Assembly: GCA_007693965.1 (NCBI GenBank) | Contig: RECQ01000026.1 | Coordinates: forward strand, 1-64,000 | Direction of reading: 5' to 3' | From: Phycisphaeraceae bacterium | Lineage (GTDB): Bacteria > Planctomycetota > Phycisphaerae > Phycisphaerales > UBA1924 | DNA: 64,000 nt | In this document: one piece after another, positions 1 to 64,000 of the stretch | How the letters are laid out: every line of letters begins with the position of its first letter | Position numbering within the stretch: the stretch's first letter is position 1 | Notes under the pieces: generated by a model | What the model was told of the DNA's origin: nothing | Seen by the model: only the letters and a program-made list of their open reading frames with translations | Databases searched by the model: none | Made by a program: the position numbers and the translations under genes

Positions 1-394
<394 letters not shown>

Positions 395-524
395 GATTTC
401 CTTAGACCGATACGCAGAGCGATCTGCAAGTCGGATCGTCAGCGCAATCTCGTCCGCCTCACGGCGGGCATGTCCGCGGCGACGCGGACAATGCTGTCTC
501 CCAACTGTTTCTTGATACATACGC

Positions 525-562
525 AACGCCCGTCTCCTCGGAGGCGGGCGTTGTTCTTTTTT
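525..562 (+). terminator. Rho-independent terminator behind 16S rRNA
   Basis: A long hairpin with arms AACGCCCG and CGGGCGTT, extended inward by CTCC/GGAG, is followed by GTTCTTTTTT. It lies about 140 bases after the 16S 3' end and is the natural end of a 16S-only transcript. Confidence 0.85.
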
Positions 563-606
563 GACCCAACCACGCCCCATCATCCTCCCGACTCAACGCA
601 TCCGAA

Positions 607-758
607 AGACGCCGAGGCTGAGGAGTCTTCGACGAAGCCTCGGGAGCAAACAAAACCAACGCACAAACAGACGCCGAGGCTGAGCCCCCGAAGCCTCGGG
701 AACAACCGAAGTCGACACCCAAAATAGACGCCGAGGCTGAGTCCTCGAAGCCTCGGGA
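607..758 (+). repeat. 57-bp-period palindromic repeat, three units
   Basis: Three units start at 607, 669 and 726 with AGACGCCGAGGCTGAG and continue to AAGCCTCGGGA. Each contains the inverted pair CCGAGGCT/AGCCTCGG. The spacing of units 2 and 3 is exactly 57 bases; unit 1 carries 5 extra bases. The same unit, in the same orientation relative to the coding strand, forms the eight-unit array inside murD at 56107-56562. The rest of the 389-841 gap holds the 16S terminator and the promoter box of the next gene; no coding sequence is evident. Confidence 0.85.
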
Positions 759-829
759 ACGCGACCGAGCGAAGTCATCGCCCACAGCGAACACCCTCCA
801 CGCCCGCGCAACCCTCATCCCCCGTCTGG

Positions 830-835
830 TACAGT
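830..835 (+). promoter_or_regulatory. TANNNT box (-10) for the CoA-transferase A gene
   Basis: TACAGT lies 6 bases before the ATG at 842, and no Shine-Dalgarno sequence is present. The spacing places the transcription start at or next to the start codon, which predicts a leaderless mRNA. No convincing -35 box is seen. Confidence 0.55.
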
Positions 836-841
836 GACCCC

Positions 842-1567
842 ATGGCCAACAAGGTTGCACAATCCCCGAAGCACATCCTCGAAGACCTCCGCGCCAAAGG
901 CGTCGTCCGCGACGGCATGACCGTCATGGCCGGAGGCTTCGGCCTCTGCGGCATCCCCGAGCAGCTCATCATCGCCCTTCGCGACACCGGCGTGAAGGAC
1001 CTCACCGTCATCTCCAACAACGCCGGCGTCGACGACTGGGGCCTCGGTCTCCTCCTCGAAACCCGCCAGATCCGCAAAATGGTCAGCAGCTACGTGGGCG
1101 AGAACGCCGAATTCGCCCGCCAATTCCTCGCGAACGAGCTCGAGATCGAGTTCAACCCACAGGGCACACTCGCCGAACGCATTCGCGCGGGAGGCGCCGG
1201 CATCCCCGCCTTCTTCACGCCCACCGGCTACGGCACCATGGTCGCCGAGGGCAAGGAGACCCGCGAGATCGAAGGCCGCCACTACGTCCTCGAGAGCTGG
1301 CTCCGCGCCGACCTCTCCCTCGTCAAGGCCGACACCGCCGACAAGGCCGGCAACCTCGTATACCGAAAAACCGCCCGCAACTTCAACCCCATGATGGCCC
1401 AGGCCGGAACAGTCACCATCGCCGAGGTCGACACCCTCGTCGAGATCGGCGACATCGATCCCGAGATGGTCCACACCCCCGGCGCCTACATCGACGCCAT
1501 CGTCGTCACGAAGAGCGAAAAGCGGATCGAACAGCGCACCGTCACAAAGCGCGAACCCGCCGCGTGA
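842..1567 (+). CDS. scoA: 3-oxoacid CoA-transferase, subunit A
   Basis: Subunit A of a heteromeric 3-oxoacid (succinyl/acetoacetyl-type) CoA-transferase, which moves CoA between a dicarboxylate-CoA and a 3-oxoacid in ketone-body and fatty-acid metabolism in the cytoplasm. The 241-residue length is usual for the family. The N-terminal GGFGLCGIPE (about 31-40) and the ISNNAG segment (about 58-63) are typical of the A subunit, whose partner supplies the catalytic glutamate. The partner gene starts at 2844, 1.28 kb away, instead of following directly. A TANNNT box 6 bases before the ATG suggests its own leaderless transcript. Substrate choice cannot be read from the sequence. Confidence 0.93.
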   Translation: MANKVAQSPKHILEDLRAKGVVRDGMTVMAGGFGLCGIPEQLIIALRDTGVKDLTVISNNAGVDDWGLGLLLETRQIRKMVSSYVGENAEFARQFLANELEIEFNPQGTLAERIRAGGAGIPAFFTPTGYGTMVAEGKETREIEGRHYVLESWLRADLSLVKADTADKAGNLVYRKTARNFNPMMAQAGTVTIAEVDTLVEIGDIDPEMVHTPGAYIDAIVVTKSEKRIEQRTVTKREPAA

Positions 1568-1605
1568 AGCGACAGAGAGAGACGAACAACAGCAGGGGCG
1601 CCGCC

Positions 1606-1743
1606 ATGAGCGAACAGACCGGAAAGAACAGCGCTGCGCTCAAACGCAATATCATCCACGACATCGTCGGCTTCGCGGTGGGGGTGGTGACGACGCTCGC
1701 CATGCTCGGCCGCCGCCGCGCCGGTGAGAAAGTGTCGAAATAA
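1606..1743 (+). CDS. Small hypothetical protein (45 aa)
   Basis: A short reading frame that begins MSEQTGKNSAAL and contains a weakly hydrophobic stretch (DIVGFAVGVVTTLAML, about 19-34) flanked by basic residues (GRRRAGEK). It could be a single-pass or membrane-associated peptide. The stop codon overlaps the start of the next gene (TAATG at 1741-1745), which suggests translational coupling. A purine-rich GCAGGGGCG stretch lies 6-14 bases before the ATG. No family is recognised. Confidence 0.55.
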   Translation: MSEQTGKNSAALKRNIIHDIVGFAVGVVTTLAMLGRRRAGEKVSK

Positions 1744-2006
1744 TGCTCGTCGGCGCCCTGAGCACCGCGGCCGGAAAGCTCCAGACGTTCGGGGCCTTCA
1801 TCCTGATCGCCGGCATCGCCATGTGCGTGATCTTCGTGATCGCCCCTGCGTACACGGGCGTCGTGGATGCAGAGGCCCCGGAGTTTGATGAGCGCACTGT
1901 TCCCTTGCGCTATCTGTATCTCAGCGGGGCGTTCTCGCTCGCCGGCGCGGCGTTGTACATCGCGGCCCTCGTGGTCGGCATCCGCCAAAAAACCCGAGGG
2001 CGATAG
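1743..2006 (+). CDS. Small two-helix membrane protein (87 aa)
   Basis: The protein has two clear transmembrane segments, about residues 13-36 (FGAFILIAGIAMCVIFVIAP) and 58-81 (LSGAFSLAGAALYIAALVVG), with a short polar loop between them. It starts within the stop codon of the 45-aa gene upstream, so the two are probably co-translated. It ends close to and convergent with the alpha/beta hydrolase gene on the other strand. No family or function is recognised. Confidence 0.65.
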   Translation: MLVGALSTAAGKLQTFGAFILIAGIAMCVIFVIAPAYTGVVDAEAPEFDERTVPLRYLYLSGAFSLAGAALYIAALVVGIRQKTRGR

Positions 2007-2023
2007 CGCCTCGCTGCGGCACG

Positions 2024-2779
2024 TCAGGCATCAACGTACCGACCCGCCCATGCGGAAAGCACGTGGCCGAGAAATCGAGCATCGCGCTCATCGCCCACCA
2101 GGTGATCCGCCTCGCCCAGTGAAACAAAGCTCCGCGGATGCCGCGCCGCCTTGAAGATGCGCTCCGCGTGCTCGATCCCCACGATCCGGTCCACCGGCGA
2201 ATGAAAGATCATGATCGGTCGCCCGAGATTCGCGATTCGATCGGCAGTGTCGTGGCGCTCAAGATCCTCGACAAAATCCTTCCCGATCCGGAAGGGCCGG
2301 CCCCCGATGGAGACCTCGGCGACGCCAAGCTCATCGAAGTCGGCGCCGATCAGATGCTGGCGGACGTTGGTCGGATCGCTCGGCGCCCCGATCGTAGCCA
2401 CGCACCGGACGGACTCGATCTTGTGGGCCGCATGAATGACCGCGGCGCCGCCGAGGCTGTGGCCGATCAGGACCCGTGGCGCCTCGCGCTCTCGCTCCAG
2501 ATACTCCGCCGCGGCGACGAGATCCTTGATATTCGTCGTGAACGTCGTCTCCGCGAACTCCCCCTCGCTCTGGCCCAAACCGGTGAAGTCGAATCGCAGC
2601 ACGCCGATCCCCTCCGCCGCCAGTTGCGAAGCCACATGCCCGACGACCTTCAGATTCTTCGAGCAGGTGAAGCAGTGGGCGAAGATGGCGAAGGCGCGGG
2701 GATCTCCCTCAGGCAGGTCCAGCAGCGCTGCGATTTCATGGCCGGCGCCGCCGGGGAATCGCACTCTTTCGGTCTGCAT
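2024..2779 (-). CDS. Alpha/beta hydrolase, OsmC-partner type
   Basis: A 251-residue alpha/beta hydrolase. The oxyanion-region [10 protein letters not shown] (about 31-40), the nucleophile elbow GHSLGG, the acid in HSPVDRIVG and the histidine in GEADHLVG give a complete Ser-Asp-His triad. The N-terminal signature [11 protein letters not shown] and the [10 protein letters not shown] motif match the hydrolase half of the two-domain hydrolase/OsmC proteins. The OsmC peroxidase-like half is absent here, so this is a stand-alone version. The start at 2779 is supported by GGGAGGAG upstream and by homology-like N-terminal sequence; in-frame sequence upstream of it has no family character. Its substrate is unknown. 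It is divergent from scoB. Confidence 0.87.
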
Positions 2780-2831
2780 GGCGGGGGTCTCCTCCCAGGT
2801 GTTGGCTGCGCCGGGGCCGGACTCAGGAGGG

Positions 2832-2837
2832 TACACT
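2832..2837 (+). promoter_or_regulatory. TANNNT box for the CoA-transferase B gene
   Basis: TACACT lies exactly 6 bases before the ATG at 2844, the same geometry as for scoA. A purine run (AGGAGGG) lies before the box, too far from the ATG to act as a normal ribosome binding site. Confidence 0.55.
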
Positions 2838-2843
2838 GGCCAC

Positions 2844-3506
2844 ATGCCCCTGACACGAGACCAGATCACCAAGCGCGCCGCCCGCGAGCTCCGCGACGGC
2901 TTCATCGTCAACCTCGGCATCGGCATGCCCACCCTCGTCGCCAACCACATCCCCGAGGGGATGCAGGTGTGGCTGCAGTCGGAGAACGGGCTGCTCGGCA
3001 TCGGGCCCTTTCCATACGAGGACGAGGTGGACGCCGACCTCATCAACGCCGGCAAGCAGACGATCACCGCCGTCCCCGGCGCCGCCTATTTCTCGTCGAG
3101 CGAAAGCTTCGAGATGATCCGCGGCGGGCACATCCAGCTCGCCATCCTCGGCGCCATGCAGGTCAGCCAGGAAGGCGACATCGCCAACTGGATGATCCCT
3201 GGAAAAATGGTCAAAGGCATGGGCGGCGCCATGGACCTGGTCGCCGGCGTCAAGAAGGTCGTGGTGACGATGGAGCACTGCGCCAAGGACGGCTCGCCCA
3301 AGATCCTCAAGGAATGCAACCTCCCGCTCACTGGCACACAGTGCATCGACATGATCATCACCGATCTCTGCGTGCTGGAGATGGATGAAGAGAAACGACG
3401 CTTCCGCCTCACCGAGCTGGCGCCGGATGTAAGCGTCGAAGAAGTGCGCGAGAAGACCGAGGCGGAGATCATCATCGAGGGCGCCCCGAAAACAGTGGAA
3501 GCCTGA
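2844..3506 (+). CDS. scoB: 3-oxoacid CoA-transferase, subunit B
   Basis: Subunit B of the 3-oxoacid CoA-transferase. It carries the active-site motif SENG (Glu about residue 47 in [11 protein letters not shown]), which forms the glutamyl-CoA thioester intermediate. Also typical are LGIGMPTLV (about 24-32) and [14 protein letters not shown]. At 220 residues it has the usual length. It should pair with scoA at 842. The gene has its own TANNNT box, so the two subunits are probably made from separate transcripts. It is followed by a perfect palindrome at 3530 and the transposase gene. Confidence 0.93.
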
Positions 3507-3529
3507 AAAATCACAAGAAGCGCACACCC

Positions 3530-3560
3530 AGCGAGCCGGGGCGAGACGCCCCGGCTCGCT
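3530..3560 (+). repeat. REP-like perfect palindrome, left of transposase
   Basis: A 31-base hairpin: AGCGAGCCGGGGCG, loop AGA, CGCCCCGGCTCGCT. It ends directly before the transposase start codon. Its half-sites recur as a facing pair at 4139-4213. Confidence 0.85.
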
Positions 3561-3562
3561 TG

Positions 3563-4117
3563 ATGCCGGATCTGACGATGCAAGACACTCCTGCACAAAC
3601 AGGAAAAACAACCGTCTGGCACATCACCTTCGGAACGTACGGATCCCGACTGCATGGCGACGGACGCGGAACCGTCGCCCGGCCCAACAACAAACGTGGC
3701 GATCCGTACATCATCCTCGACCCCTGGCGCGCAGAGCAGGAAAGCAACATCATGCGCCATGACCCCGTCATCCTGACGCACGAGCAGCGCCGATTCATCG
3801 AAGCCAACCTTCCAAAGATTTGTGAAAAAGGAGGCTGGCGACTCATCGCATGCGCCGCCGGCCCCGACCACGTCCACACACTGCTGGAAGCAGATTCCAG
3901 AATCCACGGCCGACGCATCAGACCGCTTCTGAAACGCTGGTTGACACAAAACCTCGAAGAGCGTTGGCGCCAGCCACGACGCCCGGACGGCATGGGCTGG
4001 TGGGTTCAGGGCGGTTCGACCAAGGCCGTGAAGCACCCGCACTACCTTCAAACCGCGATCCGCTACATCACGGAGCAGCGCGCAACACCCCGGTCATCGG
4101 GTTCCCGATCGGCGTGA
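3563..4117 (+). CDS. REP-associated tyrosine transposase (Y1/HUH)
   Basis: A single-strand DNA transposase of the IS200/IS605-related Y1 superfamily, REP-associated (RAYT) branch. Visible features are the N-terminal WHITFGTYGSRL (about 19-30), the HUH metal motif HVH at 103-105 in GPDHVHTLLE, and a candidate catalytic tyrosine at 168 in AIRYITEQR. The length of 184 residues fits RAYTs. Palindromes with shared half-sites flank the gene on both sides, the usual arrangement of a RAYT with its REP substrates. A TTG at 3560 and ATGs at 3563 and 3578 are possible starts; the palindrome reaches up to 3560. RAYTs are usually single-copy, host-like genes, not free transposons. Confidence 0.85.
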   Translation: MPDLTMQDTPAQTGKTTVWHITFGTYGSRLHGDGRGTVARPNNKRGDPYIILDPWRAEQESNIMRHDPVILTHEQRRFIEANLPKICEKGGWRLIACAAGPDHVHTLLEADSRIHGRRIRPLLKRWLTQNLEERWRQPRRPDGMGWWVQGGSTKAVKHPHYLQTAIRYITEQRATPRSSGSRSA

Positions 4118-4138
4118 ATAGGCCATAGGACAATCAAA

Positions 4139-4213
4139 AGCGAGCCGGGGCGTCCCGCCCCGAGTAGCACACCTACACACGCGTTCATTCGGGGCGAGAC
4201 GCCCCGGCTCGCA
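4139..4213 (+). repeat. Facing REP-like pair, right of transposase
   Basis: Two elements face each other: AGCGAGCC followed by hairpin GGGGCG-TCC-CGCCCC (4139-4163), and hairpin GGGGCG-AGA-CGCCCC followed by GGCTCGC (4190-4212). They share the core of the palindrome at 3530 and form a BIME-like pair just after the transposase gene. Confidence 0.8.
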
Positions 4214-4278
4214 ATGAATTCTGTCAGGCTCGCAGTGAGGTCTGTATGGTGCTCACACTCTCACCCTGAGGAGCGCCA

Positions 4279-5403
4279 ATGCCCCCCATCTGGTTCGACG
4301 CCCATCTCGATCTCGCCTGCCTGGCCGTCAACGGCCGCGACATGTTCGTCACCCCAGAAGTGGCGGGCGGACCATGGCCGCCGGGCTCGGTCACGTTCCC
4401 TTCGCTTGCGCAGGGAGGCGTGCGCCTCGCGCTCGGAACCATCTTCACCGAGCCCGGAGGCGAAGGCCCCGAGGGATACCCCGAGGGTGATTTCGAAGCC
4501 GCCGCCCGCAAGGGCCGCGCCCAGATCGAGTTCTATCTCACCGCCCGCGACCGCGGCGCCGTCGTCCTCGATCTCCGCTCGCTGCTCCAAGACGATCCCG
4601 GCGTCGGCGAAGTCCGAGGCGGGATGGGCGTCTCCGAACATGCGCCCCACACGCTCGCCCGCAAACTCTCCCGCGCCACGCCGCGCGAAGCGCTGCACCT
4701 CGGCATCCTGGTCGAAGGCGCCGACCCGATCGCATCGCCCGACGAACTCCCCTGGTGGATAGAACGAGGCGTCGTCGCCATCGGCCTCACATGGGCGAAG
4801 CCCTCGCGCTTCGCCGGCGGCAACGGCTCGCCCGGCCGCGGCCTCACCAGCGCCGGACGCGACATGATCGCCGCCATGGACGAACTTGGCCTCATCCACG
4901 ATCTCTCCCACCTGAGCCAGAAGGCGACGGAAGAGCTGCTCGCGATCACCGACCGTCCCGTCATCGCATCACACTCAAACTGCCGCGCCCTGCTGGGCGG
5001 GAAGAACGAGCGGCACATCACCGACGAGACCATCGCCGAGATCGGCCGCCGCGGCGGCGTGGTCGGCGTCAACCTCGTCTCCAAATTCCTCGACGATACG
5101 ATCGACTTCGACTCCGACCGCCGCGCGACCGTCGACGATGTGATCCGCAACATCGAGCACGTCTGCGAGGTGATGGGGCGGCGCGACGGCGTCGGCCTGG
5201 GCAGCGACATGGACGGCGGCTTCTCAGCCCTCAAACTCCCCTCCGGCATCGACGGCCCCGCCGAACTCGACATGCTCGACGACGCCCTCGAAGGACGCGG
5301 CTGGCGACGACAGGACGTCGATGGCTTCCGCTTCGGCAACTGGGCGAAGTTCTTCAGCGCCGAGCTCGGCGCCCATCGCGCCGGCGCGATCCAGAAGGAC
5401 TGA
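4279..5403 (+). CDS. Membrane dipeptidase, peptidase family M19
   Basis: A zinc dipeptidase of the M19 (renal dipeptidase-like) family, which hydrolyses dipeptides including D-amino-acid dipeptides. The N-terminal HxD metal pair is at 9-11 (DAHLDLA); further family blocks are HDLSHLS, the PVIASHSNCRAL metal histidine, and GVGLGSDMDGG near the C-terminus. At 374 residues it has the usual size. No signal peptide is visible, so a cytoplasmic location is likely. A GAGGAG sequence 6 bases before the ATG sets the start. The gene stands alone between the transposase locus and an inverted-repeat element. Confidence 0.9.
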   Translation: MPPIWFDAHLDLACLAVNGRDMFVTPEVAGGPWPPGSVTFPSLAQGGVRLALGTIFTEPGGEGPEGYPEGDFEAAARKGRAQIEFYLTARDRGAVVLDLRSLLQDDPGVGEVRGGMGVSEHAPHTLARKLSRATPREALHLGILVEGADPIASPDELPWWIERGVVAIGLTWAKPSRFAGGNGSPGRGLTSAGRDMIAAMDELGLIHDLSHLSQKATEELLAITDRPVIASHSNCRALLGGKNERHITDETIAEIGRRGGVVGVNLVSKFLDDTIDFDSDRRATVDDVIRNIEHVCEVMGRRDGVGLGSDMDGGFSALKLPSGIDGPAELDMLDDALEGRGWRRQDVDGFRFGNWAKFFSAELGAHRAGAIQKD

Positions 5404-5420
5404 CTCTGGTTCTTGGGGAA

Positions 5421-5585
5421 GAACGCGGAGTGAGACGGAGTTTTTGAGGAAGACGGAGTCGGAAAAGAAGAAGAGAAGAATTGCTCATCGCGATGGACAG
5501 GGCCGGTTTGAATGGCGGCGCCCATCGCGCAGCCACACAATTCTTCACTCCGTCTCACTCAAAAACTCCGTCTCACTCTGCGTTC
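5421..5585 (+). repeat. Long inverted-repeat element between genes
   Basis: The 28-base ends 5421-5448 and 5558-5585 are inverted copies with one mismatch (GAACGC[G/A]GAGTGAGACGG...). The inverted similarity continues inward over a second GACGGAGT copy and GAAGAATTG (near 5474) with CAATTCTTC (near 5538). It contains no gene. It could be a small non-autonomous mobile element or a large transcribed hairpin between the convergent genes on each side. Confidence 0.7.
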
Positions 5586-5613
5586 CTTCCCTCGTCGATC
5601 AACCCGAACCACA

Positions 5614-6582
5614 TCACGGAACAGGACCGCCGAAGACAGCATGGCACGTGCACCCGGCATGCATGCCTGCGGAGCGCGCGAACGCCTCCCAGCCCGCATC
5701 CTCGTCGGCGCCCCGCGGAAGGCGTGACAATCGCGACAGAAACTCCCGCTGGTACCGGGCCTCGTGCGTCTGGTACTCCGGGTTCCCCTGCGTGTTGGCG
5801 TATTCGCGCTGCAGCGCACGCTGGATGCGGTCGATGCGCGTCTCCGGATGCGGGTGCGTCGCCATAATCTCCCATCCCCGCGCGCCCCCCGACGCATCCC
5901 CGAGAATTTGCATCACTTCAAGCTGCCCGCGCGGGTCGTAGCCCGCCCGCGCCATGTAGCGCATCCCCAGCGCATCCGCCTCCAGCTCCTCATCGCGGTT
6001 GAACTTAAGCACGAAACCCGTGCCCACCGCGCCCGTCAGGACCGGCACACCCACACGCACCAGGTCGTCATCCGATTGCCCCGCGGCCACGTTGGCGCCG
6101 ACGATCACGCCCGTCACGATGAGCTGGTTGGTGATGCGGTTGTTCGCATGCCGCGCCGTCACGTGCCCGATCTCATGCCCCAGCACGCCCGCGAGCTGCG
6201 CCTCGCTGGTGAACCGCTCCGCCAGCCCGCGCGTGATGAAGACCTTGCCGCCCGGCAGCGCGAAGGCGTTGATCACCTCGGAGTCGAGCAGCGTGAACTC
6301 CCAGGGCAGAGAGGCATAGTCCGCCTCGGTGTGGGGGACCATCGACATACCCACCTGAGTCACATACTCCTGCAGCCGCTGATCCTGCACCGCGCCGCCA
6401 TAGGTCTCCGTGAGCTCTGTCTTGGCGTCCTCGCCGATGGAGATCTCATGCGAGCGGCTGAGAAGGTTGAACTGCCGCTGCCCAGTCGCCGGGTTGACCG
6501 AGCACCCGGCGAGCGCGACGCCCAGCAGGGAGATGGTGAGCAGCCGGATGTGCTTCGGAATCTGTCGAATGGGTGCGCCCAT
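5614..6582 (-). CDS. M48-family metalloprotease, lipoprotein
   Basis: A secreted zinc protease related to the BepA/LoiP group. The N-terminus is a lipoprotein signal (ISLLGVALAGC, lipid-bearing Cys27). The zinc motif HEIGH lies at 136-140 (GHEIGHVTARH), and the third ligand is expected in DEELEADALG. The conserved NAFALPGG upstream and the Asp-rich YDPRGQLEVMQIL after it are family hallmarks. The likely role is outer-membrane or periplasmic protein quality control. AGGAGG lies 7 bases before the ATG. The C-terminal 40 residues after LSRLPRG are not conserved in character. The gene is divergent from menG. Confidence 0.9.
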   Translation of the reverse strand: MGAPIRQIPKHIRLLTISLLGVALAGCSVNPATGQRQFNLLSRSHEISIGEDAKTELTETYGGAVQDQRLQEYVTQVGMSMVPHTEADYASLPWEFTLLDSEVINAFALPGGKVFITRGLAERFTSEAQLAGVLGHEIGHVTARHANNRITNQLIVTGVIVGANVAAGQSDDDLVRVGVPVLTGAVGTGFVLKFNRDEELEADALGMRYMARAGYDPRGQLEVMQILGDASGGARGWEIMATHPHPETRIDRIQRALQREYANTQGNPEYQTHEARYQREFLSRLSRLPRGADEDAGWEAFARSAGMHAGCTCHAVFGGPVP

Positions 6583-6666
6583 GGCTGTGCCTCCTGCTCA
6601 AGGTGCGATGAATCACATCATGGTATGTCCGCGGCGCCGGCTCGTCCCGATCCCTGTGGAGCGGGC

Positions 6667-6672
6667 TACCAT
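6667..6672 (+). promoter_or_regulatory. TANNNT box for the MenG/UbiE gene
   Basis: TACCAT is followed by 7 bases and then ATG at 6680. The identical layout, TACCATGGTG plus ATG, is found before the ECF sigma gene at 10729. It favours the ATG at 6680 over the one at 6671, which overlaps the box. Confidence 0.5.
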
Positions 6673-6679
6673 GGTGGAC

Positions 6680-7480
6680 ATGCCGCGAACCGCACGACCA
6701 GCGCAGGAAGTGAAGGGGATCGGGGAGGCGCCCGCCGCCTGGTCCGAGTCCGACCTCGCCTCCGATCCGCATCGCAACGAGGAAAAAGCGGACAAGGTCC
6801 GGCGCATGTTTGGCGCCATCGCCCACCGCTACGACCTGAACAACCGCCTCCACTCCTTCGGGCGCGACCGCGCCTGGCGCCGCGTCGCCATCGAGGAGGC
6901 CGCGCTGCGCCCAGGCGACACAGTCCTCGACGTCGCCTGCGGCACGGGCGACCTCGCCCTCGCCTTCGCCCGCGCCGGCGCCGACCGCGTCATCGGCCTC
7001 GATTTCACGCCGCAGATGCTCGATGTCGCCCGCCACCGCGCCGAACGGGCCGCCGACACCCGCCGCGTCGAATGGATCGAGGGCGATGCGATGGCCCTTC
7101 CACAGGAAGACGCGTCCGTCGACATCGTCACCATCGCCTTCGGCATCAGGAACGTCACCGACCCCGCCCGCGCCCTCGCCGAGTTCCGCCGCGTGCTTCG
7201 CCCCGGCGGCAGGCTGGTGGTCCTCGAGTTCAGCGAGCCGCGCAGCCCCCTCATCGCCCGCATGAACCGGTTCTGGTGCTCCACCGTCATGCCCCGCACC
7301 GCCACCTGGATCAGCCGCGACACCTCCGGCGCCTACCGCTACCTGCCCCGCTCGATCGAAACTTTCCTCGATCGCGAGGAGATGGTCCGATCACTCGACG
7401 CCGCCGGCTTCGGCGCCATCACGCAGAAACCGCTCACATTCGGGGTCTGCGTGTGTTATCGGGGCCTGGTTCTGCGATAG
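6680..7480 (+). CDS. menG: Demethylmenaquinone/ubiquinone C-methyltransferase
   Basis: A SAM-dependent methyltransferase for the last step of menaquinone (or ubiquinone) synthesis. The family signature NEEKADKVRRMFGAIAHRYD (about 33-52) leads into the SAM loop LDVACGTGDLAL (about 83-94); VTIAFGIRNV and FRRVLRPGGRLVVLEF follow, and the C-terminal FGVCVCYRG matches the family end. An amidohydrolase of the aminofutalosine-deaminase type at 40656 would fit a futalosine menaquinone route, so MenG is the more likely role. The start is chosen from the TANNNT box; ATG 6671 would add three residues. No ribosome binding site is seen. Confidence 0.9.
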   Translation: MPRTARPAQEVKGIGEAPAAWSESDLASDPHRNEEKADKVRRMFGAIAHRYDLNNRLHSFGRDRAWRRVAIEEAALRPGDTVLDVACGTGDLALAFARAGADRVIGLDFTPQMLDVARHRAERAADTRRVEWIEGDAMALPQEDASVDIVTIAFGIRNVTDPARALAEFRRVLRPGGRLVVLEFSEPRSPLIARMNRFWCSTVMPRTATWISRDTSGAYRYLPRSIETFLDREEMVRSLDAAGFGAITQKPLTFGVCVCYRGLVLR

Positions 7481-7509
7481 CGACGCGTTATCGGCCGGGC
7501 GCCGTGTCC

Positions 7510-7553
7510 GGGCGCCGTGGCAGAGCCGTCCTCGGCACTGCCACGCCGCATGG
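7510..7553 (+). repeat. GTGGCA/TGCCAC-flanked hairpin, copy 1
   Basis: Conserved flanks GCCGTGGCA and TGCCACGCCGCATGG enclose a variable stem (GAGCCG with CGGC). Copies with the same flanks and different stems are at 8492 and 15873. The whole gap 7481-7776 shows no gene. Confidence 0.7.
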
Positions 7554-7776
7554 AAAGACCATATTCCTTCCCCACCCAAACCGCGTTATCGGCCCCCGCA
7601 CAGTTATCCGGGCCTTTTTCGCGACTTCGTGCGCGCCCCCGCAAACTTCACTCCCCACCCCCCGGGCTCCCGATCAACACCGCGGGACGCAACGGCGCGT
7701 CCCACGGGCGAACCGCCCGGAGACAAGCGGAAGCATCACAGACCCAGACATTGCCAAAGAAAGGCGGGGTGAAAGA

Positions 7777-8481
7777 GTGAGCCAGGACATTTTGCAGGAG
7801 CGTCTGTTCGAAACGCTGGTCAGCGGCGACCGGCAGGCGTCGCGAGAAATCATCGAGGAAACCATTCGCCAGGGGGCGCCGGCGGAAACGCTGGTGACCG
7901 ACCTCTTCTGGCCCGTCTACGAGAAGATCCAGCGGCTCTTCCGCGACGATCAAATGACGACGCTGAGCCACCACATGGCGACGCGCCTCCTCCGCGTCCT
8001 CGTCGATCAGGCATCCCATCGCTTCTCACGCCAGCTCGACCGAGGACGCTCCATCTTCGCCGTCTGCGGCCCGACGGACGCCGACGAGCTCGCCGCCCAG
8101 ATGGCCGTCGATCTGCTCGAGGGCGACGGCTACGCCATCTCCTTCGCCGGCGGCGGCATCGCCATCGATGAAATCCTCGCCCAGGTCCAGGAGCAGCGCC
8201 CCGACGTCCTGCTCCTCTTCGCCTCCGCTCCCACCGACCTTCCCGAGATCCGCCGCCTCATCGACACCATGCAGGAGATCGGCGCCTGCGCCGGCATCCA
8301 GGTCGTCGTCGGCGGCGGGGTCTTCAACCGCGCCGAAGGACTCGCCGAAGAAATCGGCGCCGACCTCTGGGCCACATCGCCCCCGGAACTGCTCCAGACC
8401 ATGAACGAAAACCCCGACCGCCGCGCCGGCGCCGACCAGCGCACCGTCGGACGCCACAAGCGCAAGCGCGCTGCTGCCTGA
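7777..8481 (+). CDS. Cobalamin (B12)-binding-like domain protein
   Basis: A 234-residue protein. The N-terminal helical part (about 1-88) resembles the B12-binding-2 helical cap, and the rest (about 92-215) is a Rossmann-like B12-binding fold ending in QVVVGGGVFN and a C-terminal Lys/Arg tail. The usual DxHxxG motif, whose histidine coordinates cobalt from below, reads TDADELAAQM here, so the histidine is missing. Family members act as B12-dependent sensors or methyl carriers; this one may bind differently or not at all. The start is GTG at 7777 with AAAGGCGGGG upstream; an earlier GTG at 7770 runs into a stop. A strong terminator follows at 8632. Confidence 0.75.
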   Translation: MSQDILQERLFETLVSGDRQASREIIEETIRQGAPAETLVTDLFWPVYEKIQRLFRDDQMTTLSHHMATRLLRVLVDQASHRFSRQLDRGRSIFAVCGPTDADELAAQMAVDLLEGDGYAISFAGGGIAIDEILAQVQEQRPDVLLLFASAPTDLPEIRRLIDTMQEIGACAGIQVVVGGGVFNRAEGLAEEIGADLWATSPPELLQTMNENPDRRAGADQRTVGRHKRKRAAA

Positions 8482-8491
8482 TCCGCATCGC

Positions 8492-8535
8492 GGGTGCCGT
8501 GGCATGCCGGTCCTCCGGCTTGCCACGCCGCTCGG
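8492..8535 (+). repeat. GTGGCA/TGCCAC-flanked hairpin, copy 2
   Basis: GGGTGCCGTGGCA and TTGCCACGCCGC flank a stem of GCCGG with CCGGC. The flanks match copy 1 and copy 3, while the inner stem is different but still paired. Confidence 0.7.
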
Positions 8536-8631
8536 AGAAACAGCGCACCGAACAAATCACTGCGCCCTTTACCCCAAACCAGCCAGAAACCAGAACACAA
8601 CCGACCCAAACCCCACACACGACAGTGCAAC

Positions 8632-8668
8632 AACGGGGGCCGATGGAAACGTCGGTCCCCGTTTTCAT
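8632..8668 (+). terminator. Terminator between B12-binding and MBL genes
   Basis: The arms AACGGGGGCCGA and TCGGTCCCCGTT enclose an 8-base loop and are followed by TTTTC. It ends the upstream transcript and argues that the MBL gene starts after it. Confidence 0.75.
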
Positions 8669-8719
8669 GCGCACGCACCTCGACGCCGCCGCGCGGTGGT
8701 GGGGGGGCGAGCGAGTCGA

Positions 8720-8725
8720 TATCGT
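8720..8725 (+). promoter_or_regulatory. TANNNT box for the MBL-fold gene
   Basis: TATCGT is followed by 7 bases and the ATG at 8733, the same spacing as other leaderless candidates in this window. Confidence 0.4.
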
Positions 8726-8732
8726 GCCCTGC

Positions 8733-9599
8733 ATGATGCTCTTCGACCATGGCAGGGAGGCCTCGGTCGGGCCGCGGACGGAATCGGGCCCCGGTGTCGC
8801 CTCGGCGGCCCTGCGCGTCCTCGCCTCCGGCTCGCGCGGTAACTGCTCGATCCTCGGCGTGCGCACAGCCGCCCGTCGCCGCTTCGCCCTCATCGACGCC
8901 GGCCTCTCCCCGCTGCGCACGCGCCGCCTCCTCGGCGCCATGAAGCTCACGCTCGACGACATTGACGAAATCCTCCTCACCCACCTCGACAGCGACCATT
9001 GCTCCGCAGGCTGGGCCCGCGGCCTGCCATCCCACATCACCGTCCGCCTCCACGCCGACCATGTCGGCCGCGCCCGCCGCGCCGGCCTTCCATCCGACCA
9101 GCTCGTCCCCTTCGACGACGCGTTCACACTGCAATCCGGCGTGACAACCCGCCCGATCCTCCTCAGCCATGACAGCGCCGGCGTCGCCGCCTTCCGCTTC
9201 GAAACCGGCGCCGGCGCCCTCGGCTTCGCCACCGATGTCGGCCGCGTCACCCCCGGCCTGGTGCGCCATCTAAAAGGCGTCGACACGCTCGCCATCGAGT
9301 CAAACTACTGCCCGCAAATGCAGATCGCCTCGCGCCGCCCCGCATTCCTCAAACAACGCATCATGGGCGGCGCCGGCCACCTCAGCAACGCAGAGTGCCG
9401 CGAAGCTGTAAAAGCCATCGCCCCCGCGCAACACGTCGTCCTCCTGCACCTCTCCCAGGACTGCAACCAACCCGACCGCGCCCGCCAGGCCCACACCAGC
9501 GCCCCCTACAAACTCACCATCTCGCGCCAGGACAAACCAACACCGTGGATCCACGTCGCAAAAGACGCCGCCACAGCGCCGCCATCAATCGCAAGTTGA
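8733..9599 (+). CDS. MBL-fold metallohydrolase
   Basis: A metallo-beta-lactamase-fold hydrolase resembling the WalJ/YycJ group. RVLASGSRGNCSIL (about 28-41) opens the domain, FALIDAGLS follows, and the metal loop reads THLDSDHCSAG (His84, Asp86, Asp88, His89). The usual motif is HxHxDH; here the second histidine is aspartate, which would change one zinc site. IESNY and a late HLSQDCN also fit the family. The substrate is unknown; relatives act on DNA or RNA ends. The start is uncertain: ATG 8733 or 8736 is favoured by the TANNNT box and by the terminator upstream. Confidence 0.8.
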   Translation: MMLFDHGREASVGPRTESGPGVASAALRVLASGSRGNCSILGVRTAARRRFALIDAGLSPLRTRRLLGAMKLTLDDIDEILLTHLDSDHCSAGWARGLPSHITVRLHADHVGRARRAGLPSDQLVPFDDAFTLQSGVTTRPILLSHDSAGVAAFRFETGAGALGFATDVGRVTPGLVRHLKGVDTLAIESNYCPQMQIASRRPAFLKQRIMGGAGHLSNAECREAVKAIAPAQHVVLLHLSQDCNQPDRARQAHTSAPYKLTISRQDKPTPWIHVAKDAATAPPSIAS

Positions 9600-9747
9600 C
9601 AGCCAACGCTCCTGTCAACACAGACGCCTGAGCCGTGTCCTCAAGGCGGAGTACGGCGAAGTCTTCAGAACCACGGACACAACAACAGACCAGGAAGCGC
9701 CCGGCGCTCGTTCATGCTCAATGACGGCCCGCGCCAAAGTGCACGGT

Positions 9748-9860
9748 CTGAAATCTCGAATTTCAAATCTGAAATTTCAAATTTCAAATATCAGATTTCA
9801 AATCTCAAATCTCAGACCCCAAATTTCAGATCCGAAATCTGAAATCTCAAATCCAAATCT
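9748..9860 (+). repeat. AT-rich 7-base periodic repeat
   Basis: About 110 bases consist almost wholly of the 7-mers AAATTTC, AAATCTC, AAATCTG and close variants. It lies at the 3' end of the minus-strand gene that ends at 9868. The same motif in the opposite orientation lies at 34885-34986. It stands out sharply from the high-GC surroundings. Confidence 0.85.
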
Positions 9861-9867
9861 CCCCACA

Positions 9868-10668
9868 TCACTCCACCTCCACCCGCACAACCCCATCCCC
9901 AACCAATCGCTCCTGCGCTCGCATCCATCGCTCCGCCTCCCCCGCATCAAACGCAGCCACCAGCTTCCCCTCTTCGACAACCGGCACGAGCAACGGTCTT
10001 CCCGCCGGCAGTGTGTCGTCCATACGGCGCACCAGGTCTCGCGCCACCGCATCGCCCGATTCGTTCAACTGCCGGTACACCTGCCGCATCCCCGGCCCCG
10101 GCGCCGCGACGCACCCTTCCCACGGCGCCGCCTCCACACCCGGCGCCAGCCACGCCGCCGGCGCGCCTCGAAACAGAATCGTCCCCGGCGCCGCGGCGTA
10201 AAAATCACCCCCGAACCCCGCTCGAACCAGCTCCCGCGCCCGCGCCACCGGATCCGGCGCAAGAAACCGCTCCACATCCACAACCCACTCGACCCCCATC
10301 CCCCGCGCCGCCGCCAGCGCCATCCGGGCGTCATCCACCAGCGACACCAGTTCCGGGTGCAACTCCTCGCCCCGCCAGATCTCGTGCAGCCGGGAGATGT
10401 CCCGCCGGATCAGCACCTCCGCGATGTCGAGGGCCGCGGGCCGATCCGCCTCCGCCACCCGTCCGATATCCCCCAGCGCGAACGTCACCGCCTGCAGACC
10501 GATCACAGGGGCGATGGACGCCCTCCAGCGCCCGCCCTCGCCCTCCGCGGGGAAGGCGACCCCCGCCCGGGCGAAGTCGGTCCAGCGGGACAGCAAGGCC
10601 GCCCAGGCCACCGGGGCGGTGTCAAGGGTCTGGTCGGGGGTGAAGCGGGGGGGATCCGGACGTTGCAT
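9868..10668 (-). CDS. Hypothetical protein (266 aa)
   Basis: A soluble protein of mixed character that begins MQRPDPPRFTPDQTLDTAP and ends with VVRVEVE. Asp- and Arg-rich helices surround motifs such as WIV-like EWVVDVERFLAPDP and LLVPVVEEGKLVAAFDAGEAERW. Codon use matches its neighbours. No known domain, signal peptide or transmembrane segment is recognised. The start at 10668 is placed where family-like sequence begins; a TAGGCT lies 8 bases upstream of it. It is divergent from the sigma factor gene, and its stop is next to the AT-rich 7-base repeat. Confidence 0.7.
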   Translation of the reverse strand: MQRPDPPRFTPDQTLDTAPVAWAALLSRWTDFARAGVAFPAEGEGGRWRASIAPVIGLQAVTFALGDIGRVAEADRPAALDIAEVLIRRDISRLHEIWRGEELHPELVSLVDDARMALAAARGMGVEWVVDVERFLAPDPVARARELVRAGFGGDFYAAAPGTILFRGAPAAWLAPGVEAAPWEGCVAAPGPGMRQVYRQLNESGDAVARDLVRRMDDTLPAGRPLLVPVVEEGKLVAAFDAGEAERWMRAQERLVGDGVVRVEVE

Positions 10669-10728
10669 GATCCGCAAGCCTAGCCCACTCCGGGGCAGTT
10701 TTTCTGCAACTGGAGGGCCCGGGGGCCG

Positions 10729-10734
10729 TACCAT
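10729..10734 (+). promoter_or_regulatory. TANNNT box for the ECF sigma gene
   Basis: TACCAT is followed by GGTGCGT and ATG at 10742. The layout matches the menG promoter box base for base through TACCATGGTG. Confidence 0.5.
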
Positions 10735-10741
10735 GGTGCGT

Positions 10742-11326
10742 ATGACACGCTCCACCGAGCAGAAAATCATCGAGCGCGCGGTCAAGGGCGACAAGGCCGC
10801 AGCGGAACGTCTCATCAAGGCGCATCAGGCCTCCCTGTACGCCTACATGCTCCGCATCTCGGGACGCCCCGATGTGGCCGAGGACATCGTGCAGGACGCC
10901 TTCGTGCGCGTTCTCACCCACCTCGACCGCTTCGACCCCCGCTACCGCTTCTCCACCTGGCTCTTCACCATCGCCAAGCGGCTCTACGTCAACGCCTGCC
11001 AGAAGCACAAGCCCCGTTACGACAGCGAGATCGTCGACGGCTGGCGCGGCGTCGATTCAGCGCCCTCATCGCCCACCATCGACACCGAAGTCCGCGGCAA
11101 CGCCCGCGACGCCCTCCAGATCGCCCTCGGCGAACTCAGCGCCGAACAGCGTGAGATCATTCTGCTCTTCCACCAGCAGGACTGGCCCATCGCGCAGATC
11201 GCCCGCCACATGGATATGCCGGACGGCACCGTGAAGAGCCACCTGCATCGCGGCCGCCAGAAGATGCGCCGCCTGCTCGAAGCCACCGAAGGACATCGCA
11301 GCACAGTTGCGGAGGTGTGGGCATGA
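10742..11326 (+). CDS. ECF-type RNA polymerase sigma factor
   Basis: A 194-residue extracytoplasmic-function sigma factor. Region 2 spans about residues 25-90 (DVAEDIVQDAFVRVL, FSTWLFTIAKRL), and region 4 about 130-185 with the helix-turn-helix IAQIARHMDMPDGTVKSHLHRGR. It directs RNA polymerase to a specific promoter set. The next gene starts inside its stop codon (ATGA at 11323-11326), and that gene has anti-sigma features, so this is a sigma/anti-sigma pair. An ATG at 10733 would add three residues but overlaps the predicted -10 box. Confidence 0.9.
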   Translation: MTRSTEQKIIERAVKGDKAAAERLIKAHQASLYAYMLRISGRPDVAEDIVQDAFVRVLTHLDRFDPRYRFSTWLFTIAKRLYVNACQKHKPRYDSEIVDGWRGVDSAPSSPTIDTEVRGNARDALQIALGELSAEQREIILLFHQQDWPIAQIARHMDMPDGTVKSHLHRGRQKMRRLLEATEGHRSTVAEVWA

Positions 11327-12192
11327 TGCGCAACCTTCCCGCGAAGTTGCTCGCACGCCGCAATCGTGACCGGGCCGGCGCCATCCTCGACAAGCTCGAC
11401 AGCGCCGATCAGAACGCCGACGCCCTCATTGACGCATACCTCGATCGCGAGTTGCCGCCCGAGCGCTCCGCCGAACTCTTCAAGACGCTGCGCTCCAACC
11501 GCCAGGCCGCCGATCGCTTCGACTCCATGCAGAAGTTGGTCGATGATCTGCGCCGCCCCGTTGAAGCGCCCGATCTCACCGCCTCGATTCTCTCCGAGGT
11601 CGGCCGTCGCCGCGGCTGGCTCCCTGAGCCGATGCGTCGCGCCGTCACCTTCGGGCGTCTCAGCGCCGCGGCGTGTTTCCTGCTGCTCCTCGGCGGGCTC
11701 TTCGTGGTCGATCGCATCGCCCCTGATTCCACGCCTTTCCCGACCGGCCCCGAGCCGATCACAAACCTTGTCTCAACGGGCCGGGCCGAGGCCGCCGCAG
11801 GAATCCAGAACTTCGCCGGTGTCTTCGACACGCTGCGCGAACCTGAAACAGTGCTGACGCGCCGAGCCGCGTGCGACGCCGATCGTCCCCAGCGAGCATG
11901 GGACAGCGCCGTCGTGCTTCCACGCGAGCGATCCGCATCCCCCAGGCGCATGCAGTTCATCGCCCACGCATGCTCCACCGGTGAGGACAGTCCTCGAGCC
12001 GTCGTGTTCAGAATGCACATGAACCCCGATTACACCATTCGTTTCGAGTCGAAACAGCAGGAGTCGTTGGGAAACGAAGCCCGATTTATCACCGTGGGCA
12101 TTCAAAGCGCCGGTGAGGCCCCCGCTTGGGCGCGGTTCGCCAGGCCGGCCGCCGGGAAGCAGGCTCCGGCAGGCCACATCGAGCGAGAATGA
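11323..12192 (+). CDS. Membrane anti-sigma-factor-like protein
   Basis: A 289-residue single-pass protein. The cytoplasmic N-terminus has the anti-sigma-like helix LIDAYLDRELPPERSAEL (about 33-50). One transmembrane helix follows at about 108-126 (AAACFLLLLGGLFVVDRI), then a C-terminal outer domain with several cysteines. No zinc-binding HxxxCxxC motif is present, so it would be a non-zinc anti-sigma. GGAGG lies 8 bases before the ATG, which overlaps the sigma stop codon. The assignment rests mostly on position and topology. The next gene again overlaps by ATGA. Confidence 0.7.
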   Translation: MMRNLPAKLLARRNRDRAGAILDKLDSADQNADALIDAYLDRELPPERSAELFKTLRSNRQAADRFDSMQKLVDDLRRPVEAPDLTASILSEVGRRRGWLPEPMRRAVTFGRLSAAACFLLLLGGLFVVDRIAPDSTPFPTGPEPITNLVSTGRAEAAAGIQNFAGVFDTLREPETVLTRRAACDADRPQRAWDSAVVLPRERSASPRRMQFIAHACSTGEDSPRAVVFRMHMNPDYTIRFESKQQESLGNEARFITVGIQSAGEAPAWARFARPAAGKQAPAGHIERE

Positions 12193-13751
12193 GAGCTGTG
12201 TCCCGTCTGATAGGCGTCATTCTGTTCGCTGCGCTGATCCTCTGCGCACCGTCTTCGAAGGCCGGCGCCTGCGGCGGCGATCTGCTCGACGCAGCCCAAC
12301 GGCTTCCGGACGATGTCGATCTGTTCGTGATCGTGCAGAACGCGGGGAGCCATCGCACCAGCGAGGCGGGGCCGGCCCTCGCCGCTCTGATGCAGGCGAT
12401 CTTCTCCGAAGGCGACACATTCAAAATGTGGAGCACGCTCGCCGCCCAACTCGGCGTCAGCGAAGAGGAAGCCTTCGATTCTCTGCTCGGCCGTCGCGTC
12501 GCTGTCGCTGTCCGAGGCATGTGGACGGACGAACCGCGATGGGCCCTGCTCAGCGAAGTGGACCGGACGACCGAGCGGCGTCTGCGCCGGCGCCTGCCGG
12601 TGGCGCCGCGGCAGATCGTCGCCGGACGCACCGTGCATTCCGTTGAGAAGGGCCGCTATGAGCTGATCGTCGAACGCGCTGGTGATTGCAACGTCATCCT
12701 CGTTGCCCCTGCAGACGGCGCCTCGCTCTTCGACGACATCGCTCCCACGCTCGACCGAGGCCAGCGACGTCCGCTCTCCGACACGGAAGCCTTTCGCGAG
12801 CTCCGGGCTCAGCGAGTGGACGACAGACGCAGGCGCAGCGATGTGCTCATTTACATGCGACTTCCCGAAGACGAAAAGGGCTGGTTCGGCGGCCTGCTCT
12901 GGCGCGACGGGCTCGGCGTCAACGCCAGCCTGATTGCCCGACAGAAAAACCTGCCGCCCTCGATTGAGCCGTGGCGCATTCACGACTGGCGGGCGATGAG
13001 TCAGGATGCGCTGCTGTGCGTGCTCGAGCGCCGCCCGAATCTGCAGGAGGAGGCCAAGGGCGTCGACCCTGCTGTCTTCTCCGGGCTTCCCTGGCTCATG
13101 CCCGACCCGCAGTTGCTTGCCACGCTCGGCGAGCGTCACGCGGTGATCGCGCATCGCTCAAAGCTCGGCGGGCTTGCCATCACTGCGGGTGTCGAGATGC
13201 GTGACATCAACGCCGGCGCGCCCTTCGGCGATGCAATGATGCGCTCTCTTGTCATCGGACTCAGCCAGATGCTGGGTCAGGGGGCATGGGCCTTTGACTT
13301 TGACGGACTCTTTCCGGAAGCGATGCGCGTTGTGTCCATCTCAGACGGCGAGGCTGTCGATCTGCCCGTGATCGGCGGCGAGCGACTCGAACTGGCGTGG
13401 ACGTATCGCGCAGATCGCGCCGGCGACGGCAAGCGCGGCTGGATGTTCGGTGGTGTGGACCGAAACGTCGTGGCTCGAACCGCTGACGCCGTCGCCGTCG
13501 AGCCGCAACGCCCTGACATGGAGCGCACCGGAAGCTGGCTCAGCCTTGGAATGGTCAAGCCCGCTGAAATTCTGGAGGCGATCCGCGAAACCGGCCTGCC
13601 CATTCCAGCGCCGGCTGAGGCCCTGCGGTGGATTTCCTATATGGGGTGGCAGGCGGAGGTCGTGCAGGATGAGAAGAAGGCCGCTCCAGGCGCTGACGAT
13701 CGCCACATCAAAGGGTTCGTCAGATTCCGACTCACAAACACGTCGGATTGA
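12189..13751 (+). CDS. Secreted hypothetical protein of the sigma operon
   Basis: A 520-residue protein with an N-terminal signal peptide ([21 protein letters not shown], cleavage near 24-26). The mature part begins with [22 protein letters not shown] and contains repeated beta-alpha stretches ([32 protein letters not shown]). It may be a DUF3352-like exported protein, but this is a guess from general pattern only. Its ATG overlaps the anti-sigma stop codon, so the three genes form one translation-coupled operon. A role in sensing or answering an envelope signal is inferred from the operon. Confidence 0.7.
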
Positions 13752-13944
13752 CGCCGCGGGGGCATCAAAACCATCAGATCCACCGACCCCAATGCGTCCG
13801 GGAACGGATGGAAAAATCCCCGATTCCATCCCGGGAACGATTCTGGCAGCGCTGACCCGGCTATGATCCGCACTCCCTCCGCCCGATGGAAGAGGGAATC
13901 CCTTTAACTTGCCCCCCGCCGCCCCCCTCATCCGAGAGAGCACG

Positions 13945-15819
<1,875 letters not shown>

Positions 15820-15872
15820 TCAAACCAGAACAGATCCTCGTGCCGCCGACTGCTGTCCCCAACAGTCGGTGT

Positions 15873-15914
15873 GGGTGCCGTGGCAAGCTTGTGTTTGCTT
15901 GCCACGCCGCATGG
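15873..15914 (+). repeat. GTGGCA/TGCCAC-flanked hairpin, copy 3
   Basis: GGGTGCCGTGGCA and TGCCACGCCGCATGG flank an AAGC/GCTT stem. It is preceded by a separate hairpin CCGACTG/CAGTCGG (15846-15869) that may be the typA terminator, though no T-run follows. Confidence 0.7.
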
Positions 15915-16001
15915 AAGAACAACTCCCATCAACCAAGCCCGGCCTCGCGGTCCCCAATGTCCGCCGCGCCATTCCAACATTTCACGCAGAGCCTCCGCGC
16001 A

Positions 16002-16040
16002 TCGTGGCAAAGCCAAAGATGGCTTTTCCACGGCGCCCGA
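16002..16040 (+). repeat. Variant GTGGCA-type hairpin upstream of proS
   Basis: GTGGCAAAGCC, a 6-base loop and GGCTTTTCCAC form a hairpin followed by GGCGCCCGA. It shares the GTGGCA/CCAC theme with the copies at 7510, 8492 and 15873 but lacks the CGCCGCATGG flank. Confidence 0.5.
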
Positions 16041-16064
16041 TCACTCCCCTCACCCCCTCACCAT

Positions 16065-16070
16065 TACACT
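16065..16070 (+). promoter_or_regulatory. TANNNT box for proS
   Basis: TACACT lies exactly 6 bases before the ATG at 16077. The spacer is CTCCCC; no Shine-Dalgarno sequence is present. A leaderless proS transcript is predicted. Confidence 0.55.
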
Positions 16071-16076
16071 CTCCCC

Positions 16077-18011
16077 ATGACCGACTCGAACACCCAATCC
16101 GCCCCCCGCGGCGACGTCCACCGCTGGTCCCGCACACTCATCCCCACCACCCGCGAGGCCCCCTCCGACGCCGAGTCCGCCGGCCACCAGCTCCTCGTCC
16201 GCGCCGGCTACATCCGCCGCGTCGGCGCCGGCATGTACAACTACCTCCCCCTCGCCTGGCGCGTCCTCCGCAAGGTCTCGCAGATCATCCGCGAGGAGAT
16301 GAACAGCGCCGGCGCCGCCGAGATGCTCATGCCCGCCCTCGAGCCCATCGAGCTGATGAAGCAGACCGGACGCGACGAGGCCTACGGCGACAACCTCTTC
16401 CGCCTCACCGACCGCCACGGCCGCACCATCGCCCTCGCGCCCACCCACGAAGAGATCATCACCGACATGATGAAGGGCGCCGTCAGCTCCTACAAGCAGC
16501 TCCCCATCAACCTCTACCAGATCCAGACCAAGTTCCGCGACGAGTTCCGCCCCCGCTCCGCCCTCCTCCGCGGCCGCGAGTTCATCATGAAGGACGCCTA
16601 CTCCTTCCACACCACCATCGAAGGCCCCGGCGGCCTCAACGAAGCCTACGACGCCATGCACCGCGCCTACGTCAACATCTTCACCCGCTGCGGCCTCGAC
16701 TTCACCGTCGTCGAAGCCGAGAGCGGCCCCATCGGCGGCTCGGCGTCGCACGAGTTCATGGTCAACTGCGAGAGCGGCGAAGACACCATCCTCCGCTGCC
16801 CGCAGTCCGGCTACGCCGCCAACGTCGAGAAGTGCGAAACCGGCGAGCGGAAATGGTCCTTCGAAGGCGACCCCACAGGCGACCTCGACAAGGTCCACAC
16901 CCCCAACCTCCCCGGCATCGAAGAAGTCGGAAAGTTCATGAAGGTCAAACCACCGAACATGCTGAAGACAATCGTCTTCCAGACAGCGACCACTCCCCAA
17001 CCCTCTCCCCCTGGGAGAGGGCAGGGTGAGGGCTCCTTAATCTCTTCCTCCTCCCCAACCTCCTCCCCATCTTCCTCTCCCCCCAGCAGCGGGCAGGGCA
17101 AGGGCTCCTCCTCTACCGCATCCTCCCCAACCTGGATCCTCACCGTCGTCCGCGGCGACCACGAAGTCAACGAAAGCAAAGTCAAAGACGCCGCCGGCGC
17201 TCCCGTCCAGATCGCCGACGAAAAGCAAGCCAAACAAGCCGGCTTCGCCATCGGCTACGTCAGCCCCCGCGCCATCCTCGAGCGCACCGGCGCCATCCTC
17301 ATCATCGACCCCGACGCCGCCCGCGCCATCGACGAAACAAAGGGCAAGCCCATGTTCTGGGCCACCGGCGCCGACGAGCCCGACCACCACGTCAAGCACT
17401 TCAACTGGCGCCGCGAACTCGGCGCCATCCTCGACGATCCCAGCCGCGTGAAAGTCGCCGACATCCGCAACGCCATGGCCGGCGACCCCTCCCCCCGCGC
17501 CGAGGGCGCAACCCTCGAAGCCGCCCGCGGCATCGAGGTCGGCCACATCTTCAAGCTCGGCACGAAATACAGCGAGGCGATGGGCTTCACCGTCCTCGAC
17601 CAGTCCCAGCAGCGCAACCCCGTCATCATGGGCTGCTACGGCGTCGGCGTCAGCCGCACCATGCAGGCCTGCGTCGAGATGAGCCACGACGACGACGGCA
17701 TCGTCTGGCCACACGCCATCGCCCCGTACCACGTCCACATCATCCCCATGAAGCTCGAACCCGACTCCGAACACATGCGCACCGCTGAAAAGCTCGCGAA
17801 AGAGCTGTCGGAAAACGGCCTCGACGTCCTCATCGACGACCGCGACGAACGCCCGGGCGTGAAGTTCAAAGACGCCGACCTCATCGGCTGCCCCCTGCGC
17901 ATCACCATCGGCGACAAGGCGCTGGAGCAGGGGTGCGTCGAGGTGAAGAAGCGGAGTGAGGGGGGGAAGGGGGAGATGGTGAAGGTGGAGGAAGCAGTGA
18001 GAGTAATCTAA
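16077..18011 (+). CDS. proS: Prolyl-tRNA synthetase
   Basis: A 644-residue bacterial-type class II prolyl-tRNA synthetase that charges tRNA-Pro. Motif 1 region LLVRAGYIRRVGAGMYNYLPL (about 37-57), motif 2 FRDEFRPRSALLRGREFIMKDAYSF, motif 3 GCYGVGVSRTMQA, and the C-terminal anticodon-binding domain are all present. A YbaK-like editing insertion lies between motifs 2 and 3 (about 235-480). Within it, about residues 305-352 form a low-complexity Ser/Pro/Gly stretch that is encoded by repeat-derived DNA (16992-17108) and interrupts the segment between MLKTIVFQT and WILTVVRGDHEVN. The enzyme core is intact, so it is probably active. The start is fixed by the TANNNT box. Confidence 0.93.
   Translation: MTDSNTQSAPRGDVHRWSRTLIPTTREAPSDAESAGHQLLVRAGYIRRVGAGMYNYLPLAWRVLRKVSQIIREEMNSAGAAEMLMPALEPIELMKQTGRDEAYGDNLFRLTDRHGRTIALAPTHEEIITDMMKGAVSSYKQLPINLYQIQTKFRDEFRPRSALLRGREFIMKDAYSFHTTIEGPGGLNEAYDAMHRAYVNIFTRCGLDFTVVEAESGPIGGSASHEFMVNCESGEDTILRCPQSGYAANVEKCETGERKWSFEGDPTGDLDKVHTPNLPGIEEVGKFMKVKPPNMLKTIVFQTATTPQPSPPGRGQGEGSLISSSSPTSSPSSSPPSSGQGKGSSSTASSPTWILTVVRGDHEVNESKVKDAAGAPVQIADEKQAKQAGFAIGYVSPRAILERTGAILIIDPDAARAIDETKGKPMFWATGADEPDHHVKHFNWRRELGAILDDPSRVKVADIRNAMAGDPSPRAEGATLEAARGIEVGHIFKLGTKYSEAMGFTVLDQSQQRNPVIMGCYGVGVSRTMQACVEMSHDDDGIVWPHAIAPYHVHIIPMKLEPDSEHMRTAEKLAKELSENGLDVLIDDRDERPGVKFKDADLIGCPLRITIGDKALEQGCVEVKKRSEGGKGEMVKVEEAVRVI
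16992..17108 (+). repeat. GGGAGAGGG-type REP palindrome inside proS
   Basis: CCCTCTCCCCCTGGGAGAGG (17001-17020) and the following GCAGGGTGAGGGCTCC make a hairpin of a type common in bacterial intergenic repeats. A degenerate second copy (CTCTCCCCCCAGCAGCGGGC then AGGGCAAGGG) lies near 17075-17108. Both are translated in frame as Ser/Pro/Gly-rich sequence within the editing-domain region of ProS. Confidence 0.75.
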
Positions 18012-18121
18012 AAATACACTAGATACACGCCCCAGACCATGATTGGCTCCACATTATGTATGTGGCTATGTCCGCCTATGCCACGAGAAATGCATGGGAA
18101 GATGTCCGCCCAAAGGCGGCC

Positions 18122-18970
18122 TCAATGATAGTATCGCCTTCGGTACCGATGCCGCTGCCTACGAGGCTGCGCATTCTGAGGAAACAGATTATGTGGTAAA
18201 TTCATAGTCCAAGTGCAGCGTGGGTACAAGGTGCATCCCAAAAATGGACCATATCGACCATGGCGCCTCCGTACAATATTACTACATATGGGGCAGGCTG
18301 TTGGAAGTGCTTCCTCCGCTAACTCTCTCAGTACCCATTCTCTAGGCACAATCCAATTTGGGGGGAGTGCCTCCTGCATCATATTGATTAGCGAGAGTCC
18401 GTCTACTAGCGTGAGCGGCTGATCACGCGCCCATTCTCTAGCCTGAGCAGTGAATGATGACGTAGTCACCAATATTCCGCGCGATGCTTTCGCCGCAATG
18501 GTGGCCCCAAGAAGATCTCGAAGAATTGGCGCTCCAACTCTTGTTGATTTGAATCTCTTGCATTGCAGGACATGCCGATCGCTATCTTTTTCGAGGAGCC
18601 CATCTATTCCATTGTCGCCTGTCACCGGCGTCTGCGTCACACTCCAGCCTAGTTGCCGATAAATTTCCAGGACGAATTGCTCGAATGCAATGGGCGTGAG
18701 TTGTTGCAAATATGATAATTGTCGTAATCTTTCAGATTCAATTCGACGCCGGCGTTCAATTTCTTGTGCTCTGAGTTGTTCCTGCTGCTTTCTTTCATGT
18801 TCAAGGCGCGCCCTTTCCTTCTCTCTTTCAGTTCGCTCTTGTTCGCATTGCGGGCAATTGTTTAGTCCGTTGCGTTCGAAACGATGGCTGTGGCGGCATT
18901 TCCCAGGAAACAGCCATGGCCATACCAACGACCCAATGATCCAAATGGCAATGAGACCCAAAATTTCCAT
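18122..18970 (-). CDS. Mrr-like restriction endonuclease-fold protein
   Basis: A 282-residue membrane-anchored nuclease-like protein. One N-terminal transmembrane helix (ILGLIAIWIIGSLVWPWLF, about 3-21) is followed by a CPQC pair, a charged coiled coil (about 42-85), and an Mrr-catalytic domain (about 90-205). The PD-(D/E)xK core is visible in GDNGIDGLL...HVLQCKRF (Asp, then Gln-x-Lys). A C-terminal topoisomerase-type zinc ribbon has CPIC and a later C-x-LYPRC pattern. Such proteins may cut modified or foreign DNA; the membrane anchor suggests action on incoming DNA. The local GC content is clearly lower than in the flanks, which suggests acquisition. Confidence 0.8.
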   Translation of the reverse strand: MEILGLIAIWIIGSLVWPWLFPGKCRHSHRFERNGLNNCPQCEQERTEREKERARLEHERKQQEQLRAQEIERRRRIESERLRQLSYLQQLTPIAFEQFVLEIYRQLGWSVTQTPVTGDNGIDGLLEKDSDRHVLQCKRFKSTRVGAPILRDLLGATIAAKASRGILVTTSSFTAQAREWARDQPLTLVDGLSLINMMQEALPPNWIVPREWVLRELAEEALPTACPICSNIVRRRHGRYGPFLGCTLYPRCTWTMNLPHNLFPQNAQPRRQRHRYRRRYYH

Positions 18971-18974
18971 AGCA

Positions 18975-19328
18975 TTATCTTCGATTGCGTCTTACGGTAT
19001 AAGCAATGCCATCCTCGATTGCTGCAGTGGAAACAAGTTCCCAGCCTTCGCTCCCCAGCCTGTTCAGATGAAGCAGTTTGATCGATGTCTGGTGATGCAC
19101 GCGCCCCCAGTTGGTAGCATGTGAGCGTCCACCATGGTTTTTTTGTGATGGAGGGTGGAGTTCATGAAACTCTTCCTGTGTCGCAAAGTATGCCTGCTCT
19201 CCACGAACTATGAGTTCGCCGTACTCCCACATCACATGCACGCGGTTGCTTTGCCCAAGCGTGATAGTGGCGAACAAGATGGCGCACGCCGCAGCGATGA
19301 CCAATGCGAATACCGAATGTGTCTTCAT
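18975..19328 (-). CDS. Secreted small protein, DUF4177-like
   Basis: A 117-residue protein with an N-terminal signal peptide (VFALVIAAACAILFATITLG, about 6-25). The C-terminal part LNRLGSEGWELVSTAAIEDG resembles the DUF4177 pattern, in which a helix is followed by GWELV and a strand ending in a basic residue. GAGGGG lies 8 bases before the ATG. It sits 4 bases upstream of the Mrr-like gene on the same strand, so the two are probably co-transcribed. Its function is unknown; a link with the nuclease is inferred only from the operon and the shared lower GC content. Confidence 0.65.
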   Translation of the reverse strand: MKTHSVFALVIAAACAILFATITLGQSNRVHVMWEYGELIVRGEQAYFATQEEFHELHPPSQKNHGGRSHATNWGRVHHQTSIKLLHLNRLGSEGWELVSTAAIEDGIAYTVRRNRR

Positions 19329-19475
19329 TTGTATCCCCTCTGTAGTAAAAAGTACTCATCGGGGAGCTCGGGGTTCAAGTTGATCTGGGATTATTAAACC
19401 GCTGTGCAGCCGATAATTCCTGTCTGCTTGCTTAATTGATTGAGTGCAGGGTGTCAGGTGGCACTGAGATGTGAA

Positions 19476-19558
19476 CCGTGCCACCGACCGCCGCCCCGGG
19501 CGGTCGGTGCGCTCGACCAAAACGCACCGACCATCGAAGACGATGGTCGGTGGCACGG
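19476..19558 (+). repeat. Cruciform-capable repeat with nested hairpins
   Basis: The outer arms CCGTGCCACCGACC (19476-19489) and GGTCGGTGGCACGG (19545-19558) are perfect inverted copies. Inside are two smaller hairpins: ACCGACCGCC/GGCGGTCGGT (19483-19508) and ACCGACCATCG/CGATGGTCGGT (19526-19551). The remainder of the gap 19329-19704 shows no gene. Confidence 0.75.
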
Positions 19559-19704
19559 CATGCCCTCTGCGGCATCACGACATCACCCCCCGTGCGCAAT
19601 CCCCCGCCCATCCCCGCGCACCACCATCCCCCGTGCGCAACATCGCGCCCCTCCCCCAAAAACATCTTGCCCGCTCACAGCCCCGCTCTATCTTCTGAGC
19701 GGTC

Positions 19705-20589
19705 ATGACATACCTCACGACATCCCGCCCCCAATCCATCCACGGCCCCGAGCAGCTCCTCGCCGACTACCTCGCCGGCGATCTCCCGCTCATCGGCCTC
19801 GCCCGCCGCCACGATCTCACGCTCGATCAGCTCCTCGCCTGGCTCGACAATCCCGACACCCGCCGCATCCTCGCCGCCATCGAGTCCGCATCGCGCCGCC
19901 GCGCCGAAGTCATCGCCGCGATGTCCCTCCCGACCGCGCTGCAATCCCTCGAAACAGTCGCGGCCTCCGCCGAGAGCGACGAAACCCGCCGCAAAGCCGC
20001 CGCCGGAATCCTCCGCGCCCACCGCGCACTCTCCACCCCGCCCCAACCCCCGGAAACCAAACCCCCGCGCCGCCGCCCGCCGCTCGTCAGTCCCACACTG
20101 ATGCCCGATGCCCGGTCCCCGATGCCTCTCCGCATCCCAACCCCGGCGCTGCCGATCTTCAATCACGCCCTGCACACCACCGCCGCCCATGCACAACCCG
20201 CCGCCACTCGCGCCGATGCATGCCGCATCCACCATCTCGACTCGCTGAACACCACAACCCTTCACAAAAACACCCAAAGAGGCCCGCCGGGTGCCACGCC
20301 CAGCGCAGTCGGGCGTGGCGAGACGGAGGTCTCATGTCCGTATCCAAATGATCCTGCGGCGAGACAGGACGCTGCCATCCAGTGTCTAGTGCGACCGAAA
20401 TCGCCGAGAATTCCTTCACATCCCGCGCGAACCACGCCCGACTCGGAGGACCTCGCTGGGCGTGCCACCCCTATTCAGCTTTCAGGGAGATTCAATCAGT
20501 GTGAATACCACGGGCAGGGTGGAAACGGGGTATCTGGGTCGATGAAAGGAACACGCGGGCGCAAGACGGAAGTACCATCCGGAACATGA
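19705..20589 (+). CDS. Hypothetical protein with repeat-derived C-terminus
   Basis: The first ~115 residues look like genuine coding sequence: a helical domain with a helix-turn-helix-like segment (DLPLIGLARRHDLTLDQLLAWLDNPDTR, about 28-55) and a second helical half rich in Ala and Glu. From about residue 120 the sequence is Pro/Arg-rich and then reads through the inverted-repeat element at 20289-20470, so the C-terminal half may be acquired sequence. The stop codon overlaps the start of the VOC gene (ATGA). A TATCTT lies 10 bases before the ATG. No family is recognised; a DNA-binding role is possible for the N-terminus. Confidence 0.55.
   Translation: MTYLTTSRPQSIHGPEQLLADYLAGDLPLIGLARRHDLTLDQLLAWLDNPDTRRILAAIESASRRRAEVIAAMSLPTALQSLETVAASAESDETRRKAAAGILRAHRALSTPPQPPETKPPRRRPPLVSPTLMPDARSPMPLRIPTPALPIFNHALHTTAAHAQPAATRADACRIHHLDSLNTTTLHKNTQRGPPGATPSAVGRGETEVSCPYPNDPAARQDAAIQCLVRPKSPRIPSHPARTTPDSEDLAGRATPIQLSGRFNQCEYHGQGGNGVSGSMKGTRGRKTEVPSGT
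20289..20470 (+). repeat. Inverted-repeat element within the upstream reading frame
   Basis: The left arm GGGTGCCACGCCCAGCG...AGTCGGGCGTGG (20289-20317) is matched by the right arm CCACGCCCGACT...CGCTGGGCGTGCCACCC (20432-20470). The ~180-base unit shares the GTGCCAC theme with the other palindromes of this window. Confidence 0.7.
20573..20578 (+). promoter_or_regulatory. TANNNT box for the VOC gene
   Basis: TACCAT is followed by 7 bases and ATG at 20586. It gives the VOC gene its own start signal, independent of the overlapping upstream frame. Confidence 0.45.
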
Positions 20590-20975
20590 CCACGCCATCC
20601 ACACCGCAGCCGGGCGCCATCCTCTGGTGCGATCTCACCGTCCCCGACGCCGAGCGCGTGCGCGATTTCTACACCGCCGTCGCCGGCTGGCGGGCCGAAC
20701 CCGTCGACATGGGCGGCTACAGCGACTTCTGCATGATTCCTCCGGGCGCAAGCGAACCCGTCTCCGGCGTCTGCCACGCCCGCGGCGTCAACGCCGATCT
20801 GCCGGCGCAGTGGCTCATCTACATCACCGTCCCCGACGCCGACGCCGCGGCGGCGGAGGCGAAGCGGCAGGGGGGCGAGATCGTGGTCGAGCCACGCAAC
20901 ATGGGCGGCGGACGCATGTGCGTGGTCCGCGATCCGGCGGGGGCGGTCTTCGCGCTGTATACGCCCGGAAAGTGA
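20586..20975 (+). CDS. VOC-superfamily (glyoxalase-like) protein
   Basis: A 129-residue vicinal-oxygen-chelate fold protein. The paired beta-alpha-beta-beta-beta modules are visible: WCDLTVPDAERVRDFYTAVAGW (about 14-35) and LIYITVPDADAAAAEAKRQGG (about 77-97), ending with VVRDPAGAVFALY. Relatives include glyoxalases, dioxygenases and antibiotic-binding proteins, so the reaction cannot be assigned. It lies 110 bases upstream of the ArsR operon in the same direction and may be functionally connected, because VOC, SRPBCC and DUF1579 genes often sit together. Confidence 0.85.
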   Translation: MTTPSTPQPGAILWCDLTVPDAERVRDFYTAVAGWRAEPVDMGGYSDFCMIPPGASEPVSGVCHARGVNADLPAQWLIYITVPDADAAAAEAKRQGGEIVVEPRNMGGGRMCVVRDPAGAVFALYTPGK

Positions 20976-21067
20976 GCGGCCCGACGGCGCCGGGCCGGGC
21001 GGGCGCGTATCGAAACGGGCTGGATCGGTGACCGGAGCAATTTCTTCCGGGCCGCCACCCTTCCCCC

Positions 21068-21095
21068 TTGACATATTCCAGAAATGGAATATGAT
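21068..21095 (+). promoter_or_regulatory. Promoter with embedded palindromic operator for arsR operon
   Basis: -35 TTGACA (21068-21073), 16-base spacer, and -10 TATGAT (21090-21095). A palindrome with arms ATATTCCA and TGGAATAT (21073-21092) fills the spacer and overlaps the -10 box. It is very probably the binding site of the ArsR-type repressor encoded next, giving autorepression. The -10 ends 6 bases before the ATG at 21102, so the transcript should be leaderless. Confidence 0.8.
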
Positions 21096-21101
21096 GCCCC
21101 C

Positions 21102-21455
21102 ATGCCCAGAGCCCCGGCCATCGACGACGTCTTCTCCGCCATCGCCGATCCCCGGCGTCGGCAGATCCTCGAGATCCTCGGGGTCAGCGGCGCCATGGCG
21201 GTGGGGGAGCTGGTGGAGAAGCTCCGCCTGCCCCAGCCGGCGGTCTCGAAGCACCTGGCGGTCCTGCGGCGTGTGGGGGCGGTGGTCGCCACCCAGCGCG
21301 GGCGCAGCCGCGTCTATCGCATAGACGCCGCGGAGCTGAAAACCGTGTACGACTGGACAAAGACCTTCGAGGCCTACTGGACGAACCAGCTCGATTCGAT
21401 CCGCGAGAAGGCGGAGTCGCGGGCGAAGCGCGATGCATCGCAACGAAAGAAGTGA
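21102..21455 (+). CDS. ArsR-family transcriptional regulator
   Basis: A 117-residue winged-helix repressor. The sequence IADPRRRQILEIL (about 14-26), the recognition helix LPQPAVSKHLAVLRRVGAVV (about 43-62) and the wing RGRSRVYRID are classical for the SRPBCC-linked ArsR group. Metal-binding CxC motifs are absent, so it is not a metal sensor of the usual kind. An ATG at 21084 lies inside the operator and upstream of the -10 box, so 21102 is the start. It heads an operon with the SRPBCC and DUF1579 genes. Confidence 0.92.
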   Translation: MPRAPAIDDVFSAIADPRRRQILEILGVSGAMAVGELVEKLRLPQPAVSKHLAVLRRVGAVVATQRGRSRVYRIDAAELKTVYDWTKTFEAYWTNQLDSIREKAESRAKRDASQRKK

Positions 21456-21480
21456 GACGGACACAAAGGAGACACACACC

Positions 21481-21939
21481 ATGCCCGGCACAGTGAACAG
21501 CGAGATGGTGCAGACACTGAGCGTCACGCGCGAGATCGAGATCGCGGCGCCGCTGGATGTCTCGTTCGAGGCGATCCTGGAGCAGCTCGGCCCGGGCGGC
21601 TCGGTCCCCGGAGAAGATCACTTCCCCATGAAGTTCGAGCCGTGGCCCGGCGGGCGCTGGTTCCGCGATCTCGGCGACAACGTCGGCCACTGGTGGGGCA
21701 CGGTGCAGGTCATCAAGCCTCCGAAACTGCTCGAAATCTGCGGCCCGCTCTTCATGTCATACCCCGCCCAGTCGCACGTGCAGTACCGGCTGACCGAGCA
21801 GGGGGGCGGCACGCACCTTAAGCTCACGCACCGCGCCATGGGGCTGATCTCAGACGAGCACCGCGAAGGCGTGACGACGGGCTGGGACCACGAACTGGAG
21901 GCGATCCGCAGGATCGCGGAGTCGCAGTCCCGGCGATAA
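21481..21939 (+). CDS. SRPBCC (AHSA1/START-like) domain protein
   Basis: A 152-residue protein of the AHSA1-like SRPBCC group with a hydrophobic ligand cavity fold. TREIEIAAPLDVSFEAILEQLG (about 12-33) is the opening strand and helix, followed by FEPWPGGRWFRDLG and HWWGTVQVIKPPKLLEICGP, and a C-terminal helix GWDHELEAIRRIAE. AAAGGA lies 10 bases before the ATG. It is second in the ArsR operon, a standard gene pairing in many bacteria; the ligand is unknown. Confidence 0.9.
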   Translation: MPGTVNSEMVQTLSVTREIEIAAPLDVSFEAILEQLGPGGSVPGEDHFPMKFEPWPGGRWFRDLGDNVGHWWGTVQVIKPPKLLEICGPLFMSYPAQSHVQYRLTEQGGGTHLKLTHRAMGLISDEHREGVTTGWDHELEAIRRIAESQSRR

Positions 21940-22021
21940 TCAACGACAGAACAACGGAACATCAACGGGCAAATGGTTTGCCCGAAGCATCAAGACACAT
22001 ACGGAACAAAGGACGAATGCG

Positions 22022-22546
22022 ATGAGCACCGAATCGACACAGGACATGATGCATATGATGAAGGTCGAGCCCGGCAAGGAGCACCAGTGGCTCCAGCGCG
22101 CTGTGGGCGAGTGGAGCTTCCAGGGGGAGTGCTGCATGGGCCCGGACCAGCCGAAATCGACGATGTCGGGCACGGAGACGACTCGTTCGGTCGGCGGCCT
22201 GTGGATCGTCCAGGAAACCAGCGGCGAGTGCCCGATGACCAAGCAGCCGGTGACAACGATCATCACGCTGGGCTTCGACCCTGCGAAAAGCAGCTTCACC
22301 GGCGCCTGCATCGTCTCGGTCATGACGCACTTGTGGAAATACGACAGCGGCGAGCTCGACGCCTCCGGCCAGAAGCTCACCCTCAACACCGAAGGCCCCG
22401 ACTTCACAACGCCGGGAAAGATGCGCCGCTTCCGCGACATCATCGAGTTCAAGAGCGACGACCTGCGCCTCATGCGCTCCGAGATGCTGCTCGACGACGG
22501 CGAGTGGAGCGAGATCATGCGCGCGGAGTACCGGCGCACGAAGTGA
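22022..22546 (+). CDS. DUF1579 family protein
   Basis: A 174-residue protein with the DUF1579 pattern: HQWLQRAVGEWSFQGECCMGP (about 21-41), then G-T-E-T-x-R-S-V-G-G-L-W-I-V, and YDSGELDASGQKLTLNTEGP in the second half. The fold is probably a beta-barrel. AAAGGA lies 11 bases before the ATG. It is third in the ArsR-SRPBCC operon and so under the palindromic operator at 21073. No enzymatic role is known for the family. Confidence 0.88.
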   Translation: MSTESTQDMMHMMKVEPGKEHQWLQRAVGEWSFQGECCMGPDQPKSTMSGTETTRSVGGLWIVQETSGECPMTKQPVTTIITLGFDPAKSSFTGACIVSVMTHLWKYDSGELDASGQKLTLNTEGPDFTTPGKMRRFRDIIEFKSDDLRLMRSEMLLDDGEWSEIMRAEYRRTK

Positions 22547-22578
22547 ACGCGACCAACGCCCGCTCCGACTTCGTCCGC

Positions 22579-23934
22579 TTAGCGGACGGGCCTGAGCGGC
22601 GTTGTTTCGTCGAAGTAGATGAAGGCGTCGTAGCGGCGCGTCAGGTTGGTCGGGACATAGTTGCGCTGGCTTTCGTGGCGCGGGTCGAAGGTGACGCCGA
22701 TGGCGCGGTGGCCGCGGATGTCGGAGAGCGGCCCGTCGCGCATCGCGTCGTCGAAGACGATCAGCCCCCGCTCGACGCCGGCGCGCCGGAAGAGGTCTTC
22801 AGCGCTGTTGGGGATGGGGGGCGCTGAGGTCATGGTGCGGACCTGGTCGCCCCAGCCGCGGCCGGCGAGCAGTTCGCCGCCGCCCATGCCGAAGCCGACG
22901 CTGACGACATCGTCGCCGTGGCTGTCGCGGGCGAGGTGGCCGATGTTGAGCATGCCCTGGGCGCTCATCGAGGTGGCCCGGGCGTCGCCGATGTGGGTGT
23001 TGTGGGCCCAGACGACGCCGCCGCCACGGTTCTCGTGGTGTTCGAGCAGGCGCACGGCGGTGGCGTGGAAGTGGCGGGCGCGGTCGTTCCAGGACATGGC
23101 GCCGCCACGGACGGCGTTGCGGTGGTGGCGTTCGGCGCTCTTGACGGTGTAGGCGTTCTGCTTTGCATTGAAGAAGGCCTTGGAATCCTGGCGGGCCAGA
23201 TCGTCCGCGCGTTCGCGGAGGGTTTCGACGACGCGCACCACGCCCGCCTCGCACGACGCGGCGCCGGACGCCATGGCCCGGGAGTAGACGGAGAAATCAG
23301 GGGCGTAGGCGCTCATGCAGGAATACGAATGCATCGCAATCTCCGCCGCCTCTTCGTCGGCTTCTTCCAGATACTCCAGCACCTGCCGCTTGGATTCAGG
23401 CGCGCCGTAGATGTCGAGCCCGTAGAAGCCGACACGCTCATCGGCGGGAAGCGACTTGTTGTGCTCATGCAGCCATTCGATCAACTCGAGCACTTCCTCG
23501 TTGGCCCACATCCACTCGGGCCAGCGGTCGAAGCCGGCCATGATCTCCCGGGCAGTGGTTGCTTCGTCGAGCAGTCCCTTGACGTAGAGGTTGAGGCGGT
23601 AACAGGGTGTCCAATCGCCCTCGACGACGATGAAGGCGAATCCCTTTTCCTCGATGAGACGCCGGCTGATCTTGGCGCGCCAGGTGTAGAACTCGCTGGT
23701 TCCGTGCGTGGCCTCGCCGAGGAGGACGAGGCGGGCGTCGCCGATGCGATTGAGCAGGGGGTCGAGGTCGGCTTCGTCGTTCAGCGGCGCGGCGTGTTCG
23801 CGGATGGTTTCGACAGCGCGTTCGGCGCGGTTGTCGACGCCGGGTCGATCGGCCTGGCGAGCATCCGTGATGTCTGTGAAGGCCGCCAGGGCAGCGGCGG
23901 CGAGGAGCGCGATGAGGATCTGTCGTGTGCTCAT
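22579..23934 (-). CDS. Erythromycin-esterase-family protein, secreted
   Basis: A 451-residue member of the erythromycin esterase (EreA-like) superfamily. A signal peptide (ILIALLAAAALAAFTDITDA, about 5-24) precedes LVLLGEATHGTSEFYTWR, VVEGDW, FYGLDIYG and VVWAHNTHIGDA, which hold the catalytic His and Glu residues of the family. Most chromosomal members are not proven to inactivate macrolides, so resistance should not be assumed. A TATATC lies 8 bases before the ATG at 23934; the upstream in-frame ATG at 23973 would place non-conserved sequence before the signal peptide. Confidence 0.85.
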   Translation of the reverse strand: MSTRQILIALLAAAALAAFTDITDARQADRPGVDNRAERAVETIREHAAPLNDEADLDPLLNRIGDARLVLLGEATHGTSEFYTWRAKISRRLIEEKGFAFIVVEGDWTPCYRLNLYVKGLLDEATTAREIMAGFDRWPEWMWANEEVLELIEWLHEHNKSLPADERVGFYGLDIYGAPESKRQVLEYLEEADEEAAEIAMHSYSCMSAYAPDFSVYSRAMASGAASCEAGVVRVVETLRERADDLARQDSKAFFNAKQNAYTVKSAERHHRNAVRGGAMSWNDRARHFHATAVRLLEHHENRGGGVVWAHNTHIGDARATSMSAQGMLNIGHLARDSHGDDVVSVGFGMGGGELLAGRGWGDQVRTMTSAPPIPNSAEDLFRRAGVERGLIVFDDAMRDGPLSDIRGHRAIGVTFDPRHESQRNYVPTNLTRRYDAFIYFDETTPLRPVR

Positions 23935-23973
23935 GCCATCAGGATATACACCCAGCGCACGCGCGGCGAGCAT

Positions 23974-24519
23974 TCAACTTCGCAGCAGGACCTGGCTGAG
24001 AAGGCTGTCATCCACATCGTAGTACAGCGCTCCGATGCCGATCTGCGGGTAGCGAGCGCCCAGACGCTGCGCTTCCTCGGCGACGAAATCGGCGGCGTCG
24101 TCGATCTCGAAGAGAGGGGCGTTTTCGTCGAAGTGTTCCGCCGCGGCGTCGGGCTTCCAGCCGGCGCCTTCGACGAGTCCGGTGATGAAGGCCTCGCGTC
24201 GTTCGCGCAGGTGGACCATGCCGCAGCGGCTGTGGCCGATGAGGACCATGGTGCGCACGCCGCCGATGGCGATGGCGAAGGACACCTTGAACTCGACGCG
24301 CCGAAAGTTGGCGCCGCCGGCGCGAAGGATGTAGGCGAAGTTGCGCGGCATGCGCAGGAGGTTGCGGTGGTCCATGCACATGCCGATGAGGAGCTCGGGG
24401 GCAGCGCATTCGCGCAGGGGGGCGTTGAGGTTGTGCCAGCGGATCAGGTCGCCGATGGGGCCCGTGCGGTAGGCGGGCAGGATGTCCTCTTCAGTGTTGA
24501 CGGGGATCAGCTCGGTCAT
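23974..24519 (-). CDS. Beta-class carbonic-anhydrase-like protein
   Basis: A 181-residue protein with the beta-carbonic-anhydrase zinc signature: Cys48-x-Asp50-x-Arg52 (GMCMDHR) and His96-x-x-Cys99 (GHSRCGM). The Asp-Arg dyad is intact, so the active site is complete. The second half is shorter than in classical enzymes. The function would be CO2/bicarbonate exchange in the cytoplasm, but some close relatives are inactive. A TACACT box (24528-24533) lies 8 bases before the ATG. It is divergent from purE. Confidence 0.82.
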   Translation of the reverse strand: MTELIPVNTEEDILPAYRTGPIGDLIRWHNLNAPLRECAAPELLIGMCMDHRNLLRMPRNFAYILRAGGANFRRVEFKVSFAIAIGGVRTMVLIGHSRCGMVHLRERREAFITGLVEGAGWKPDAAAEHFDENAPLFEIDDAADFVAEEAQRLGARYPQIGIGALYYDVDDSLLSQVLLRS

Positions 24520-24563
24520 GATGCACGAGTGTAGGGCGAGGGCCCGAATTGCGCCGACCTCGG

Positions 24564-24569
24564 TATCAT
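24564..24569 (+). promoter_or_regulatory. TANNNT box for purE
   Basis: TATCAT lies 6 bases before the ATG at 24576, with no Shine-Dalgarno sequence. A leaderless purEK transcript is predicted. Confidence 0.55.
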
Positions 24570-24575
24570 CGGGCC

Positions 24576-25154
24576 ATGTCGCAACCACTCGTCGGCGTCA
24601 TCATGGGCTCGCGCTCGGACTGGGAGACGATGTCCCACGCCGCCGCGACGCTCAAAGAGCTCGGAATTCCCTACGAGACGCGCGTCGTCTCGGCGCACCG
24701 CACCCCGGACCTGCTCTTTGAATACGCGTCCGGCGCGGAGGGGCGGGGCATCGAGGTGATCATCGCGGGGGCGGGGGGGGCGGCGCACCTGCCGGGGATG
24801 ACCGCATCGAAGACGCCGCTGCCGGTGATCGGGGTGCCGGTGGAGTCGAAGGCGCTGCAGGGGGTGGATTCGCTGCTTTCGATCGTGCAGATGCCGGCGG
24901 GTGTGCCGGTGGCGACGACGGCGATCGGCAGGGCGGGGGCGATCAACGCGGCGTTGCTGGCGGCGCGGATCCTCGTGCGGGCGCACACGCAGCACCGCGG
25001 GGCGCTGGATCGCTACCGCTCCGAGCAGACCAAACGCGTGATGAGCGAGCCGGATCCTTCACTGGATGATGCATCGCGGTCGCCGTCCGGGGGAACCTTC
25101 GGGGGCTCAGGGGGGGGCGGGGGTTCCGGGAGTTCCGGGGGAGCGGGGGCATGA
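24576..25154 (+). CDS. purE: N5-carboxyaminoimidazole ribonucleotide mutase
   Basis: Class I PurE, which converts N5-CAIR to CAIR in purine synthesis. [13 protein letters not shown] (about 7-19), SAHRTPD (about 43-49), [13 protein letters not shown] and [15 protein letters not shown] are canonical. After about residue 160 a tail of 30 residues ends in a glycine/serine run that is not part of the enzyme and overlaps the next gene start by ATGA. The partner purK follows directly, so the two-enzyme N5-CAIR route is complete. Confidence 0.95.
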
Positions 25155-26269
25155 CGCTCGTCGGCGTGCTAGGCGCCGGTCAGCTTGGCAGGATGCTCGC
25201 TATCGCCGGCCGGAAGCTGGATCTGCAATTCCGTTTTCTCGACGCTTCGCCCGATGCGCCAGCGGCGGAGTTCGGGGAGATGGTCGTCGGCGCTTTTGAT
25301 GATCCGCAGGCGCTCGATCGTTTCTCCGATGGCGTGGATGTCGTCACCTACGAGTTCGAGAATGTTCCGGTGGCGTCGGCGCGGCGGCTGGCGGAGATGG
25401 TCCGCGTGCTGCCGCCCCCGGCCTCGCTGGCCGCGGCCCAGGACAGGCTGGAGGAGAAACGGCTCTTCACATCGCTCGGCGTGCCGACGGCGCCGTTCGA
25501 AGCGGTCTACGACGAGGTGTCGTTGCGTTCCGCTGCGGAGCGGGTCGGGCTGCCCGCGGTGCTGAAGACGCGCCGGCTGGGCTATGACGGCAAGGGACAG
25601 AGGGTGGTGCGCGAGATGTCGGATCTGGACGCCGCGTGGCGCACGATCGGCGAGCGCCCGGCGATTCTGGAGGGGTTCGTCCGGTTCGACCGCGAGCTGT
25701 CGGTCATCGCGGTGCGCGGGCGGCGGGGCGAGATGGCGTTCTATCCGCTGATCGAAAACGTACATCGTGATGGCGTGCTGCGCCGATCGCATGCGCCGGC
25801 GCCGGATGTGGTTGAGGGGCTGCAGAAGGATGCGGAGGGGCACGCGCGGCGGCTGTGCGAGGAGCTCGGGCATGTGGGCGTGCTGACGCTGGAGTTGTTT
25901 GAGCGGGGGGGTGCGTTGCTGGCGAACGAGATGGCGCCGCGGGTACACAACTCGGGGCACTGGACGATCGAGGGGGCGGCGACGAGCCAGTTCGAGAACC
26001 ACCTGCGGGCGATCCTGGGGATGGAGCTGGGTGCGACGTCGACGGAGGGCGCCTGCGTTATGTTAAACTTGCTCGGGTGGGTTCCGGAGCGGGGGGTTTT
26101 TGAGGGGATGCCGGGGGCGCCGGGGGTGACGCTGCATGACTATGGGAAGAAGCCGGCGCCGATGCGGAAGGTCGGGCATGTGACGGTGTGCGGGGCGGAT
26201 CGGGAGATGGTGGAGGCGCGGGTTGACGTGGTGTGTGAGCGGTTGCGGATGGCGGGGTGGGAGGAGTAG
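25151..26269 (+). CDS. purK: N5-carboxyaminoimidazole ribonucleotide synthase
   Basis: ATP-grasp enzyme that makes N5-CAIR from AIR, bicarbonate and [22 protein letters not shown] (about 4-22), [23 protein letters not shown] and [18 protein letters not shown] are diagnostic. The 372-residue length is normal. The ATG overlaps the purE stop codon. A beta-carbonic-anhydrase-like gene lies just upstream on the other strand; bicarbonate supply to PurK is a possible but unproven link. The gene ends convergently with the accessory operon. Confidence 0.95.
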
Positions 26270-26303
26270 AACGGTGGAAGATGCAACATTATGACCAACT
26301 CGG

Positions 26304-27482
26304 TCAATTTGTTGAAGGATGTGTGTGAGCTATCCAATGGTTGTCGGTAAAGGCCGAAGCATGGTTGCCTACAACAGAGACCGCTGCGTTCGTCTCCCGA
26401 CGAAGGATGCGAACATTATGCAGGAACAACTCGTCAATCGCCTCGCCCGGGCTCGTAGGCGCAGAGCGCCAAGTGAGTTGGCCACCAGCACGGGTTGCAC
26501 TTTTTCGCATCTTTGATTTCATCAGTGCTGACGTGTCCAGTGTGATCACACGATCGAAGGCAGTTGCAAAGTTTCGTAGGTGCGCTGATCCACCGCGAAG
26601 GAGTAGCGTTAATGGTCTATCGACTGCCTGCGCAAGTGCAATGAGTTGCTCGGCGTGCCAAGCTCGGCGCGTAGCCGACTTGCCTACAGTGCCCATCTCG
26701 TAGGACACCGCGTAAATTCCAGATGAGGAGCGCAAGTAATCGACCCATCGACGGAAGTCGTGGGGCGTGCGTCCGTTTATGTGAAGTGCTACAGGCAGGC
26801 CCACTGAAGCAAATTCATTAAAACATGCAGCTATGCGAGCCATACTGACCAGATTGTCGTGACGCACAGTATTTGCATGCATCGAGAAATTCGGTGTCGC
26901 GATGAGCGTTGGGCGCAATCTGTGAAGTGACTCGGCGGTTTTCTTGGGCCGCAGCACCTCCCAGAATCTCTCGACAAGGCGATCCTCGCCTGTGGCAGCA
27001 ATGATAACGTGGGCGGTGGGATTGATCTTGAATTTCTTGAGCAATTGCTCACGGCTGGAGTAGCGTGATAGTCCAGTACGGTAATCAATGATCGAGTAGA
27101 GCGAGATCGCAACTGTTGGAATCGACAGTGGGCCAACGAGATTGCCGACGTCGAGGATGCAGGGTACGTAATCCTGCGATGTAATCATGGGTGAAACCCG
27201 ACGGCGGTATGGCGTCAACTCAAGACCATTAGCTTCATTAACCAAAGTGCTGTATCGCCGTTGATTGGGACAGGCGTAGCGATTGCAGAGCTCAGGAGTG
27301 CCGCAGCAAAGGTCCAGGCAGTTGTAGATCGGTGCTCTAATACTGAGACCGCCACACAACGCTAACTCAGGGCACATCGAGCATCCGATACTAATTTCTT
27401 GGCCATGTTGGTGCCATAGTTCTGGGTCGGCAACCTTGCCGCGAACTGTAAGAGCAGTGCGTTTGGCTGAATTTGTCATCAT
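26304..27482 (-). CDS. Cys-rich DUF4417-like protein
   Basis: A 392-residue protein, last in the four-gene operon. The N-terminal ~90 residues carry two cysteine groups: CSMCPELALCGG (about 34-45) and YNCLDLCCGTPELCNRYACP (about 53-72), at least eight cysteines suited to an Fe-S or zinc site. The central part (about 190-310) reads like a TIM-barrel of the DUF4417 kind: LIATPNFSMHAN, VGLPVALHINGRTPHDFRRW, IYAVSYEMGTVG, PLTLLLRGG. No catalytic role is known. It starts inside the stop of the upstream gene (TGATG). GC content is lower than in the flanks. The DUF4417 assignment is by pattern only. Confidence 0.65.
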   Translation of the reverse strand: MMTNSAKRTALTVRGKVADPELWHQHGQEISIGCSMCPELALCGGLSIRAPIYNCLDLCCGTPELCNRYACPNQRRYSTLVNEANGLELTPYRRRVSPMITSQDYVPCILDVGNLVGPLSIPTVAISLYSIIDYRTGLSRYSSREQLLKKFKINPTAHVIIAATGEDRLVERFWEVLRPKKTAESLHRLRPTLIATPNFSMHANTVRHDNLVSMARIAACFNEFASVGLPVALHINGRTPHDFRRWVDYLRSSSGIYAVSYEMGTVGKSATRRAWHAEQLIALAQAVDRPLTLLLRGGSAHLRNFATAFDRVITLDTSALMKSKMRKSATRAGGQLTWRSAPTSPGEAIDELFLHNVRILRRETNAAVSVVGNHASAFTDNHWIAHTHPSTN

Positions 27483-27826
27483 CACTCCAGCATTATCTCG
27501 GCCTTCTTGGTAAGCGTATACAGCTTCACGACACGGCCTAGCGCGCTTGGGCACGGCCCGCGCATCTTGTCACGAACGCTCATCGGCGGGTTCTCGATCT
27601 TTCCTACGATGGACACGCCTCGAATAACGTTCAAACAATCGCCATCCATTGCAACCCTATACTCCTCATCCGGTGAGAATGCGTGTCCGTTGGTCGGCAT
27701 CGCCACCACAGCAACTGAGAGCCGGGGAGAGGCGCTGAATAAACTTGGTCCGTCAAACTCAAAAAGGCACCTCCTCTGCTTCCGTGTAAACGAATCAGTG
27801 GCTTTTGCGATCATTTCAGTGCCCAT
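27482..27826 (-). CDS. Small protein of accessory operon (114 aa)
   Basis: A 114-residue, probably beta-rich protein with blocks KQRRCLFEFDGPSLFSASPRL and a C-terminal VVKLYTLTKKAEIMLE. The start at 27826 is decided by GGAGGG 8 bases upstream and lies inside the end of the regulator gene (11-base overlap). Its stop overlaps the next start by TGATG. It could be a binding partner or a switch component, as small proteins between a kinase-like ATPase and an effector often are; this is inference from gene order. No family is recognised. Confidence 0.65.
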   Translation of the reverse strand: MGTEMIAKATDSFTRKQRRCLFEFDGPSLFSASPRLSVAVVAMPTNGHAFSPDEEYRVAMDGDCLNVIRGVSIVGKIENPPMSVRDKMRGPCPSALGRVVKLYTLTKKAEIMLE

Positions 27827-28388
27827 ATCTAAGACCCTCCAGCACGAGCCGGTAGACCCGTGTGCGACCACGGCGTTCGGACTTCAGCATCCCTTTCGAC
27901 TCAAGTGCCGCAAGGCGGTTGCTTGCGGCGGATGGCCCTACATGGGAGATCGCCCTCGTTACGTTAGAGGCATCGAACTCCCGTTCCCCACTGATGGCGA
28001 AGAGCGTCTCACTTAGAGCGGGATCGAGGCGTCCCATTATGACTGGGCTGTGAATATCACCGCCGGATAGATCAGCAGCGAGCATGACGTTGCCAGTTGC
28101 CTCCAGAGCTACCCTGACCTCTTCTCGCACAAGTTCCGTCAAGTTAGCAGCGAGCAGCACAATTCCCGGTCGCATTGCGGCTGTGTACCTGAGGAGTGCC
28201 ACTAGCGCCTCTCGAAGCCAACTGACCGTTGCCAGTCGAATTCCGTCAAAGTCGACAACGCAGAGGCCTGGCTCTAGGCGGTCAATTTTGAATCGAGCAG
28301 CCTGTAGCCATTCAGCTCCGGCAGCGGCGCCGGCCAACTCGGTCGAGCCTGCGAGTTCCACTACCGAGATTGTTGAGCAGATGTTCAT
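27816..28388 (-). CDS. STAS-like (DUF4325-type) and winged-helix regulator
   Basis: A 190-residue two-domain protein. About residues 1-110 look like a STAS-like domain: CVVDFDGIRLATVSWLREAL (about 43-62) and a later PGIVLLAANLTELVREEV. The C-terminal part (about 120-185) is a winged helix: LFAISGEREFDASNVTRAIS, then SAASNRLAALESKGMLKS and RRGRTRVYRLV. Together they suggest a regulator switched by the GHKL ATPase encoded just before it, as STAS proteins are by anti-sigma kinases. The start at 28388 is the first ATG after the ATPase stop. Both domain calls are pattern-based. Confidence 0.7.
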   Translation of the reverse strand: MNICSTISVVELAGSTELAGAAAGAEWLQAARFKIDRLEPGLCVVDFDGIRLATVSWLREALVALLRYTAAMRPGIVLLAANLTELVREEVRVALEATGNVMLAADLSGGDIHSPVIMGRLDPALSETLFAISGEREFDASNVTRAISHVGPSAASNRLAALESKGMLKSERRGRTRVYRLVLEGLRYGH

Positions 28389-28425
28389 CTGAAGATGTGA
28401 ATAATACCCGGTCCAAGCTAGGCTG

Positions 28426-29232
28426 TCAACCCAGGCCAATGGATCTGGTAGAAATCTCCACCGCCACCACAACCCCTTGGTGGGTGGGGCGTTGGGAGCA
28501 CCTGCCTTGGTCAGGGGTTGGCCCCGCACCGGCGACATGGAGGACGGCCTCGCCTGAACGAAGGCGGACTGAGCCACTTGCCGCCTTGAGCGGCAGGAAG
28601 ACCGCGCGGTATCCATAGCCGAAGCCGATTCCTCGACCATGCCGTGAAACCCCCGGGGTGACGGCAAGCGGTAAAGCCTCCAAGTCATCGCGGAGCGATC
28701 GAAATTCTGAGGCCATGCGCAGGCTAGCCAACATCCCAATTCCAGCGTCTGCGACCGTGTATTCGAAACGGTCGGCGGTCCTTGAGAAAGCAGCTATTCC
28801 AGAATGTGGCGCCCGGCTGTGCAGAATGATGTTGTCGGCCAATTCCATAATTGCGCCGGCGAGACCGGCAGCTACGGAGTCCGCAAAGCCTCCCGCACGC
28901 GCGCTCACTTCAGCGCGCTTCAGGAATGCCGTCCACGAGGCATTTCTTCCGAGTTCTTGAGGGATAGTAATCGCATCTGCGCCAACTGGCTGCAGACTCA
29001 AGTTTGAGTAGGCGAAGGTGCCGTCCAAGAGTCGAGTAATCTGCTCTACGATTGGTGAGTCAGTATGCTCGAACAGAGCAGGAAGTTCTGGACGGTTGTT
29101 GCGCCGAAAGTACTCGTATTCGACGATAGCTCCAACCTTATCGCCAAAGGTGTTCGCAAGCATTACTCCAAGGTCTTTCACGGCAGACGAAGGAGCGATG
29201 GCTAGTTCATCGAGAAGTTGAACGGGCGTCAC
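28426..29232 (-). CDS. GHKL (HSP90-like) ATPase, anti-sigma-kinase type
   Basis: A 268-residue protein with a C-terminal GHKL ATP-binding domain: N box ELADNIILHS (near residue 130), G1 box VADAGIGM, and G2 region HGRGIGFGYGYRAVF. The N-terminal ~110 residues form an unknown domain, and no sensor, transmembrane or phosphorylated-histidine dimer motif is seen. This resembles anti-sigma-type serine kinases and ATPases rather than two-component kinases. The start is GTG 29232, because a good promoter (29241-29269) lies just upstream; a TTG at 29307 would include that promoter. It is first in the operon with the STAS-like regulator. Confidence 0.75.
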   Translation of the reverse strand: MTPVQLLDELAIAPSSAVKDLGVMLANTFGDKVGAIVEYEYFRRNNRPELPALFEHTDSPIVEQITRLLDGTFAYSNLSLQPVGADAITIPQELGRNASWTAFLKRAEVSARAGGFADSVAAGLAGAIMELADNIILHSRAPHSGIAAFSRTADRFEYTVADAGIGMLASLRMASEFRSLRDDLEALPLAVTPGVSRHGRGIGFGYGYRAVFLPLKAASGSVRLRSGEAVLHVAGAGPTPDQGRCSQRPTHQGVVVAVEISTRSIGLG

Positions 29233-29240
29233 GTACCGAT

Positions 29241-29269
29241 ATTCTAAACCCCTACTCTCGCCCTGCCAA
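29241..29269 (-). promoter_or_regulatory. Promoter of the GHKL-STAS accessory operon
   Basis: On the minus strand, -35 TTGGCA (29269-29264), a 17-base spacer and -10 TAGAAT (29246-29241). The -10 ends 8 bases before GTG 29232, so the transcript starts at or within a few bases of the start codon. Confidence 0.65.
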
Positions 29270-29312
29270 CGGAGGTCGTCCTGACGTGATTGGCGGTGTG
29301 GGCGCAATGAAA

Positions 29313-29340
29313 ACGGGCGGCGTCTTTCGACGCCGCCCGT
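29313..29340 (-). terminator. Terminator of the dockerin gene
   Basis: ACGGGCGGCGTC and GACGCCGCCCGT arms with a short loop; read on the minus strand it is followed by TTTTC. It lies 61 bases after the stop of the dockerin protein and just before the accessory-operon promoter, so it insulates the two. Confidence 0.85.
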
Positions 29341-29400
29341 GTGAATGTTCAGGGCAGGTTTTGTCGGTTCTGGTTCTGTAGATTCAGGGTCTGTCGGTGG

Positions 29401-30990
29401 TCAGTTGCACGGGCCCCAGCTGCCGAGGAGTTCGGCGAGGTCGGAGGCGCCGTAGGTTGTGCCCCACTGGCCGAGCAGGACGCCGAGATCGGCGGAGCCG
29501 ACCTGGCCATCGCCGCTGAGGTCCCAGGGGCAGTCGATTGCGGAGGGTGCGATGGAGCCGGCGTTGATGGAGCCGGGTGCGCCGGGCTTGAAGAGGCCGA
29601 GGGTGACGTTGGCGCTCTCGGGGGCGGTGTCGGCTTCGAACCAGAAGTTGTACATCGTGCCCCAGCGGAGGGCGTTGGTGTTGGGGTTCTGGGCGTAGGT
29701 CTCGGGGCTGGACCAGGTGACGGCGCCGGAGCCGACGCTGGAGGTCCAGAAGGTGTTGTCGTAGATTTCACCGGAGTGGTACGGGGGCGAGTGGAAGCCC
29801 ACGTTCGTGACGGTGACGCTGTCGGGGACGGGGACGGAGAAGGAGCCGCCGCTGCGATCGGAGTTGAGGTTGAAGACGGCGTACTCGTAGCGCCAGGAGC
29901 CGTCGCCGTTGTCGATGACCTTGGAGGCGAAGACGAAGCGGCCCTCGTCGGGGACGTCGACGTTGCGGATGTCGATGTCGCGGTCGAGCGCGTTGAGGCC
30001 CTCGCCGTGATCGGCCCAGGCCCAGATGGCGCCGCGGCCGGCGGACATTTCAGGCGCGAGGGCCATGTTGTTGGATGCGTTGAAGGTGACGCGCTTGTAG
30101 GTGGCGTTGTTTGCAGTGTTGCCTGCGAGCGAGCTGTCGGTGCAGACGTAGACGCCTTCCACGAAGTAGAGAGCGCCGGGGTAGGTGGATGTGTCGAGGT
30201 CAGCAGCGTCGATCTGCAGGCGCCGGAATGTGGAGTCGCCAGAGCCGCTGGGAAGTGGCTGGAACTCGCCGGTGAACGCGTTGATGACGCTGCGCGGGCC
30301 GAGGCGGGCCTGGTTGCCGTTCCAGGTTGCGGAGTAGATGTCGAGGCAGCCGGCACGAAGTCCGAAGCCGGTTCCGGAGCACGCCAGGCCGCAACCGTTC
30401 TGATTGAAGACGCAGCACGCGGTCTTGGCGAAGGACATGCCGACCTGCATGAGGCGGCCATCGTGGAGGCGATAGGCGTTCATGCCGAAGGCGGGCGTGC
30501 CGTTGTTGTCCCAGGCGAGCGGCTGGTCTCCGATATTGCAGGTGTGGCTGCCGAGCGCGTAGGCGTGCACACTGCCGACGGGGCTGTAGTTCGAGACGGA
30601 GAGAATGTTGCTGAGGACGACATCGGCGCCGCCGGAGCCGCGCGGCGAGGCGGCGACGATCTCATCAAGGCTGGCGTCGGCCGAGCCTGCGACGGCGCGG
30701 ACGAACTCTTCGTGGCGCGAGGGATCCAGCTTCGAGGCGAGGTCGAGCCACTGGGCGGCTTCCTCGTAGCGGTTGTTGTCGGCCAGGACTGTGGCGAGGC
30801 GGATGGCGGTGAGGCTGTCACGGGGATTGTCGACAAGGACGGCCTGTAGCTCCGTGATTCGCGGGTCCTCCTTGGGCGCGGGGGCGCTGGCGCCGGTGGT
30901 GGCGACGCCGTTGAACGAGGCGGCGATGATTCCGCACCCGGCCGCGGCGATCAGGCCGAGGGTGACGACACGTTTCATTTTCGGATGCAT
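29401..30990 (-). CDS. Secreted protein with TPR-like region and dockerin-like end
   Basis: A 529-residue exported protein. An N-terminal signal or anchor (VVTLGLIAAAGCGIIAASFNG, about 8-28) is followed by a TPR-like helical pair (about 44-92: LTAIRLATVLADNNRYEEAAQWLDLASKLDP), a large beta-rich domain, and a C-terminal paired calcium-loop repeat (DLSGDGQVGSADLGVLLGQWG, then a shorter ASDLAELLGSWGPC). Such dockerin-like ends are widespread in planctomycete secreted proteins and are not evidence for a cellulosome. AGGAGA lies 12 bases before the ATG. The substrate or role is unknown. The candidate structured RNA upstream could be its long leader. Confidence 0.75.
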   Translation of the reverse strand: MHPKMKRVVTLGLIAAAGCGIIAASFNGVATTGASAPAPKEDPRITELQAVLVDNPRDSLTAIRLATVLADNNRYEEAAQWLDLASKLDPSRHEEFVRAVAGSADASLDEIVAASPRGSGGADVVLSNILSVSNYSPVGSVHAYALGSHTCNIGDQPLAWDNNGTPAFGMNAYRLHDGRLMQVGMSFAKTACCVFNQNGCGLACSGTGFGLRAGCLDIYSATWNGNQARLGPRSVINAFTGEFQPLPSGSGDSTFRRLQIDAADLDTSTYPGALYFVEGVYVCTDSSLAGNTANNATYKRVTFNASNNMALAPEMSAGRGAIWAWADHGEGLNALDRDIDIRNVDVPDEGRFVFASKVIDNGDGSWRYEYAVFNLNSDRSGGSFSVPVPDSVTVTNVGFHSPPYHSGEIYDNTFWTSSVGSGAVTWSSPETYAQNPNTNALRWGTMYNFWFEADTAPESANVTLGLFKPGAPGSINAGSIAPSAIDCPWDLSGDGQVGSADLGVLLGQWGTTYGASDLAELLGSWGPCN

Positions 30991-31597
30991 ACTTTTGCTC
31001 TTCTCCTGGCGCGTGCGGATGTGGTCGGTCGGACGCGGACCGGCTTCTTCTTGACAGTTGACAGCCTACACGACAATTCGGCCCTCAGGGGCAGAAAAAT
31101 CACGATTCAACTTTACATAAGATGCATTATCGGCGGTGGTTGGAGGCCGGCAGGGGGGCGATCCCGGCGCAGAGTGTGATGCCAGCGGCCTGGTTGCCGC
31201 TTCCCCGGAGGCATCACAATCTCTCTCTCCCCGGCTCCTGCTCCTCCGGCGGCCAGCCCCTCTCCTCCTCCGAATCTCTCTCTTCCAGCAGGCTCTCTCC
31301 TGCCGGCATCTCTGACCCTTGCGGTCAGTCTCCGTGGGCTGGCGACCACAGTTCCGGGGATGGCTCCAGTATCCAACTGAGGCGGGTGGGTGTCAACAGG
31401 ATGCGCAGGAGCTGCGCGGGGTGTTTCGGGGTATTGGCCCCGGATCCAGATGCGGGGCTGGCGGGGGGCAGGCGAAGTCGGTCGATGCGGGCTGCGAGGG
31501 TGTGTGGCCGGCGCCGTCCCGCAGCGTCGTCGTCGCTATATTCCCCTCCTCGCTGCGGTCAGCTCTGCGAGTGAGCTTTACATAACACGGACCCCAC
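30991..31597. other. 607-base intergenic region before ffh
   Basis: No credible protein gene on either strand. It holds a consensus minus-strand promoter and hairpin-rich sequence (see 31176-31396), a CCCTCAGGGG palindrome near 31081, and two copies of CTTTACATAA (near 31111 and 31575). The second copy lies about 20 bases before the ffh start codon. The SRP RNA was looked for and not found. Confidence 0.6.
31176..31396 (-). ncRNA. Candidate structured RNA or long leader
   Basis: On the minus strand a strong promoter (-35 TTGACA 31396-31391, 17-base spacer, -10 GATACT 31373-31368) precedes several hairpins: CTGACC/GGGTCAG, GCAGG/CCTGC, and a two-tier stem GTGATGCC/GGCATCAC enclosing AGCGGC/GCCGCT (31217-31176). 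AGAGAGAGATT occurs twice. It does not match any RNA class I can recall with certainty. It could be a free small RNA or the 5' leader of the dockerin gene that starts at 30990. Confidence 0.4.
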
Positions 31598-33112
31598 ATG
31601 TTTGAGAGACTTTCCGACGGCTTTTCCAGCGCCATGCGCCGGCTCTCCGGGCGCGGCGCCATCACCGAATCCAATATCCGAGAGGCCGTCGAGGAGGTGC
31701 GCACCGCGCTGCTTGAGGCGGACGTCAACTACGAGGTGGTGCAGAAATTCTGCGATGAGGTGGTTCAGGACGCCCTGGGGCGCGAGGTGAGCAAGAGTCT
31801 CAAGCCGGGGCAGGAGTTCATCGGGATTGTTCAGAAGCGCCTGGTGGCGCTGATGGATCCGGACCGGCCCGTCACCGAGGATGGCGCCCCCCCCGCTCCC
31901 GGTCGTGGTGTGGCGCGGGTCAGTCCGGGCCCGACCGTCGTCATGATGTGCGGGCTGCAGGGCAGCGGGAAGACGACGACGTGCGGCAAGCTGGCAGCGC
32001 ACCTGAAGAAGCGCGGGCGGTCGGTGATGTTGGTGGCGGCGGACCTGCAGCGGCCGGCGGCGGTTGAGCAGCTCCGCACGGTGGCCGAGCAGGTGCAGAG
32101 CGAGATGCCGGGCGGGGCGCGCGTCGAGTTTTATGGGGAGATCGACAAGGTTGCGGAGTATGGCAAGGCCGTGGGCGTGGCGGTGCAGGTGTGCCAGCGG
32201 GCTGTGAAGAAGGCGCGCGAGGAAGGGATCGACACGGTGATCCTGGACACGGCGGGCCGGCTGCACGTGAACGACGAGCTGATGGGCGAACTGCAGAAGG
32301 TGAACGCGTCGACGCAGCCGCACGAGATCTTTCTGGTTGTGGACGCGATGACGGGGCAGGATGCGGTGGCGTCGGCGCGGGCGTTTCACGAGCGGCTGAA
32401 GGTGGACGGGGTGATCCTGACGAAGTTCGACAGCGACACGCGCGGCGGGGCGGCGCTGAGCGTGCGTCAGGTCACCGGCGCGCCGATACGCTTCATCGGC
32501 GTGGGTGAGAAGCTGGATGCGCTGGAGGAGTTTCACGCGGAGCGCATCGCGGGGCGCATCCTCGGGATGGGCGATGTCGTCTCGCTGGTCGAGAAGGCGC
32601 AGGAGCAGGTCAGCGAGGAGGAGGCGCTGGAGCTGCAGGAGAAGATGGCGCGGGGCGAGATGACGATGGACGATTTCCTGAAGCAGCTTCGCTCACTCCG
32701 CAAGATGGGGCCGATGAAGCAGCTTCTCGGTCTGCTGCCGGGGGTGGGGTCTGCTTTGAAGGATGTGAATATTGATGACAAGCAGTTCAACCGTCTCGAG
32801 GGCATGATCAACTCGATGACGCCGGCGGAGCGGCGCGATGCGAGCAAGCTGAACCACAGCCGCCGCAAGCGCATCGCCGGCGGCAGCGCCGCCCGCCCCG
32901 AAGAAGTCGGCCGCCTGGTGAAGCAGTTCGAGACGGTTTCGAAGCTGTCGAAGCAGATGGCGGGGATGGGCGCGATGGGGAAGATGAAGGCGGCGCGGCA
33001 GTTGCAGGCCGCGGGCACGGATGGAGGCGGGATGGCGGGGTTCAAGGCGAAGGGCGGGACGAAGTCGCGGAGTCCGAAGGCCGGGTACAAGCAGAAGAAG
33101 CGGCGGAAGTAG
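31598..33112 (+). CDS. ffh: Signal recognition particle protein Ffh
   Basis: SRP54 homologue, the GTPase that binds signal peptides and SRP RNA. The N domain (about 1-90) is followed by the G domain with GLQGSGKTTTCGKL (about 118-131), AADLQRPAAVEQL, DTAGRLH and TKFDSDTRGG, and then the Met-rich M domain (about 330-470) with SMTPAERRD and RRKRIAGGS, the SRP RNA-binding helix region. A Gly/Lys-rich tail (GGTKSRSPKAGYKQKKRRK) ends the 504-residue protein. No Shine-Dalgarno sequence is evident before the ATG. The SRP RNA gene is not in this window. Confidence 0.96.
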   Translation: MFERLSDGFSSAMRRLSGRGAITESNIREAVEEVRTALLEADVNYEVVQKFCDEVVQDALGREVSKSLKPGQEFIGIVQKRLVALMDPDRPVTEDGAPPAPGRGVARVSPGPTVVMMCGLQGSGKTTTCGKLAAHLKKRGRSVMLVAADLQRPAAVEQLRTVAEQVQSEMPGGARVEFYGEIDKVAEYGKAVGVAVQVCQRAVKKAREEGIDTVILDTAGRLHVNDELMGELQKVNASTQPHEIFLVVDAMTGQDAVASARAFHERLKVDGVILTKFDSDTRGGAALSVRQVTGAPIRFIGVGEKLDALEEFHAERIAGRILGMGDVVSLVEKAQEQVSEEEALELQEKMARGEMTMDDFLKQLRSLRKMGPMKQLLGLLPGVGSALKDVNIDDKQFNRLEGMINSMTPAERRDASKLNHSRRKRIAGGSAARPEEVGRLVKQFETVSKLSKQMAGMGAMGKMKAARQLQAAGTDGGGMAGFKAKGGTKSRSPKAGYKQKKRRK

Positions 33113-33196
33113 TCTGCGTGAGTCTGCGTGCGAAAAGCAGAATTGGAATATGGAATGGCGTTTTGCGCGCCAGGCGGCAGGCGCCGCAGTCCCTGT

Positions 33197-34663
33197 TCAG
33201 GAATCCCCCTCTGACTCTGACTCTGACTCAATCGGCAGCGGATCCTTCTCCACTCCTTGCGTCCACCGCTTGAATTTCGGCCAGACAACATCGGTCAGAA
33301 GGATTTTGATGCAGGCAGCCACGGGGATGGCGATCAGCAGGCCGTACATGCCCGCCAGCGCGCCGCCCGCGATGGAGGCGAAGAGGATGGTGGGGATGTC
33401 CATGCCGGTGCCCTTGCCCTGGATGACGGGCGTGAGGAAATATTCATCCATCGCCTGTCCGATGAGGTACGCGCCGATGGGCGCCAGGACGATCCACCAC
33501 CACGTTGCCTGCCAGGACACCCCGCTGGGCTCGAGCCACATGAGGAGCATGGTGAGGGGCACGCCGACCATCGAAATGTACGGGATGAGGCACAGCAGGC
33601 CGACGATGATCCCGACCAGGATGGGCGCCGGCACACCGATGAGCCAGTAAGCGAGCGTGAAGTACACGATCTGGATGATGGCGATGGTGATGCGTCCGCG
33701 GACGAAGGCGGCGACAGCCCGGTCCATCTTTTTCGCCAGTTCGATGGCCTTGCCGCGTTTGCGCTCCGGGATGAGGTCTTCCCAGAATTCGAGGACTTTC
33801 CCGTAGCTTTTGCACATGAAGAAGAAGAAGAAGGCGGTGAGGAAGCCGCCGAAGAGCAGTATGCCGAAATCTCGCGCCCCGCGGAAGATGACTCCCGCCG
33901 CGATCGTGCCGGTTTCGTAGGCGCGCCGGCCGATGGTCGCGCGATTGTCCTCGACCCACGCCGCCGCCTGTTCAAAGAGCTGTGATATGAAATCTGCGGG
34001 TCGATCGTCGTATTCGTATTGGGCGTATTCGTTGAATTCGTCTGTGTCTTCGAAAGAGTCTGCCTCTTCGCGGTCGTCCGTCTCTTCGGGTGAGTCTGTG
34101 TTTTCGGGAGCGTCAGGGCTTTCGCCGTCTTCTGCGCTCTCATCGTTTTCCGAATCGGGTTCGGATTGTTCGTCCGCCTCGGGCGCCTCCTCCTCGGCGC
34201 GCCTTCGGGACTCGACGAGCTGGTCGCGCACGAAGCGCCAGGATTCTCCGGGCAGGGCGTCGCGGCGCTCCTCGTCGTCCGGGTGCATCACGGAGCGGTT
34301 GAGCTGGATGACGTTGTTGGCGAAGCGGTTGGCGTAGGCCCCGCCCTGGAAGGCGGCGTAGCCGAGACCGATGACGGCCGGGATGACGATGAAGACCGCG
34401 ACGGCGAGGATGATGGTGATCGCCGCCCCGGCGCGGTTGAAAAAGCGGGTGGACACCATGCGCCGGACAATCGGCTCGAAGAGGTAGGCCAGGGCCATTG
34501 CGAGCAGCAGCGGCGCGGTGACGATGCGGAGCAGGTAGCCGAGGTAGATCAGCCCGACGATGATCGCAATGACAAGCAGGTCGCGCACCGGCTGGATGTG
34601 CCAGATGTGACGATTGGTCCAGTCGGAGCTGCGGTTGGAGCGATCGCGATTGGATTCCGCCAT
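33197..34663 (-). CDS. AI-2E family transporter with acidic insertion
   Basis: A 488-residue polytopic membrane protein of the AI-2E (UPF0118/PerM) family. About seven to eight helices are seen: the first pair at about 26-62, others from about 255 on, with the family segment YISMVGVPLTMLL and the C-terminal DIPTILFASIAGGALAGMYGLLIAIP. Between helix 3 and the next conserved region an acidic low-complexity stretch of about 65 residues (about 155-222, rich in Glu, Asp, Ser) replaces the usual loop. Members export varied solutes or ions; some are Na+/H+ antiporters. The start is ATG 34663 (MAESNRD). Confidence 0.88.
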   Translation of the reverse strand: MAESNRDRSNRSSDWTNRHIWHIQPVRDLLVIAIIVGLIYLGYLLRIVTAPLLLAMALAYLFEPIVRRMVSTRFFNRAGAAITIILAVAVFIVIPAVIGLGYAAFQGGAYANRFANNVIQLNRSVMHPDDEERRDALPGESWRFVRDQLVESRRRAEEEAPEADEQSEPDSENDESAEDGESPDAPENTDSPEETDDREEADSFEDTDEFNEYAQYEYDDRPADFISQLFEQAAAWVEDNRATIGRRAYETGTIAAGVIFRGARDFGILLFGGFLTAFFFFFMCKSYGKVLEFWEDLIPERKRGKAIELAKKMDRAVAAFVRGRITIAIIQIVYFTLAYWLIGVPAPILVGIIVGLLCLIPYISMVGVPLTMLLMWLEPSGVSWQATWWWIVLAPIGAYLIGQAMDEYFLTPVIQGKGTGMDIPTILFASIAGGALAGMYGLLIAIPVAACIKILLTDVVWPKFKRWTQGVEKDPLPIESESESEGDS

Positions 34664-34884
34664 GCGCGACAGGGTATCGAGGCGCCGCGGAGGTTGCATG
34701 TCCGTTCTGACGGACATGGGGACCGGTGGATGCGGGGGTCGGGAGGCCCTTGCGCCGGTGTGAGTGGGCGCGGGGTTGGGGGCGTCGCCGGGGCGGCGTC
34801 AATTGCGACATTGACTGTGTGTGGTTGCTGGGGTTCGAGGGATGGGAGTGGTGTGGTTGGGGGAGGTTGGTTTTGGGGAGTCGG

Positions 34885-34986
34885 GTTTGAAATTTGAGAT
34901 TTGAAATTTGAGATTTGAAATTTGAGATTTGAAATTTGGGATTTGAGATTTCAGATTTGAAATTTGGGACATGGGATTTCAAATCT
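34885..34986 (+). repeat. AT-rich 7-base periodic repeat, second locus
   Basis: Repeated GAAATTT, GAGATTT and GGGATTT heptamers over about 100 bases. It is the reverse complement in type of the tract at 9748-9860. Confidence 0.85.
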
Positions 34987-35040
34987 GTGGTTCAGGGCCG
35001 AGGACTTTTCATCGGGTATCGCAGGCCGACCAGGCTGGCG

Positions 35041-35100
35041 CCGGTTGTTGATGCGCCGTACCGGTTGCGAATGCGCCGCGTCGGTTGTTGATTTGCTCCG
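35041..35100 (+). repeat. Three-unit 20-base tandem repeat
   Basis: CCGGTTGTTGATGCGCCGTA, then CCGGTTGCGAATGCGCCGCG, then TCGGTTGTTGATTTGCTCCG: three adjacent 20-base units with a few substitutions each. Confidence 0.75.
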
Positions 35101-35128
35101 GCGTTGTCGGGTTCAGCCGACTTGCACT

Positions 35129-35515
35129 TCAGCCGACCTGCACTTCAGAGAAGGCTTCGTCGAACTCGAAGACGCCCTGGAAGTCGGCGAGGCTGTCCTC
35201 ATCCGTCTTCCGCATCAGTCCGGCGTCGACCAGGGCGAAGACGATGCGTCCGAAGTCCTCGGTGCGGCGGACCTGCCAGCGGTCGAGGACGGTGCGGGCG
35301 AGGAAGCCGTACTGGTCGAGAGCGAAGTCGCGCAGGCCGATGCAGAGCTCCTGACCGGTGACGTGGCGTCCCTCTTCGGCCATATCCACCTCGTTGCGGC
35401 GGATGCGCTCGATGGTGTGGCGAAGGCCCTGCTGCACAAAGATGAACGCCTCGGGCGGGAATGGTCCCGCCTTTTCACGGATGGCGCTCCAGTCGATCTG
35501 AACCTGCTCGGGCAC
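35129..35515 (-). CDS. Minf_1886 family protein
   Basis: A 128-residue protein that matches the Minf_1886 family, found mainly in Planctomycetota and Verrucomicrobiota. Characteristic runs are IREKAGPFPPEAFIFVQQGL (about 9-28), HVTGQELCIGLRDFALDQYG and TEDFGRIVFALVDAGLMRKT, with a FEFDEAF end. Function is unknown. The start is GTG 35515, supported by GAGGAG 9 bases upstream; the longer frame upstream is not conserved in character. A 16-base repeat lies across the stop codon. Confidence 0.88.
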   Translation of the reverse strand: MPEQVQIDWSAIREKAGPFPPEAFIFVQQGLRHTIERIRRNEVDMAEEGRHVTGQELCIGLRDFALDQYGFLARTVLDRWQVRRTEDFGRIVFALVDAGLMRKTDEDSLADFQGVFEFDEAFSEVQVG

Positions 35516-35630
35516 GTTCGCACTCCTCTGTCGTCGTTCGCACTGACTTGGCCGGGCCGGGGACACTGATTCGGCGTGGGGCCATCTTCTCCGGGATATC
35601 GTAGACGTGGCTGCGGGGGATAGCCAGAAT

Positions 35631-36305
35631 TCAATCTCGGCTGACATGGGGACAATGCTTGACATACCAGCGAAGCGGGGCCTTCGCCCATGATCCGGCC
35701 GAGTCCACCCCGATCCGGGCCGCGTTGGCGATCTCCGCCTGTTCAAACAGGGATCCGGCGTCCGCCCCTTCGATGAAGAGCCTGTCCCCGTTGACCAGGT
35801 CGGCGCTGTCGAGGGCTCGGTCGATGGCGAGCGCCTGGCAGAGCTTGGCGGGGCCTGAGCACAGGTCGTGGTCGCGGAGGGGCGATGCGCGGCGTGGACC
35901 CGTGCGGTTGTGGCGCATCCGGTCCAGACCCTCCTCGGGCGCCAGGGCGCGGATGAGGGCGGCGGCGGGGCTTCCCTCCTCAGCGCAGACCACGTTCACA
36001 CAGTGGTGCATGCCGTAGGTGAAGTAGACATACGCGATGCCGGGTGGGCCGTACATGGATTCGTTGCGCGGCGTGCGCCGGTTGCCAGCGCAGTGGGCCG
36101 CCAGGTCCTGCGCGCCGAGATAGGCCTCGGTCTCGACGATGCGGCCTGAGAGGCGCTCGCCGCCGTCGAGGATGCGCACGAGTCGGCGTCCGAGGAGGCG
36201 CTGCGACAGCTCGGCTGCATCGATGCGGAACATTTCGCGCGGCCAGCGTTGGTTGTCAATGTCGGGCGCTGTCCACGCCTGCCTGGTGCGGGCCGCGGGG
36301 CTCAT
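35631..36305 (-). CDS. DNA-3-methyladenine glycosylase (AAG/MPG type)
   Basis: A 224-residue base-excision glycosylase of the mammalian-AAG-like family that removes alkylated purines. LLGRRLVRI (about 37-45) and the catalytic-glutamate segment RIVETEAYLG (about 53-62) are clear, followed by MYGPPGIAYVYFTYGMHHCVNVV and GPAKLCQALAID, all family hallmarks. The ATG overlaps the ccsA stop codon (ATGA at 36302-36305), so it is co-translated with the cytochrome c genes although unrelated in function. The protein ends in LRWYVKHCP as expected. Confidence 0.94.
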   Translation of the reverse strand: MSPAARTRQAWTAPDIDNQRWPREMFRIDAAELSQRLLGRRLVRILDGGERLSGRIVETEAYLGAQDLAAHCAGNRRTPRNESMYGPPGIAYVYFTYGMHHCVNVVCAEEGSPAAALIRALAPEEGLDRMRHNRTGPRRASPLRDHDLCSGPAKLCQALAIDRALDSADLVNGDRLFIEGADAGSLFEQAEIANAARIGVDSAGSWAKAPLRWYVKHCPHVSRD

Positions 36306-38050
36306 GCGTAGGCGTGCAGGCCGGGGAGGAGCAGGTTCACGCCGAAGTAGGTCCAGAGCATGACGAAGAAGCCGAGCACGCTGAGCCAGGCGGTGACGAG
36401 TCCCCGGTTCCTCGTCAGGCCGATGCGCGCGTGGATGACGATCAGGTAGACGATCCAGGTGATGAGGGCCCAGGTTTCCTTGGGATCGAAGGCCCACCAG
36501 CGTCCCCACGAGTGGTCGGCCCACCAGGCGCCGAGGAGGACGCCGACGCCGAGCGTCCAGAAGGCGAGCTGGAGGACGGTGAGCTGGGCGCGGTCGAGGT
36601 CGGCGAGGACGCGTTGCGGGCCGGCGACGGATTCGTCTTCAATGCCGAGCCCTTTGGCCGCCAGGGCGGCGGCGTCGCGGGCCGCCTTGCCGCGGGCGGT
36701 GTAGTGCGTCAGGAGGTACAGCGAACTGATGAAGAAACCGAGCGTGATCAGGCCGTAGCTGATGAGAACGGTGGTGACGTGGTACTTGAGGAGGGCGGAG
36801 GTGTTGAGGATTGCAGCTTCGCGCCCGATGGAGGCGCCGGGGACGCCGGTCTCGGTGGCGGTGAGGAGAACGAGGAAGCCGGCGCCCGCCGCGGCGGCGC
36901 CGTAGAGCCACTGGCGCCTCACCAGCATCAATGCGAAGCCGACGCCGGCCCCGCCGAGGGCGACACCGATCATGGACTCAAACTGGTTCTGAATCGGATA
37001 GCGCTCGGCGATGAACCAGCGGGCGCCGAAGCCGAGTGTGTGCAGGATGATGGCGAAGGCCAGGGTGGCGACTCCGATGGAGATGAGCCACCGACGCCCC
37101 GTGCCGAAGGCGAGGAGCAGGGCGACGAAGGAGATGCAATAGGCCCAGTAGCCGTATTCAAAGGGGCTGGACGCGTTGTAGAAGGATTCGATGCGGCGCT
37201 GGGCGCCCGGATACTGATCCGGGTTGATGGCGGGAAGGAGCTTCGCCATTGAATTGGCGGCGGCTTCGACGCCCTCACCGTCGAGGGCGCGCCATGACTC
37301 GGCGAGATCGCGGAACGCCTGCCGCACCGGAGATGCGGGCGACATGGTGGAGACATGCAGCCACGAGTCGCGGCTGGACGCCGGCGCGATCATGTAGAGC
37401 TGCCCGTAGCCGTGTTCGAGGAGTTCGAAGACAGCGCGAATGTCCTGCAGACCGGCCGCCATTTCCGGATCCGTGCCGTGCCGTTCGGCGACAGGGCCGA
37501 AGCCGCCCATGATCATGCGCGGGCTGAGCCGGCCCCGGCGGAGCCAAAGCTCGCGCTCGGATTCGTCATCAATCACCTCGCCGATCAGGGCGCGGCGCAG
37601 CGGCAGGTAGCGCACGTGAATGAGCGACCGGTCGATGTAGTGGGCCGGATCGATGAGCAGGTCGAGGTAGGTGAAGAGCGGGTCGTACCGCGTTCGTCCC
37701 TGTCCATCCTCCGCATCGTCGCCGAGATCCATGTACGCGTTGCGGCCGGTGACGCCCTCGATGACCTCCCGCGCCAGCGTGTCGAGGATTTTGACGCGGC
37801 CGTTGTGAGAAACGGCCAGATCGCGCAGCGGCTCGAGGTCGACGCTTCGCGCGAACTCGCGCTTCTCGGCGGCGCTGGCCGTCGCCTGGCGCGGCGGTGT
37901 GTCGAAGGGGTTGGAGATGGATTCGTCGAAATGCCATTGGGAGTCGGGGTGCTGGTTTCCAGCCGGCGCCTGCTGGCCGCGAGCGACGCCGGTATGGAGG
38001 CAGGCGAAGATCGCGATGGCGAGGATGAGTTGCAACGTGTGACGCTTCAT
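36302..38050 (-). CDS. ccsA: Cytochrome c biogenesis protein CcsA, extended
   Basis: CcsA of the System II cytochrome c maturation pathway, which carries and attaches heme. The C-terminal half (about 300-582) has some eight membrane helices with the tryptophan-rich heme motif WGRWWAFDPKETWALITW. The N-terminal ~300 residues are an added periplasmic part: a signal peptide (LQLILAIAIFACLHTGVARG, about 6-25) and a soluble domain with no clear match. A CcsA usually has about 300-350 residues, so this is a fusion or extended version. It overlaps resB by ATGA on one side and the glycosylase gene by ATGA on the other. Confidence 0.9.
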   Translation of the reverse strand: MKRHTLQLILAIAIFACLHTGVARGQQAPAGNQHPDSQWHFDESISNPFDTPPRQATASAAEKREFARSVDLEPLRDLAVSHNGRVKILDTLAREVIEGVTGRNAYMDLGDDAEDGQGRTRYDPLFTYLDLLIDPAHYIDRSLIHVRYLPLRRALIGEVIDDESERELWLRRGRLSPRMIMGGFGPVAERHGTDPEMAAGLQDIRAVFELLEHGYGQLYMIAPASSRDSWLHVSTMSPASPVRQAFRDLAESWRALDGEGVEAAANSMAKLLPAINPDQYPGAQRRIESFYNASSPFEYGYWAYCISFVALLLAFGTGRRWLISIGVATLAFAIILHTLGFGARWFIAERYPIQNQFESMIGVALGGAGVGFALMLVRRQWLYGAAAAGAGFLVLLTATETGVPGASIGREAAILNTSALLKYHVTTVLISYGLITLGFFISSLYLLTHYTARGKAARDAAALAAKGLGIEDESVAGPQRVLADLDRAQLTVLQLAFWTLGVGVLLGAWWADHSWGRWWAFDPKETWALITWIVYLIVIHARIGLTRNRGLVTAWLSVLGFFVMLWTYFGVNLLLPGLHAYA

Positions 38051-40524
38051 GACGAGGCCTCCGCATGTGCGCGCTGCTGCGCGATCGCCGCCCTGCTCTG
38101 ATCGCCCGAAGCCTTCGTGGATGCGCCTCCGGCCGCAATCGCCATTCGCTGGATTCTCAACTTTCGGCGCTTCACGATCAGCGGTTTGATGTAGAACGCC
38201 CACGGCACACCGACGCACGCCATCACAGCCCCTGCGGCGACGATGTAGATCCCCGGGTTGTTGCCCACGCCCAGCACCGTGAACGAGGCTCGAGGCCTGT
38301 CGGCCTGGCCGGCCCGGGTCATCGCCTCCGTTTCGCGCCAGCCGTCGATATCCCACCCTGCCTGGCTGAACTTGAACTGGTTCGGCGCGACGGTGGTGAC
38401 CAGACTGCCGGCGAGGTTGGCGAGGAAGGGTCGCTCCCGGGTCCACGTGAACGGCACACGATGGATAAGGGGCGCATTGAGGCGGGTTCTTTGCGTGTAG
38501 ATCTCGCCGGATTCGAAGTCGGTGACGCGGACCAGCGAAACGTAGTCGCGGGGTATATCGCTGTGCGCGTACGGGATCATCTCGAAATCGACCAGCTCCA
38601 GCCCGATGCCGGGGAGCGGCCGGCGCAGGCGACCGAAGACGAGCGCGATCTCGCGTCCGTCCGGCAGCGTGACCGAGCGCTCCATCTCGAAGGCGACATC
38701 GAGGTATTGGGCGAAGGGCAGCCAGATGGTTTTCGACCAGCCGTCGGGGAGGGAAATCTCAACGGCCGCCGCGGCTTCGGCGTGGGTTCCGATGCGCTCG
38801 CGGTCCCGGTCGCGCTCGGGGACGAGGGTGGGGCGCTCGATCTGCTCGGCGTGCTCCCAGCGCTCGGCGACGCGCAGTCCGATGTGGGGCAGGATGGCGA
38901 GGCTTTCACCGACGGGGGTCTGGTCGAAGGTGTAGAGGTCGCCGCCGGACCGACGCACCGCGCCGCGGCCGTCAGCGCGAAGGTAGACCTGCAGGATGGA
39001 GGCGTCGATGTAGTGGATGCGCAGGGCGTCGTCGGCGGGACGTCGGTTCGGGCGTCCATCTTCCTGGAACCCGGTGACGTCCTGGTCGAGCGCGGGGAAG
39101 CGGTGGTAGACGTAGCGCTCGTAGGGTTCACCATCGGGAGGAGTGATGGAGAGAATGGCGACGGAGCTGTCCGCGCCCTCGTAGCCGGGGGTGATGATGG
39201 GGAAGGGCGCGCTGGGAAGCAGCGACTGCACCTCGATGCGATGCCCCGCGTGCTCGAAACTGTCACCGGGGCGCACGACTTTGACAGTCCGGGCCTCCGG
39301 GTCCCCCTCCTCCGTCGCGCTGATCATGAGGGCATGGCGACCCGGCTCGGGAAAGGGCGCTGTGAGGGCGCGCCAGCGGGCGTCATCGGACGCCGGAACA
39401 TGCTCGATCGCGAAGGCGTCCTCCACCAGCGCGATGCGATCCTGCGGCGAGGCGGCGGGAAGACGCGTGCGAAGCACCGCACGCTCTGTTTCGTCTCCGT
39501 CCTCATCTGGCAGGGAGCTGAGGAGTTCGATTTCGATCAGCGGATTGCGGCGGCTCCGGAGCGTCGGCGGTTCGGCGCGAATCCAGTCGTTCTCGAGCTT
39601 CGTGTAGTGGGCGTAGCCGACGAGGCGCATCTGGATGTCGGGCGAGGAGTACCCGATGGTCGACGGCGGCACGGGCAGATCGAGGGTGCGTTCGGACCAG
39701 GGGACGCCGTAGTCGTTGTACCGGGGCACGTTGCGGAGCGGGCGCTGCTCCCAGGACATCACATCCTGGCTGATGAAGAGCGCGATCCGGGTGTTGTCGT
39801 AGAAGACCGTGGTCATCGGCCCGGGCTGGTTGACATCGTCGAATGAGGCGATGAGCAGCGCATCGCCCTCTTCCTTGAGCAGGTTGTAGTGCATGCTGCC
39901 GAGCGCGAGCACGACGATGCCCGTGTGAACCATCAGGACGCCGAGATTGGGAAAGATGAACTCGATCCGACGCACCGTCGCGATGATCATGTTGGCCACG
40001 AAGAGCAGCAGCACCACGCGCAGCGGCCACCATGAATAGAACTCGAGCTCGCTCATCTCGAAGATGGGCAGGCGTCGGATGGTGACCGCGTCATACGCGC
40101 TTACGAACTCCGGAAACAGCCGCAGGCCGGATCCGTGAACAGGATCCCAGTGCAGGTGAGGCCATGCGAGCTCGCGCCAGAGCACGATGCCGCCGAGCGC
40201 AAGCGCGAGGCCGAGGAGGAACGTCGCGCTGAAACGAATTGCGCGCGATTGTTTCGCGAGCAGACGTCGGAGCAGCCAGCTCCCCCCCATCGCCGGCGCA
40301 AGCGCGAAGGCTGCGAGCGAGAGGGCGTAGATCATGTAGGTCGGGGCGAGGGCCAGCAGACCGATGGGCACACTGGCGAGTATGCCGTACAGCGCCACTA
40401 TCGAGAGGAAGATGACGGCGAGCCAGATCGAACTGAAGGCGCGCAGCATGAACTTTGCGGGCCAGGCCCATGTGGGAAAGAACCGGTCATCCCACGCTTT
40501 GCTTCTTCGCCACTTGGCGCTCAT
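38047..40524 (-). CDS. ResB/CcsB-like cytochrome c biogenesis protein
   Basis: An 825-residue membrane protein that should act with CcsA in heme delivery for cytochrome c. Helices lie near 20-45, 55-75, 90-115, 165-190 (WWPLRVVLLLFVANMIIATV) and 205-225; a very long soluble region follows, and a final helix lies near 770-790 (IYIVAAGAVMACVGVPWAFYI). The ResB identity rests on this topology, the MHTG-type helix LGVLMVHTGIVVLALGSMHY, and the coupling to ccsA by an ATGA overlap. The soluble region is far longer than in Bacillus ResB. Upstream lies a TGTACGGCTGTACA-like palindrome near 40600. Confidence 0.82.
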   Translation of the reverse strand: MSAKWRRSKAWDDRFFPTWAWPAKFMLRAFSSIWLAVIFLSIVALYGILASVPIGLLALAPTYMIYALSLAAFALAPAMGGSWLLRRLLAKQSRAIRFSATFLLGLALALGGIVLWRELAWPHLHWDPVHGSGLRLFPEFVSAYDAVTIRRLPIFEMSELEFYSWWPLRVVLLLFVANMIIATVRRIEFIFPNLGVLMVHTGIVVLALGSMHYNLLKEEGDALLIASFDDVNQPGPMTTVFYDNTRIALFISQDVMSWEQRPLRNVPRYNDYGVPWSERTLDLPVPPSTIGYSSPDIQMRLVGYAHYTKLENDWIRAEPPTLRSRRNPLIEIELLSSLPDEDGDETERAVLRTRLPAASPQDRIALVEDAFAIEHVPASDDARWRALTAPFPEPGRHALMISATEEGDPEARTVKVVRPGDSFEHAGHRIEVQSLLPSAPFPIITPGYEGADSSVAILSITPPDGEPYERYVYHRFPALDQDVTGFQEDGRPNRRPADDALRIHYIDASILQVYLRADGRGAVRRSGGDLYTFDQTPVGESLAILPHIGLRVAERWEHAEQIERPTLVPERDRDRERIGTHAEAAAAVEISLPDGWSKTIWLPFAQYLDVAFEMERSVTLPDGREIALVFGRLRRPLPGIGLELVDFEMIPYAHSDIPRDYVSLVRVTDFESGEIYTQRTRLNAPLIHRVPFTWTRERPFLANLAGSLVTTVAPNQFKFSQAGWDIDGWRETEAMTRAGQADRPRASFTVLGVGNNPGIYIVAAGAVMACVGVPWAFYIKPLIVKRRKLRIQRMAIAAGGASTKASGDQSRAAIAQQRAHAEASS

Positions 40525-40655
40525 TCTGGCTCCGTCAATCTCCGCCCTCCGTGGCGGAGGTGGCGTCGGTCGATGTTGTCCTACGGGAATTGTTGCTGTA
40601 CAGCCGTACAATAGCCTCGCTGGACGCGGTCTGTAAAGTATAGCGCATCGGGATT

Positions 40656-41987
40656 TCAGGGGCTGTCGCGGTAGTAGAAGATGGTGGCCGGGTCGAGGAG
40701 CCGGGGCGGCGCTGTGGCGTCCAGAGCGGCGGCGCCGGCCGACTCCGCGGGCGGGATGGCGAGTGCGACCGCCGCCATGCCCGCGATGGGGCCGGGGCTG
40801 AATGTGAAATGCGACGGCCGCAGCCGCAGGGCGGCGGCGCCTGCTGTCGTGCCCATGCGAAGGAGTGTGGCGGGGTTGGCGTTGTCGCGCCGGCGAAGAA
40901 GTCGCATCTCGTCGAAGACGCTCAGACGACGAGAGGCCTCGGGATCGCCGGGAGTCGGCGCGAGGCTGACGATGGAGTCGGTGCCGAGGGCGACGGTGAC
41001 GCCCGCATCCAGCAGTCGCCGCCACGGATGGGGTCCGAGGCGGGTCTCGTGTCCGAAGTATGCGTGGGCCCGCGGGCAGTAGACCACGACCGCGCGGGAG
41101 CGGGCGAGGAGCTCGATATCCGCTTCAGTCACGCTGTTGACGTGGGCGAGGGCGATTGGTGTGGTGAGGATCGATTGGAGGTGGCCGACGGGCGTGCGGC
41201 CTCGCCCGATGTGGGTCGCCGCGTCTTCGCTCCAGACGCCGAGTTGACTGAGCATTTCGCGTAACGGTCCGCCCGCTTCAGCGACAAACTCGAATTCTTC
41301 CGGGGTTTCCGCCAGATGCGTGGCCAGTGGCAGCCGCCGGCGCCGGCTGAGTTCCGCGGCGGCCTGGTAGAGGGGCAGCCCGGCGGAGTAGGGCGCGTGG
41401 GGCTGGAGTCCCATGCGCACAGCGGCGGCGGCGATGGGGCGCGAGGCCGCCAGTTTTGAGAGGCGACGGTCGGCGTCGGCGCGGGCCTCGGCGATTCCGA
41501 AGAACTCGATGAAGGAGACGCCCTGAAGTGGTGAATTGCGCAGGAAATCCAGCGGGAGGAGGGCGCCGACGCCGGCGATGTCCCCCACTGCGACCACGGC
41601 GCCGGCGAGCGAGCGCTCAACCCCCTGCCGCACGGACGCTTCGAGGGCGTTCGGGTCAGTCTGGCGTCCGTCGCGGATCATACGGGCCCATGGGGCGAAC
41701 CCGAGCGTGGGATCGTGAGGCCGCGGCCCGAGGTGGGTGAGATCGAGGTGGGCGTGGGCGTTGACGAGGCCGGGGATGAGGACGACGTCGGCCATGTCCA
41801 CACGGCGGGCTCCGGCGGCCTCCGGGTGGCGCGAGACCTGGTCGGGCGGACCGGCGGCGAGGATGCGAAAGCCGAAGGGGGCGTTCGCTCGATCGGTGTG
41901 AGCGAGCAGGATGGATGCGGGGGCGGCGTCGAGCCCGGCGCCGTCGCAAATCCCGGCGCAGTCGATGCGCGCGGTCTTTGATCTCAT
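40656..41987 (-). CDS. Amidohydrolase, possible aminofutalosine deaminase
   Basis: A 443-residue metal-dependent amidohydrolase of the chlorohydrolase/SAH-deaminase group. The metal motif HAHLD (VNAHAHLDLTHLG, about 76-88), the GLQPHAPYSAG block, THLAET, HVNSV and GTDSIVSL provide the expected His, Glu, His and Asp ligands in order. Aminodeoxyfutalosine deaminases of the futalosine menaquinone pathway belong here, and menG lies in the same window, so that role is plausible but not proven; other substrates are possible. No Shine-Dalgarno sequence or TANNNT box is clear before the ATG. Confidence 0.82.
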   Translation of the reverse strand: MRSKTARIDCAGICDGAGLDAAPASILLAHTDRANAPFGFRILAAGPPDQVSRHPEAAGARRVDMADVVLIPGLVNAHAHLDLTHLGPRPHDPTLGFAPWARMIRDGRQTDPNALEASVRQGVERSLAGAVVAVGDIAGVGALLPLDFLRNSPLQGVSFIEFFGIAEARADADRRLSKLAASRPIAAAAVRMGLQPHAPYSAGLPLYQAAAELSRRRRLPLATHLAETPEEFEFVAEAGGPLREMLSQLGVWSEDAATHIGRGRTPVGHLQSILTTPIALAHVNSVTEADIELLARSRAVVVYCPRAHAYFGHETRLGPHPWRRLLDAGVTVALGTDSIVSLAPTPGDPEASRRLSVFDEMRLLRRRDNANPATLLRMGTTAGAAALRLRPSHFTFSPGPIAGMAAVALAIPPAESAGAAALDATAPPRLLDPATIFYYRDSP

Positions 41988-42104
41988 GACACCCCCCCAC
42001 CGGAGTCGATATTCTGGGGCGTCGCGGGGGTGTGCATCGGCGTCCCCCCGGGTATGCTGAGCAACCGGACGCCCGATAAGCATTCGAAGAAAAAGGAGTT
42101 TCCC

Positions 42105-42980
42105 ATGCCGCGTCTTTCTCGTTCCATTCTCGCCAGATCCATCGCCGTCGCAGGCGCGGCGGCCATGTTCATGTCGGGCCTCACGGGCTGCGTGAACCAG
42201 CAGCAGTATGACCAGCTCTACGACGCCAACCGGGCGCTGGAGGATCGTAACGTTCGCCTTCAGCAGGACCTCGAGGCGAAGGAGAACCAGCTGGCGATCC
42301 TTCGCGACCGAATCCGCGAGGGCGACCGCACGGTCTCGACGGTCCAGGAGCGCAACGCATCCTTGAACGCCGAACTGGTGCGCCTGCGTGAGAATTATCG
42401 CAATCTCGGCGAAAGGCTCGACAGCGCCTCGCTGGGGGTCCTGGATCCGAAGGTTGACAACGCCCTGCGCCGCATGGCGCAGCGCCATCCCAACATCGTG
42501 ACCTACGACGCCTCGCGCGGCATGATCCAGTTCGCCAGCGATCTCACCTTCGCATCCGGCTCCGTCGATGTGCAGCCCGAAGCGATTGAGGGCCTGAAGG
42601 CGCTCGCCGACATTCTCGCAACCTCCGAGGCGGGCGAGTACGACCTGCGCATCGTGGGCCACACGGACAACGTGCCCATCGGCCGCCCTGAGACGCGGCA
42701 GCGTCACCCAACCAACCGCCACCTGTCCGTGCACCGCGCGATTTCGGTGCAGAGCGAGCTGCGCAAACTCGGCGTCGAGCCGGAGCGGGTCGAGGTTGCG
42801 GGCTGGGGCGAATTCAGGCCCATCGTCCAGAACCCGACACGCGGCGGCGCCCGTGAGAACCGGCGCGTCGAGATCTACCTCGTACCCTCGACGGGCGGCT
42901 CTGTTTACACGCGCAACGCCGAGCCGGAGCCCACGCGCACCCGGCAGCAGACGCAGGTTCGCGAAGATCCGATGAAGTGA
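42105..42980 (+). CDS. OmpA-family peptidoglycan-binding lipoprotein
   Basis: A 291-residue lipoprotein. A signal peptide ends in a lipobox (MFMSGLTGC, Cys near 27). Next comes a coiled coil of about 80 residues (about 35-115: QYDQLYDANRALEDRNVRLQ...) and an OmpA C-terminal domain with LRIVGHTDN, TNRHLSVHRAISV and the late NRRVEIYL; this domain binds peptidoglycan. It probably tethers the outer membrane to the wall. AAAAGGAG lies 7 bases before the ATG, an ideal ribosome binding site. Confidence 0.93.
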   Translation: MPRLSRSILARSIAVAGAAAMFMSGLTGCVNQQQYDQLYDANRALEDRNVRLQQDLEAKENQLAILRDRIREGDRTVSTVQERNASLNAELVRLRENYRNLGERLDSASLGVLDPKVDNALRRMAQRHPNIVTYDASRGMIQFASDLTFASGSVDVQPEAIEGLKALADILATSEAGEYDLRIVGHTDNVPIGRPETRQRHPTNRHLSVHRAISVQSELRKLGVEPERVEVAGWGEFRPIVQNPTRGGARENRRVEIYLVPSTGGSVYTRNAEPEPTRTRQQTQVREDPMK

Positions 42981-43031
42981 TCGCCGGGGCGGTCGCCGGA
43001 CCCCGTTTCCGCACATCGGATTGTGAAATAC

Positions 43032-43063
43032 AAACGTCCGCGCTTTGGCGCGGGCGTTTTTTC
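43032..43063 (+). terminator. Terminator of the OmpA-family gene
   Basis: AACGTCCGCGC and GCGCGGGCGTT arms around a TTTG loop are followed by TTTTTC. It lies 50 bases after the stop. Confidence 0.85.
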
Positions 43064-43074
43064 ATTGACGGGAC

Positions 43075-43080
43075 TATCCT
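43075..43080 (+). promoter_or_regulatory. TANNNT box for the DJ-1/PfpI gene
   Basis: TATCCT is followed by 7 bases and ATG at 43088; no ribosome binding site is seen. It begins just after the upstream terminator. Confidence 0.45.
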
Positions 43081-43087
43081 GTGCCGC

Positions 43088-43645
43088 ATGAGCGAGCAGG
43101 CATCTCACGGCAGACTCAGCGGCAAGCGCGCCCTTGCCTTCGTCGGCGACATCTACGAGGACCTGGAGCTTCTGTATCCGCGTTTGCGGCTTCTGGAAGA
43201 GGGCGCCCAGGTGACACTCGCGGGGCAGGAGTCTGCCGGGCGGGTGTACAAGGGGAAATACGGCTACCCCATCGCATCGGATGCGCGGGTGTCGGAGATT
43301 GACCCATCGCATTTCGACATCCTGGTGATTCCCGGCGGTTTCATGCCGGACAAGCTCCGGCGCGATGCGGATGTGCTGCGGATCACCCGCGCGATGCACG
43401 AGGCGGGCAGGCCGGTGGCGCATATCTGCCACGGCGGGTGGATTCCCATCAGCGCGGGCGTGGTGCGCGGGCTGACCGTCACCAGCACGCCGGGAATCAG
43501 GGACGACCTGGTGAACGCCGGCGCCGAATGGGTGGATCGCGAGGTGGTGGTGGACAGGAATCACATCACATCGAGGCGCCCTGACGATCTGCCGGCTTTC
43601 TGCCGCGCGATCATCGCCATGGCGTGCGTCGGCGAACGGGATTGA
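43088..43645 (+). CDS. DJ-1/PfpI family protein
   Basis: A 185-residue class I glutamine-amidotransferase-like protein of the PfpI branch. The nucleophile elbow AHICHGGW holds Cys114 followed by His115, as in PfpI-type proteases and DJ-1-like deglycases; LVIPGGFMPD, an ALAFVGDIYEDLEL start and VTSTPGIRDDLVNAGAEWVD complete the pattern. Roles include stress protection and repair of glycated molecules; the reaction is not fixed by sequence. It is followed closely by the MlaE-type gene. Confidence 0.9.
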   Translation: MSEQASHGRLSGKRALAFVGDIYEDLELLYPRLRLLEEGAQVTLAGQESAGRVYKGKYGYPIASDARVSEIDPSHFDILVIPGGFMPDKLRRDADVLRITRAMHEAGRPVAHICHGGWIPISAGVVRGLTVTSTPGIRDDLVNAGAEWVDREVVVDRNHITSRRPDDLPAFCRAIIAMACVGERD

Positions 43646-43677
43646 GCGCAAAGGCGCCAACGGACGATCTGAGAGAC

Positions 43678-44517
43678 ATGACAGAGACCGTCGAAGGCTC
43701 CATCCTGTACAGGCTCCACAGAAGCCTCGGTCGCGGCGTGGCCGATTTCGGCGGGTTCTGGCTGTTCACATGGGAGACGCTGGTCGCGTTCATCTTTGGC
43801 GGTCGCACCTGGAACCGCTGGTGGCGCATCGGGCCGCAGTTCTACCGGGTCGGCTCGACCTCGGTGCCGGTGCTGATCCTGACGGGCGCGTTCATCGGGG
43901 CGGTGCTGAGTCTGGAGAGTTATTTCGGATTTGCGGCGATCGGCCAGCAGAACCGGCTGGGGGGCGTGATCAACCTTTCGATCGTGAAGCAGATCGGTCC
44001 GGTGCTGGCCGCGGTGATGCTGGCGGGGCGTGTGGGATGCTCGCTGACGGCGGAGCTGGGCTCGATGCGGGTGACGGAGCAGCTCGACGCGATGCGGGTG
44101 ATGGCGGCGGACCCGGTGCGGGTGCTGGTGGTGCCGCGGGTGCTCGCGTGCGTGGTCATGATTCCGATCCTTGTGGTGGTGTCGAACGCCTTCGGCATCC
44201 TGGGGGGCTGGTTTGTCAGCACGCGGGTGTACGACGCCAACCCGGCCCAGTACTGGGAGTTCACGCAGTCGTTCCTCTCCTGGTTTGACGTCGCGAACGG
44301 GCTGATCAAGTCGGTCTTCTTCGGGCTCGCGATCGGGCTCATCGCGTGTTACAAGGGATTCACCTGCCGCCCCGGCGCGACGGGCGTCGGCGCGGCGACG
44401 ACGGCGTCGTTCGTGACCAGCTTCATCGCGATCATCATCCTGAACCTCGTTCTCGCCAAGGTGCTCAACGACATCGACGCGATCCGCCTCGGCGGCGAGA
44501 TGCGGAAGATCCTGTGA
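43678..44517 (+). CDS. mlaE: MlaE-type ABC transporter permease
   Basis: A 279-residue permease of the MlaE/YrbE family, the membrane part of ABC systems that move phospholipids between the outer and inner membrane. Five to six helices and the family hallmarks VPVLILTGAFIGAVLSLES (about 62-80), GPVLAAVMLAGRVGCSLTAELGSM (about 105-128) and EQLDAMRVMAADP are present. The C-terminal CYKGFTC and GVGAATTASFV also match. The ATPase (MlaF) and substrate-binding (MlaD) genes are not adjacent; only a lipoprotein gene follows. Confidence 0.93.
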   Translation: MTETVEGSILYRLHRSLGRGVADFGGFWLFTWETLVAFIFGGRTWNRWWRIGPQFYRVGSTSVPVLILTGAFIGAVLSLESYFGFAAIGQQNRLGGVINLSIVKQIGPVLAAVMLAGRVGCSLTAELGSMRVTEQLDAMRVMAADPVRVLVVPRVLACVVMIPILVVVSNAFGILGGWFVSTRVYDANPAQYWEFTQSFLSWFDVANGLIKSVFFGLAIGLIACYKGFTCRPGATGVGAATTASFVTSFIAIIILNLVLAKVLNDIDAIRLGGEMRKIL

Positions 44518-44552
44518 CACACCGCCGCACACAACGCCACGGACACAAGCAC

Positions 44553-45065
44553 ATGGGCACGACCTCTATGATTCGAACACTCGCGATTGTCTCTGTCGCT
44601 TTCGCCGGCGCCGGATGCGCAGTCGAGCGTGATTACGACCTGCGTCTCGGTGGCGAAGTCGCGTTGGAGGCGGTGTCGCCGGAATGGATGCTCCTTCCGG
44701 AGGGGCTGTCGAATCAACCTTCTACGACCACACTCGCCCGCGACGACTGGGATGAGATTGTCTACCTCGTCCCCATTGACAGCGTCGATCGTGGGCAGGG
44801 GCCGGCCCTGCGGGCGCGCTACGCGCAGACGCCGATTCGACTGACCGGCGAGCACCCGGATGCGCACAGCGCCATCGAGCTGGACACCGAATATCCGAGA
44901 CGGTTGATCTCTGAAGCGATCGCGGCGCCGTTCTGGGCGGCCCTCGATTTCCTCTCCCTCCCGGTGCGTGCGGCGGGCTACCGCGCTGAGGATGACCAGG
45001 GGCGTCCGCTGGACTGGCGACGCCGAACGCCGCACGAGACATCGCATGGCTTGGAGGATTCCTGA
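44553..45065 (+). CDS. Small lipoprotein of unknown function
   Basis: A 170-residue exported protein with a lipobox (IVSVAFAGAGC, Cys near 22). The mature part (AVERDYDLRLGGEVALEAVS) is charged and has no recognised domain. It follows mlaE by 35 bases and precedes the rhodanese by 3, so the three genes probably form an operon. An ATG at 44568 is an equally good start, as it lies closer to the signal peptide. A lipid-trafficking link is inferred only from the neighbour. Confidence 0.7.
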   Translation: MGTTSMIRTLAIVSVAFAGAGCAVERDYDLRLGGEVALEAVSPEWMLLPEGLSNQPSTTTLARDDWDEIVYLVPIDSVDRGQGPALRARYAQTPIRLTGEHPDAHSAIELDTEYPRRLISEAIAAPFWAALDFLSLPVRAAGYRAEDDQGRPLDWRRRTPHETSHGLEDS

Positions 45066-45068
45066 TCG

Positions 45069-45452
45069 ATGCATACGCCAGAGCTTGACGACCAGGGGCT
45101 GCCCGAAGGCGCTCCATTCGATCCGGAATGGGAAGTCGCCCCGCGCGATGTGCGCGCCATGCTGGATGCGGATCCTGATGGAATGATCCTGCTTGACTGC
45201 CGCACGGAGCGTGAGCGGGAGATCGTTGCGATCGAACCGAGCGAGTTCGTGCCGCTGGCGGAGTTGCCTGATCGTGTGGAGGAGCTGCGCGACCACAAGG
45301 ACAAGCCGGTGGTGGTGTACTGCCACCATGGGCGCCGGTCGCTCGAGGCGACGATGATTCTCAGGCGGGCGGGTTTTCCCAAGGCCATGTCGATGGCCGG
45401 GGGTGTGGACCTGTGGTCGATCGCGGTGGATCCGTCGGCGGAGCGGTATTGA
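45069..45452 (+). CDS. Single-domain rhodanese-like sulfurtransferase
   Basis: A 127-residue rhodanese domain. The active loop is YCHHGRRS with Cys85, after ILLDCRTERERE, and FPKAMSMAGGVDLWSIAVD ends the fold. The enzyme would carry persulfide sulfur to acceptors such as thiols. It starts 3 bases after the lipoprotein stop, so it is the last gene of that operon. No signal peptide is seen; a cytoplasmic location is likely. Confidence 0.92.
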   Translation: MHTPELDDQGLPEGAPFDPEWEVAPRDVRAMLDADPDGMILLDCRTEREREIVAIEPSEFVPLAELPDRVEELRDHKDKPVVVYCHHGRRSLEATMILRRAGFPKAMSMAGGVDLWSIAVDPSAERY

Positions 45453-45586
45453 CCGGGACGTGAGCCGGCGTGCGAGGCCTGGCGCCGCTGCAACTGCGTG
45501 GTCCGGCGCTGCCCCTGCTTCCCATGGCCCGGGGGAATCCCCTACCATCGTGTGACAATATCCGAACACCGAGGAGGACATCGCTG

Positions 45587-48043
45587 ATGAAGCTTGCAGG
45601 TCTCGACGCGCGCCGTTCGTGGGGGCGAATCAATCTCATCGCATGCGCGATCACTGTGTGCATCGCGGGATCGCCGCAGGGCGCCGCGCAGGAGGGATAT
45701 CGCACTCCTCCGGAGGAAATCGTGCGGATGCTGGATGCGCCGCCGGCGCCCTTCGTGAGCGTCGATCCCTCCCGGCGGGTGATGGCGTTGATGGAGCGGG
45801 AGAGTCTGCCGCCGATCAGTGATCTGGCGCGCCCGATGCTGCGGCTGGCGGGATCGCGCATCAACCCGGAGACCAACGGCCCCTTCCGCACGCGCTCGAT
45901 CGTGGGCATCTCGCTGATGCGCATCGAGGACGGTCGGACGATCGAGGTGGAGTTGCCCGCGGAGGCTGACATCAGCGGCTTCTCATGGTCGCCCGACGGC
46001 GCCCGCTTCGCGTTCACTCTTACAAGGGAAAACGGCATCGAGCTGTGGACCGGTGAGACGAGAACCGGATCGGCCCGGGCGCTCACCGGCCCCGTCGTGA
46101 ATCCGCTGGGCGGGCCGACCTATCGCTGGCTGTCGGACGGACGCAGGCTGGTGTGCAGCTTCGTGCCTGATGGCCGCGGCGATGCGCCCGAGGCGCCGAG
46201 CGTCCCCAGCGGGCCGACGATCCGTGAGACGAGCGGGCGTGTCGCGCCCGTGCGCACCTACCAGGATCTGCTGGAAAACGCCCACGATGAGGCGCTCTAC
46301 GAGCATTACTTCACCCAGCAGCTCGCGGTCATTGATGTCGTGAGCGGCTCGCGCACCAACATCGGATCGCCGGCGATCTACCGGACGCTGGATCCTTCTC
46401 CGGATGCGTCATATCTGCTGGTGTCGCGCCTTGAGCGGCCATTCTCGCATCTCGTGCCCGCGAGTCGCTTCCCCGAGGTTTTCGAAGTGTGGACGCTGGA
46501 CGGCGAGGTGGTGACTGAGCTGGTGCGGGTCCCGTTGCGTGATGTGATTCCGATCCAGGGCGTGCAGACCGGGCCGCGGAGCATTCAGTGGCGCGACACG
46601 GCGCCGCACACGCTTGTGTGGCTGGAAGCGCTGGACGAGGGCGATCCGCGGAACGAGGTCGAGCATCGTGATCGGATCATGACGCTGCAGGCGCCGTTCA
46701 GCAGGCAGGCCTCCGAGGTGACGCGCCTGGAGCACCGCTCGTGGGGCGTGTCGTGGCTTGATGAGGGCGGGCTCGCGATGCTGCGCGAGTTTGACCGCGA
46801 TCGTCGCTGGTCGCGGACGTGGCTCTTTGATTTTGATCGGCCGCAGCGCGAGCCGCGGCTGGTGTGGGATCTCAGCGTGCAGGACCGCTACAACGCCCCC
46901 GGCTCGCCGGTGACGACGACGAACCGCTTCGGCCGCTCGGTGGTGCTGACGCACGAGGGCTCGGTGTATCTCACGGGCGCCGGCGCGGGTCCGGAGGGCG
47001 ATCGCCCATTCATGGACCGCATGAGCCTGGAGAGCTTCGAGACGGAGCGTCTGTGGCGCTGCGCTGAGGAGACCTATGAGTATGTGGTGAGCCTGCTGTC
47101 GCCGGACGCCAGCATGGTCCTGACGCGTTTCGAGACGACGCAGGACCCGCCCAATTACTACGCGCGGTCGCTGGCTGGCGGACGCGACCGGGCCCTCACC
47201 GATTTCGAAGATCCGCAGCCGGAGCTGCGCAATATTCATCGCGAGCTGGTGACCTATGAGCGTGAAGACGGCGTGCAGCTCTCGGCGACGCTCTACCTGC
47301 CCGCGGACTACCGCGAAGGCGAGCGTCTGCCGCTGGTGGTCTGGGCCTATCCGCGCGAGTTCATCGACGCCTCGACCGCGGGCCAGGTGTCCGGATCCCC
47401 CCACCGCTTCACCCGCATCGGCGGCAGCTCGCACATGTTCTTCCTGACGCAGGGCTACGCCATCATGGACGGCGCGGCGATGCCGGTCATCGGCGACGCC
47501 GAGACTGCCAACGACACATTTATTGAGCAGGTGGTGAGCAGCGGCAAGGCCGCGATTGACAAGGCCGTGGAGATGGGCGTCGCCGATCCCGAGCGCGTCG
47601 GCGTCGGGGGCCACAGCTACGGCGCCTTCATGACCGGCACGCTGCTGGCCCATTCAGATCACTTCCGCGCGGGCATCGCCCGCAGCGGCGCCTACAACCG
47701 CACGCTGACGCCCTTCGGCTTCCAGAGCGAACGGCGCACGCTGTGGGAAGCGCCGGAGATCTATTTCCAGGTCTCACCCTTCATGCACGCGGACAAGATC
47801 AATGAGCCCGTCCTGCTGATCCATGGCGAGATCGACAACAACTCGGGCACCTACCCGATGCAGTCCGAACGCATGTACCACGCGATCAAGGGCCACGGCG
47901 GAACGGCCCGGCTGGTCATGCTCCCCTACGAGAGCCACGGCTACGCGGCGCGGGAATCGGTGCTGCACGCGCTGGCGGAGATGATCGACTGGTTCGACAT
48001 GCATGTGAAGGGCGCGGAATCCACGGGCGCCCGGAGTCGCTGA
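45587..48043 (+). CDS. Prolyl-oligopeptidase-family (S9) peptidase, secreted
   Basis: An 818-residue serine peptidase of family S9. A signal peptide (LIACAITVCIAGSPQGAAQ, about 16-34) is followed by a beta-propeller (about 100-540; ISGFSWSPDGARFAFTLTREN is a typical blade) and a C-terminal alpha/beta hydrolase domain. The nucleophile is in GVGGHSYGAFMTG, the acid in IHGEIDNNSG, and the histidine in PYESHGY. It resembles the acylaminoacyl-peptidase-like S9C group and would cut short peptides outside the cytoplasm. GAGGAGG lies 10 bases before the ATG. A tRNA gene follows. Confidence 0.94.
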   Translation: MKLAGLDARRSWGRINLIACAITVCIAGSPQGAAQEGYRTPPEEIVRMLDAPPAPFVSVDPSRRVMALMERESLPPISDLARPMLRLAGSRINPETNGPFRTRSIVGISLMRIEDGRTIEVELPAEADISGFSWSPDGARFAFTLTRENGIELWTGETRTGSARALTGPVVNPLGGPTYRWLSDGRRLVCSFVPDGRGDAPEAPSVPSGPTIRETSGRVAPVRTYQDLLENAHDEALYEHYFTQQLAVIDVVSGSRTNIGSPAIYRTLDPSPDASYLLVSRLERPFSHLVPASRFPEVFEVWTLDGEVVTELVRVPLRDVIPIQGVQTGPRSIQWRDTAPHTLVWLEALDEGDPRNEVEHRDRIMTLQAPFSRQASEVTRLEHRSWGVSWLDEGGLAMLREFDRDRRWSRTWLFDFDRPQREPRLVWDLSVQDRYNAPGSPVTTTNRFGRSVVLTHEGSVYLTGAGAGPEGDRPFMDRMSLESFETERLWRCAEETYEYVVSLLSPDASMVLTRFETTQDPPNYYARSLAGGRDRALTDFEDPQPELRNIHRELVTYEREDGVQLSATLYLPADYREGERLPLVVWAYPREFIDASTAGQVSGSPHRFTRIGGSSHMFFLTQGYAIMDGAAMPVIGDAETANDTFIEQVVSSGKAAIDKAVEMGVADPERVGVGGHSYGAFMTGTLLAHSDHFRAGIARSGAYNRTLTPFGFQSERRTLWEAPEIYFQVSPFMHADKINEPVLLIHGEIDNNSGTYPMQSERMYHAIKGHGGTARLVMLPYESHGYAARESVLHALAEMIDWFDMHVKGAESTGARSR

Positions 48044-48118
48044 GGACGCGGCGATTGAGCTAGAATGCCGCCACGCGTCCGGGAATCGGGGCGTCCCCCC
48101 CTTCCCGCGGCGTCTCGA

Positions 48119-48192
48119 GCGCTCGTAGCTCAGCCGGATAGAGCGGCGGTTTCCTAAACCGCAGGTCGGAGGTTCGAGTCCTCCCGGGCGCA
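48119..48192 (+). tRNA. tRNA-Arg (anticodon CCT)
   Basis: A full cloverleaf: acceptor GCGCTCG/CGGGCGC with one G-T pair, D arm GCTC...GAGC, anticodon stem GCGGT/ACCGC with loop TTCCTAA (anticodon CCT, reads AGG), T arm GGAGG-TTCGAGT-CCTCC, discriminator A at 48192. No CCA is encoded. It is a single gene between two protein genes; a TAGAAT box at 48061-48066 could be its promoter. Confidence 0.96.
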
Positions 48193-48352
48193 TTGCGGGA
48201 TCGAATGTGAGGCCGGGGTTCATTCTTCCCGGGCTCGGCGCGTACAGTGCGTCGTGCATCGCCGGCCTCCATCAACCCTTCGCCCGCCGCCGGTCGCAAC
48301 GGGCGACTGGGCCGGCGCGCTGTTGCGGCCGCTGGTAAGGAGGCGTGAAGTG

Positions 48353-50164
48353 ATGCGAAGGCCCGTCGGCGTCGAGGGATCGGGAATCTTCATGGTGGTG
48401 ACGGCGGTGGCCGCGGCGTCGCTTGTGATGTTGTGCCCCCCCACTGCGGTCGCGGTCCCACCTGTGACGGACACTGCGTTCCTTGATGAGGATCGCGGCA
48501 TTCGTTTTCTCGGTCTGGGCGTCGGGGCGCGTGCTGGGACCCGTGTCGCATCGCTGGGCGATGTCAACGGCAACGGCGCGGACGACATCATCATCTCGGC
48601 GCCATTCACCACCGTGGAAGGCGTCTTCGGGGTGGGTGTGTGCTATGTGGTATTCGGCTCGCCGGATGGGGATCTGCCGCCGGTGATCGACGTGGCGCAG
48701 CTCGACGGGACGAACGGATTTCGGATCGTGGGCTCGACGTTGACGCCTGTGCGGCTGGGTTTGTCGGTCGCGGGCGCCGGCGATATCAACGGTGACGGCT
48801 ACATGGACATCATGATCGGGTCGCCCGATCCGCGGCAGAACCCCACCACGTCCGGTGTCGTGCATGTGATCTACGGCGGTCCCGATGTGGGCGCCGGCGG
48901 CGAGATCTTACTCTCGCAGCTTGATGGCAAGAACGGTTTTGTGATGATCGGCGAGACGATCGGCGACGGGTTCGGATTCAGCGTGGCGGGTGTGGGCGAT
49001 GTGAACGGCGACGGTGTGGACGACATGCTCATCGGCGCGCCGTCTGTGAGTGTGAATGGATTACCGGTGGCGGGCGCGGCCTACGTTGTCTTCGGGGGTG
49101 ACAGTATTGAAGAGACGCTCGACGGCCGGCACGGATTCGTCGCGTCCGAACTGACGGGTGAGAACGGGTACATGGTGCGCGGCATCGCGTTCGGGGATAA
49201 CACCGGAGTCGCGGTCGCCGGCGCGGGCGATGTGAACGGCGACGGCGTGAACGATTTCATGATCTCCGCGCCGGAGGCGCGCGGCCTGCCGCTGAACCGC
49301 ATCGGCGATGTCTACCTGCTCTATGGCGGCGCGGACGTGGGCGCCTCCGGGGCGCTGGACCTCGGCGATCTGCAGCCGTCGCAGGGCGTGATTCTGCGCG
49401 GGGCCGATTTCGGCGACCTCACCGGCTGGGGCCTCGGCGCCGGGGACGTCACAAACGATGGGAGCCCCGATTTGCTCATCGGGGCGCCGACGGCGACGCC
49501 GGAGGGCGAGCGATCGGGACGCGTTTTCGTGGTGCGTACTGCAACGGCGGACCTCGCGAGCGGCGAGGTGATGCTCGGTCAGCTCGACGGCGTGAACGGA
49601 TTCATCGTCAACGGGGCGCGGGGGGACACGCCCGACGAGCCAGGCGACACGGCGGGGTTCAACATCGTCGCGGCGGATATAGATGGCGACGGGATCGAGG
49701 ACCTGATCATCGCGGCGCCGAGCGCGAGCGGCTTCCGATTCGGCGCGGGCGCAGTGCATGTGCTCTTCGGCAGATCGGGGCTGGGCTCGGAGGGCGTGAT
49801 CGAGCTGGCGGACTTCAATCCATCCGACAGGGCGATCATCCACGGGCCGGCCAATGCTGCGGTCTTTTCGCGCGGCATGGCCGCCGTCGGCGATTTCAAC
49901 GGCGACGGCGTCGCGGACGTTCTCGCAGGCACTCCCGGTGTTCACGGGCCGGGAGGCGTGGAGTCCGGAGGCGCGATTCTTCTCTTCGGCATCCAGCCCA
50001 TTCCCGGCGATGTGAACTGCGACGGCGTCGTCAACTCCTACGACCTTTCCATGCTGCTCGGCCTGTGGGGCACGGATGATCGACGCGCCGATTTCAATCG
50101 CGACGGCGTGGTGAACAGCAGCGATCTGGGAATACTGCTCAGTCACTGGGGCGAGCGGCGCTGA
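48353..50164 (+). CDS. Secreted FG-GAP beta-propeller protein with dockerin-like end
   Basis: A 603-residue exported protein. A hydrophobic signal segment (IFMVVTAVAAASLVMLCPP, about 13-31) is followed by seven FG-GAP repeats, each with a calcium loop: GDVNGNGADD, GDINGDGYMD, GDVNGDGVDD, GDVNGDGVND, GDVTNDGSPD, ADIDGDGIED and GDFNGDGVAD. Seven repeats fit an integrin-alpha-like seven-bladed propeller. The C-terminal ~55 residues are a paired dockerin-like module (GDVNCDGVVNSYDLSMLLGLWG, with the partner RDGVVNSSDLGILL). AAGGAGG lies 9 bases before the ATG. The likely role is extracellular adhesion or carbohydrate binding; the ligand is unknown. Confidence 0.88.
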   Translation: MRRPVGVEGSGIFMVVTAVAAASLVMLCPPTAVAVPPVTDTAFLDEDRGIRFLGLGVGARAGTRVASLGDVNGNGADDIIISAPFTTVEGVFGVGVCYVVFGSPDGDLPPVIDVAQLDGTNGFRIVGSTLTPVRLGLSVAGAGDINGDGYMDIMIGSPDPRQNPTTSGVVHVIYGGPDVGAGGEILLSQLDGKNGFVMIGETIGDGFGFSVAGVGDVNGDGVDDMLIGAPSVSVNGLPVAGAAYVVFGGDSIEETLDGRHGFVASELTGENGYMVRGIAFGDNTGVAVAGAGDVNGDGVNDFMISAPEARGLPLNRIGDVYLLYGGADVGASGALDLGDLQPSQGVILRGADFGDLTGWGLGAGDVTNDGSPDLLIGAPTATPEGERSGRVFVVRTATADLASGEVMLGQLDGVNGFIVNGARGDTPDEPGDTAGFNIVAADIDGDGIEDLIIAAPSASGFRFGAGAVHVLFGRSGLGSEGVIELADFNPSDRAIIHGPANAAVFSRGMAAVGDFNGDGVADVLAGTPGVHGPGGVESGGAILLFGIQPIPGDVNCDGVVNSYDLSMLLGLWGTDDRRADFNRDGVVNSSDLGILLSHWGERR

Positions 50165-50178
50165 ATTCGGCCTCTGCT

Positions 50179-51327
50179 TCAGCGCGTGTCGGATGTTCTG
50201 CGGGCGCGAATCCAGGCGTCCTTTCCTGACATGCGGACATGATCGAACTCGAACCGCGCTCCATCGAGGAGCGAGGGGGCTGCGACTCCGTGCGCCACGG
50301 GCAGGGCTTGCGAATCGGCGAGAAGCAGCGGCGCGATGAAGATCGACGCTTCATCCACCAGATCCTGCGCGATCAGTCGTCCGAGCAGTCCCGGTCCGGA
50401 TTCGACCAGCACGTTCGTCATATCAAAATCGTCGGTGAAGGACCGGAGCGCCTGGGCCAGATCGATGACGCCATCGTGCGAAGGCGCATCGCGGATGACG
50501 ACGCCGAGGCGCTCAAGCGCAGCGCTGCGATCGCTGTCAGCGTGTTGCGCGCTGCAGACGACGATCGTCGCCCGATCGCGCGCGGTGCGGGCGAGGTTGG
50601 ACTCCGGGCTCAGTTCGAGGCGGGGATCAATGATGATTCGTCGGGCCTCGCGGCGCACGCGCCGGACATCGCGCGCGGTGAGCTGCGGGTCATCGTGCTT
50701 CACCGTGCCGATGCCGGTGAGGATGGCATCGACGCGGGCGCGGAGCCGGTGAACGCGCCTGCGCGATGCGGCGCAGGAGATCCACTGCGATTCGCCGGTG
50801 CGCGTGGCGATGCGCCCGTCGATCGTCTGGGCCCACTTGGCGATCACCCACGGCAGACCGGTGCGGATTCGCTTGTGGAAGGGATCGCTCAATCGTGTGG
50901 CGGCGGGACTGACGTCGGTGAACGCGACCTCGACCCCGGCGCGGCGGAGCGTCTCGGCGCCGCCGGAGGCGAGGGCGTTCCCATCGGCGCGGGCGATGAC
51001 GACGCGGGCGACCCCCGCGCGGATGAGTGCCTCGGCGCAGGGGGGTGTCTTGCCGGTGTGGTTGCAGGGTTCGAGGGTGATCCACGCCGTGGCGCCGCGC
51101 GGGTCGCGGCCGCGATCGTGACAGTCCTGCAGCGCCTCCGCCTCGGCGTGGGGGCCGCCGAAGCGCCGGTGATGCCCGGCCCCGAGCGCCTCGACTGAAC
51201 TTCCCACCACGCGGCCGATGATGCAGCCGACGAGGGGGTTGGGCTCGACATCACCGGCGGCGCGGGCGCCGAGGCGGGCGGCGCTGTCGAGCATGGCGCG
51301 ATCATGGGCGCTGGTGTCTGATGGCAT
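50179..51327 (-). CDS. ribD: Bifunctional riboflavin biosynthesis protein RibD
   Basis: A 382-residue enzyme with two activities of riboflavin synthesis. The N-terminal deaminase (about 5-140) has the zinc motif HAEAEAL and TLEPCNHTGKTPPCAEAL; the C-terminal reductase (about 150-380) has VIAKWAQTIDGRIATRTGES and LVESGPGLLGRLI. Other rib genes are not in the window. The start is ATG 51327 (MPSDTSAHDRAML); a longer frame upstream is not conserved in character. A TACAGT box lies 10 bases before the ATG. Confidence 0.95.
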   Translation of the reverse strand: MPSDTSAHDRAMLDSAARLGARAAGDVEPNPLVGCIIGRVVGSSVEALGAGHHRRFGGPHAEAEALQDCHDRGRDPRGATAWITLEPCNHTGKTPPCAEALIRAGVARVVIARADGNALASGGAETLRRAGVEVAFTDVSPAATRLSDPFHKRIRTGLPWVIAKWAQTIDGRIATRTGESQWISCAASRRRVHRLRARVDAILTGIGTVKHDDPQLTARDVRRVRREARRIIIDPRLELSPESNLARTARDRATIVVCSAQHADSDRSAALERLGVVIRDAPSHDGVIDLAQALRSFTDDFDMTNVLVESGPGLLGRLIAQDLVDEASIFIAPLLLADSQALPVAHGVAAPSLLDGARFEFDHVRMSGKDAWIRARRTSDTR

Positions 51328-51401
51328 ACGGGAGAAGACTGTAAGTTGCGTTGATGCGTCGGGGGCACGCGCTCCGAGCCGTGGGGGATGGAAATTGATG
51401 C

Positions 51402-51422
51402 GCACAGCTCAGAGAGCTGTGC
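51402..51422 (+). repeat. Short GCACAGCTC hairpin
   Basis: GCACAGCTC, loop AGA and GAGCTGTGC form a perfect 9-base stem, followed by CACC. GTGCCACC/GGTGGCAC flanks recall the other palindrome family of this window. Confidence 0.55.
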
Positions 51423-51428
51423 CACCAT

Positions 51429-52445
51429 TCAGGCCCGGCGCACGAGCAGATCGCGCTCGTTGCGGCTGACCACGGGGCCGATTTCCTCCAGCCAGCGCCG
51501 GGCGTCGAGGCCGTAGCCCGCGGTCGGTTTGAGCTCCGGGATGCGATCGCTCCAGTAGCGATTGAAGCGAAGCATGGCGCGCTCGCGCACCAGCTTGGCG
51601 GCCATGGAGGCGAGGGCGGTGGGAAAATGGGCGGAATCGGCCTCGACCTGAAACTGCACGACCATCCGCCTGGGCCGGCGCCCATCGGCGGGCGCAGCGG
51701 TTTCGTGAATCTCGTAGCGGCTGATGTTGATCGCTTCGTGGGTGGTGCGGACTTCGCAGCCGGGGAAGGTGTGCTGGAGCAACGGGCCGTAGGAGCGCCG
51801 CCCGCCCTGGCGGTCGATCACAACCCGCGGCGCCTCTTCACCCCATCGCTGCCAGATCCGCCGCAGGGCCCGCCGGGCGGCGCCGAAGCTGACGGCGGCC
51901 TTGGAGCCCGATTCACGCACGCCGCTGTTGAAGGCGGTTTCGCAGATCGTCTCACACTGCAGATCCAGCACGGTCACGCCCCGTGATTGCAGGCCTGCGG
52001 CGAGCGCGTTGGCGGTGACGCGGAGGTGGTCCGGGGTGGTCGAAAGCGGGCAGGGCAATGGCTCGCCGGCGTACCAGGGGTGGGACTCAAGCGCTGCGTC
52101 GAGGGCGTCGAAGAGCGCGAGGTCGGTGTGTGCGGGCCGATCGAGCGCGCTGAGGCAGGAGAGGACACCGCGCTCGAGGTGCGTGAGCGGATGGCGGATT
52201 TTGCAGTTGTTGGCGAGCTTGAGGCGTTTGGAGTCGTTGACGGCGACGAGTCCGCGAGCGGCGTCGACTGGGGTCCTGCCAACGACGCCGCTCAGTAGTT
52301 CCCAGATATCGGGCGCGGGAGCGCCGTCGGTCCAGCTGTCGATGCGGAGTACAGAGTTCGCGACGCAGAGCGGGCCCAGGCGTGGACCGTAGCCGGCCTC
52401 GTCGACGCCGGCGTAGATAAGATGAGATTTGTCGCCATCTGACAC
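51429..52445 (-). CDS. Ribonuclease HII-like protein, divergent
   Basis: A 338-residue protein with the RNase HII layout. The first catalytic acids lie in YAGVDEAGYGPRLGPLCVA (Asp15, Glu16; usual motif DEAGRGP); NDSKRL follows near 69-74; the central VVIDRQGGRRSYG segment supplies the next acid; and the C-terminal VEADSAHFPTALASMAAKLVRERAMLRFN corresponds to the aDa...ASi.AKv.RD helix. The enzyme removes ribonucleotides from DNA. It is longer than the usual ~200 residues, and Tyr replaces the Arg in the first motif, so activity is likely but altered. The start is GTG 52445; ATG is absent in the near region. Confidence 0.78.
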   Translation of the reverse strand: MSDGDKSHLIYAGVDEAGYGPRLGPLCVANSVLRIDSWTDGAPAPDIWELLSGVVGRTPVDAARGLVAVNDSKRLKLANNCKIRHPLTHLERGVLSCLSALDRPAHTDLALFDALDAALESHPWYAGEPLPCPLSTTPDHLRVTANALAAGLQSRGVTVLDLQCETICETAFNSGVRESGSKAAVSFGAARRALRRIWQRWGEEAPRVVIDRQGGRRSYGPLLQHTFPGCEVRTTHEAINISRYEIHETAAPADGRRPRRMVVQFQVEADSAHFPTALASMAAKLVRERAMLRFNRYWSDRIPELKPTAGYGLDARRWLEEIGPVVSRNERDLLVRRA

Positions 52446-52492
52446 GCCGTGGTACTACATTTTCCCATTTCAAACCGAAACTCAACGCACGG

Positions 52493-52525
52493 CCTGTGGC
52501 TGATCATGTGACGATCAGCCACAGG
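52493..52525 (-). terminator. Perfect 13-base hairpin behind small membrane-protein gene
   Basis: CCTGTGGCTGATC (52493-52505) and GATCAGCCACAGG (52513-52525) with a 7-base loop. No T-run follows on either strand, so it is a factor-dependent stop or a stability element rather than a classical terminator. It lies between the 49-aa gene and the RNase HII-like gene. Confidence 0.5.
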
Positions 52526-52569
52526 CTCTACACGCGTGACGATTCAGTATTGCGGTTTTCCTGGCGCTG

Positions 52570-52719
52570 TCACAGTCGCGGCATCTCGTAGACTTCTCCA
52601 GTTTCTTCATCAACAACAGGAGCGGGATCACCGCCACGGACTGAAAGAAATATCAGTATGACTGCGGTGAGCAGCAGGGCGCATGCGATGATGATTTTGA
52701 TGAGCTTCGTTTTTTCCAT
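52570..52719 (-). CDS. Small single-pass membrane protein (49 aa)
   Basis: A 49-residue protein too short to appear in many gene calls. A basic N-terminus (MEKTKLIK) is followed by one transmembrane helix (IIIACALLLTAVILIFLSV, about 9-27) and an acidic tail (VVDEETGEVYEMPRL). GGAGG lies 6 bases before the ATG, an excellent ribosome binding site. It lies 118 bases after the pilin-like gene on the same strand, which suggests a joint role in pilus or secretion function, but this is inferred only from position. Family is unknown. Confidence 0.75.
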   Translation of the reverse strand: MEKTKLIKIIIACALLLTAVILIFLSVRGGDPAPVVDEETGEVYEMPRL

Positions 52720-52837
52720 GCTCGCCTCCATGCATAGGACGTCATTGACCGGGAGATGTCACTCTCTGATCGCAAATTGTACATTCTCACCGGGAAGACG
52801 TCTTCTTTGGTAGTGATTCCTCAGGAGCTCTGTTTCT

Positions 52838-53989
52838 TTATTTGAAATCACGCATCTGGGTGCCTCCGGGGCCTGCGAGGAACCAGGCCCAAGGGGCCCA
52901 TGCCCGGCCTGTCGTTCCCAGACGTCCGGCCTGAGCCCACTGATAATCCTGAGAGGTGCCCCAAGTCAGGTCGCCATCTTGAAGCGCCTGTGTGTACTCG
53001 AGCGACGTCGGGTCGTTGCACTCTTCGAACGGACGAGTGATGCGTGCGCTGCCGTCGGCCATGACCGCGGGAATCTGCGCTCCAATCGTGGTGTAGCCGC
53101 CGATGCCGCGATTGTTTGACGCCCAGAGATCCCAGAAGAGCACCTTGGACGAGGGGAACCGGAGTTCTGAGGCCTGAACCCAGGTGCGATAGGCGTTCCA
53201 TGAATTTTCCGAGAAGCCGATGCTGCCACCAGCGGTGGGGATGCCTACACCGGGGCCGCTTCCGCTCTGATTTGGGCGGTAAAAGTTACCACCTTCGCCA
53301 TCATCCCCATACATTCCGACGATGGTGTATCGAAAACTGGGCACAAGCGCCCAAGCCACGCGGCTCGGATTATTATCAGACCGGCCGGGAAGCACCTGAC
53401 GATGGTCGGTGCCCTGCTGGAAGGAAAATGCCTCCGTGCCCCAGTCGTGAGTCTCAAAGTTTCCGCGCAGCGCCCGCCAATTGTCTCGGACAGGGAAGCC
53501 GCTCACACCGTTCGAAGTGAAGACCTCGTGAAGCAACTCAACTCCACTGCCATCAAGCATGTAATGTCCGAATGCGATGTGGTAGAGCGCCGAGGTGTAT
53601 CCGTGGCTGATGCCGCCCTGAATGAGCCGCTGATTGTTCGAGAATCCAGACGTTGCTGTGCCGCCGAATCCGTTCCAACGATATCCGTTCGTGCCTCGGC
53701 TGTCAGCATAAACGATAGCAGGACGTGCTGGCGAACCGTAGTTGCCTTCTATGTTGGTGGCGCCTTGAGGTGAGATGCCTCGCGGTGCATTGGGCATGCG
53801 GCCGCGCTCGGCGCTGATGTAGTTCTGCGCCATAATGCCATGCTCTCTCAGGTTCGTCGTGTCGCCGAGAAGGCGGGCCTGACGCCGGGCTTCGCCGAGC
53901 GCCGGGAGAAGAATCCCGATGAGCAGGGCGATGATGCTGATGACGATCAGCAACTCGATGAGTGTGAATGCTCTGCGTTGGTTGAACAT
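52838..53989 (-). CDS. Prepilin-like (type II pseudopilin) protein, large
   Basis: A 383-residue protein with a type IV prepilin N-terminus: short basic leader, cleavage-type RRAFTLIELLIVISIIALLIGILLPAL (split over residues 5-31), i.e. the glutamate at mature position 5 is present. A beta-rich globular part follows, with several WN/WV-rich segments and the C-terminal FLAGPGGTQMRDF. Planctomycetes have many such DUF1559-like and other large pseudopilins, and their function is unknown. AGGAG lies 10 bases before the ATG at 53989. The start fits the leader length; the frame upstream is not conserved in character. The gap 53990-54285 holds nothing recognisable. Confidence 0.87.
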   Translation of the reverse strand: MFNQRRAFTLIELLIVISIIALLIGILLPALGEARRQARLLGDTTNLREHGIMAQNYISAERGRMPNAPRGISPQGATNIEGNYGSPARPAIVYADSRGTNGYRWNGFGGTATSGFSNNQRLIQGGISHGYTSALYHIAFGHYMLDGSGVELLHEVFTSNGVSGFPVRDNWRALRGNFETHDWGTEAFSFQQGTDHRQVLPGRSDNNPSRVAWALVPSFRYTIVGMYGDDGEGGNFYRPNQSGSGPGVGIPTAGGSIGFSENSWNAYRTWVQASELRFPSSKVLFWDLWASNNRGIGGYTTIGAQIPAVMADGSARITRPFEECNDPTSLEYTQALQDGDLTWGTSQDYQWAQAGRLGTTGRAWAPWAWFLAGPGGTQMRDFK

Positions 53990-54285
53990 CTGCGTGATCT
54001 CCTGATGGATTGCTGCCGCGGCCGTTCCGGCGGGGCTGGGATTCATGCACAGTGGCCGGAATCTGTCGGGGCGGCGCGGGCCTCTTGCCGACGCCATGGT
54101 TCAGTTTATACGCTTAAGCGCTGACCGGCCACAAATATGCCGGAAACACGATGCTGACAATTTCGACCTGCTTCTGGAAAGAGCCGCCCGGTCGGCCTGC
54201 CCTCGTCCGGAGGCGCCGGCGCCTGCGAATGAATTGCAGGGACAGGCGGGCGGAGAGCGGTCCCTGGCGAAGAAATCGGACAAAG

Positions 54286-54371
54286 TGCGGCTGAGAGGAG
54301 TCGAACCTCCACGGGGTGTTACCCCCACTAGGACCTGAACCTAGCGCGTCTGCCAATTCCGCCACAGCCGC
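54286..54371 (-). tRNA. tRNA-Leu (anticodon CAG)
   Basis: An 86-base class II tRNA. Acceptor GCGGCTG/CAGCCGC, anticodon stem CTAGG/CCTAG with loop TTCAGGT (anticodon CAG), a long variable arm (GGGGG...CCCC type) and T arm GGAGG-TTCGACT-CCTCT. The discriminator A is at 54286; no CCA is encoded. Confidence 0.96.
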
Positions 54372-54706
54372 GAAGCGTGGACGCGGCAGGATACAGACCC
54401 CGAACCGCTTGACAAGCTGGGGAAGCGAATTTCCGCACATCGTGCGGCCGCGGCTGGGGGGTGGGGTTGTGCCGGGAAGCCGGATCATCACCCCTACGGT
54501 TCGCAGGCTGGACTCCCCCGGTTCCACGCTTGATGGGGGCGGGAGAAGGAATCTTCACAAGCGGGGGTGGGGTTTTCCCGTGACTCGTGGGAGAGGCGGG
54601 GACGGCGTTGCCATGGCGCCTTCTGCCATGATCCGTGGCAGAGCCGGGGACGGCTCTACTACGGCGCCCGACGGCGTCTTTTTATAGCCACGGGGCTTGA
54701 GTGTTT
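54372..54706. other. 335-base gap after recA
   Basis: No protein gene is visible. It contains a palindrome AGAGCCG-GGGA-CGGCTCT (54640-54657) preceded by CCGTGGC, related to the GTGGCA hairpins elsewhere, and GGCGCC/GGCGTC followed by TTTTTA (54663-54687), a possible terminator on the plus strand. Confidence 0.5.
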
Positions 54707-55906
54707 TCAGGCCTTGGTGGTTGACTTTTCGGACGGCTTTACGACTTCGATCTCGGGGGGCTGCTTTTCGGCGGGCTTTTTGGCGACGCCGCGGGCCTCG
54801 AGGATTTTGCGGCGGATCTCGGAGATGAGCTCGGGGTTCTCTTTGAGGAAGCGCTTGGAGTTCTCGCGTCCCTGGCCGAGGCGGACATCGCCGTAGCTGA
54901 ACCAGGCGCCGGACTTGTCGACGACGTTGTCGGCGACGGCGAGGTCGAGCAGGTCGCCGGTGAGGGAGATGCCCTCGTCGAACATGATGTCGAACTCGGC
55001 ATCGCGGAAGGGCGGGGCGACCTTGTTCTTGACGACGCGGGCGCGGACGTGGTTGCCGACGTTGGAGTCGCCTTCCTTGATGGCGCCGGTGCGGCGGATA
55101 TCGATGCGGACGGAGGCGTAGAACTTGAGGGCGCGGCCGCCGGGCGTGGTTTCGGGGGAGCCGAACATCACGCCGATCTTCTCGCGGATCTGGTTGATGA
55201 AGATGACGGTGCAACTGCTCTTGCTGATGGCGCCGGTGAGCTTGCGGAGGGCCTGGCTCATGAGGCGGGCCTGGAGGCCGACATGGGTGTCGCCCATTTC
55301 GCCCTCGATTTCCGCACGGGGAATGAGGGCGGCGACGGAGTCGACGACGATCACATCGACGGCGTTGGAGCGGACGAGCAGCTCGCAGATCTCCAGCGCC
55401 TGCTCGCCGGAATCGGGCTGGGAGACGAGCATGTCATCGATGTTGACGCCGATGCGACGGGCCCAGGAGGGGTCGAGGGCGTGCTCGGCGTCGATGAAGG
55501 CGGCGACGCCGCCGGCCTTCTGGGCCTCGGCGACGACGGTGAGTGCGAGTGTGGTCTTGCCGGAGGACTCGGGGCCGAAGATCTCGACGACGCGGCCGCG
55601 GGGGATGCCGCGGCCTCCGAGGGCGAGATCGAGGGAGAGGGCGCCGGTGGAGATGCCGGGGATGGCGAGGTGGGCCTCTTCGTCGAGGCGCATGATGGCG
55701 CCCTTGCCGAAGGTGCGCTCGATCTGGGAGACGGCGCGGTCGAGGGCCTGGGTGCGGCCCTTGTCTTCGATGGTGACGGCCATGGAGGGATCCTTTTTTG
55801 TCGAATCGGGGCCGGCCTTGGTGTCGGGGGGACACCGGTCGCTGGCGCTCGCGGCTCTGAGTTTGCGTCCGTTGCTCGATCCGTTCTTTGATGCTGTCGC
55901 GACCAT
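54707..55906 (-). CDS. recA: Recombinase A
   Basis: RecA, the central recombination and SOS protein. The core has the P-loop [37 protein letters not shown], loop L2 [21 protein letters not shown] and the C-terminal KNPEL-like domain. Two starts are possible. ATG 55906 has an ideal AAAGGAG 8 bases upstream and adds a 41-residue polar extension ([20 protein letters not shown]...). ATG 55783 gives a conventional 358-residue protein and has AAAGGA 8 bases upstream. I give the longer form because its ribosome binding site is better. The tail is Lys/Glu-rich. Confidence 0.93.
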
Positions 55907-56091
55907 ATCGCCGGCTCCTTTCGTCGTCAATGTTCGGTAGGCGATAGGATGCCAAGGCGGAGGGGGCGTGTCAAGTCTGTTTGGTCGATGGTCGGAAGTT
56001 TTTTGTTCGGTGTTCGCTGGAGAGGGAATGAGGGGGAGGGTGAGGGATGAGCGGTGAGGGGTGAGGTTGGATGCGCGAGGGGGGCGGGCGG

Positions 56092-57939
56092 TCAGGGTGG
56101 CGGGGACCGAGGCTTCGGGGGCTCAGCCTCGGCGTCTGTTTTTTGAGTCGGTTTCGGTTGTTTCCGAGGCTTCGAGGACTCAGCCTCGGCGTCTGTTTTT
56201 TGAGTCGGTTTCGGTTGTTTCCGAGGCTTCGAGGACTCAGCCTCGGCGTCTGTTTTTTGAGTCGGTTTCGGTTGTTTCCGAGGCTTCGAGGACTCAGCCT
56301 CGGCGTCTGTTTTTTGAGTCGGTTTCGGTTGTTTCCGAGGCTTCGAGGACTCAGCCTCGGCGTCTGTTTTTTGAGTCGGTTTCGGTTGTTTCCGAGGCTT
56401 CGAGGACTCAGCCTCGGCGTCTGTTTTTTGAGTCGGTTTCGGTTGTTTCCGAGGCTTCGAGGGCTCAGCCTCGGCGTCTATTTTTTGAGTCGGTTTCGGT
56501 TGTTCCCGAGGCTTCGGGGGCTCAGCCTTGGCGTCAGGTTGGGGTGAGATCGGGATGGTGGTGCGGGTGAGGGTGGTGAAGGCTTCGCCTCGCTGCTCGA
56601 AGTTGGTGAACTGGTCCCAGGAGGCGCAGGCGGGGCTGAGGAGGATGGTGTCGCCGGGGCGGGCGGCGCTCCAGGCGGTTGTGACGGCGCGTTCGAGCGT
56701 TTCGCAGTGGTGGACGGCGGCGCGGTGAGCGCGCGGGGCGGCTTGGGCGAGGGCGGGGCCGGTGGCGCCGATTGTGTAGAGACCGGCCAGGCGCGGGGCG
56801 AGGGCGCTGATCGGTCGGAGGTCGGCGCCCTTGTCGTAGCCGCCGGCGATGAGGTGGACGCGATCGGCGCCGGGGCCGTGGGGCGGCTCGAAGGCTTCGA
56901 TGGCGAGAAGGGCGGCCTCGGGGGTGGTGCACTTGGAGTCGTTGAAGAAGCGAATGGGGGCGGCGCCGGGGTGGATGCGGCGCTCGGCGACGAGCTGAAG
57001 CCTGTGGGGAAGGCCGGGGAAATCGGCGAGCGCAGAGTGGAGGGTTGGATCGTCGGGCGCAGCGCCTGTCGCGGCGGCGACGATGCGGAGCGCGAGCCGC
57101 GCATTGCGTTCGTTGTGCGCGCCGGGCAGGAGGATGGGCGGCGCGGATGGCGCGGTGTCGACGAGCAGGCGGTCGGCCGGGCCTTCGGTGAACTTCGTTG
57201 CGGTCGCCTCGTCGGGGAAGATGGCGATGTCGCCGGGGCGCTGGGCGCGGAAGAGGGCGGCCTTGCTGCGCAGGTAGTGGTTTTCGCTCTCGTGCCAGTC
57301 GAGGTGGTTGGGGGCGAAGTTGGTGAGCGCGGCGATGTGAACCGGCCAGGCGCCTGCGCTGGGCGCTTCGGCCTGCCAGTGGAGCATGAAGCTGGAGAGC
57401 TCGAGGACGATCCAGTCCTGCGGGGTGATGCGGTCGAGTTCGTTGAGGAGCGAGCCGCCGATGTTGCCGCCGAGGTGGACGGATTCCCCCGGGCGGGCGA
57501 GGCGGCGCAGGGCGTGGGCGGTCATGGCGGCGGTGGTGGATTTCCCTGCGGTTCCGGTGAGGGCGATCACGCGGGTGCGGCTGGGCAGTCGCCCGAGCAG
57601 GAGGCCGATTTCCGTGGTGATGGGCACGTTCGCGCTGCGCGCGGCTTGCAGGTAACGGTTGCTCCACGGGCGCGGCACGGCGGGGTTGGCGACAACGAGG
57701 TCGGTTTCTGTGAAGTCGCGCTCCTGGTGTGCGCCGAGGCGGAGCTCGACGGCGCCGGAGTCGACCAGGTCGCGGATGGGTTCGAGGGCGTCTTCAAGGG
57801 ATTCGGAGGGAGCGGCGTCGGTGACGAGGACGCGGGCGGCGCGGGCGGCGAGGAAGCGGATCGCGCCGGCGCCGCCGCCGAAGCGGCCGAGGCCCATGAC
57901 GGTGATGCGTTTGCCATTGAAGTCATCCGTGACGGGCAT
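56092..57939 (-). CDS. murD: UDP-MurNAc-L-Ala:D-Glu ligase MurD with repeat tail
   Basis: MurD adds D-glutamate in peptidoglycan synthesis. The core (about 1-458) is complete: [10 protein letters not shown] start, ATP loop [14 protein letters not shown] (usually GTNGKST), [44 protein letters not shown] and [22 protein letters not shown]. After it, about residues 459-615 are seven to eight copies of a 19-residue unit ([19 protein letters not shown]), encoded by the 57-bp array 56107-56562. MurD normally has about 450 residues, so this tail is an addition. A TACACT box lies 6 bases before the ATG. Presence of murD supports a peptidoglycan wall. Confidence 0.93.
56107..56562 (-). repeat. 57-bp tandem array inside murD, eight units
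   Basis: CCGAGGCTTCG starts each unit at 56107, 56164, 56221, 56278, 56335, 56392, 56449 and 56506; the spacing is exactly 57, so each unit adds 19 codons without a frame change. Units 2-6 are identical or nearly so, while the outer ones differ, a sign of recent expansion from the middle. Each unit contains an inverted pair CCGAGGCT/AGCCTCGG. The same unit lies behind 16S rRNA at 607-758. Confidence 0.95.
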
Positions 57940-57945
57940 GGCGAG

Positions 57946-57951
57946 AGTGTA
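57946..57951 (-). promoter_or_regulatory. TANNNT box for murD
   Basis: On the minus strand TACACT ends 6 bases before the ATG at 57939; no Shine-Dalgarno sequence is present. Confidence 0.55.
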
Positions 57952-58110
57952 GCTTGCGGGGGGCGCGGGCCGGTCTGCGCGGGGATGGCCCGGGCGGTAG
58001 GCTCTGTGGTCGATGGCGCGTTGTCGCAGCGCGCCCGGATCAGAGACAGTACTCCGGGGGATACGGCTTGGAGAGCCGCTCCGCCGGCGCCTTGCGGGAA
58101 TCGGTGCGCC

Positions 58111-59454
58111 ATGCTGAAAGACCTGTTGCTGCCCGAGATCAAGTCGCTCATCGAGAACCGCGACTGGGCGGGTCTGCGCGAGGGCCTGGCGGATGCGCCG
58201 GCGCCGGAGGTGGCGGAGCTGCTGCCGGAGCTGGATGCGCCTGAGCGCGTGCTGCTGTTTCGGGCGCTGCCGCGGCGGCTTTCCACGGAGATCTTCTCGC
58301 ACCTCGAGCCTGAGGATCAGAACTCGCTGCTGACGGCGCTGCGCGATGAGGAGACGCGGGTGCTGCTGGCGCAGATGCCACCGGACGACCGCACCACGCT
58401 GCTGGAGGCGCTGCCCGATGAGGTGACGCGGCGGCTTCTGAACCTGCTGACGCCTGAAGATCGCAAAGAGGCGCGGGAGCTGCTGGGGTATCCGGAGGAG
58501 AGCGTCGGGCGTCTGATGACGCCGGACTTCGTGGCGGTGCGTCCGGAGTGGACAATTGCGGAGGCCGTGGAGCACATCCGGCGCAAGGGGCGCGACAGCG
58601 AGACGGTGAACACGATCTACGTGGTGGATGACAACTGGAAGCTCCTCGATGCGCTGGAGCTGCGCCGGCTGATCCTTGCGAGCCCGGAGCAGACGGTCGA
58701 AAGCCTGATGGATCACTCGTTCATCAGCGTTTCGGCGACGGACGACCGCGAGGAAGCGGTGCGGACGATCCAGCGGTACGACCTGGAGGCGGCGCCGGTG
58801 GTGAGCGTTGACGGCAGTCTGATCGGCATCGTGACGGTGGACGACGTGCTCGACGTTGCGGAGGAAGAGTTCACGGAGGACCTGCAGAAGTTGTCGGCCA
58901 TGGCGCCGCTCGAATTCAGCTACAAGAGCACGGGGCTGAGGCTGCTGTATCGCAAGCGGATCGGGTGGCTGCTCATTCTGGTGATGGCGAACCTGATCAC
59001 GATCGCGGTTATGAAGGGATTTGAGGACACACTCGAGGCGATGGTTGTGCTTGCCTTCTTCATTCCGCTCTTGATGGGGAGCGCGGGCAACACCGGGGCG
59101 CAGTCTGCAACGCTGATGATCCGCTCGCTGAGCACCGGCGATCTGCAGCTCACCGAATGGCTGCCGGCGCTGGTGAAGGAGGTTTCGGTCGGCGTGGCGC
59201 TGGGGCTGACGATGGCGACGCTGTGCTTCATTCTGGGCACGATCTACGGCGGGATGGGGGTGGGCATGGTCGTGGGGCTGACGATGCTGATCCTGGTGGT
59301 TGTGGCGAACCTGATCGGGATGATGCTGCCCTTCCTGCTGACGAAGATGAAGCTGGACCCGGCGGTGGCGAGCAGCCCGCTGATCATGACCATCATCGAT
59401 GCGGTGGGGCTGATCATTTACTTCGCGATCGCGGTGCTGCTGCTGAACCTGTGA
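58111..59454 (+). CDS. mgtE: Magnesium transporter MgtE
   Basis: A 447-residue Mg2+ channel of the MgtE family. The N-terminal helical domain (about 1-130, LLPELDAPERVLLFRALP repeats) is followed by a CBS pair (about 135-260; RLMTPDFVAVRPEWTIAEA and FISVSATDDREEAVRTI) and five membrane helices (about 290-447). MGSAGNTGAQSATLMIRSL and the late P-x-D-P in MKLDPAVASSPLIMTIIDAVG are diagnostic. The soluble domain senses cytoplasmic Mg2+ and gates the pore. The 171-base leader shared with divergent murD could hold a regulatory RNA, but I cannot identify one with confidence. Confidence 0.95.
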   Translation: MLKDLLLPEIKSLIENRDWAGLREGLADAPAPEVAELLPELDAPERVLLFRALPRRLSTEIFSHLEPEDQNSLLTALRDEETRVLLAQMPPDDRTTLLEALPDEVTRRLLNLLTPEDRKEARELLGYPEESVGRLMTPDFVAVRPEWTIAEAVEHIRRKGRDSETVNTIYVVDDNWKLLDALELRRLILASPEQTVESLMDHSFISVSATDDREEAVRTIQRYDLEAAPVVSVDGSLIGIVTVDDVLDVAEEEFTEDLQKLSAMAPLEFSYKSTGLRLLYRKRIGWLLILVMANLITIAVMKGFEDTLEAMVVLAFFIPLLMGSAGNTGAQSATLMIRSLSTGDLQLTEWLPALVKEVSVGVALGLTMATLCFILGTIYGGMGVGMVVGLTMLILVVVANLIGMMLPFLLTKMKLDPAVASSPLIMTIIDAVGLIIYFAIAVLLLNL

Positions 59455-59464
59455 GGCGGTGTGG

Positions 59465-59470
59465 TACACT
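59465..59470 (+). promoter_or_regulatory. TANNNT box for the M28 peptidase gene
   Basis: TACACT lies 6 bases before ATG 59477 and 10 bases after the mgtE stop codon. It marks a separate start and predicts leaderless mRNA. Confidence 0.5.
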
Positions 59471-59476
59471 CATGGG

Positions 59477-60907
59477 ATGTTTGAAACACTGCACCTGATC
59501 GTGGCGGCGGCGATGGCGCTGGCCGCGGGTCCGCTCTGCGCTGCGCGCCAGGCTGCGGCCGAGTCTCGCACGCTCGGCCCGGATGAGGTCGGGCCGATGC
59601 TGTCCGAGATCTCGCCGGAGCGTGTTCGGGCGGACATCGATGCCCTGTGCGGCTTCGGCACGCGGCACACGCTGTCGGACACCGAGTCGGGTGACCGGGG
59701 CATCGGGGCGGCGCGGCGGTGGATCCGGGGTGAGTTCGAGAAGGCCGCGGCGGAATCGGGGCGCTCAGGCGATGAGGCGATGAAGGTTTGGTTCGACACG
59801 CACCGCGTGGAGCCGGACGGGCGGCGGATCGATCGGGCGGTGGACGTGGTGAACGTGATGGCCGAGCTCCCCGGAGCGACGGCGGAGGCGCGGGAGCGGC
59901 GGTATTACATCATCGCGCACTACGACACGATCAACGCGGACTTCATGAACCGGACGGACGATGCGCCGGGGGCGAACGACAACGCGTCCGGGACGGCGGC
60001 GCTGCTGGAGCTGGCGCGGGTGATGTCGAAGCGGCGGTTCGACGCCACGATCGTCTTCATGGCCACTGCGGGCGAGGAACAGGGCCTCTTCGGGGCGCGG
60101 CTGTACGCGCGGGCGGCGCGGGAGGCGGGGCTGGACATTCGCGCGGTTCTGAACAACGACACGGTGGGCGATCCGGCGGGGCCGTTTGATCCTGAGAGCG
60201 ATGAGGCGAAGCGTTCGCGGGGGACGATCCGGGTTTTCTCCGAGGGTGTGCCGCGGCAGGCGCCGGCGCAGGAGATCGGGCGGATTTTTCTGATGGGCGC
60301 CGAGAACGACTCGCCGGCGCGGCAGTTGGCGCGATACGTCGCGGAGGTCGCGGAGCGGCATGAGCTGGCGATCCGGCCCACGCTGATTTTCCGCAACGAT
60401 CGTTTCCTGCGCGGCGGGGATCACACGGGGTTTCTTGAGGCGGGGTTTCCCGCAGCGGTGCGGTTCACGGTCATGCACGAGGACTACAACCGTCAGCACC
60501 AGTTCGTGGAGGAGAAGCGGGATGCGTCGGGGGAGATGACCAAGTTCGGGGACAGGGCGGAGTTTGTGGAGGCGGCGTACCTGGCGGATGTGACGCGGCT
60601 GAACGGGGCGGCGCTGGCGCACCTGGCCTCGGCGCCGCGGGCGCCGGGGAGCGCACGGATCATCACTGCGGAGCTGACGAACGACACCACGCTGCGCTGG
60701 GAGGCGTGTCCGGAGCCGGATGTGGCGGGGTACGAGGTCGTGTGGCGCGAGACGACGAGCGCGATGTGGACGCATTCGCAGGATGTCGGCGACGCGACGG
60801 AGGCGACGCTGCCATTGTCGAAGGACAACTGGCTGTTCGGGGTGCGGGCGTACAACGGGCGGGGGTTCCGCAGTCAGGTGTCGTTCCCGACCGCCGCGCG
60901 AGAGTGA
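59477..60907 (+). CDS. M28-family metallopeptidase, secreted
   Basis: A 476-residue aminopeptidase-like protein. A signal peptide (LIVAAAMALAAGPLCAA, about 7-23) precedes the M28 domain: IIAHYDTIN gives the first His and Asp ligands, GANDNASGTAALLELARV the bridging Asp region, ATAGEEQGLFGARLYA the catalytic and metal Glu pair, NNDTVGD, and the late GGDHTGFLEAGFPAAVRF. The last ~90 residues (TLRWEACPEPDVAGYEVVWR) look like a fibronectin-III-type domain. It would trim peptides outside the cytoplasm. The upstream ATG is excluded by the promoter box. Confidence 0.92.
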   Translation: MFETLHLIVAAAMALAAGPLCAARQAAAESRTLGPDEVGPMLSEISPERVRADIDALCGFGTRHTLSDTESGDRGIGAARRWIRGEFEKAAAESGRSGDEAMKVWFDTHRVEPDGRRIDRAVDVVNVMAELPGATAEARERRYYIIAHYDTINADFMNRTDDAPGANDNASGTAALLELARVMSKRRFDATIVFMATAGEEQGLFGARLYARAAREAGLDIRAVLNNDTVGDPAGPFDPESDEAKRSRGTIRVFSEGVPRQAPAQEIGRIFLMGAENDSPARQLARYVAEVAERHELAIRPTLIFRNDRFLRGGDHTGFLEAGFPAAVRFTVMHEDYNRQHQFVEEKRDASGEMTKFGDRAEFVEAAYLADVTRLNGAALAHLASAPRAPGSARIITAELTNDTTLRWEACPEPDVAGYEVVWRETTSAMWTHSQDVGDATEATLPLSKDNWLFGVRAYNGRGFRSQVSFPTAARE

Positions 60908-61175
60908 GCGGGTTCCGCCACTGGTCCGCGCCGATCCGGCTGGAACAGCCATGTATGCACGCAGGGGGGCGGACGCCTTCGGGTGAATCGGCTCGTCGGG
61001 GTAAGGGCCTATAACCTGAGGGTTTTTGTGGGGATCGGCGGCTTTTCTACTGGTGGACCGGGAATACACGGGCGCTGGTGTTTTTTCTGATGACGATCGG
61101 GCGCCGATCCGTACAATGCGCGTGCGTCGGCGTAGATGTTGCGCTTGCACAGTGGCTACCTCGAGGAGTTTGAGA

Positions 61176-62885
61176 ATGTTGTTGAAGCGAGTTGTTGGTC
61201 GGGGGCTTTCCCCCATGCGCCATCGCATGACAATCGGTATTGTCGGCGCGATGTGTTTCTGCGCCGGTGTGAGCGCAACCTGTCCTCCTTTCGAAGTCGC
61301 GAAGGTCACGCCGATTGTCGGCGGCGTCAATGACAACGCAGGTTCGGCGGTCGCGATCGGCTCCGGCTGGGCGTTCGTCGGCGCCCCGAATCACGACGCC
61401 GGCGGCGAGAACGCCGGCGCGGTGTTCACTTTCGTTGAGAGCGATGGGATGTGGACGCCGGGGCCGACGATCCAGGCCGCGCCGGTGGCGGCGGGCGCGC
61501 GGTTCGGCGGCGCGATCGCGCTGGACGGCGACACGCTGGTGGTGGGCGCGAGGGGCCTCGGCGCCGGGAGCGCGTTCGTCTACAGGCACGATGCGGGCGT
61601 GTGGTCGCATGAGGGCACGCTGACGCCCGGCGATGGATCGAGCGGCGACGCATTCGGCGCTTCGGTCGCAGTGCTGGGAGATCGGGTCATCGTCGGGGCG
61701 TGGGGGCACAACGACACGGTGGGCGCGGCGTATGTGTTCGAACGGGCCGGGGGGGTGTGGAGTCAGGCGGCCAAGCTGACGCCGATGGGCGGGCAGACTG
61801 AGGACGAGTTCGGCATCTCGGTGTCGCTCTCCGGGAACAAGGCGCTGGTCGGCGCCTGGGGCGACAGTCAGACCGACATTTTCTCCGGGGCTGCGTACGT
61901 GTTCAGCCGCAATGCGACGACGGGCGTGTGGAGCCAGGATCAGAAGCTGATCGCCTCGGACGGCTCGGTGTCCGATCTGTACGGAATCAGTGTGACCATG
62001 GACGGGGATCGGGCGATCATCGGCGCTTTCGGGAGAAATGCGCCTGGCGCCAACCGCGCCGGCGCAGCGTATGCGTACAGGTTTGATGACAACACGCAGT
62101 CATGGGGCGATGAGCAATTGCTGCTCGCATCGGATCCGGCGTTCTTCTCCTTCTTCGGAAACGCGGTCTCCTTGCGCGGCGGGCGGGCGCTGATCGGCGC
62201 CGAGATCGACGGGATGGATGTGGGGGCGGCGTATGTCTTCGAGCTCGATGAGATGCTCGGCGACTGGCAGGAGGTGGAGAAGCTGGTCGCTTCCGATGCG
62301 GCGCCGGGGCGGGTCTTCGGGTATTCGGTCTGGCTCGGCATCGACCAGGCGATCATCGGCGCCATCGGCGACAACGTGAACGGGTCGGGTTCGGGGTCTG
62401 CGTATGTGTTCACGTTCGCCGGCGAAGCGCCGGCCATCGTGGAGCAACCGGTGGATCAGGAGGTCGAGGAGGGTGAAACAGCGGTCTTCAGCGTCGAGGC
62501 TTCCGGCGCAGCGCCTCTGAGTTATCGCTGGCGTCTCGACGGGGCGCCACTCTTTGACGACGGACGCATCACCGGCGCCGACACCGACACACTGACCATC
62601 AGCATGGTAGACGGCGATGTCGACGCCGGGGAATACGATGTACTGGTGGAGAACGGCTGCGATGTCGCCGTGAGCGATGCGGCGGTCTTGACTGTCATCT
62701 CGGGTTGCATCGGTGATTTCAACAATGATGGCGTTGTGAACGCGCAGGATCTGGGTCAGTTGCTGAGCCGATGGGGCGCGTGCCCACCGGCGCCGGTGGA
62801 TTGTGTCGCCGACATCACCGGCACCGGTGTGGTGAACGCGCAGGATCTGAGCCAGCTGCTGAGCCGCTGGGGCCCGTGTCCGTGA
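61176..62885 (+). CDS. Secreted FG-GAP-2/Ig-like protein with dockerin-like end
   Basis: A 569-residue exported protein. A signal peptide (MTIGIVGAMCFCAGVSATC, about 18-36) precedes at least seven FG-GAP-2-type repeats (GSAVAIGSGWAFVGAPNHD; ALDGDTLVVGARGLGAG; AVLGDRVIVGAWGHND and further copies to about 455). An Ig-like domain follows (PVDQEVEEGETAVFSVEASG...LSYRWRLDG). The C-terminal ~65 residues hold two dockerin-like units (GDFNNDGVVNAQDLGQLLSRWG and TGTGVVNAQDLSQLLSRWG). GAGGAG lies 9 bases before the ATG. The 268-base gap upstream has TACAAT near 61111 and no gene. Adhesion or surface display is likely. Confidence 0.87.
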   Translation: MLLKRVVGRGLSPMRHRMTIGIVGAMCFCAGVSATCPPFEVAKVTPIVGGVNDNAGSAVAIGSGWAFVGAPNHDAGGENAGAVFTFVESDGMWTPGPTIQAAPVAAGARFGGAIALDGDTLVVGARGLGAGSAFVYRHDAGVWSHEGTLTPGDGSSGDAFGASVAVLGDRVIVGAWGHNDTVGAAYVFERAGGVWSQAAKLTPMGGQTEDEFGISVSLSGNKALVGAWGDSQTDIFSGAAYVFSRNATTGVWSQDQKLIASDGSVSDLYGISVTMDGDRAIIGAFGRNAPGANRAGAAYAYRFDDNTQSWGDEQLLLASDPAFFSFFGNAVSLRGGRALIGAEIDGMDVGAAYVFELDEMLGDWQEVEKLVASDAAPGRVFGYSVWLGIDQAIIGAIGDNVNGSGSGSAYVFTFAGEAPAIVEQPVDQEVEEGETAVFSVEASGAAPLSYRWRLDGAPLFDDGRITGADTDTLTISMVDGDVDAGEYDVLVENGCDVAVSDAAVLTVISGCIGDFNNDGVVNAQDLGQLLSRWGACPPAPVDCVADITGTGVVNAQDLSQLLSRWGPCP

Positions 62886-62918
62886 GCCGCGACGCACGGG
62901 GCGGCGCCGCGCTGTAGC

Positions 62919-63758
62919 GTGGGCGACGACTTGGAGAGTCGCAGGAATGTAATCGGCGTCGATTTCAGCGCCGCCGCGGACGCGGGGCGTCGGATGTGGA
63001 TTGCGCGCGCGGAGGCTCCTGCGGACGGAGTCGGCCCGGCTGAGATTCGATCCTGCATTCCTGCGGAGGAGCTGCCCGGCTCCGGGCGCGACCGCGACAT
63101 GGCCATGGCGGGTGTTCGGACGCTGCTGGCGGAGAGCGGCGACTGCGTCGCGGGGCTGGATTTCCCATTCGGACTCCCGGCGCCACTGGTCTCGGAATCG
63201 ACGTGGCTCGCGTTTCTTCGCGCTCATGCGCAGCGCTGTCCGGACGCGGCGACATTCCGACGCTTGTGTCGTGAGGCATCGGACGGGCGAGAGTTGAAGC
63301 GCCTCACTGATGTGGAGACCAGGACCCCATTCTCGCCGTACAACCTGCGGCTGCACCGGCAGACGCACCACGGGCTGCGCGACATCCTGGCGCCGCTGGT
63401 GCTGGAGGGTCGCGCTACTGCGTCGCCCATGCAGCCGATGCGCATCGGCGCCCCCCTTCTGCTGGAGATCTGCCCTGCTTCGACACTGAAGCGCGAAGGT
63501 GTGCCCGCCATCTACAAAGGCGCGACTGATGAACACCAGGCGTCACGCCGGAGGATCCTGAAGGCGATGGAGGGGGCCGCGCTGGTGCGCATCGCATCAC
63601 GCACGTTGCGGCGGCGCGTGCTGGAGGACGCCGGTGGCGATGCGCTGGATGCGGTCATCGCGGCGGGCGCCGCGGCAAGGGCGATACGGGAGGGGGCCTT
63701 GAAGGACGCGGGTGTCGGGTCCGGAGCGCATGCGATCGAGGGGCGCGTGTTTACCTGA
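62919..63758 (+). CDS. DUF429-family (RNase H-fold) protein
   Basis: A 279-residue protein. NVIGVDFSAAAD (about 10-21), AGLDFPFGLPAPL and the C-terminal GGDALDAVIAAGAAARAI match the DUF429 pattern of a predicted RNase H-like nuclease; the Asp in GVDFS and the late DALDA pair would be metal ligands. Substrate and role are unknown. The start is uncertain: GTG 62919 is given, TTG 62931 is possible, and no ATG fits. It follows the dockerin protein by 33 bases. Confidence 0.72.
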   Translation: MGDDLESRRNVIGVDFSAAADAGRRMWIARAEAPADGVGPAEIRSCIPAEELPGSGRDRDMAMAGVRTLLAESGDCVAGLDFPFGLPAPLVSESTWLAFLRAHAQRCPDAATFRRLCREASDGRELKRLTDVETRTPFSPYNLRLHRQTHHGLRDILAPLVLEGRATASPMQPMRIGAPLLLEICPASTLKREGVPAIYKGATDEHQASRRRILKAMEGAALVRIASRTLRRRVLEDAGGDALDAVIAAGAAARAIREGALKDAGVGSGAHAIEGRVFT

Positions 63759-63802
63759 ACGCGCGGGCGCTGCGTCGAACCGCTCGGCCGCTGCGATTCG
63801 GA

Positions 63803-64000
63803 TCAGCGGCGCAGGGGGAACTCAAGTTCAAGATCGTCGTCGGTGTCGGGCAGACCGTCCGGGCCATCGCTGATGAGGCGGAGCCTGGCGCCGCCGTCGA
63901 TGACTTCGAAGCGGTAGCGGTTGCCCCACGGATCGATGAGCGTGTCGGATGAGAGGTTGGCGAGCTCGGTGAGCGCGTCCGGGGCGTCGCCGTGCTGGTT
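63803..64000 (-). CDS. Type II secretion GspG-like pseudopilin, 3' part
   Basis: The last 65 codons of a gene whose 5' end is beyond the window. The translation holds LTELANLSSDTLIDPWGNRY, FEVIDGGARLRLISDGPDG and a Asp-rich end followed by LELEFPLRR. The DPWG-x-Y-x-F and SDGPDG-x-x-DTDDD pattern is the calcium-binding C-terminus of GspG major pseudopilins of type II secretion. It is convergent with the DUF429 gene. Confidence 0.8.
   Translation of the reverse strand, partial: NQHGDAPDALTELANLSSDTLIDPWGNRYRFEVIDGGARLRLISDGPDGLPDTDDDLELEFPLRR

Follow-up and report, generated by a model that had tools for sequence, protein, structure and literature searches.

The murD gene of a Phycisphaeraceae bacterium runs in frame into an array of dispersed REP palindromes

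The window analyzed here is a stretch of 64,000 nucleotides from contig RECQ01000026.1 of an uncultured Phycisphaeraceae bacterium, whose genome is available as a 3.48-Mb draft assembly of 74 contigs and is the one genome of its genus in the comparison. On the minus strand of the window, an open reading frame of 615 codons runs from an ATG start at position 57939 to position 56092. Its product was identified as MurD, the UDP-MurNAc-L-Ala--D-Glu ligase, by the NCBIfam equivalog profile TIGR01087, which it matched at 312.7 bits (curated cut-off, 211.95) over profile positions 1 to 440 of 441 and residues 11 to 459, the whole core of the protein. This core (residues 1 to 459; positions 56563 to 57939, minus strand) contains three Mur ligase domains in Pfam, MurD-like_N, Mur_ligase_M, and Mur_ligase_C, and aligns well over its whole length with the MurD proteins of 36 relatives, all of which points to a complete MurD ligase. 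MurD is an essential cell-wall enzyme, and this is the sole full MurD in the genome; a second intact murD that would render the present copy dispensable was therefore rejected.

The frame continues for 156 residues beyond residue 459. The first nine, TTIPISPQP (positions 56536 to 56562, minus strand), look like a native MurD C-terminal end, judging from the length of the MurD proteins of relatives. The next 143 are encoded by repeat DNA, and the last four codons, SPPP, are followed by the TGA stop 3' of the repeat (positions 56092 to 56106, minus strand). The repeat DNA itself comprises 429 bp, or 143 codons (positions 56107 to 56535, minus strand), and forms a direct array in the murD frame of eight 30-nt palindromes, GACGCCGAGGCTGAGTCCTCGAAGCCTCGG, alternating with seven 27-nt spacers. 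TRF reported a period of 57, 7.5 copies, 98% matches, and a score of 802 for the same interval. A first-pass annotation of this DNA had described eight units of exactly 57 bases. The spacing of exactly 57 was borne out by unit-by-unit comparison, but the number of full units was not, since the array consists of seven full units and then a palindrome of 30 nt. The open reading frame, its strand and coordinates, and the in-frame passage of murD into the repeat, all reported in the same annotation, were recovered when re-derived from the sequence, and its claim that the middle units are nearly identical agrees with the finding that units 3 to 7 are identical. Units 1, 2, and 8 differ from the common unit at a few sites, every difference being amino-acid changing, a nonsynonymous pattern that is weak because of the small number of sites. 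The five identical units are consistent with recent duplication and suggest that the array grew by slippage or unequal exchange; ongoing expansion and contraction is plausible. The unit count is that of the draft assembly and is uncertain if the assembly was made from short reads. The palindrome (30 nt) and the spacer (27 nt) each have a length divisible by three, so that every additional copy contributes 19 codons without closing the frame, and because neither contains a stop in the murD frame, one copy preserves the frame as well as eight. The length of the open frame is in itself weak evidence, since the array is open also in frames of the other strand.

As a comparison for this 3' end, we took MurD at 59 loci of relatives and GTDB genomes. 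In these, MurD stops 1 to 49 residues past the aligned core, nearly all of them 1 to 23 residues past it, and a repeat tail was found neither among the 59 related loci nor in the 36-relative alignment. The nearest MurD proteins are only about 57% identical to the murD product, so that the empty site is seen only indirectly. At the head of the first palindrome, exactly, there is a TGA in the +2 frame (positions 56534 to 56536, minus strand), so that the gain or loss of one base within the last 14 codons would give a MurD of usual length, ending about 10 residues past the core as in the relatives. It is conceivable, if unlikely, that murD truly ends at this TGA and that the array was joined to it by a one-base assembly error or by a very recent frameshift confined to this genome. 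The contig starts within a 16S rRNA gene, as metagenome contigs often do, and the palindromes in this genome lie mostly behind genes, some only 14 to 40 bp away, both of which would fit an early end of murD. A frameshift is unnecessary, however, to account for the present arrangement: the array length is a multiple of three, deleting it in silico left a MurD of normal length without a change of frame, and the frame as sequenced is open to the stop at position 56092.

The predicted tail of 147 residues (143 from the repeat, plus SPPP) is basic and rich in proline, lysine, and glutamate, in keeping, both in composition and in its 19 codons per unit, with the Lys/Pro/Glu-rich repeat tail proposed earlier. 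AlphaFold confidence was mostly above 90 in the core and high up to the last helix (residues 447 to 460), while the tail had a pLDDT of about 45 and no secondary structure; the tail is predicted to be disordered and to lie outside the folded enzyme. Read in the murD frame, the array had a codon score of -9 over 143 codons, versus +149 for the 460-codon core, and the codon usage of the tail is not gene-like. A tail of near-identical 19-residue units that carries a net charge of +13 and raises the predicted pI of MurD from 6.5 to 9.3, attached to a single-copy enzyme, might be a selected basic, disordered part that localizes MurD or tunes its interactions, with an adjustable number of units. We regard such selection as improbable, considering that no relative has a comparable tail, that the codon usage is unlike that of genes, that all differences between units change amino acids, and that the same sequence occurs genome-wide as apparently noncoding DNA. 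That a translated tail would give MurD a property dependent on unit number, such as charge, localization, or crowding, with slippage tuning the enzyme between cells of one population, is highly improbable. The array could also act as nucleic acid; the murD mRNA would then carry eight 3'-terminal hairpins that stabilize it or terminate transcription before recA. The murD-sense RNA of the array folded better than 100 of 100 shuffles (z, -4.4), and REPs have been reported downstream of genes, possibly as RNA elements (PMC3733652). Even so, there is only a very slight chance that this is the right account, as translation would still be possible and the hairpins precede the stop codon, where translating ribosomes would unfold them.

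The palindrome is by no means confined to murD. A search for its oriented 31-nt form (AGACG, an 8-bp stem, and a 10-nt loop) gave 76 matches with at most 3 mismatches across the 3.48-Mb genome, and the reversed control pattern gave none. With a variable loop, 99 exact copies were found, nearly all with a length of 31 nt (65 copies) or 37 nt (33 copies) and a single one with 41 nt, again with none for the control; these are grouped in 60 clusters. With copies throughout the genome and none for the control, we rejected chance or low-complexity artifact as the source of the murD array. The palindrome, at 31 or 37 nt within the range of 20 to 50 nt typical of REPs, and with many dispersed and, by approximate gene calls, mostly intergenic copies, has the character of a REP. 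Nearly every copy has the foot AGACG immediately before the stem on its 5' side, the bases beyond the foot are variable, and the unit folds as single-stranded DNA into the expected hairpin. Inverted doublets, as in REPINs, are common among close pairs: neighbors within 300 bp comprised 26 inverted and 13 direct pairs, 21 of the inverted ones joining a 31-nt with a 37-nt form and 11 of the direct ones being 31/31, all as raw counts. The first-pass proposal that a palindromic repeat of intergenic type had been captured as protein sequence thus holds for this dispersed, normally intergenic element, to which we add its identity as a REP. The REP of the array is present in 4 of the 61 genomes of the order that were searched.

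Copies outside murD were intergenic except for two near uncertain gene starts, according to an improvised codon-likelihood gene calling. REPs usually lie behind genes, several of them 14 to 60 bp from a gene end. The caller is crude and overlooked murD itself, where an antisense open reading frame scored well, and for this reason the intergenic labels are approximate. Where a REP lies close to a gene start, as before ispG (L182) and in L167, the uncertain start codon leaves its assignment ambiguous. Five alternative open reading frames with an in-frame REP near the 3' end, all scoring as potentially coding, were considered as further genes with tails of the murD type and rejected; they have no Pfam domain and resemble antisense frames. 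Within the approximation of these calls, murD appears to be the only convincing 3' REP capture found in the genome.

Similar direct arrays occur elsewhere in the genome. A small array of the same REP, with one 37-nt and two 31-nt forms 57 to 62 bp apart, was found by TRF and pattern search at positions 607 to 760 of the window, on the plus strand. It lies between the end of the 16S rRNA gene and the next gene, and its spacer is similar to the one in the murD array, 55 kb distant. In another contig (C66, locus L177), four direct REP copies exactly 133 bp apart occupy positions 2084 to 2513, outside genes by approximate calls. In positions 1 to 840 of the window, what comes after the end of the 16S rRNA gene is not 23S rRNA but REPs and then a protein gene; Rfam detected no 23S rRNA in the window, so the rRNA genes appear to be unlinked. 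Two heptamer tandem repeats, TCTCAAA and TTTGAGA, lie on opposite strands of the window, at positions 9747 to 9861 and 34886 to 34966 (16.6 and 11.6 copies).

Y1_Tnp matches were found in five stretches of the genome, and one such gene, in contig C3, is bracketed by REPs of the array type on both sides, at positions 23571 and 23656 (plus) on one side and 24369 (plus) and 24524 (minus) on the other. The C3 protein scored 20.6 against Pfam Y1_Tnp, slightly under the cut-off of 23, but keeps the HVH motif and the invariant catalytic tyrosine common to all homologs compared; its Y motif is YIRKHR. It thus has the makings of a RAYT within a REPtron, a Y1 HUH transposase gene with inverted copies of its REP on either side, and the same arrangement recurs in a second genome. 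In G007, which belongs to another genus of the same family, the single 31-nt match of the genome adjoins a homolog 58% identical to the C3 transposase, and the gene (contig C210) has a 31-nt (plus) and a 37-nt (minus) form on one side and a 37-nt (minus) form on the other. This recurrence is the best evidence that the REP is a probable substrate of the C3-type enzyme. Two observations fit this less well. A homolog in G003 has no such REP beside the gene. The related genome G008 has 65 diverged REP copies, mostly CCGAGCCT...AGACTCGG (for example, in L143 and L145), and no RAYT of the C3 type was detected there, possibly owing to an incomplete genome. The diverged form in G008 suggests a separate REP expansion in each lineage.

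The window contains a second Y1/HUH transposase-like gene, at positions 3560 to 4117 (plus strand; Pfam Y1_Tnp, 26.6 bits). It is flanked by palindromes at positions 3532 to 3558 and 4141 to 4167, of the type CGAGCCGGGGCG-NNN-CGCCCCGGCTCG, which differ from the REP of the murD array and have 18 copies in the genome with at most 3 mismatches (control, 0). From its sequence organization, this gene with its own palindromes is a second REPtron-like unit. At 9 of the 18 sites (contigs C8, C12, C14, C18, C21, C24, C39, C53, and C59), the second palindrome is found 55 to 92 bp away from a REP of the murD-array family, on the head side of that REP, often at 61 to 62 or 76 to 77 bp, as if the two families formed a composite unit.

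What the sequence establishes is the array and its reading frame, the REP family, and the link to a transposase gene. The dispersed REP and its association with a transposase argue that murD has captured an array of the REP/RAYT type. We think it likely that a mobile REP came to rest at the very end of the murD gene, in a phase free of stops, and was amplified as a 57-bp repeat, and that the resulting tail is tolerated. In the order of events that we infer, a REP, probably the single-stranded hairpin substrate of a Y1/HUH RAYT and presumably mobilized by it, would have arrived in or directly behind the last murD codons, in a phase without stops. It would then have multiplied in place into a direct array of 57-bp period, through slippage during replication or through unequal recombination. 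The tail would be translated as a 147-residue extension of MurD and most likely be tolerated rather than selected, presumably as a neutral addition.

REP capture in open reading frames is a known kind of event. Di Nocera et al. (2013; PMC3733652) described intragenic REPs whose clusters can encode amino acid runs, the larger REP-encoded regions being 43 to 82 amino acids, compared with 143 in murD. Like the REP studied here, the GTAG and CGTC REPs of that survey are short palindromes scattered through genomes, for the most part in intergenic positions downstream of genes. However, they have 5' GTAG or 5' CGTC, whereas the REP of the murD array has a 5' (A)GACG foot, an 8-bp stem, and a loop of 10 or 16 nt. 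Membership in the GTAG superfamily, which requires a 5' GTAG/GTGG tetranucleotide, was rejected on account of the AGACG foot. Membership in the CGTC superfamily (5' CGTC foot, stem of 8 to 9, loop of 4 to 5, and CCA tail; PMC3733652) was rejected for foot and loop; here CGTC occurs solely as the reverse complement on the 3' side, and there is no CCA tail. In addition, CGTC repeats were reported without transposase genes (PMC3733652), whereas the present family flanks one. Rickettsia palindromic elements, which the same source also cites, have been captured in frame in protein genes that are likely still functional. They share with the murD array a palindromic repeat in frame within a coding gene, and differ in sequence; here, murD is the one convincing case, and its insert has been amplified in tandem at the C terminus.

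The REPIN/RAYT systems offer a parallel in organization, with inverted REP doublets, tandem clusters, and a Y1/HUH gene flanked by REPs (PMC3116915, PMC2817692, PMC8266576), all of which are seen here. The doublets, termed REPINs (PMC3116915), consist in this genome of hairpins with unequal loops (31 plus 37 nt), the foot is GACG, and the host is a planctomycete. RAYT class 2, for which Y---NP is reported (PMC6006769), was rejected for the C3 protein, with its Y-I-R-K-H. Class 3 HuH-Y genes of Planctomycetes and Acidobacteria are flanked by atypical hairpins, sometimes in many copies (PMC6006769), and the C3 gene is likewise a planctomycete Y1 HuH gene flanked by multicopy hairpins; the class 3 foot CnGA and motif YV[VI][AENY]EQ differ, however, from (A)GACG and YIRKHR. 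In-frame REP insertions have been reported inside some REP transposase genes (PMC6006769). In the literature searched, which lay mostly outside subscription journals, we found no description of the REP family of the murD array and nothing specific on C-terminal extensions of MurD or on REP-encoded C termini. What sets murD apart is that the capture spans 143 codons, is tandem, and sits in an essential gene, and that its REP family, by foot, loops, and unequal arms, lies outside GTAG and CGTC and goes with a transposase whose Y motif is that of neither class 2 nor class 3. It is a clear example of mobile palindromic DNA within an open reading frame at the end of an essential gene, exceeding the captures in the main survey, and it indicates a REP family with unequal arms and a likely transposase in the Phycisphaerales, where such systems have been little studied. 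If the tail is made, this MurD is a natural test of how large a disordered, charged extension an essential ligase tolerates.
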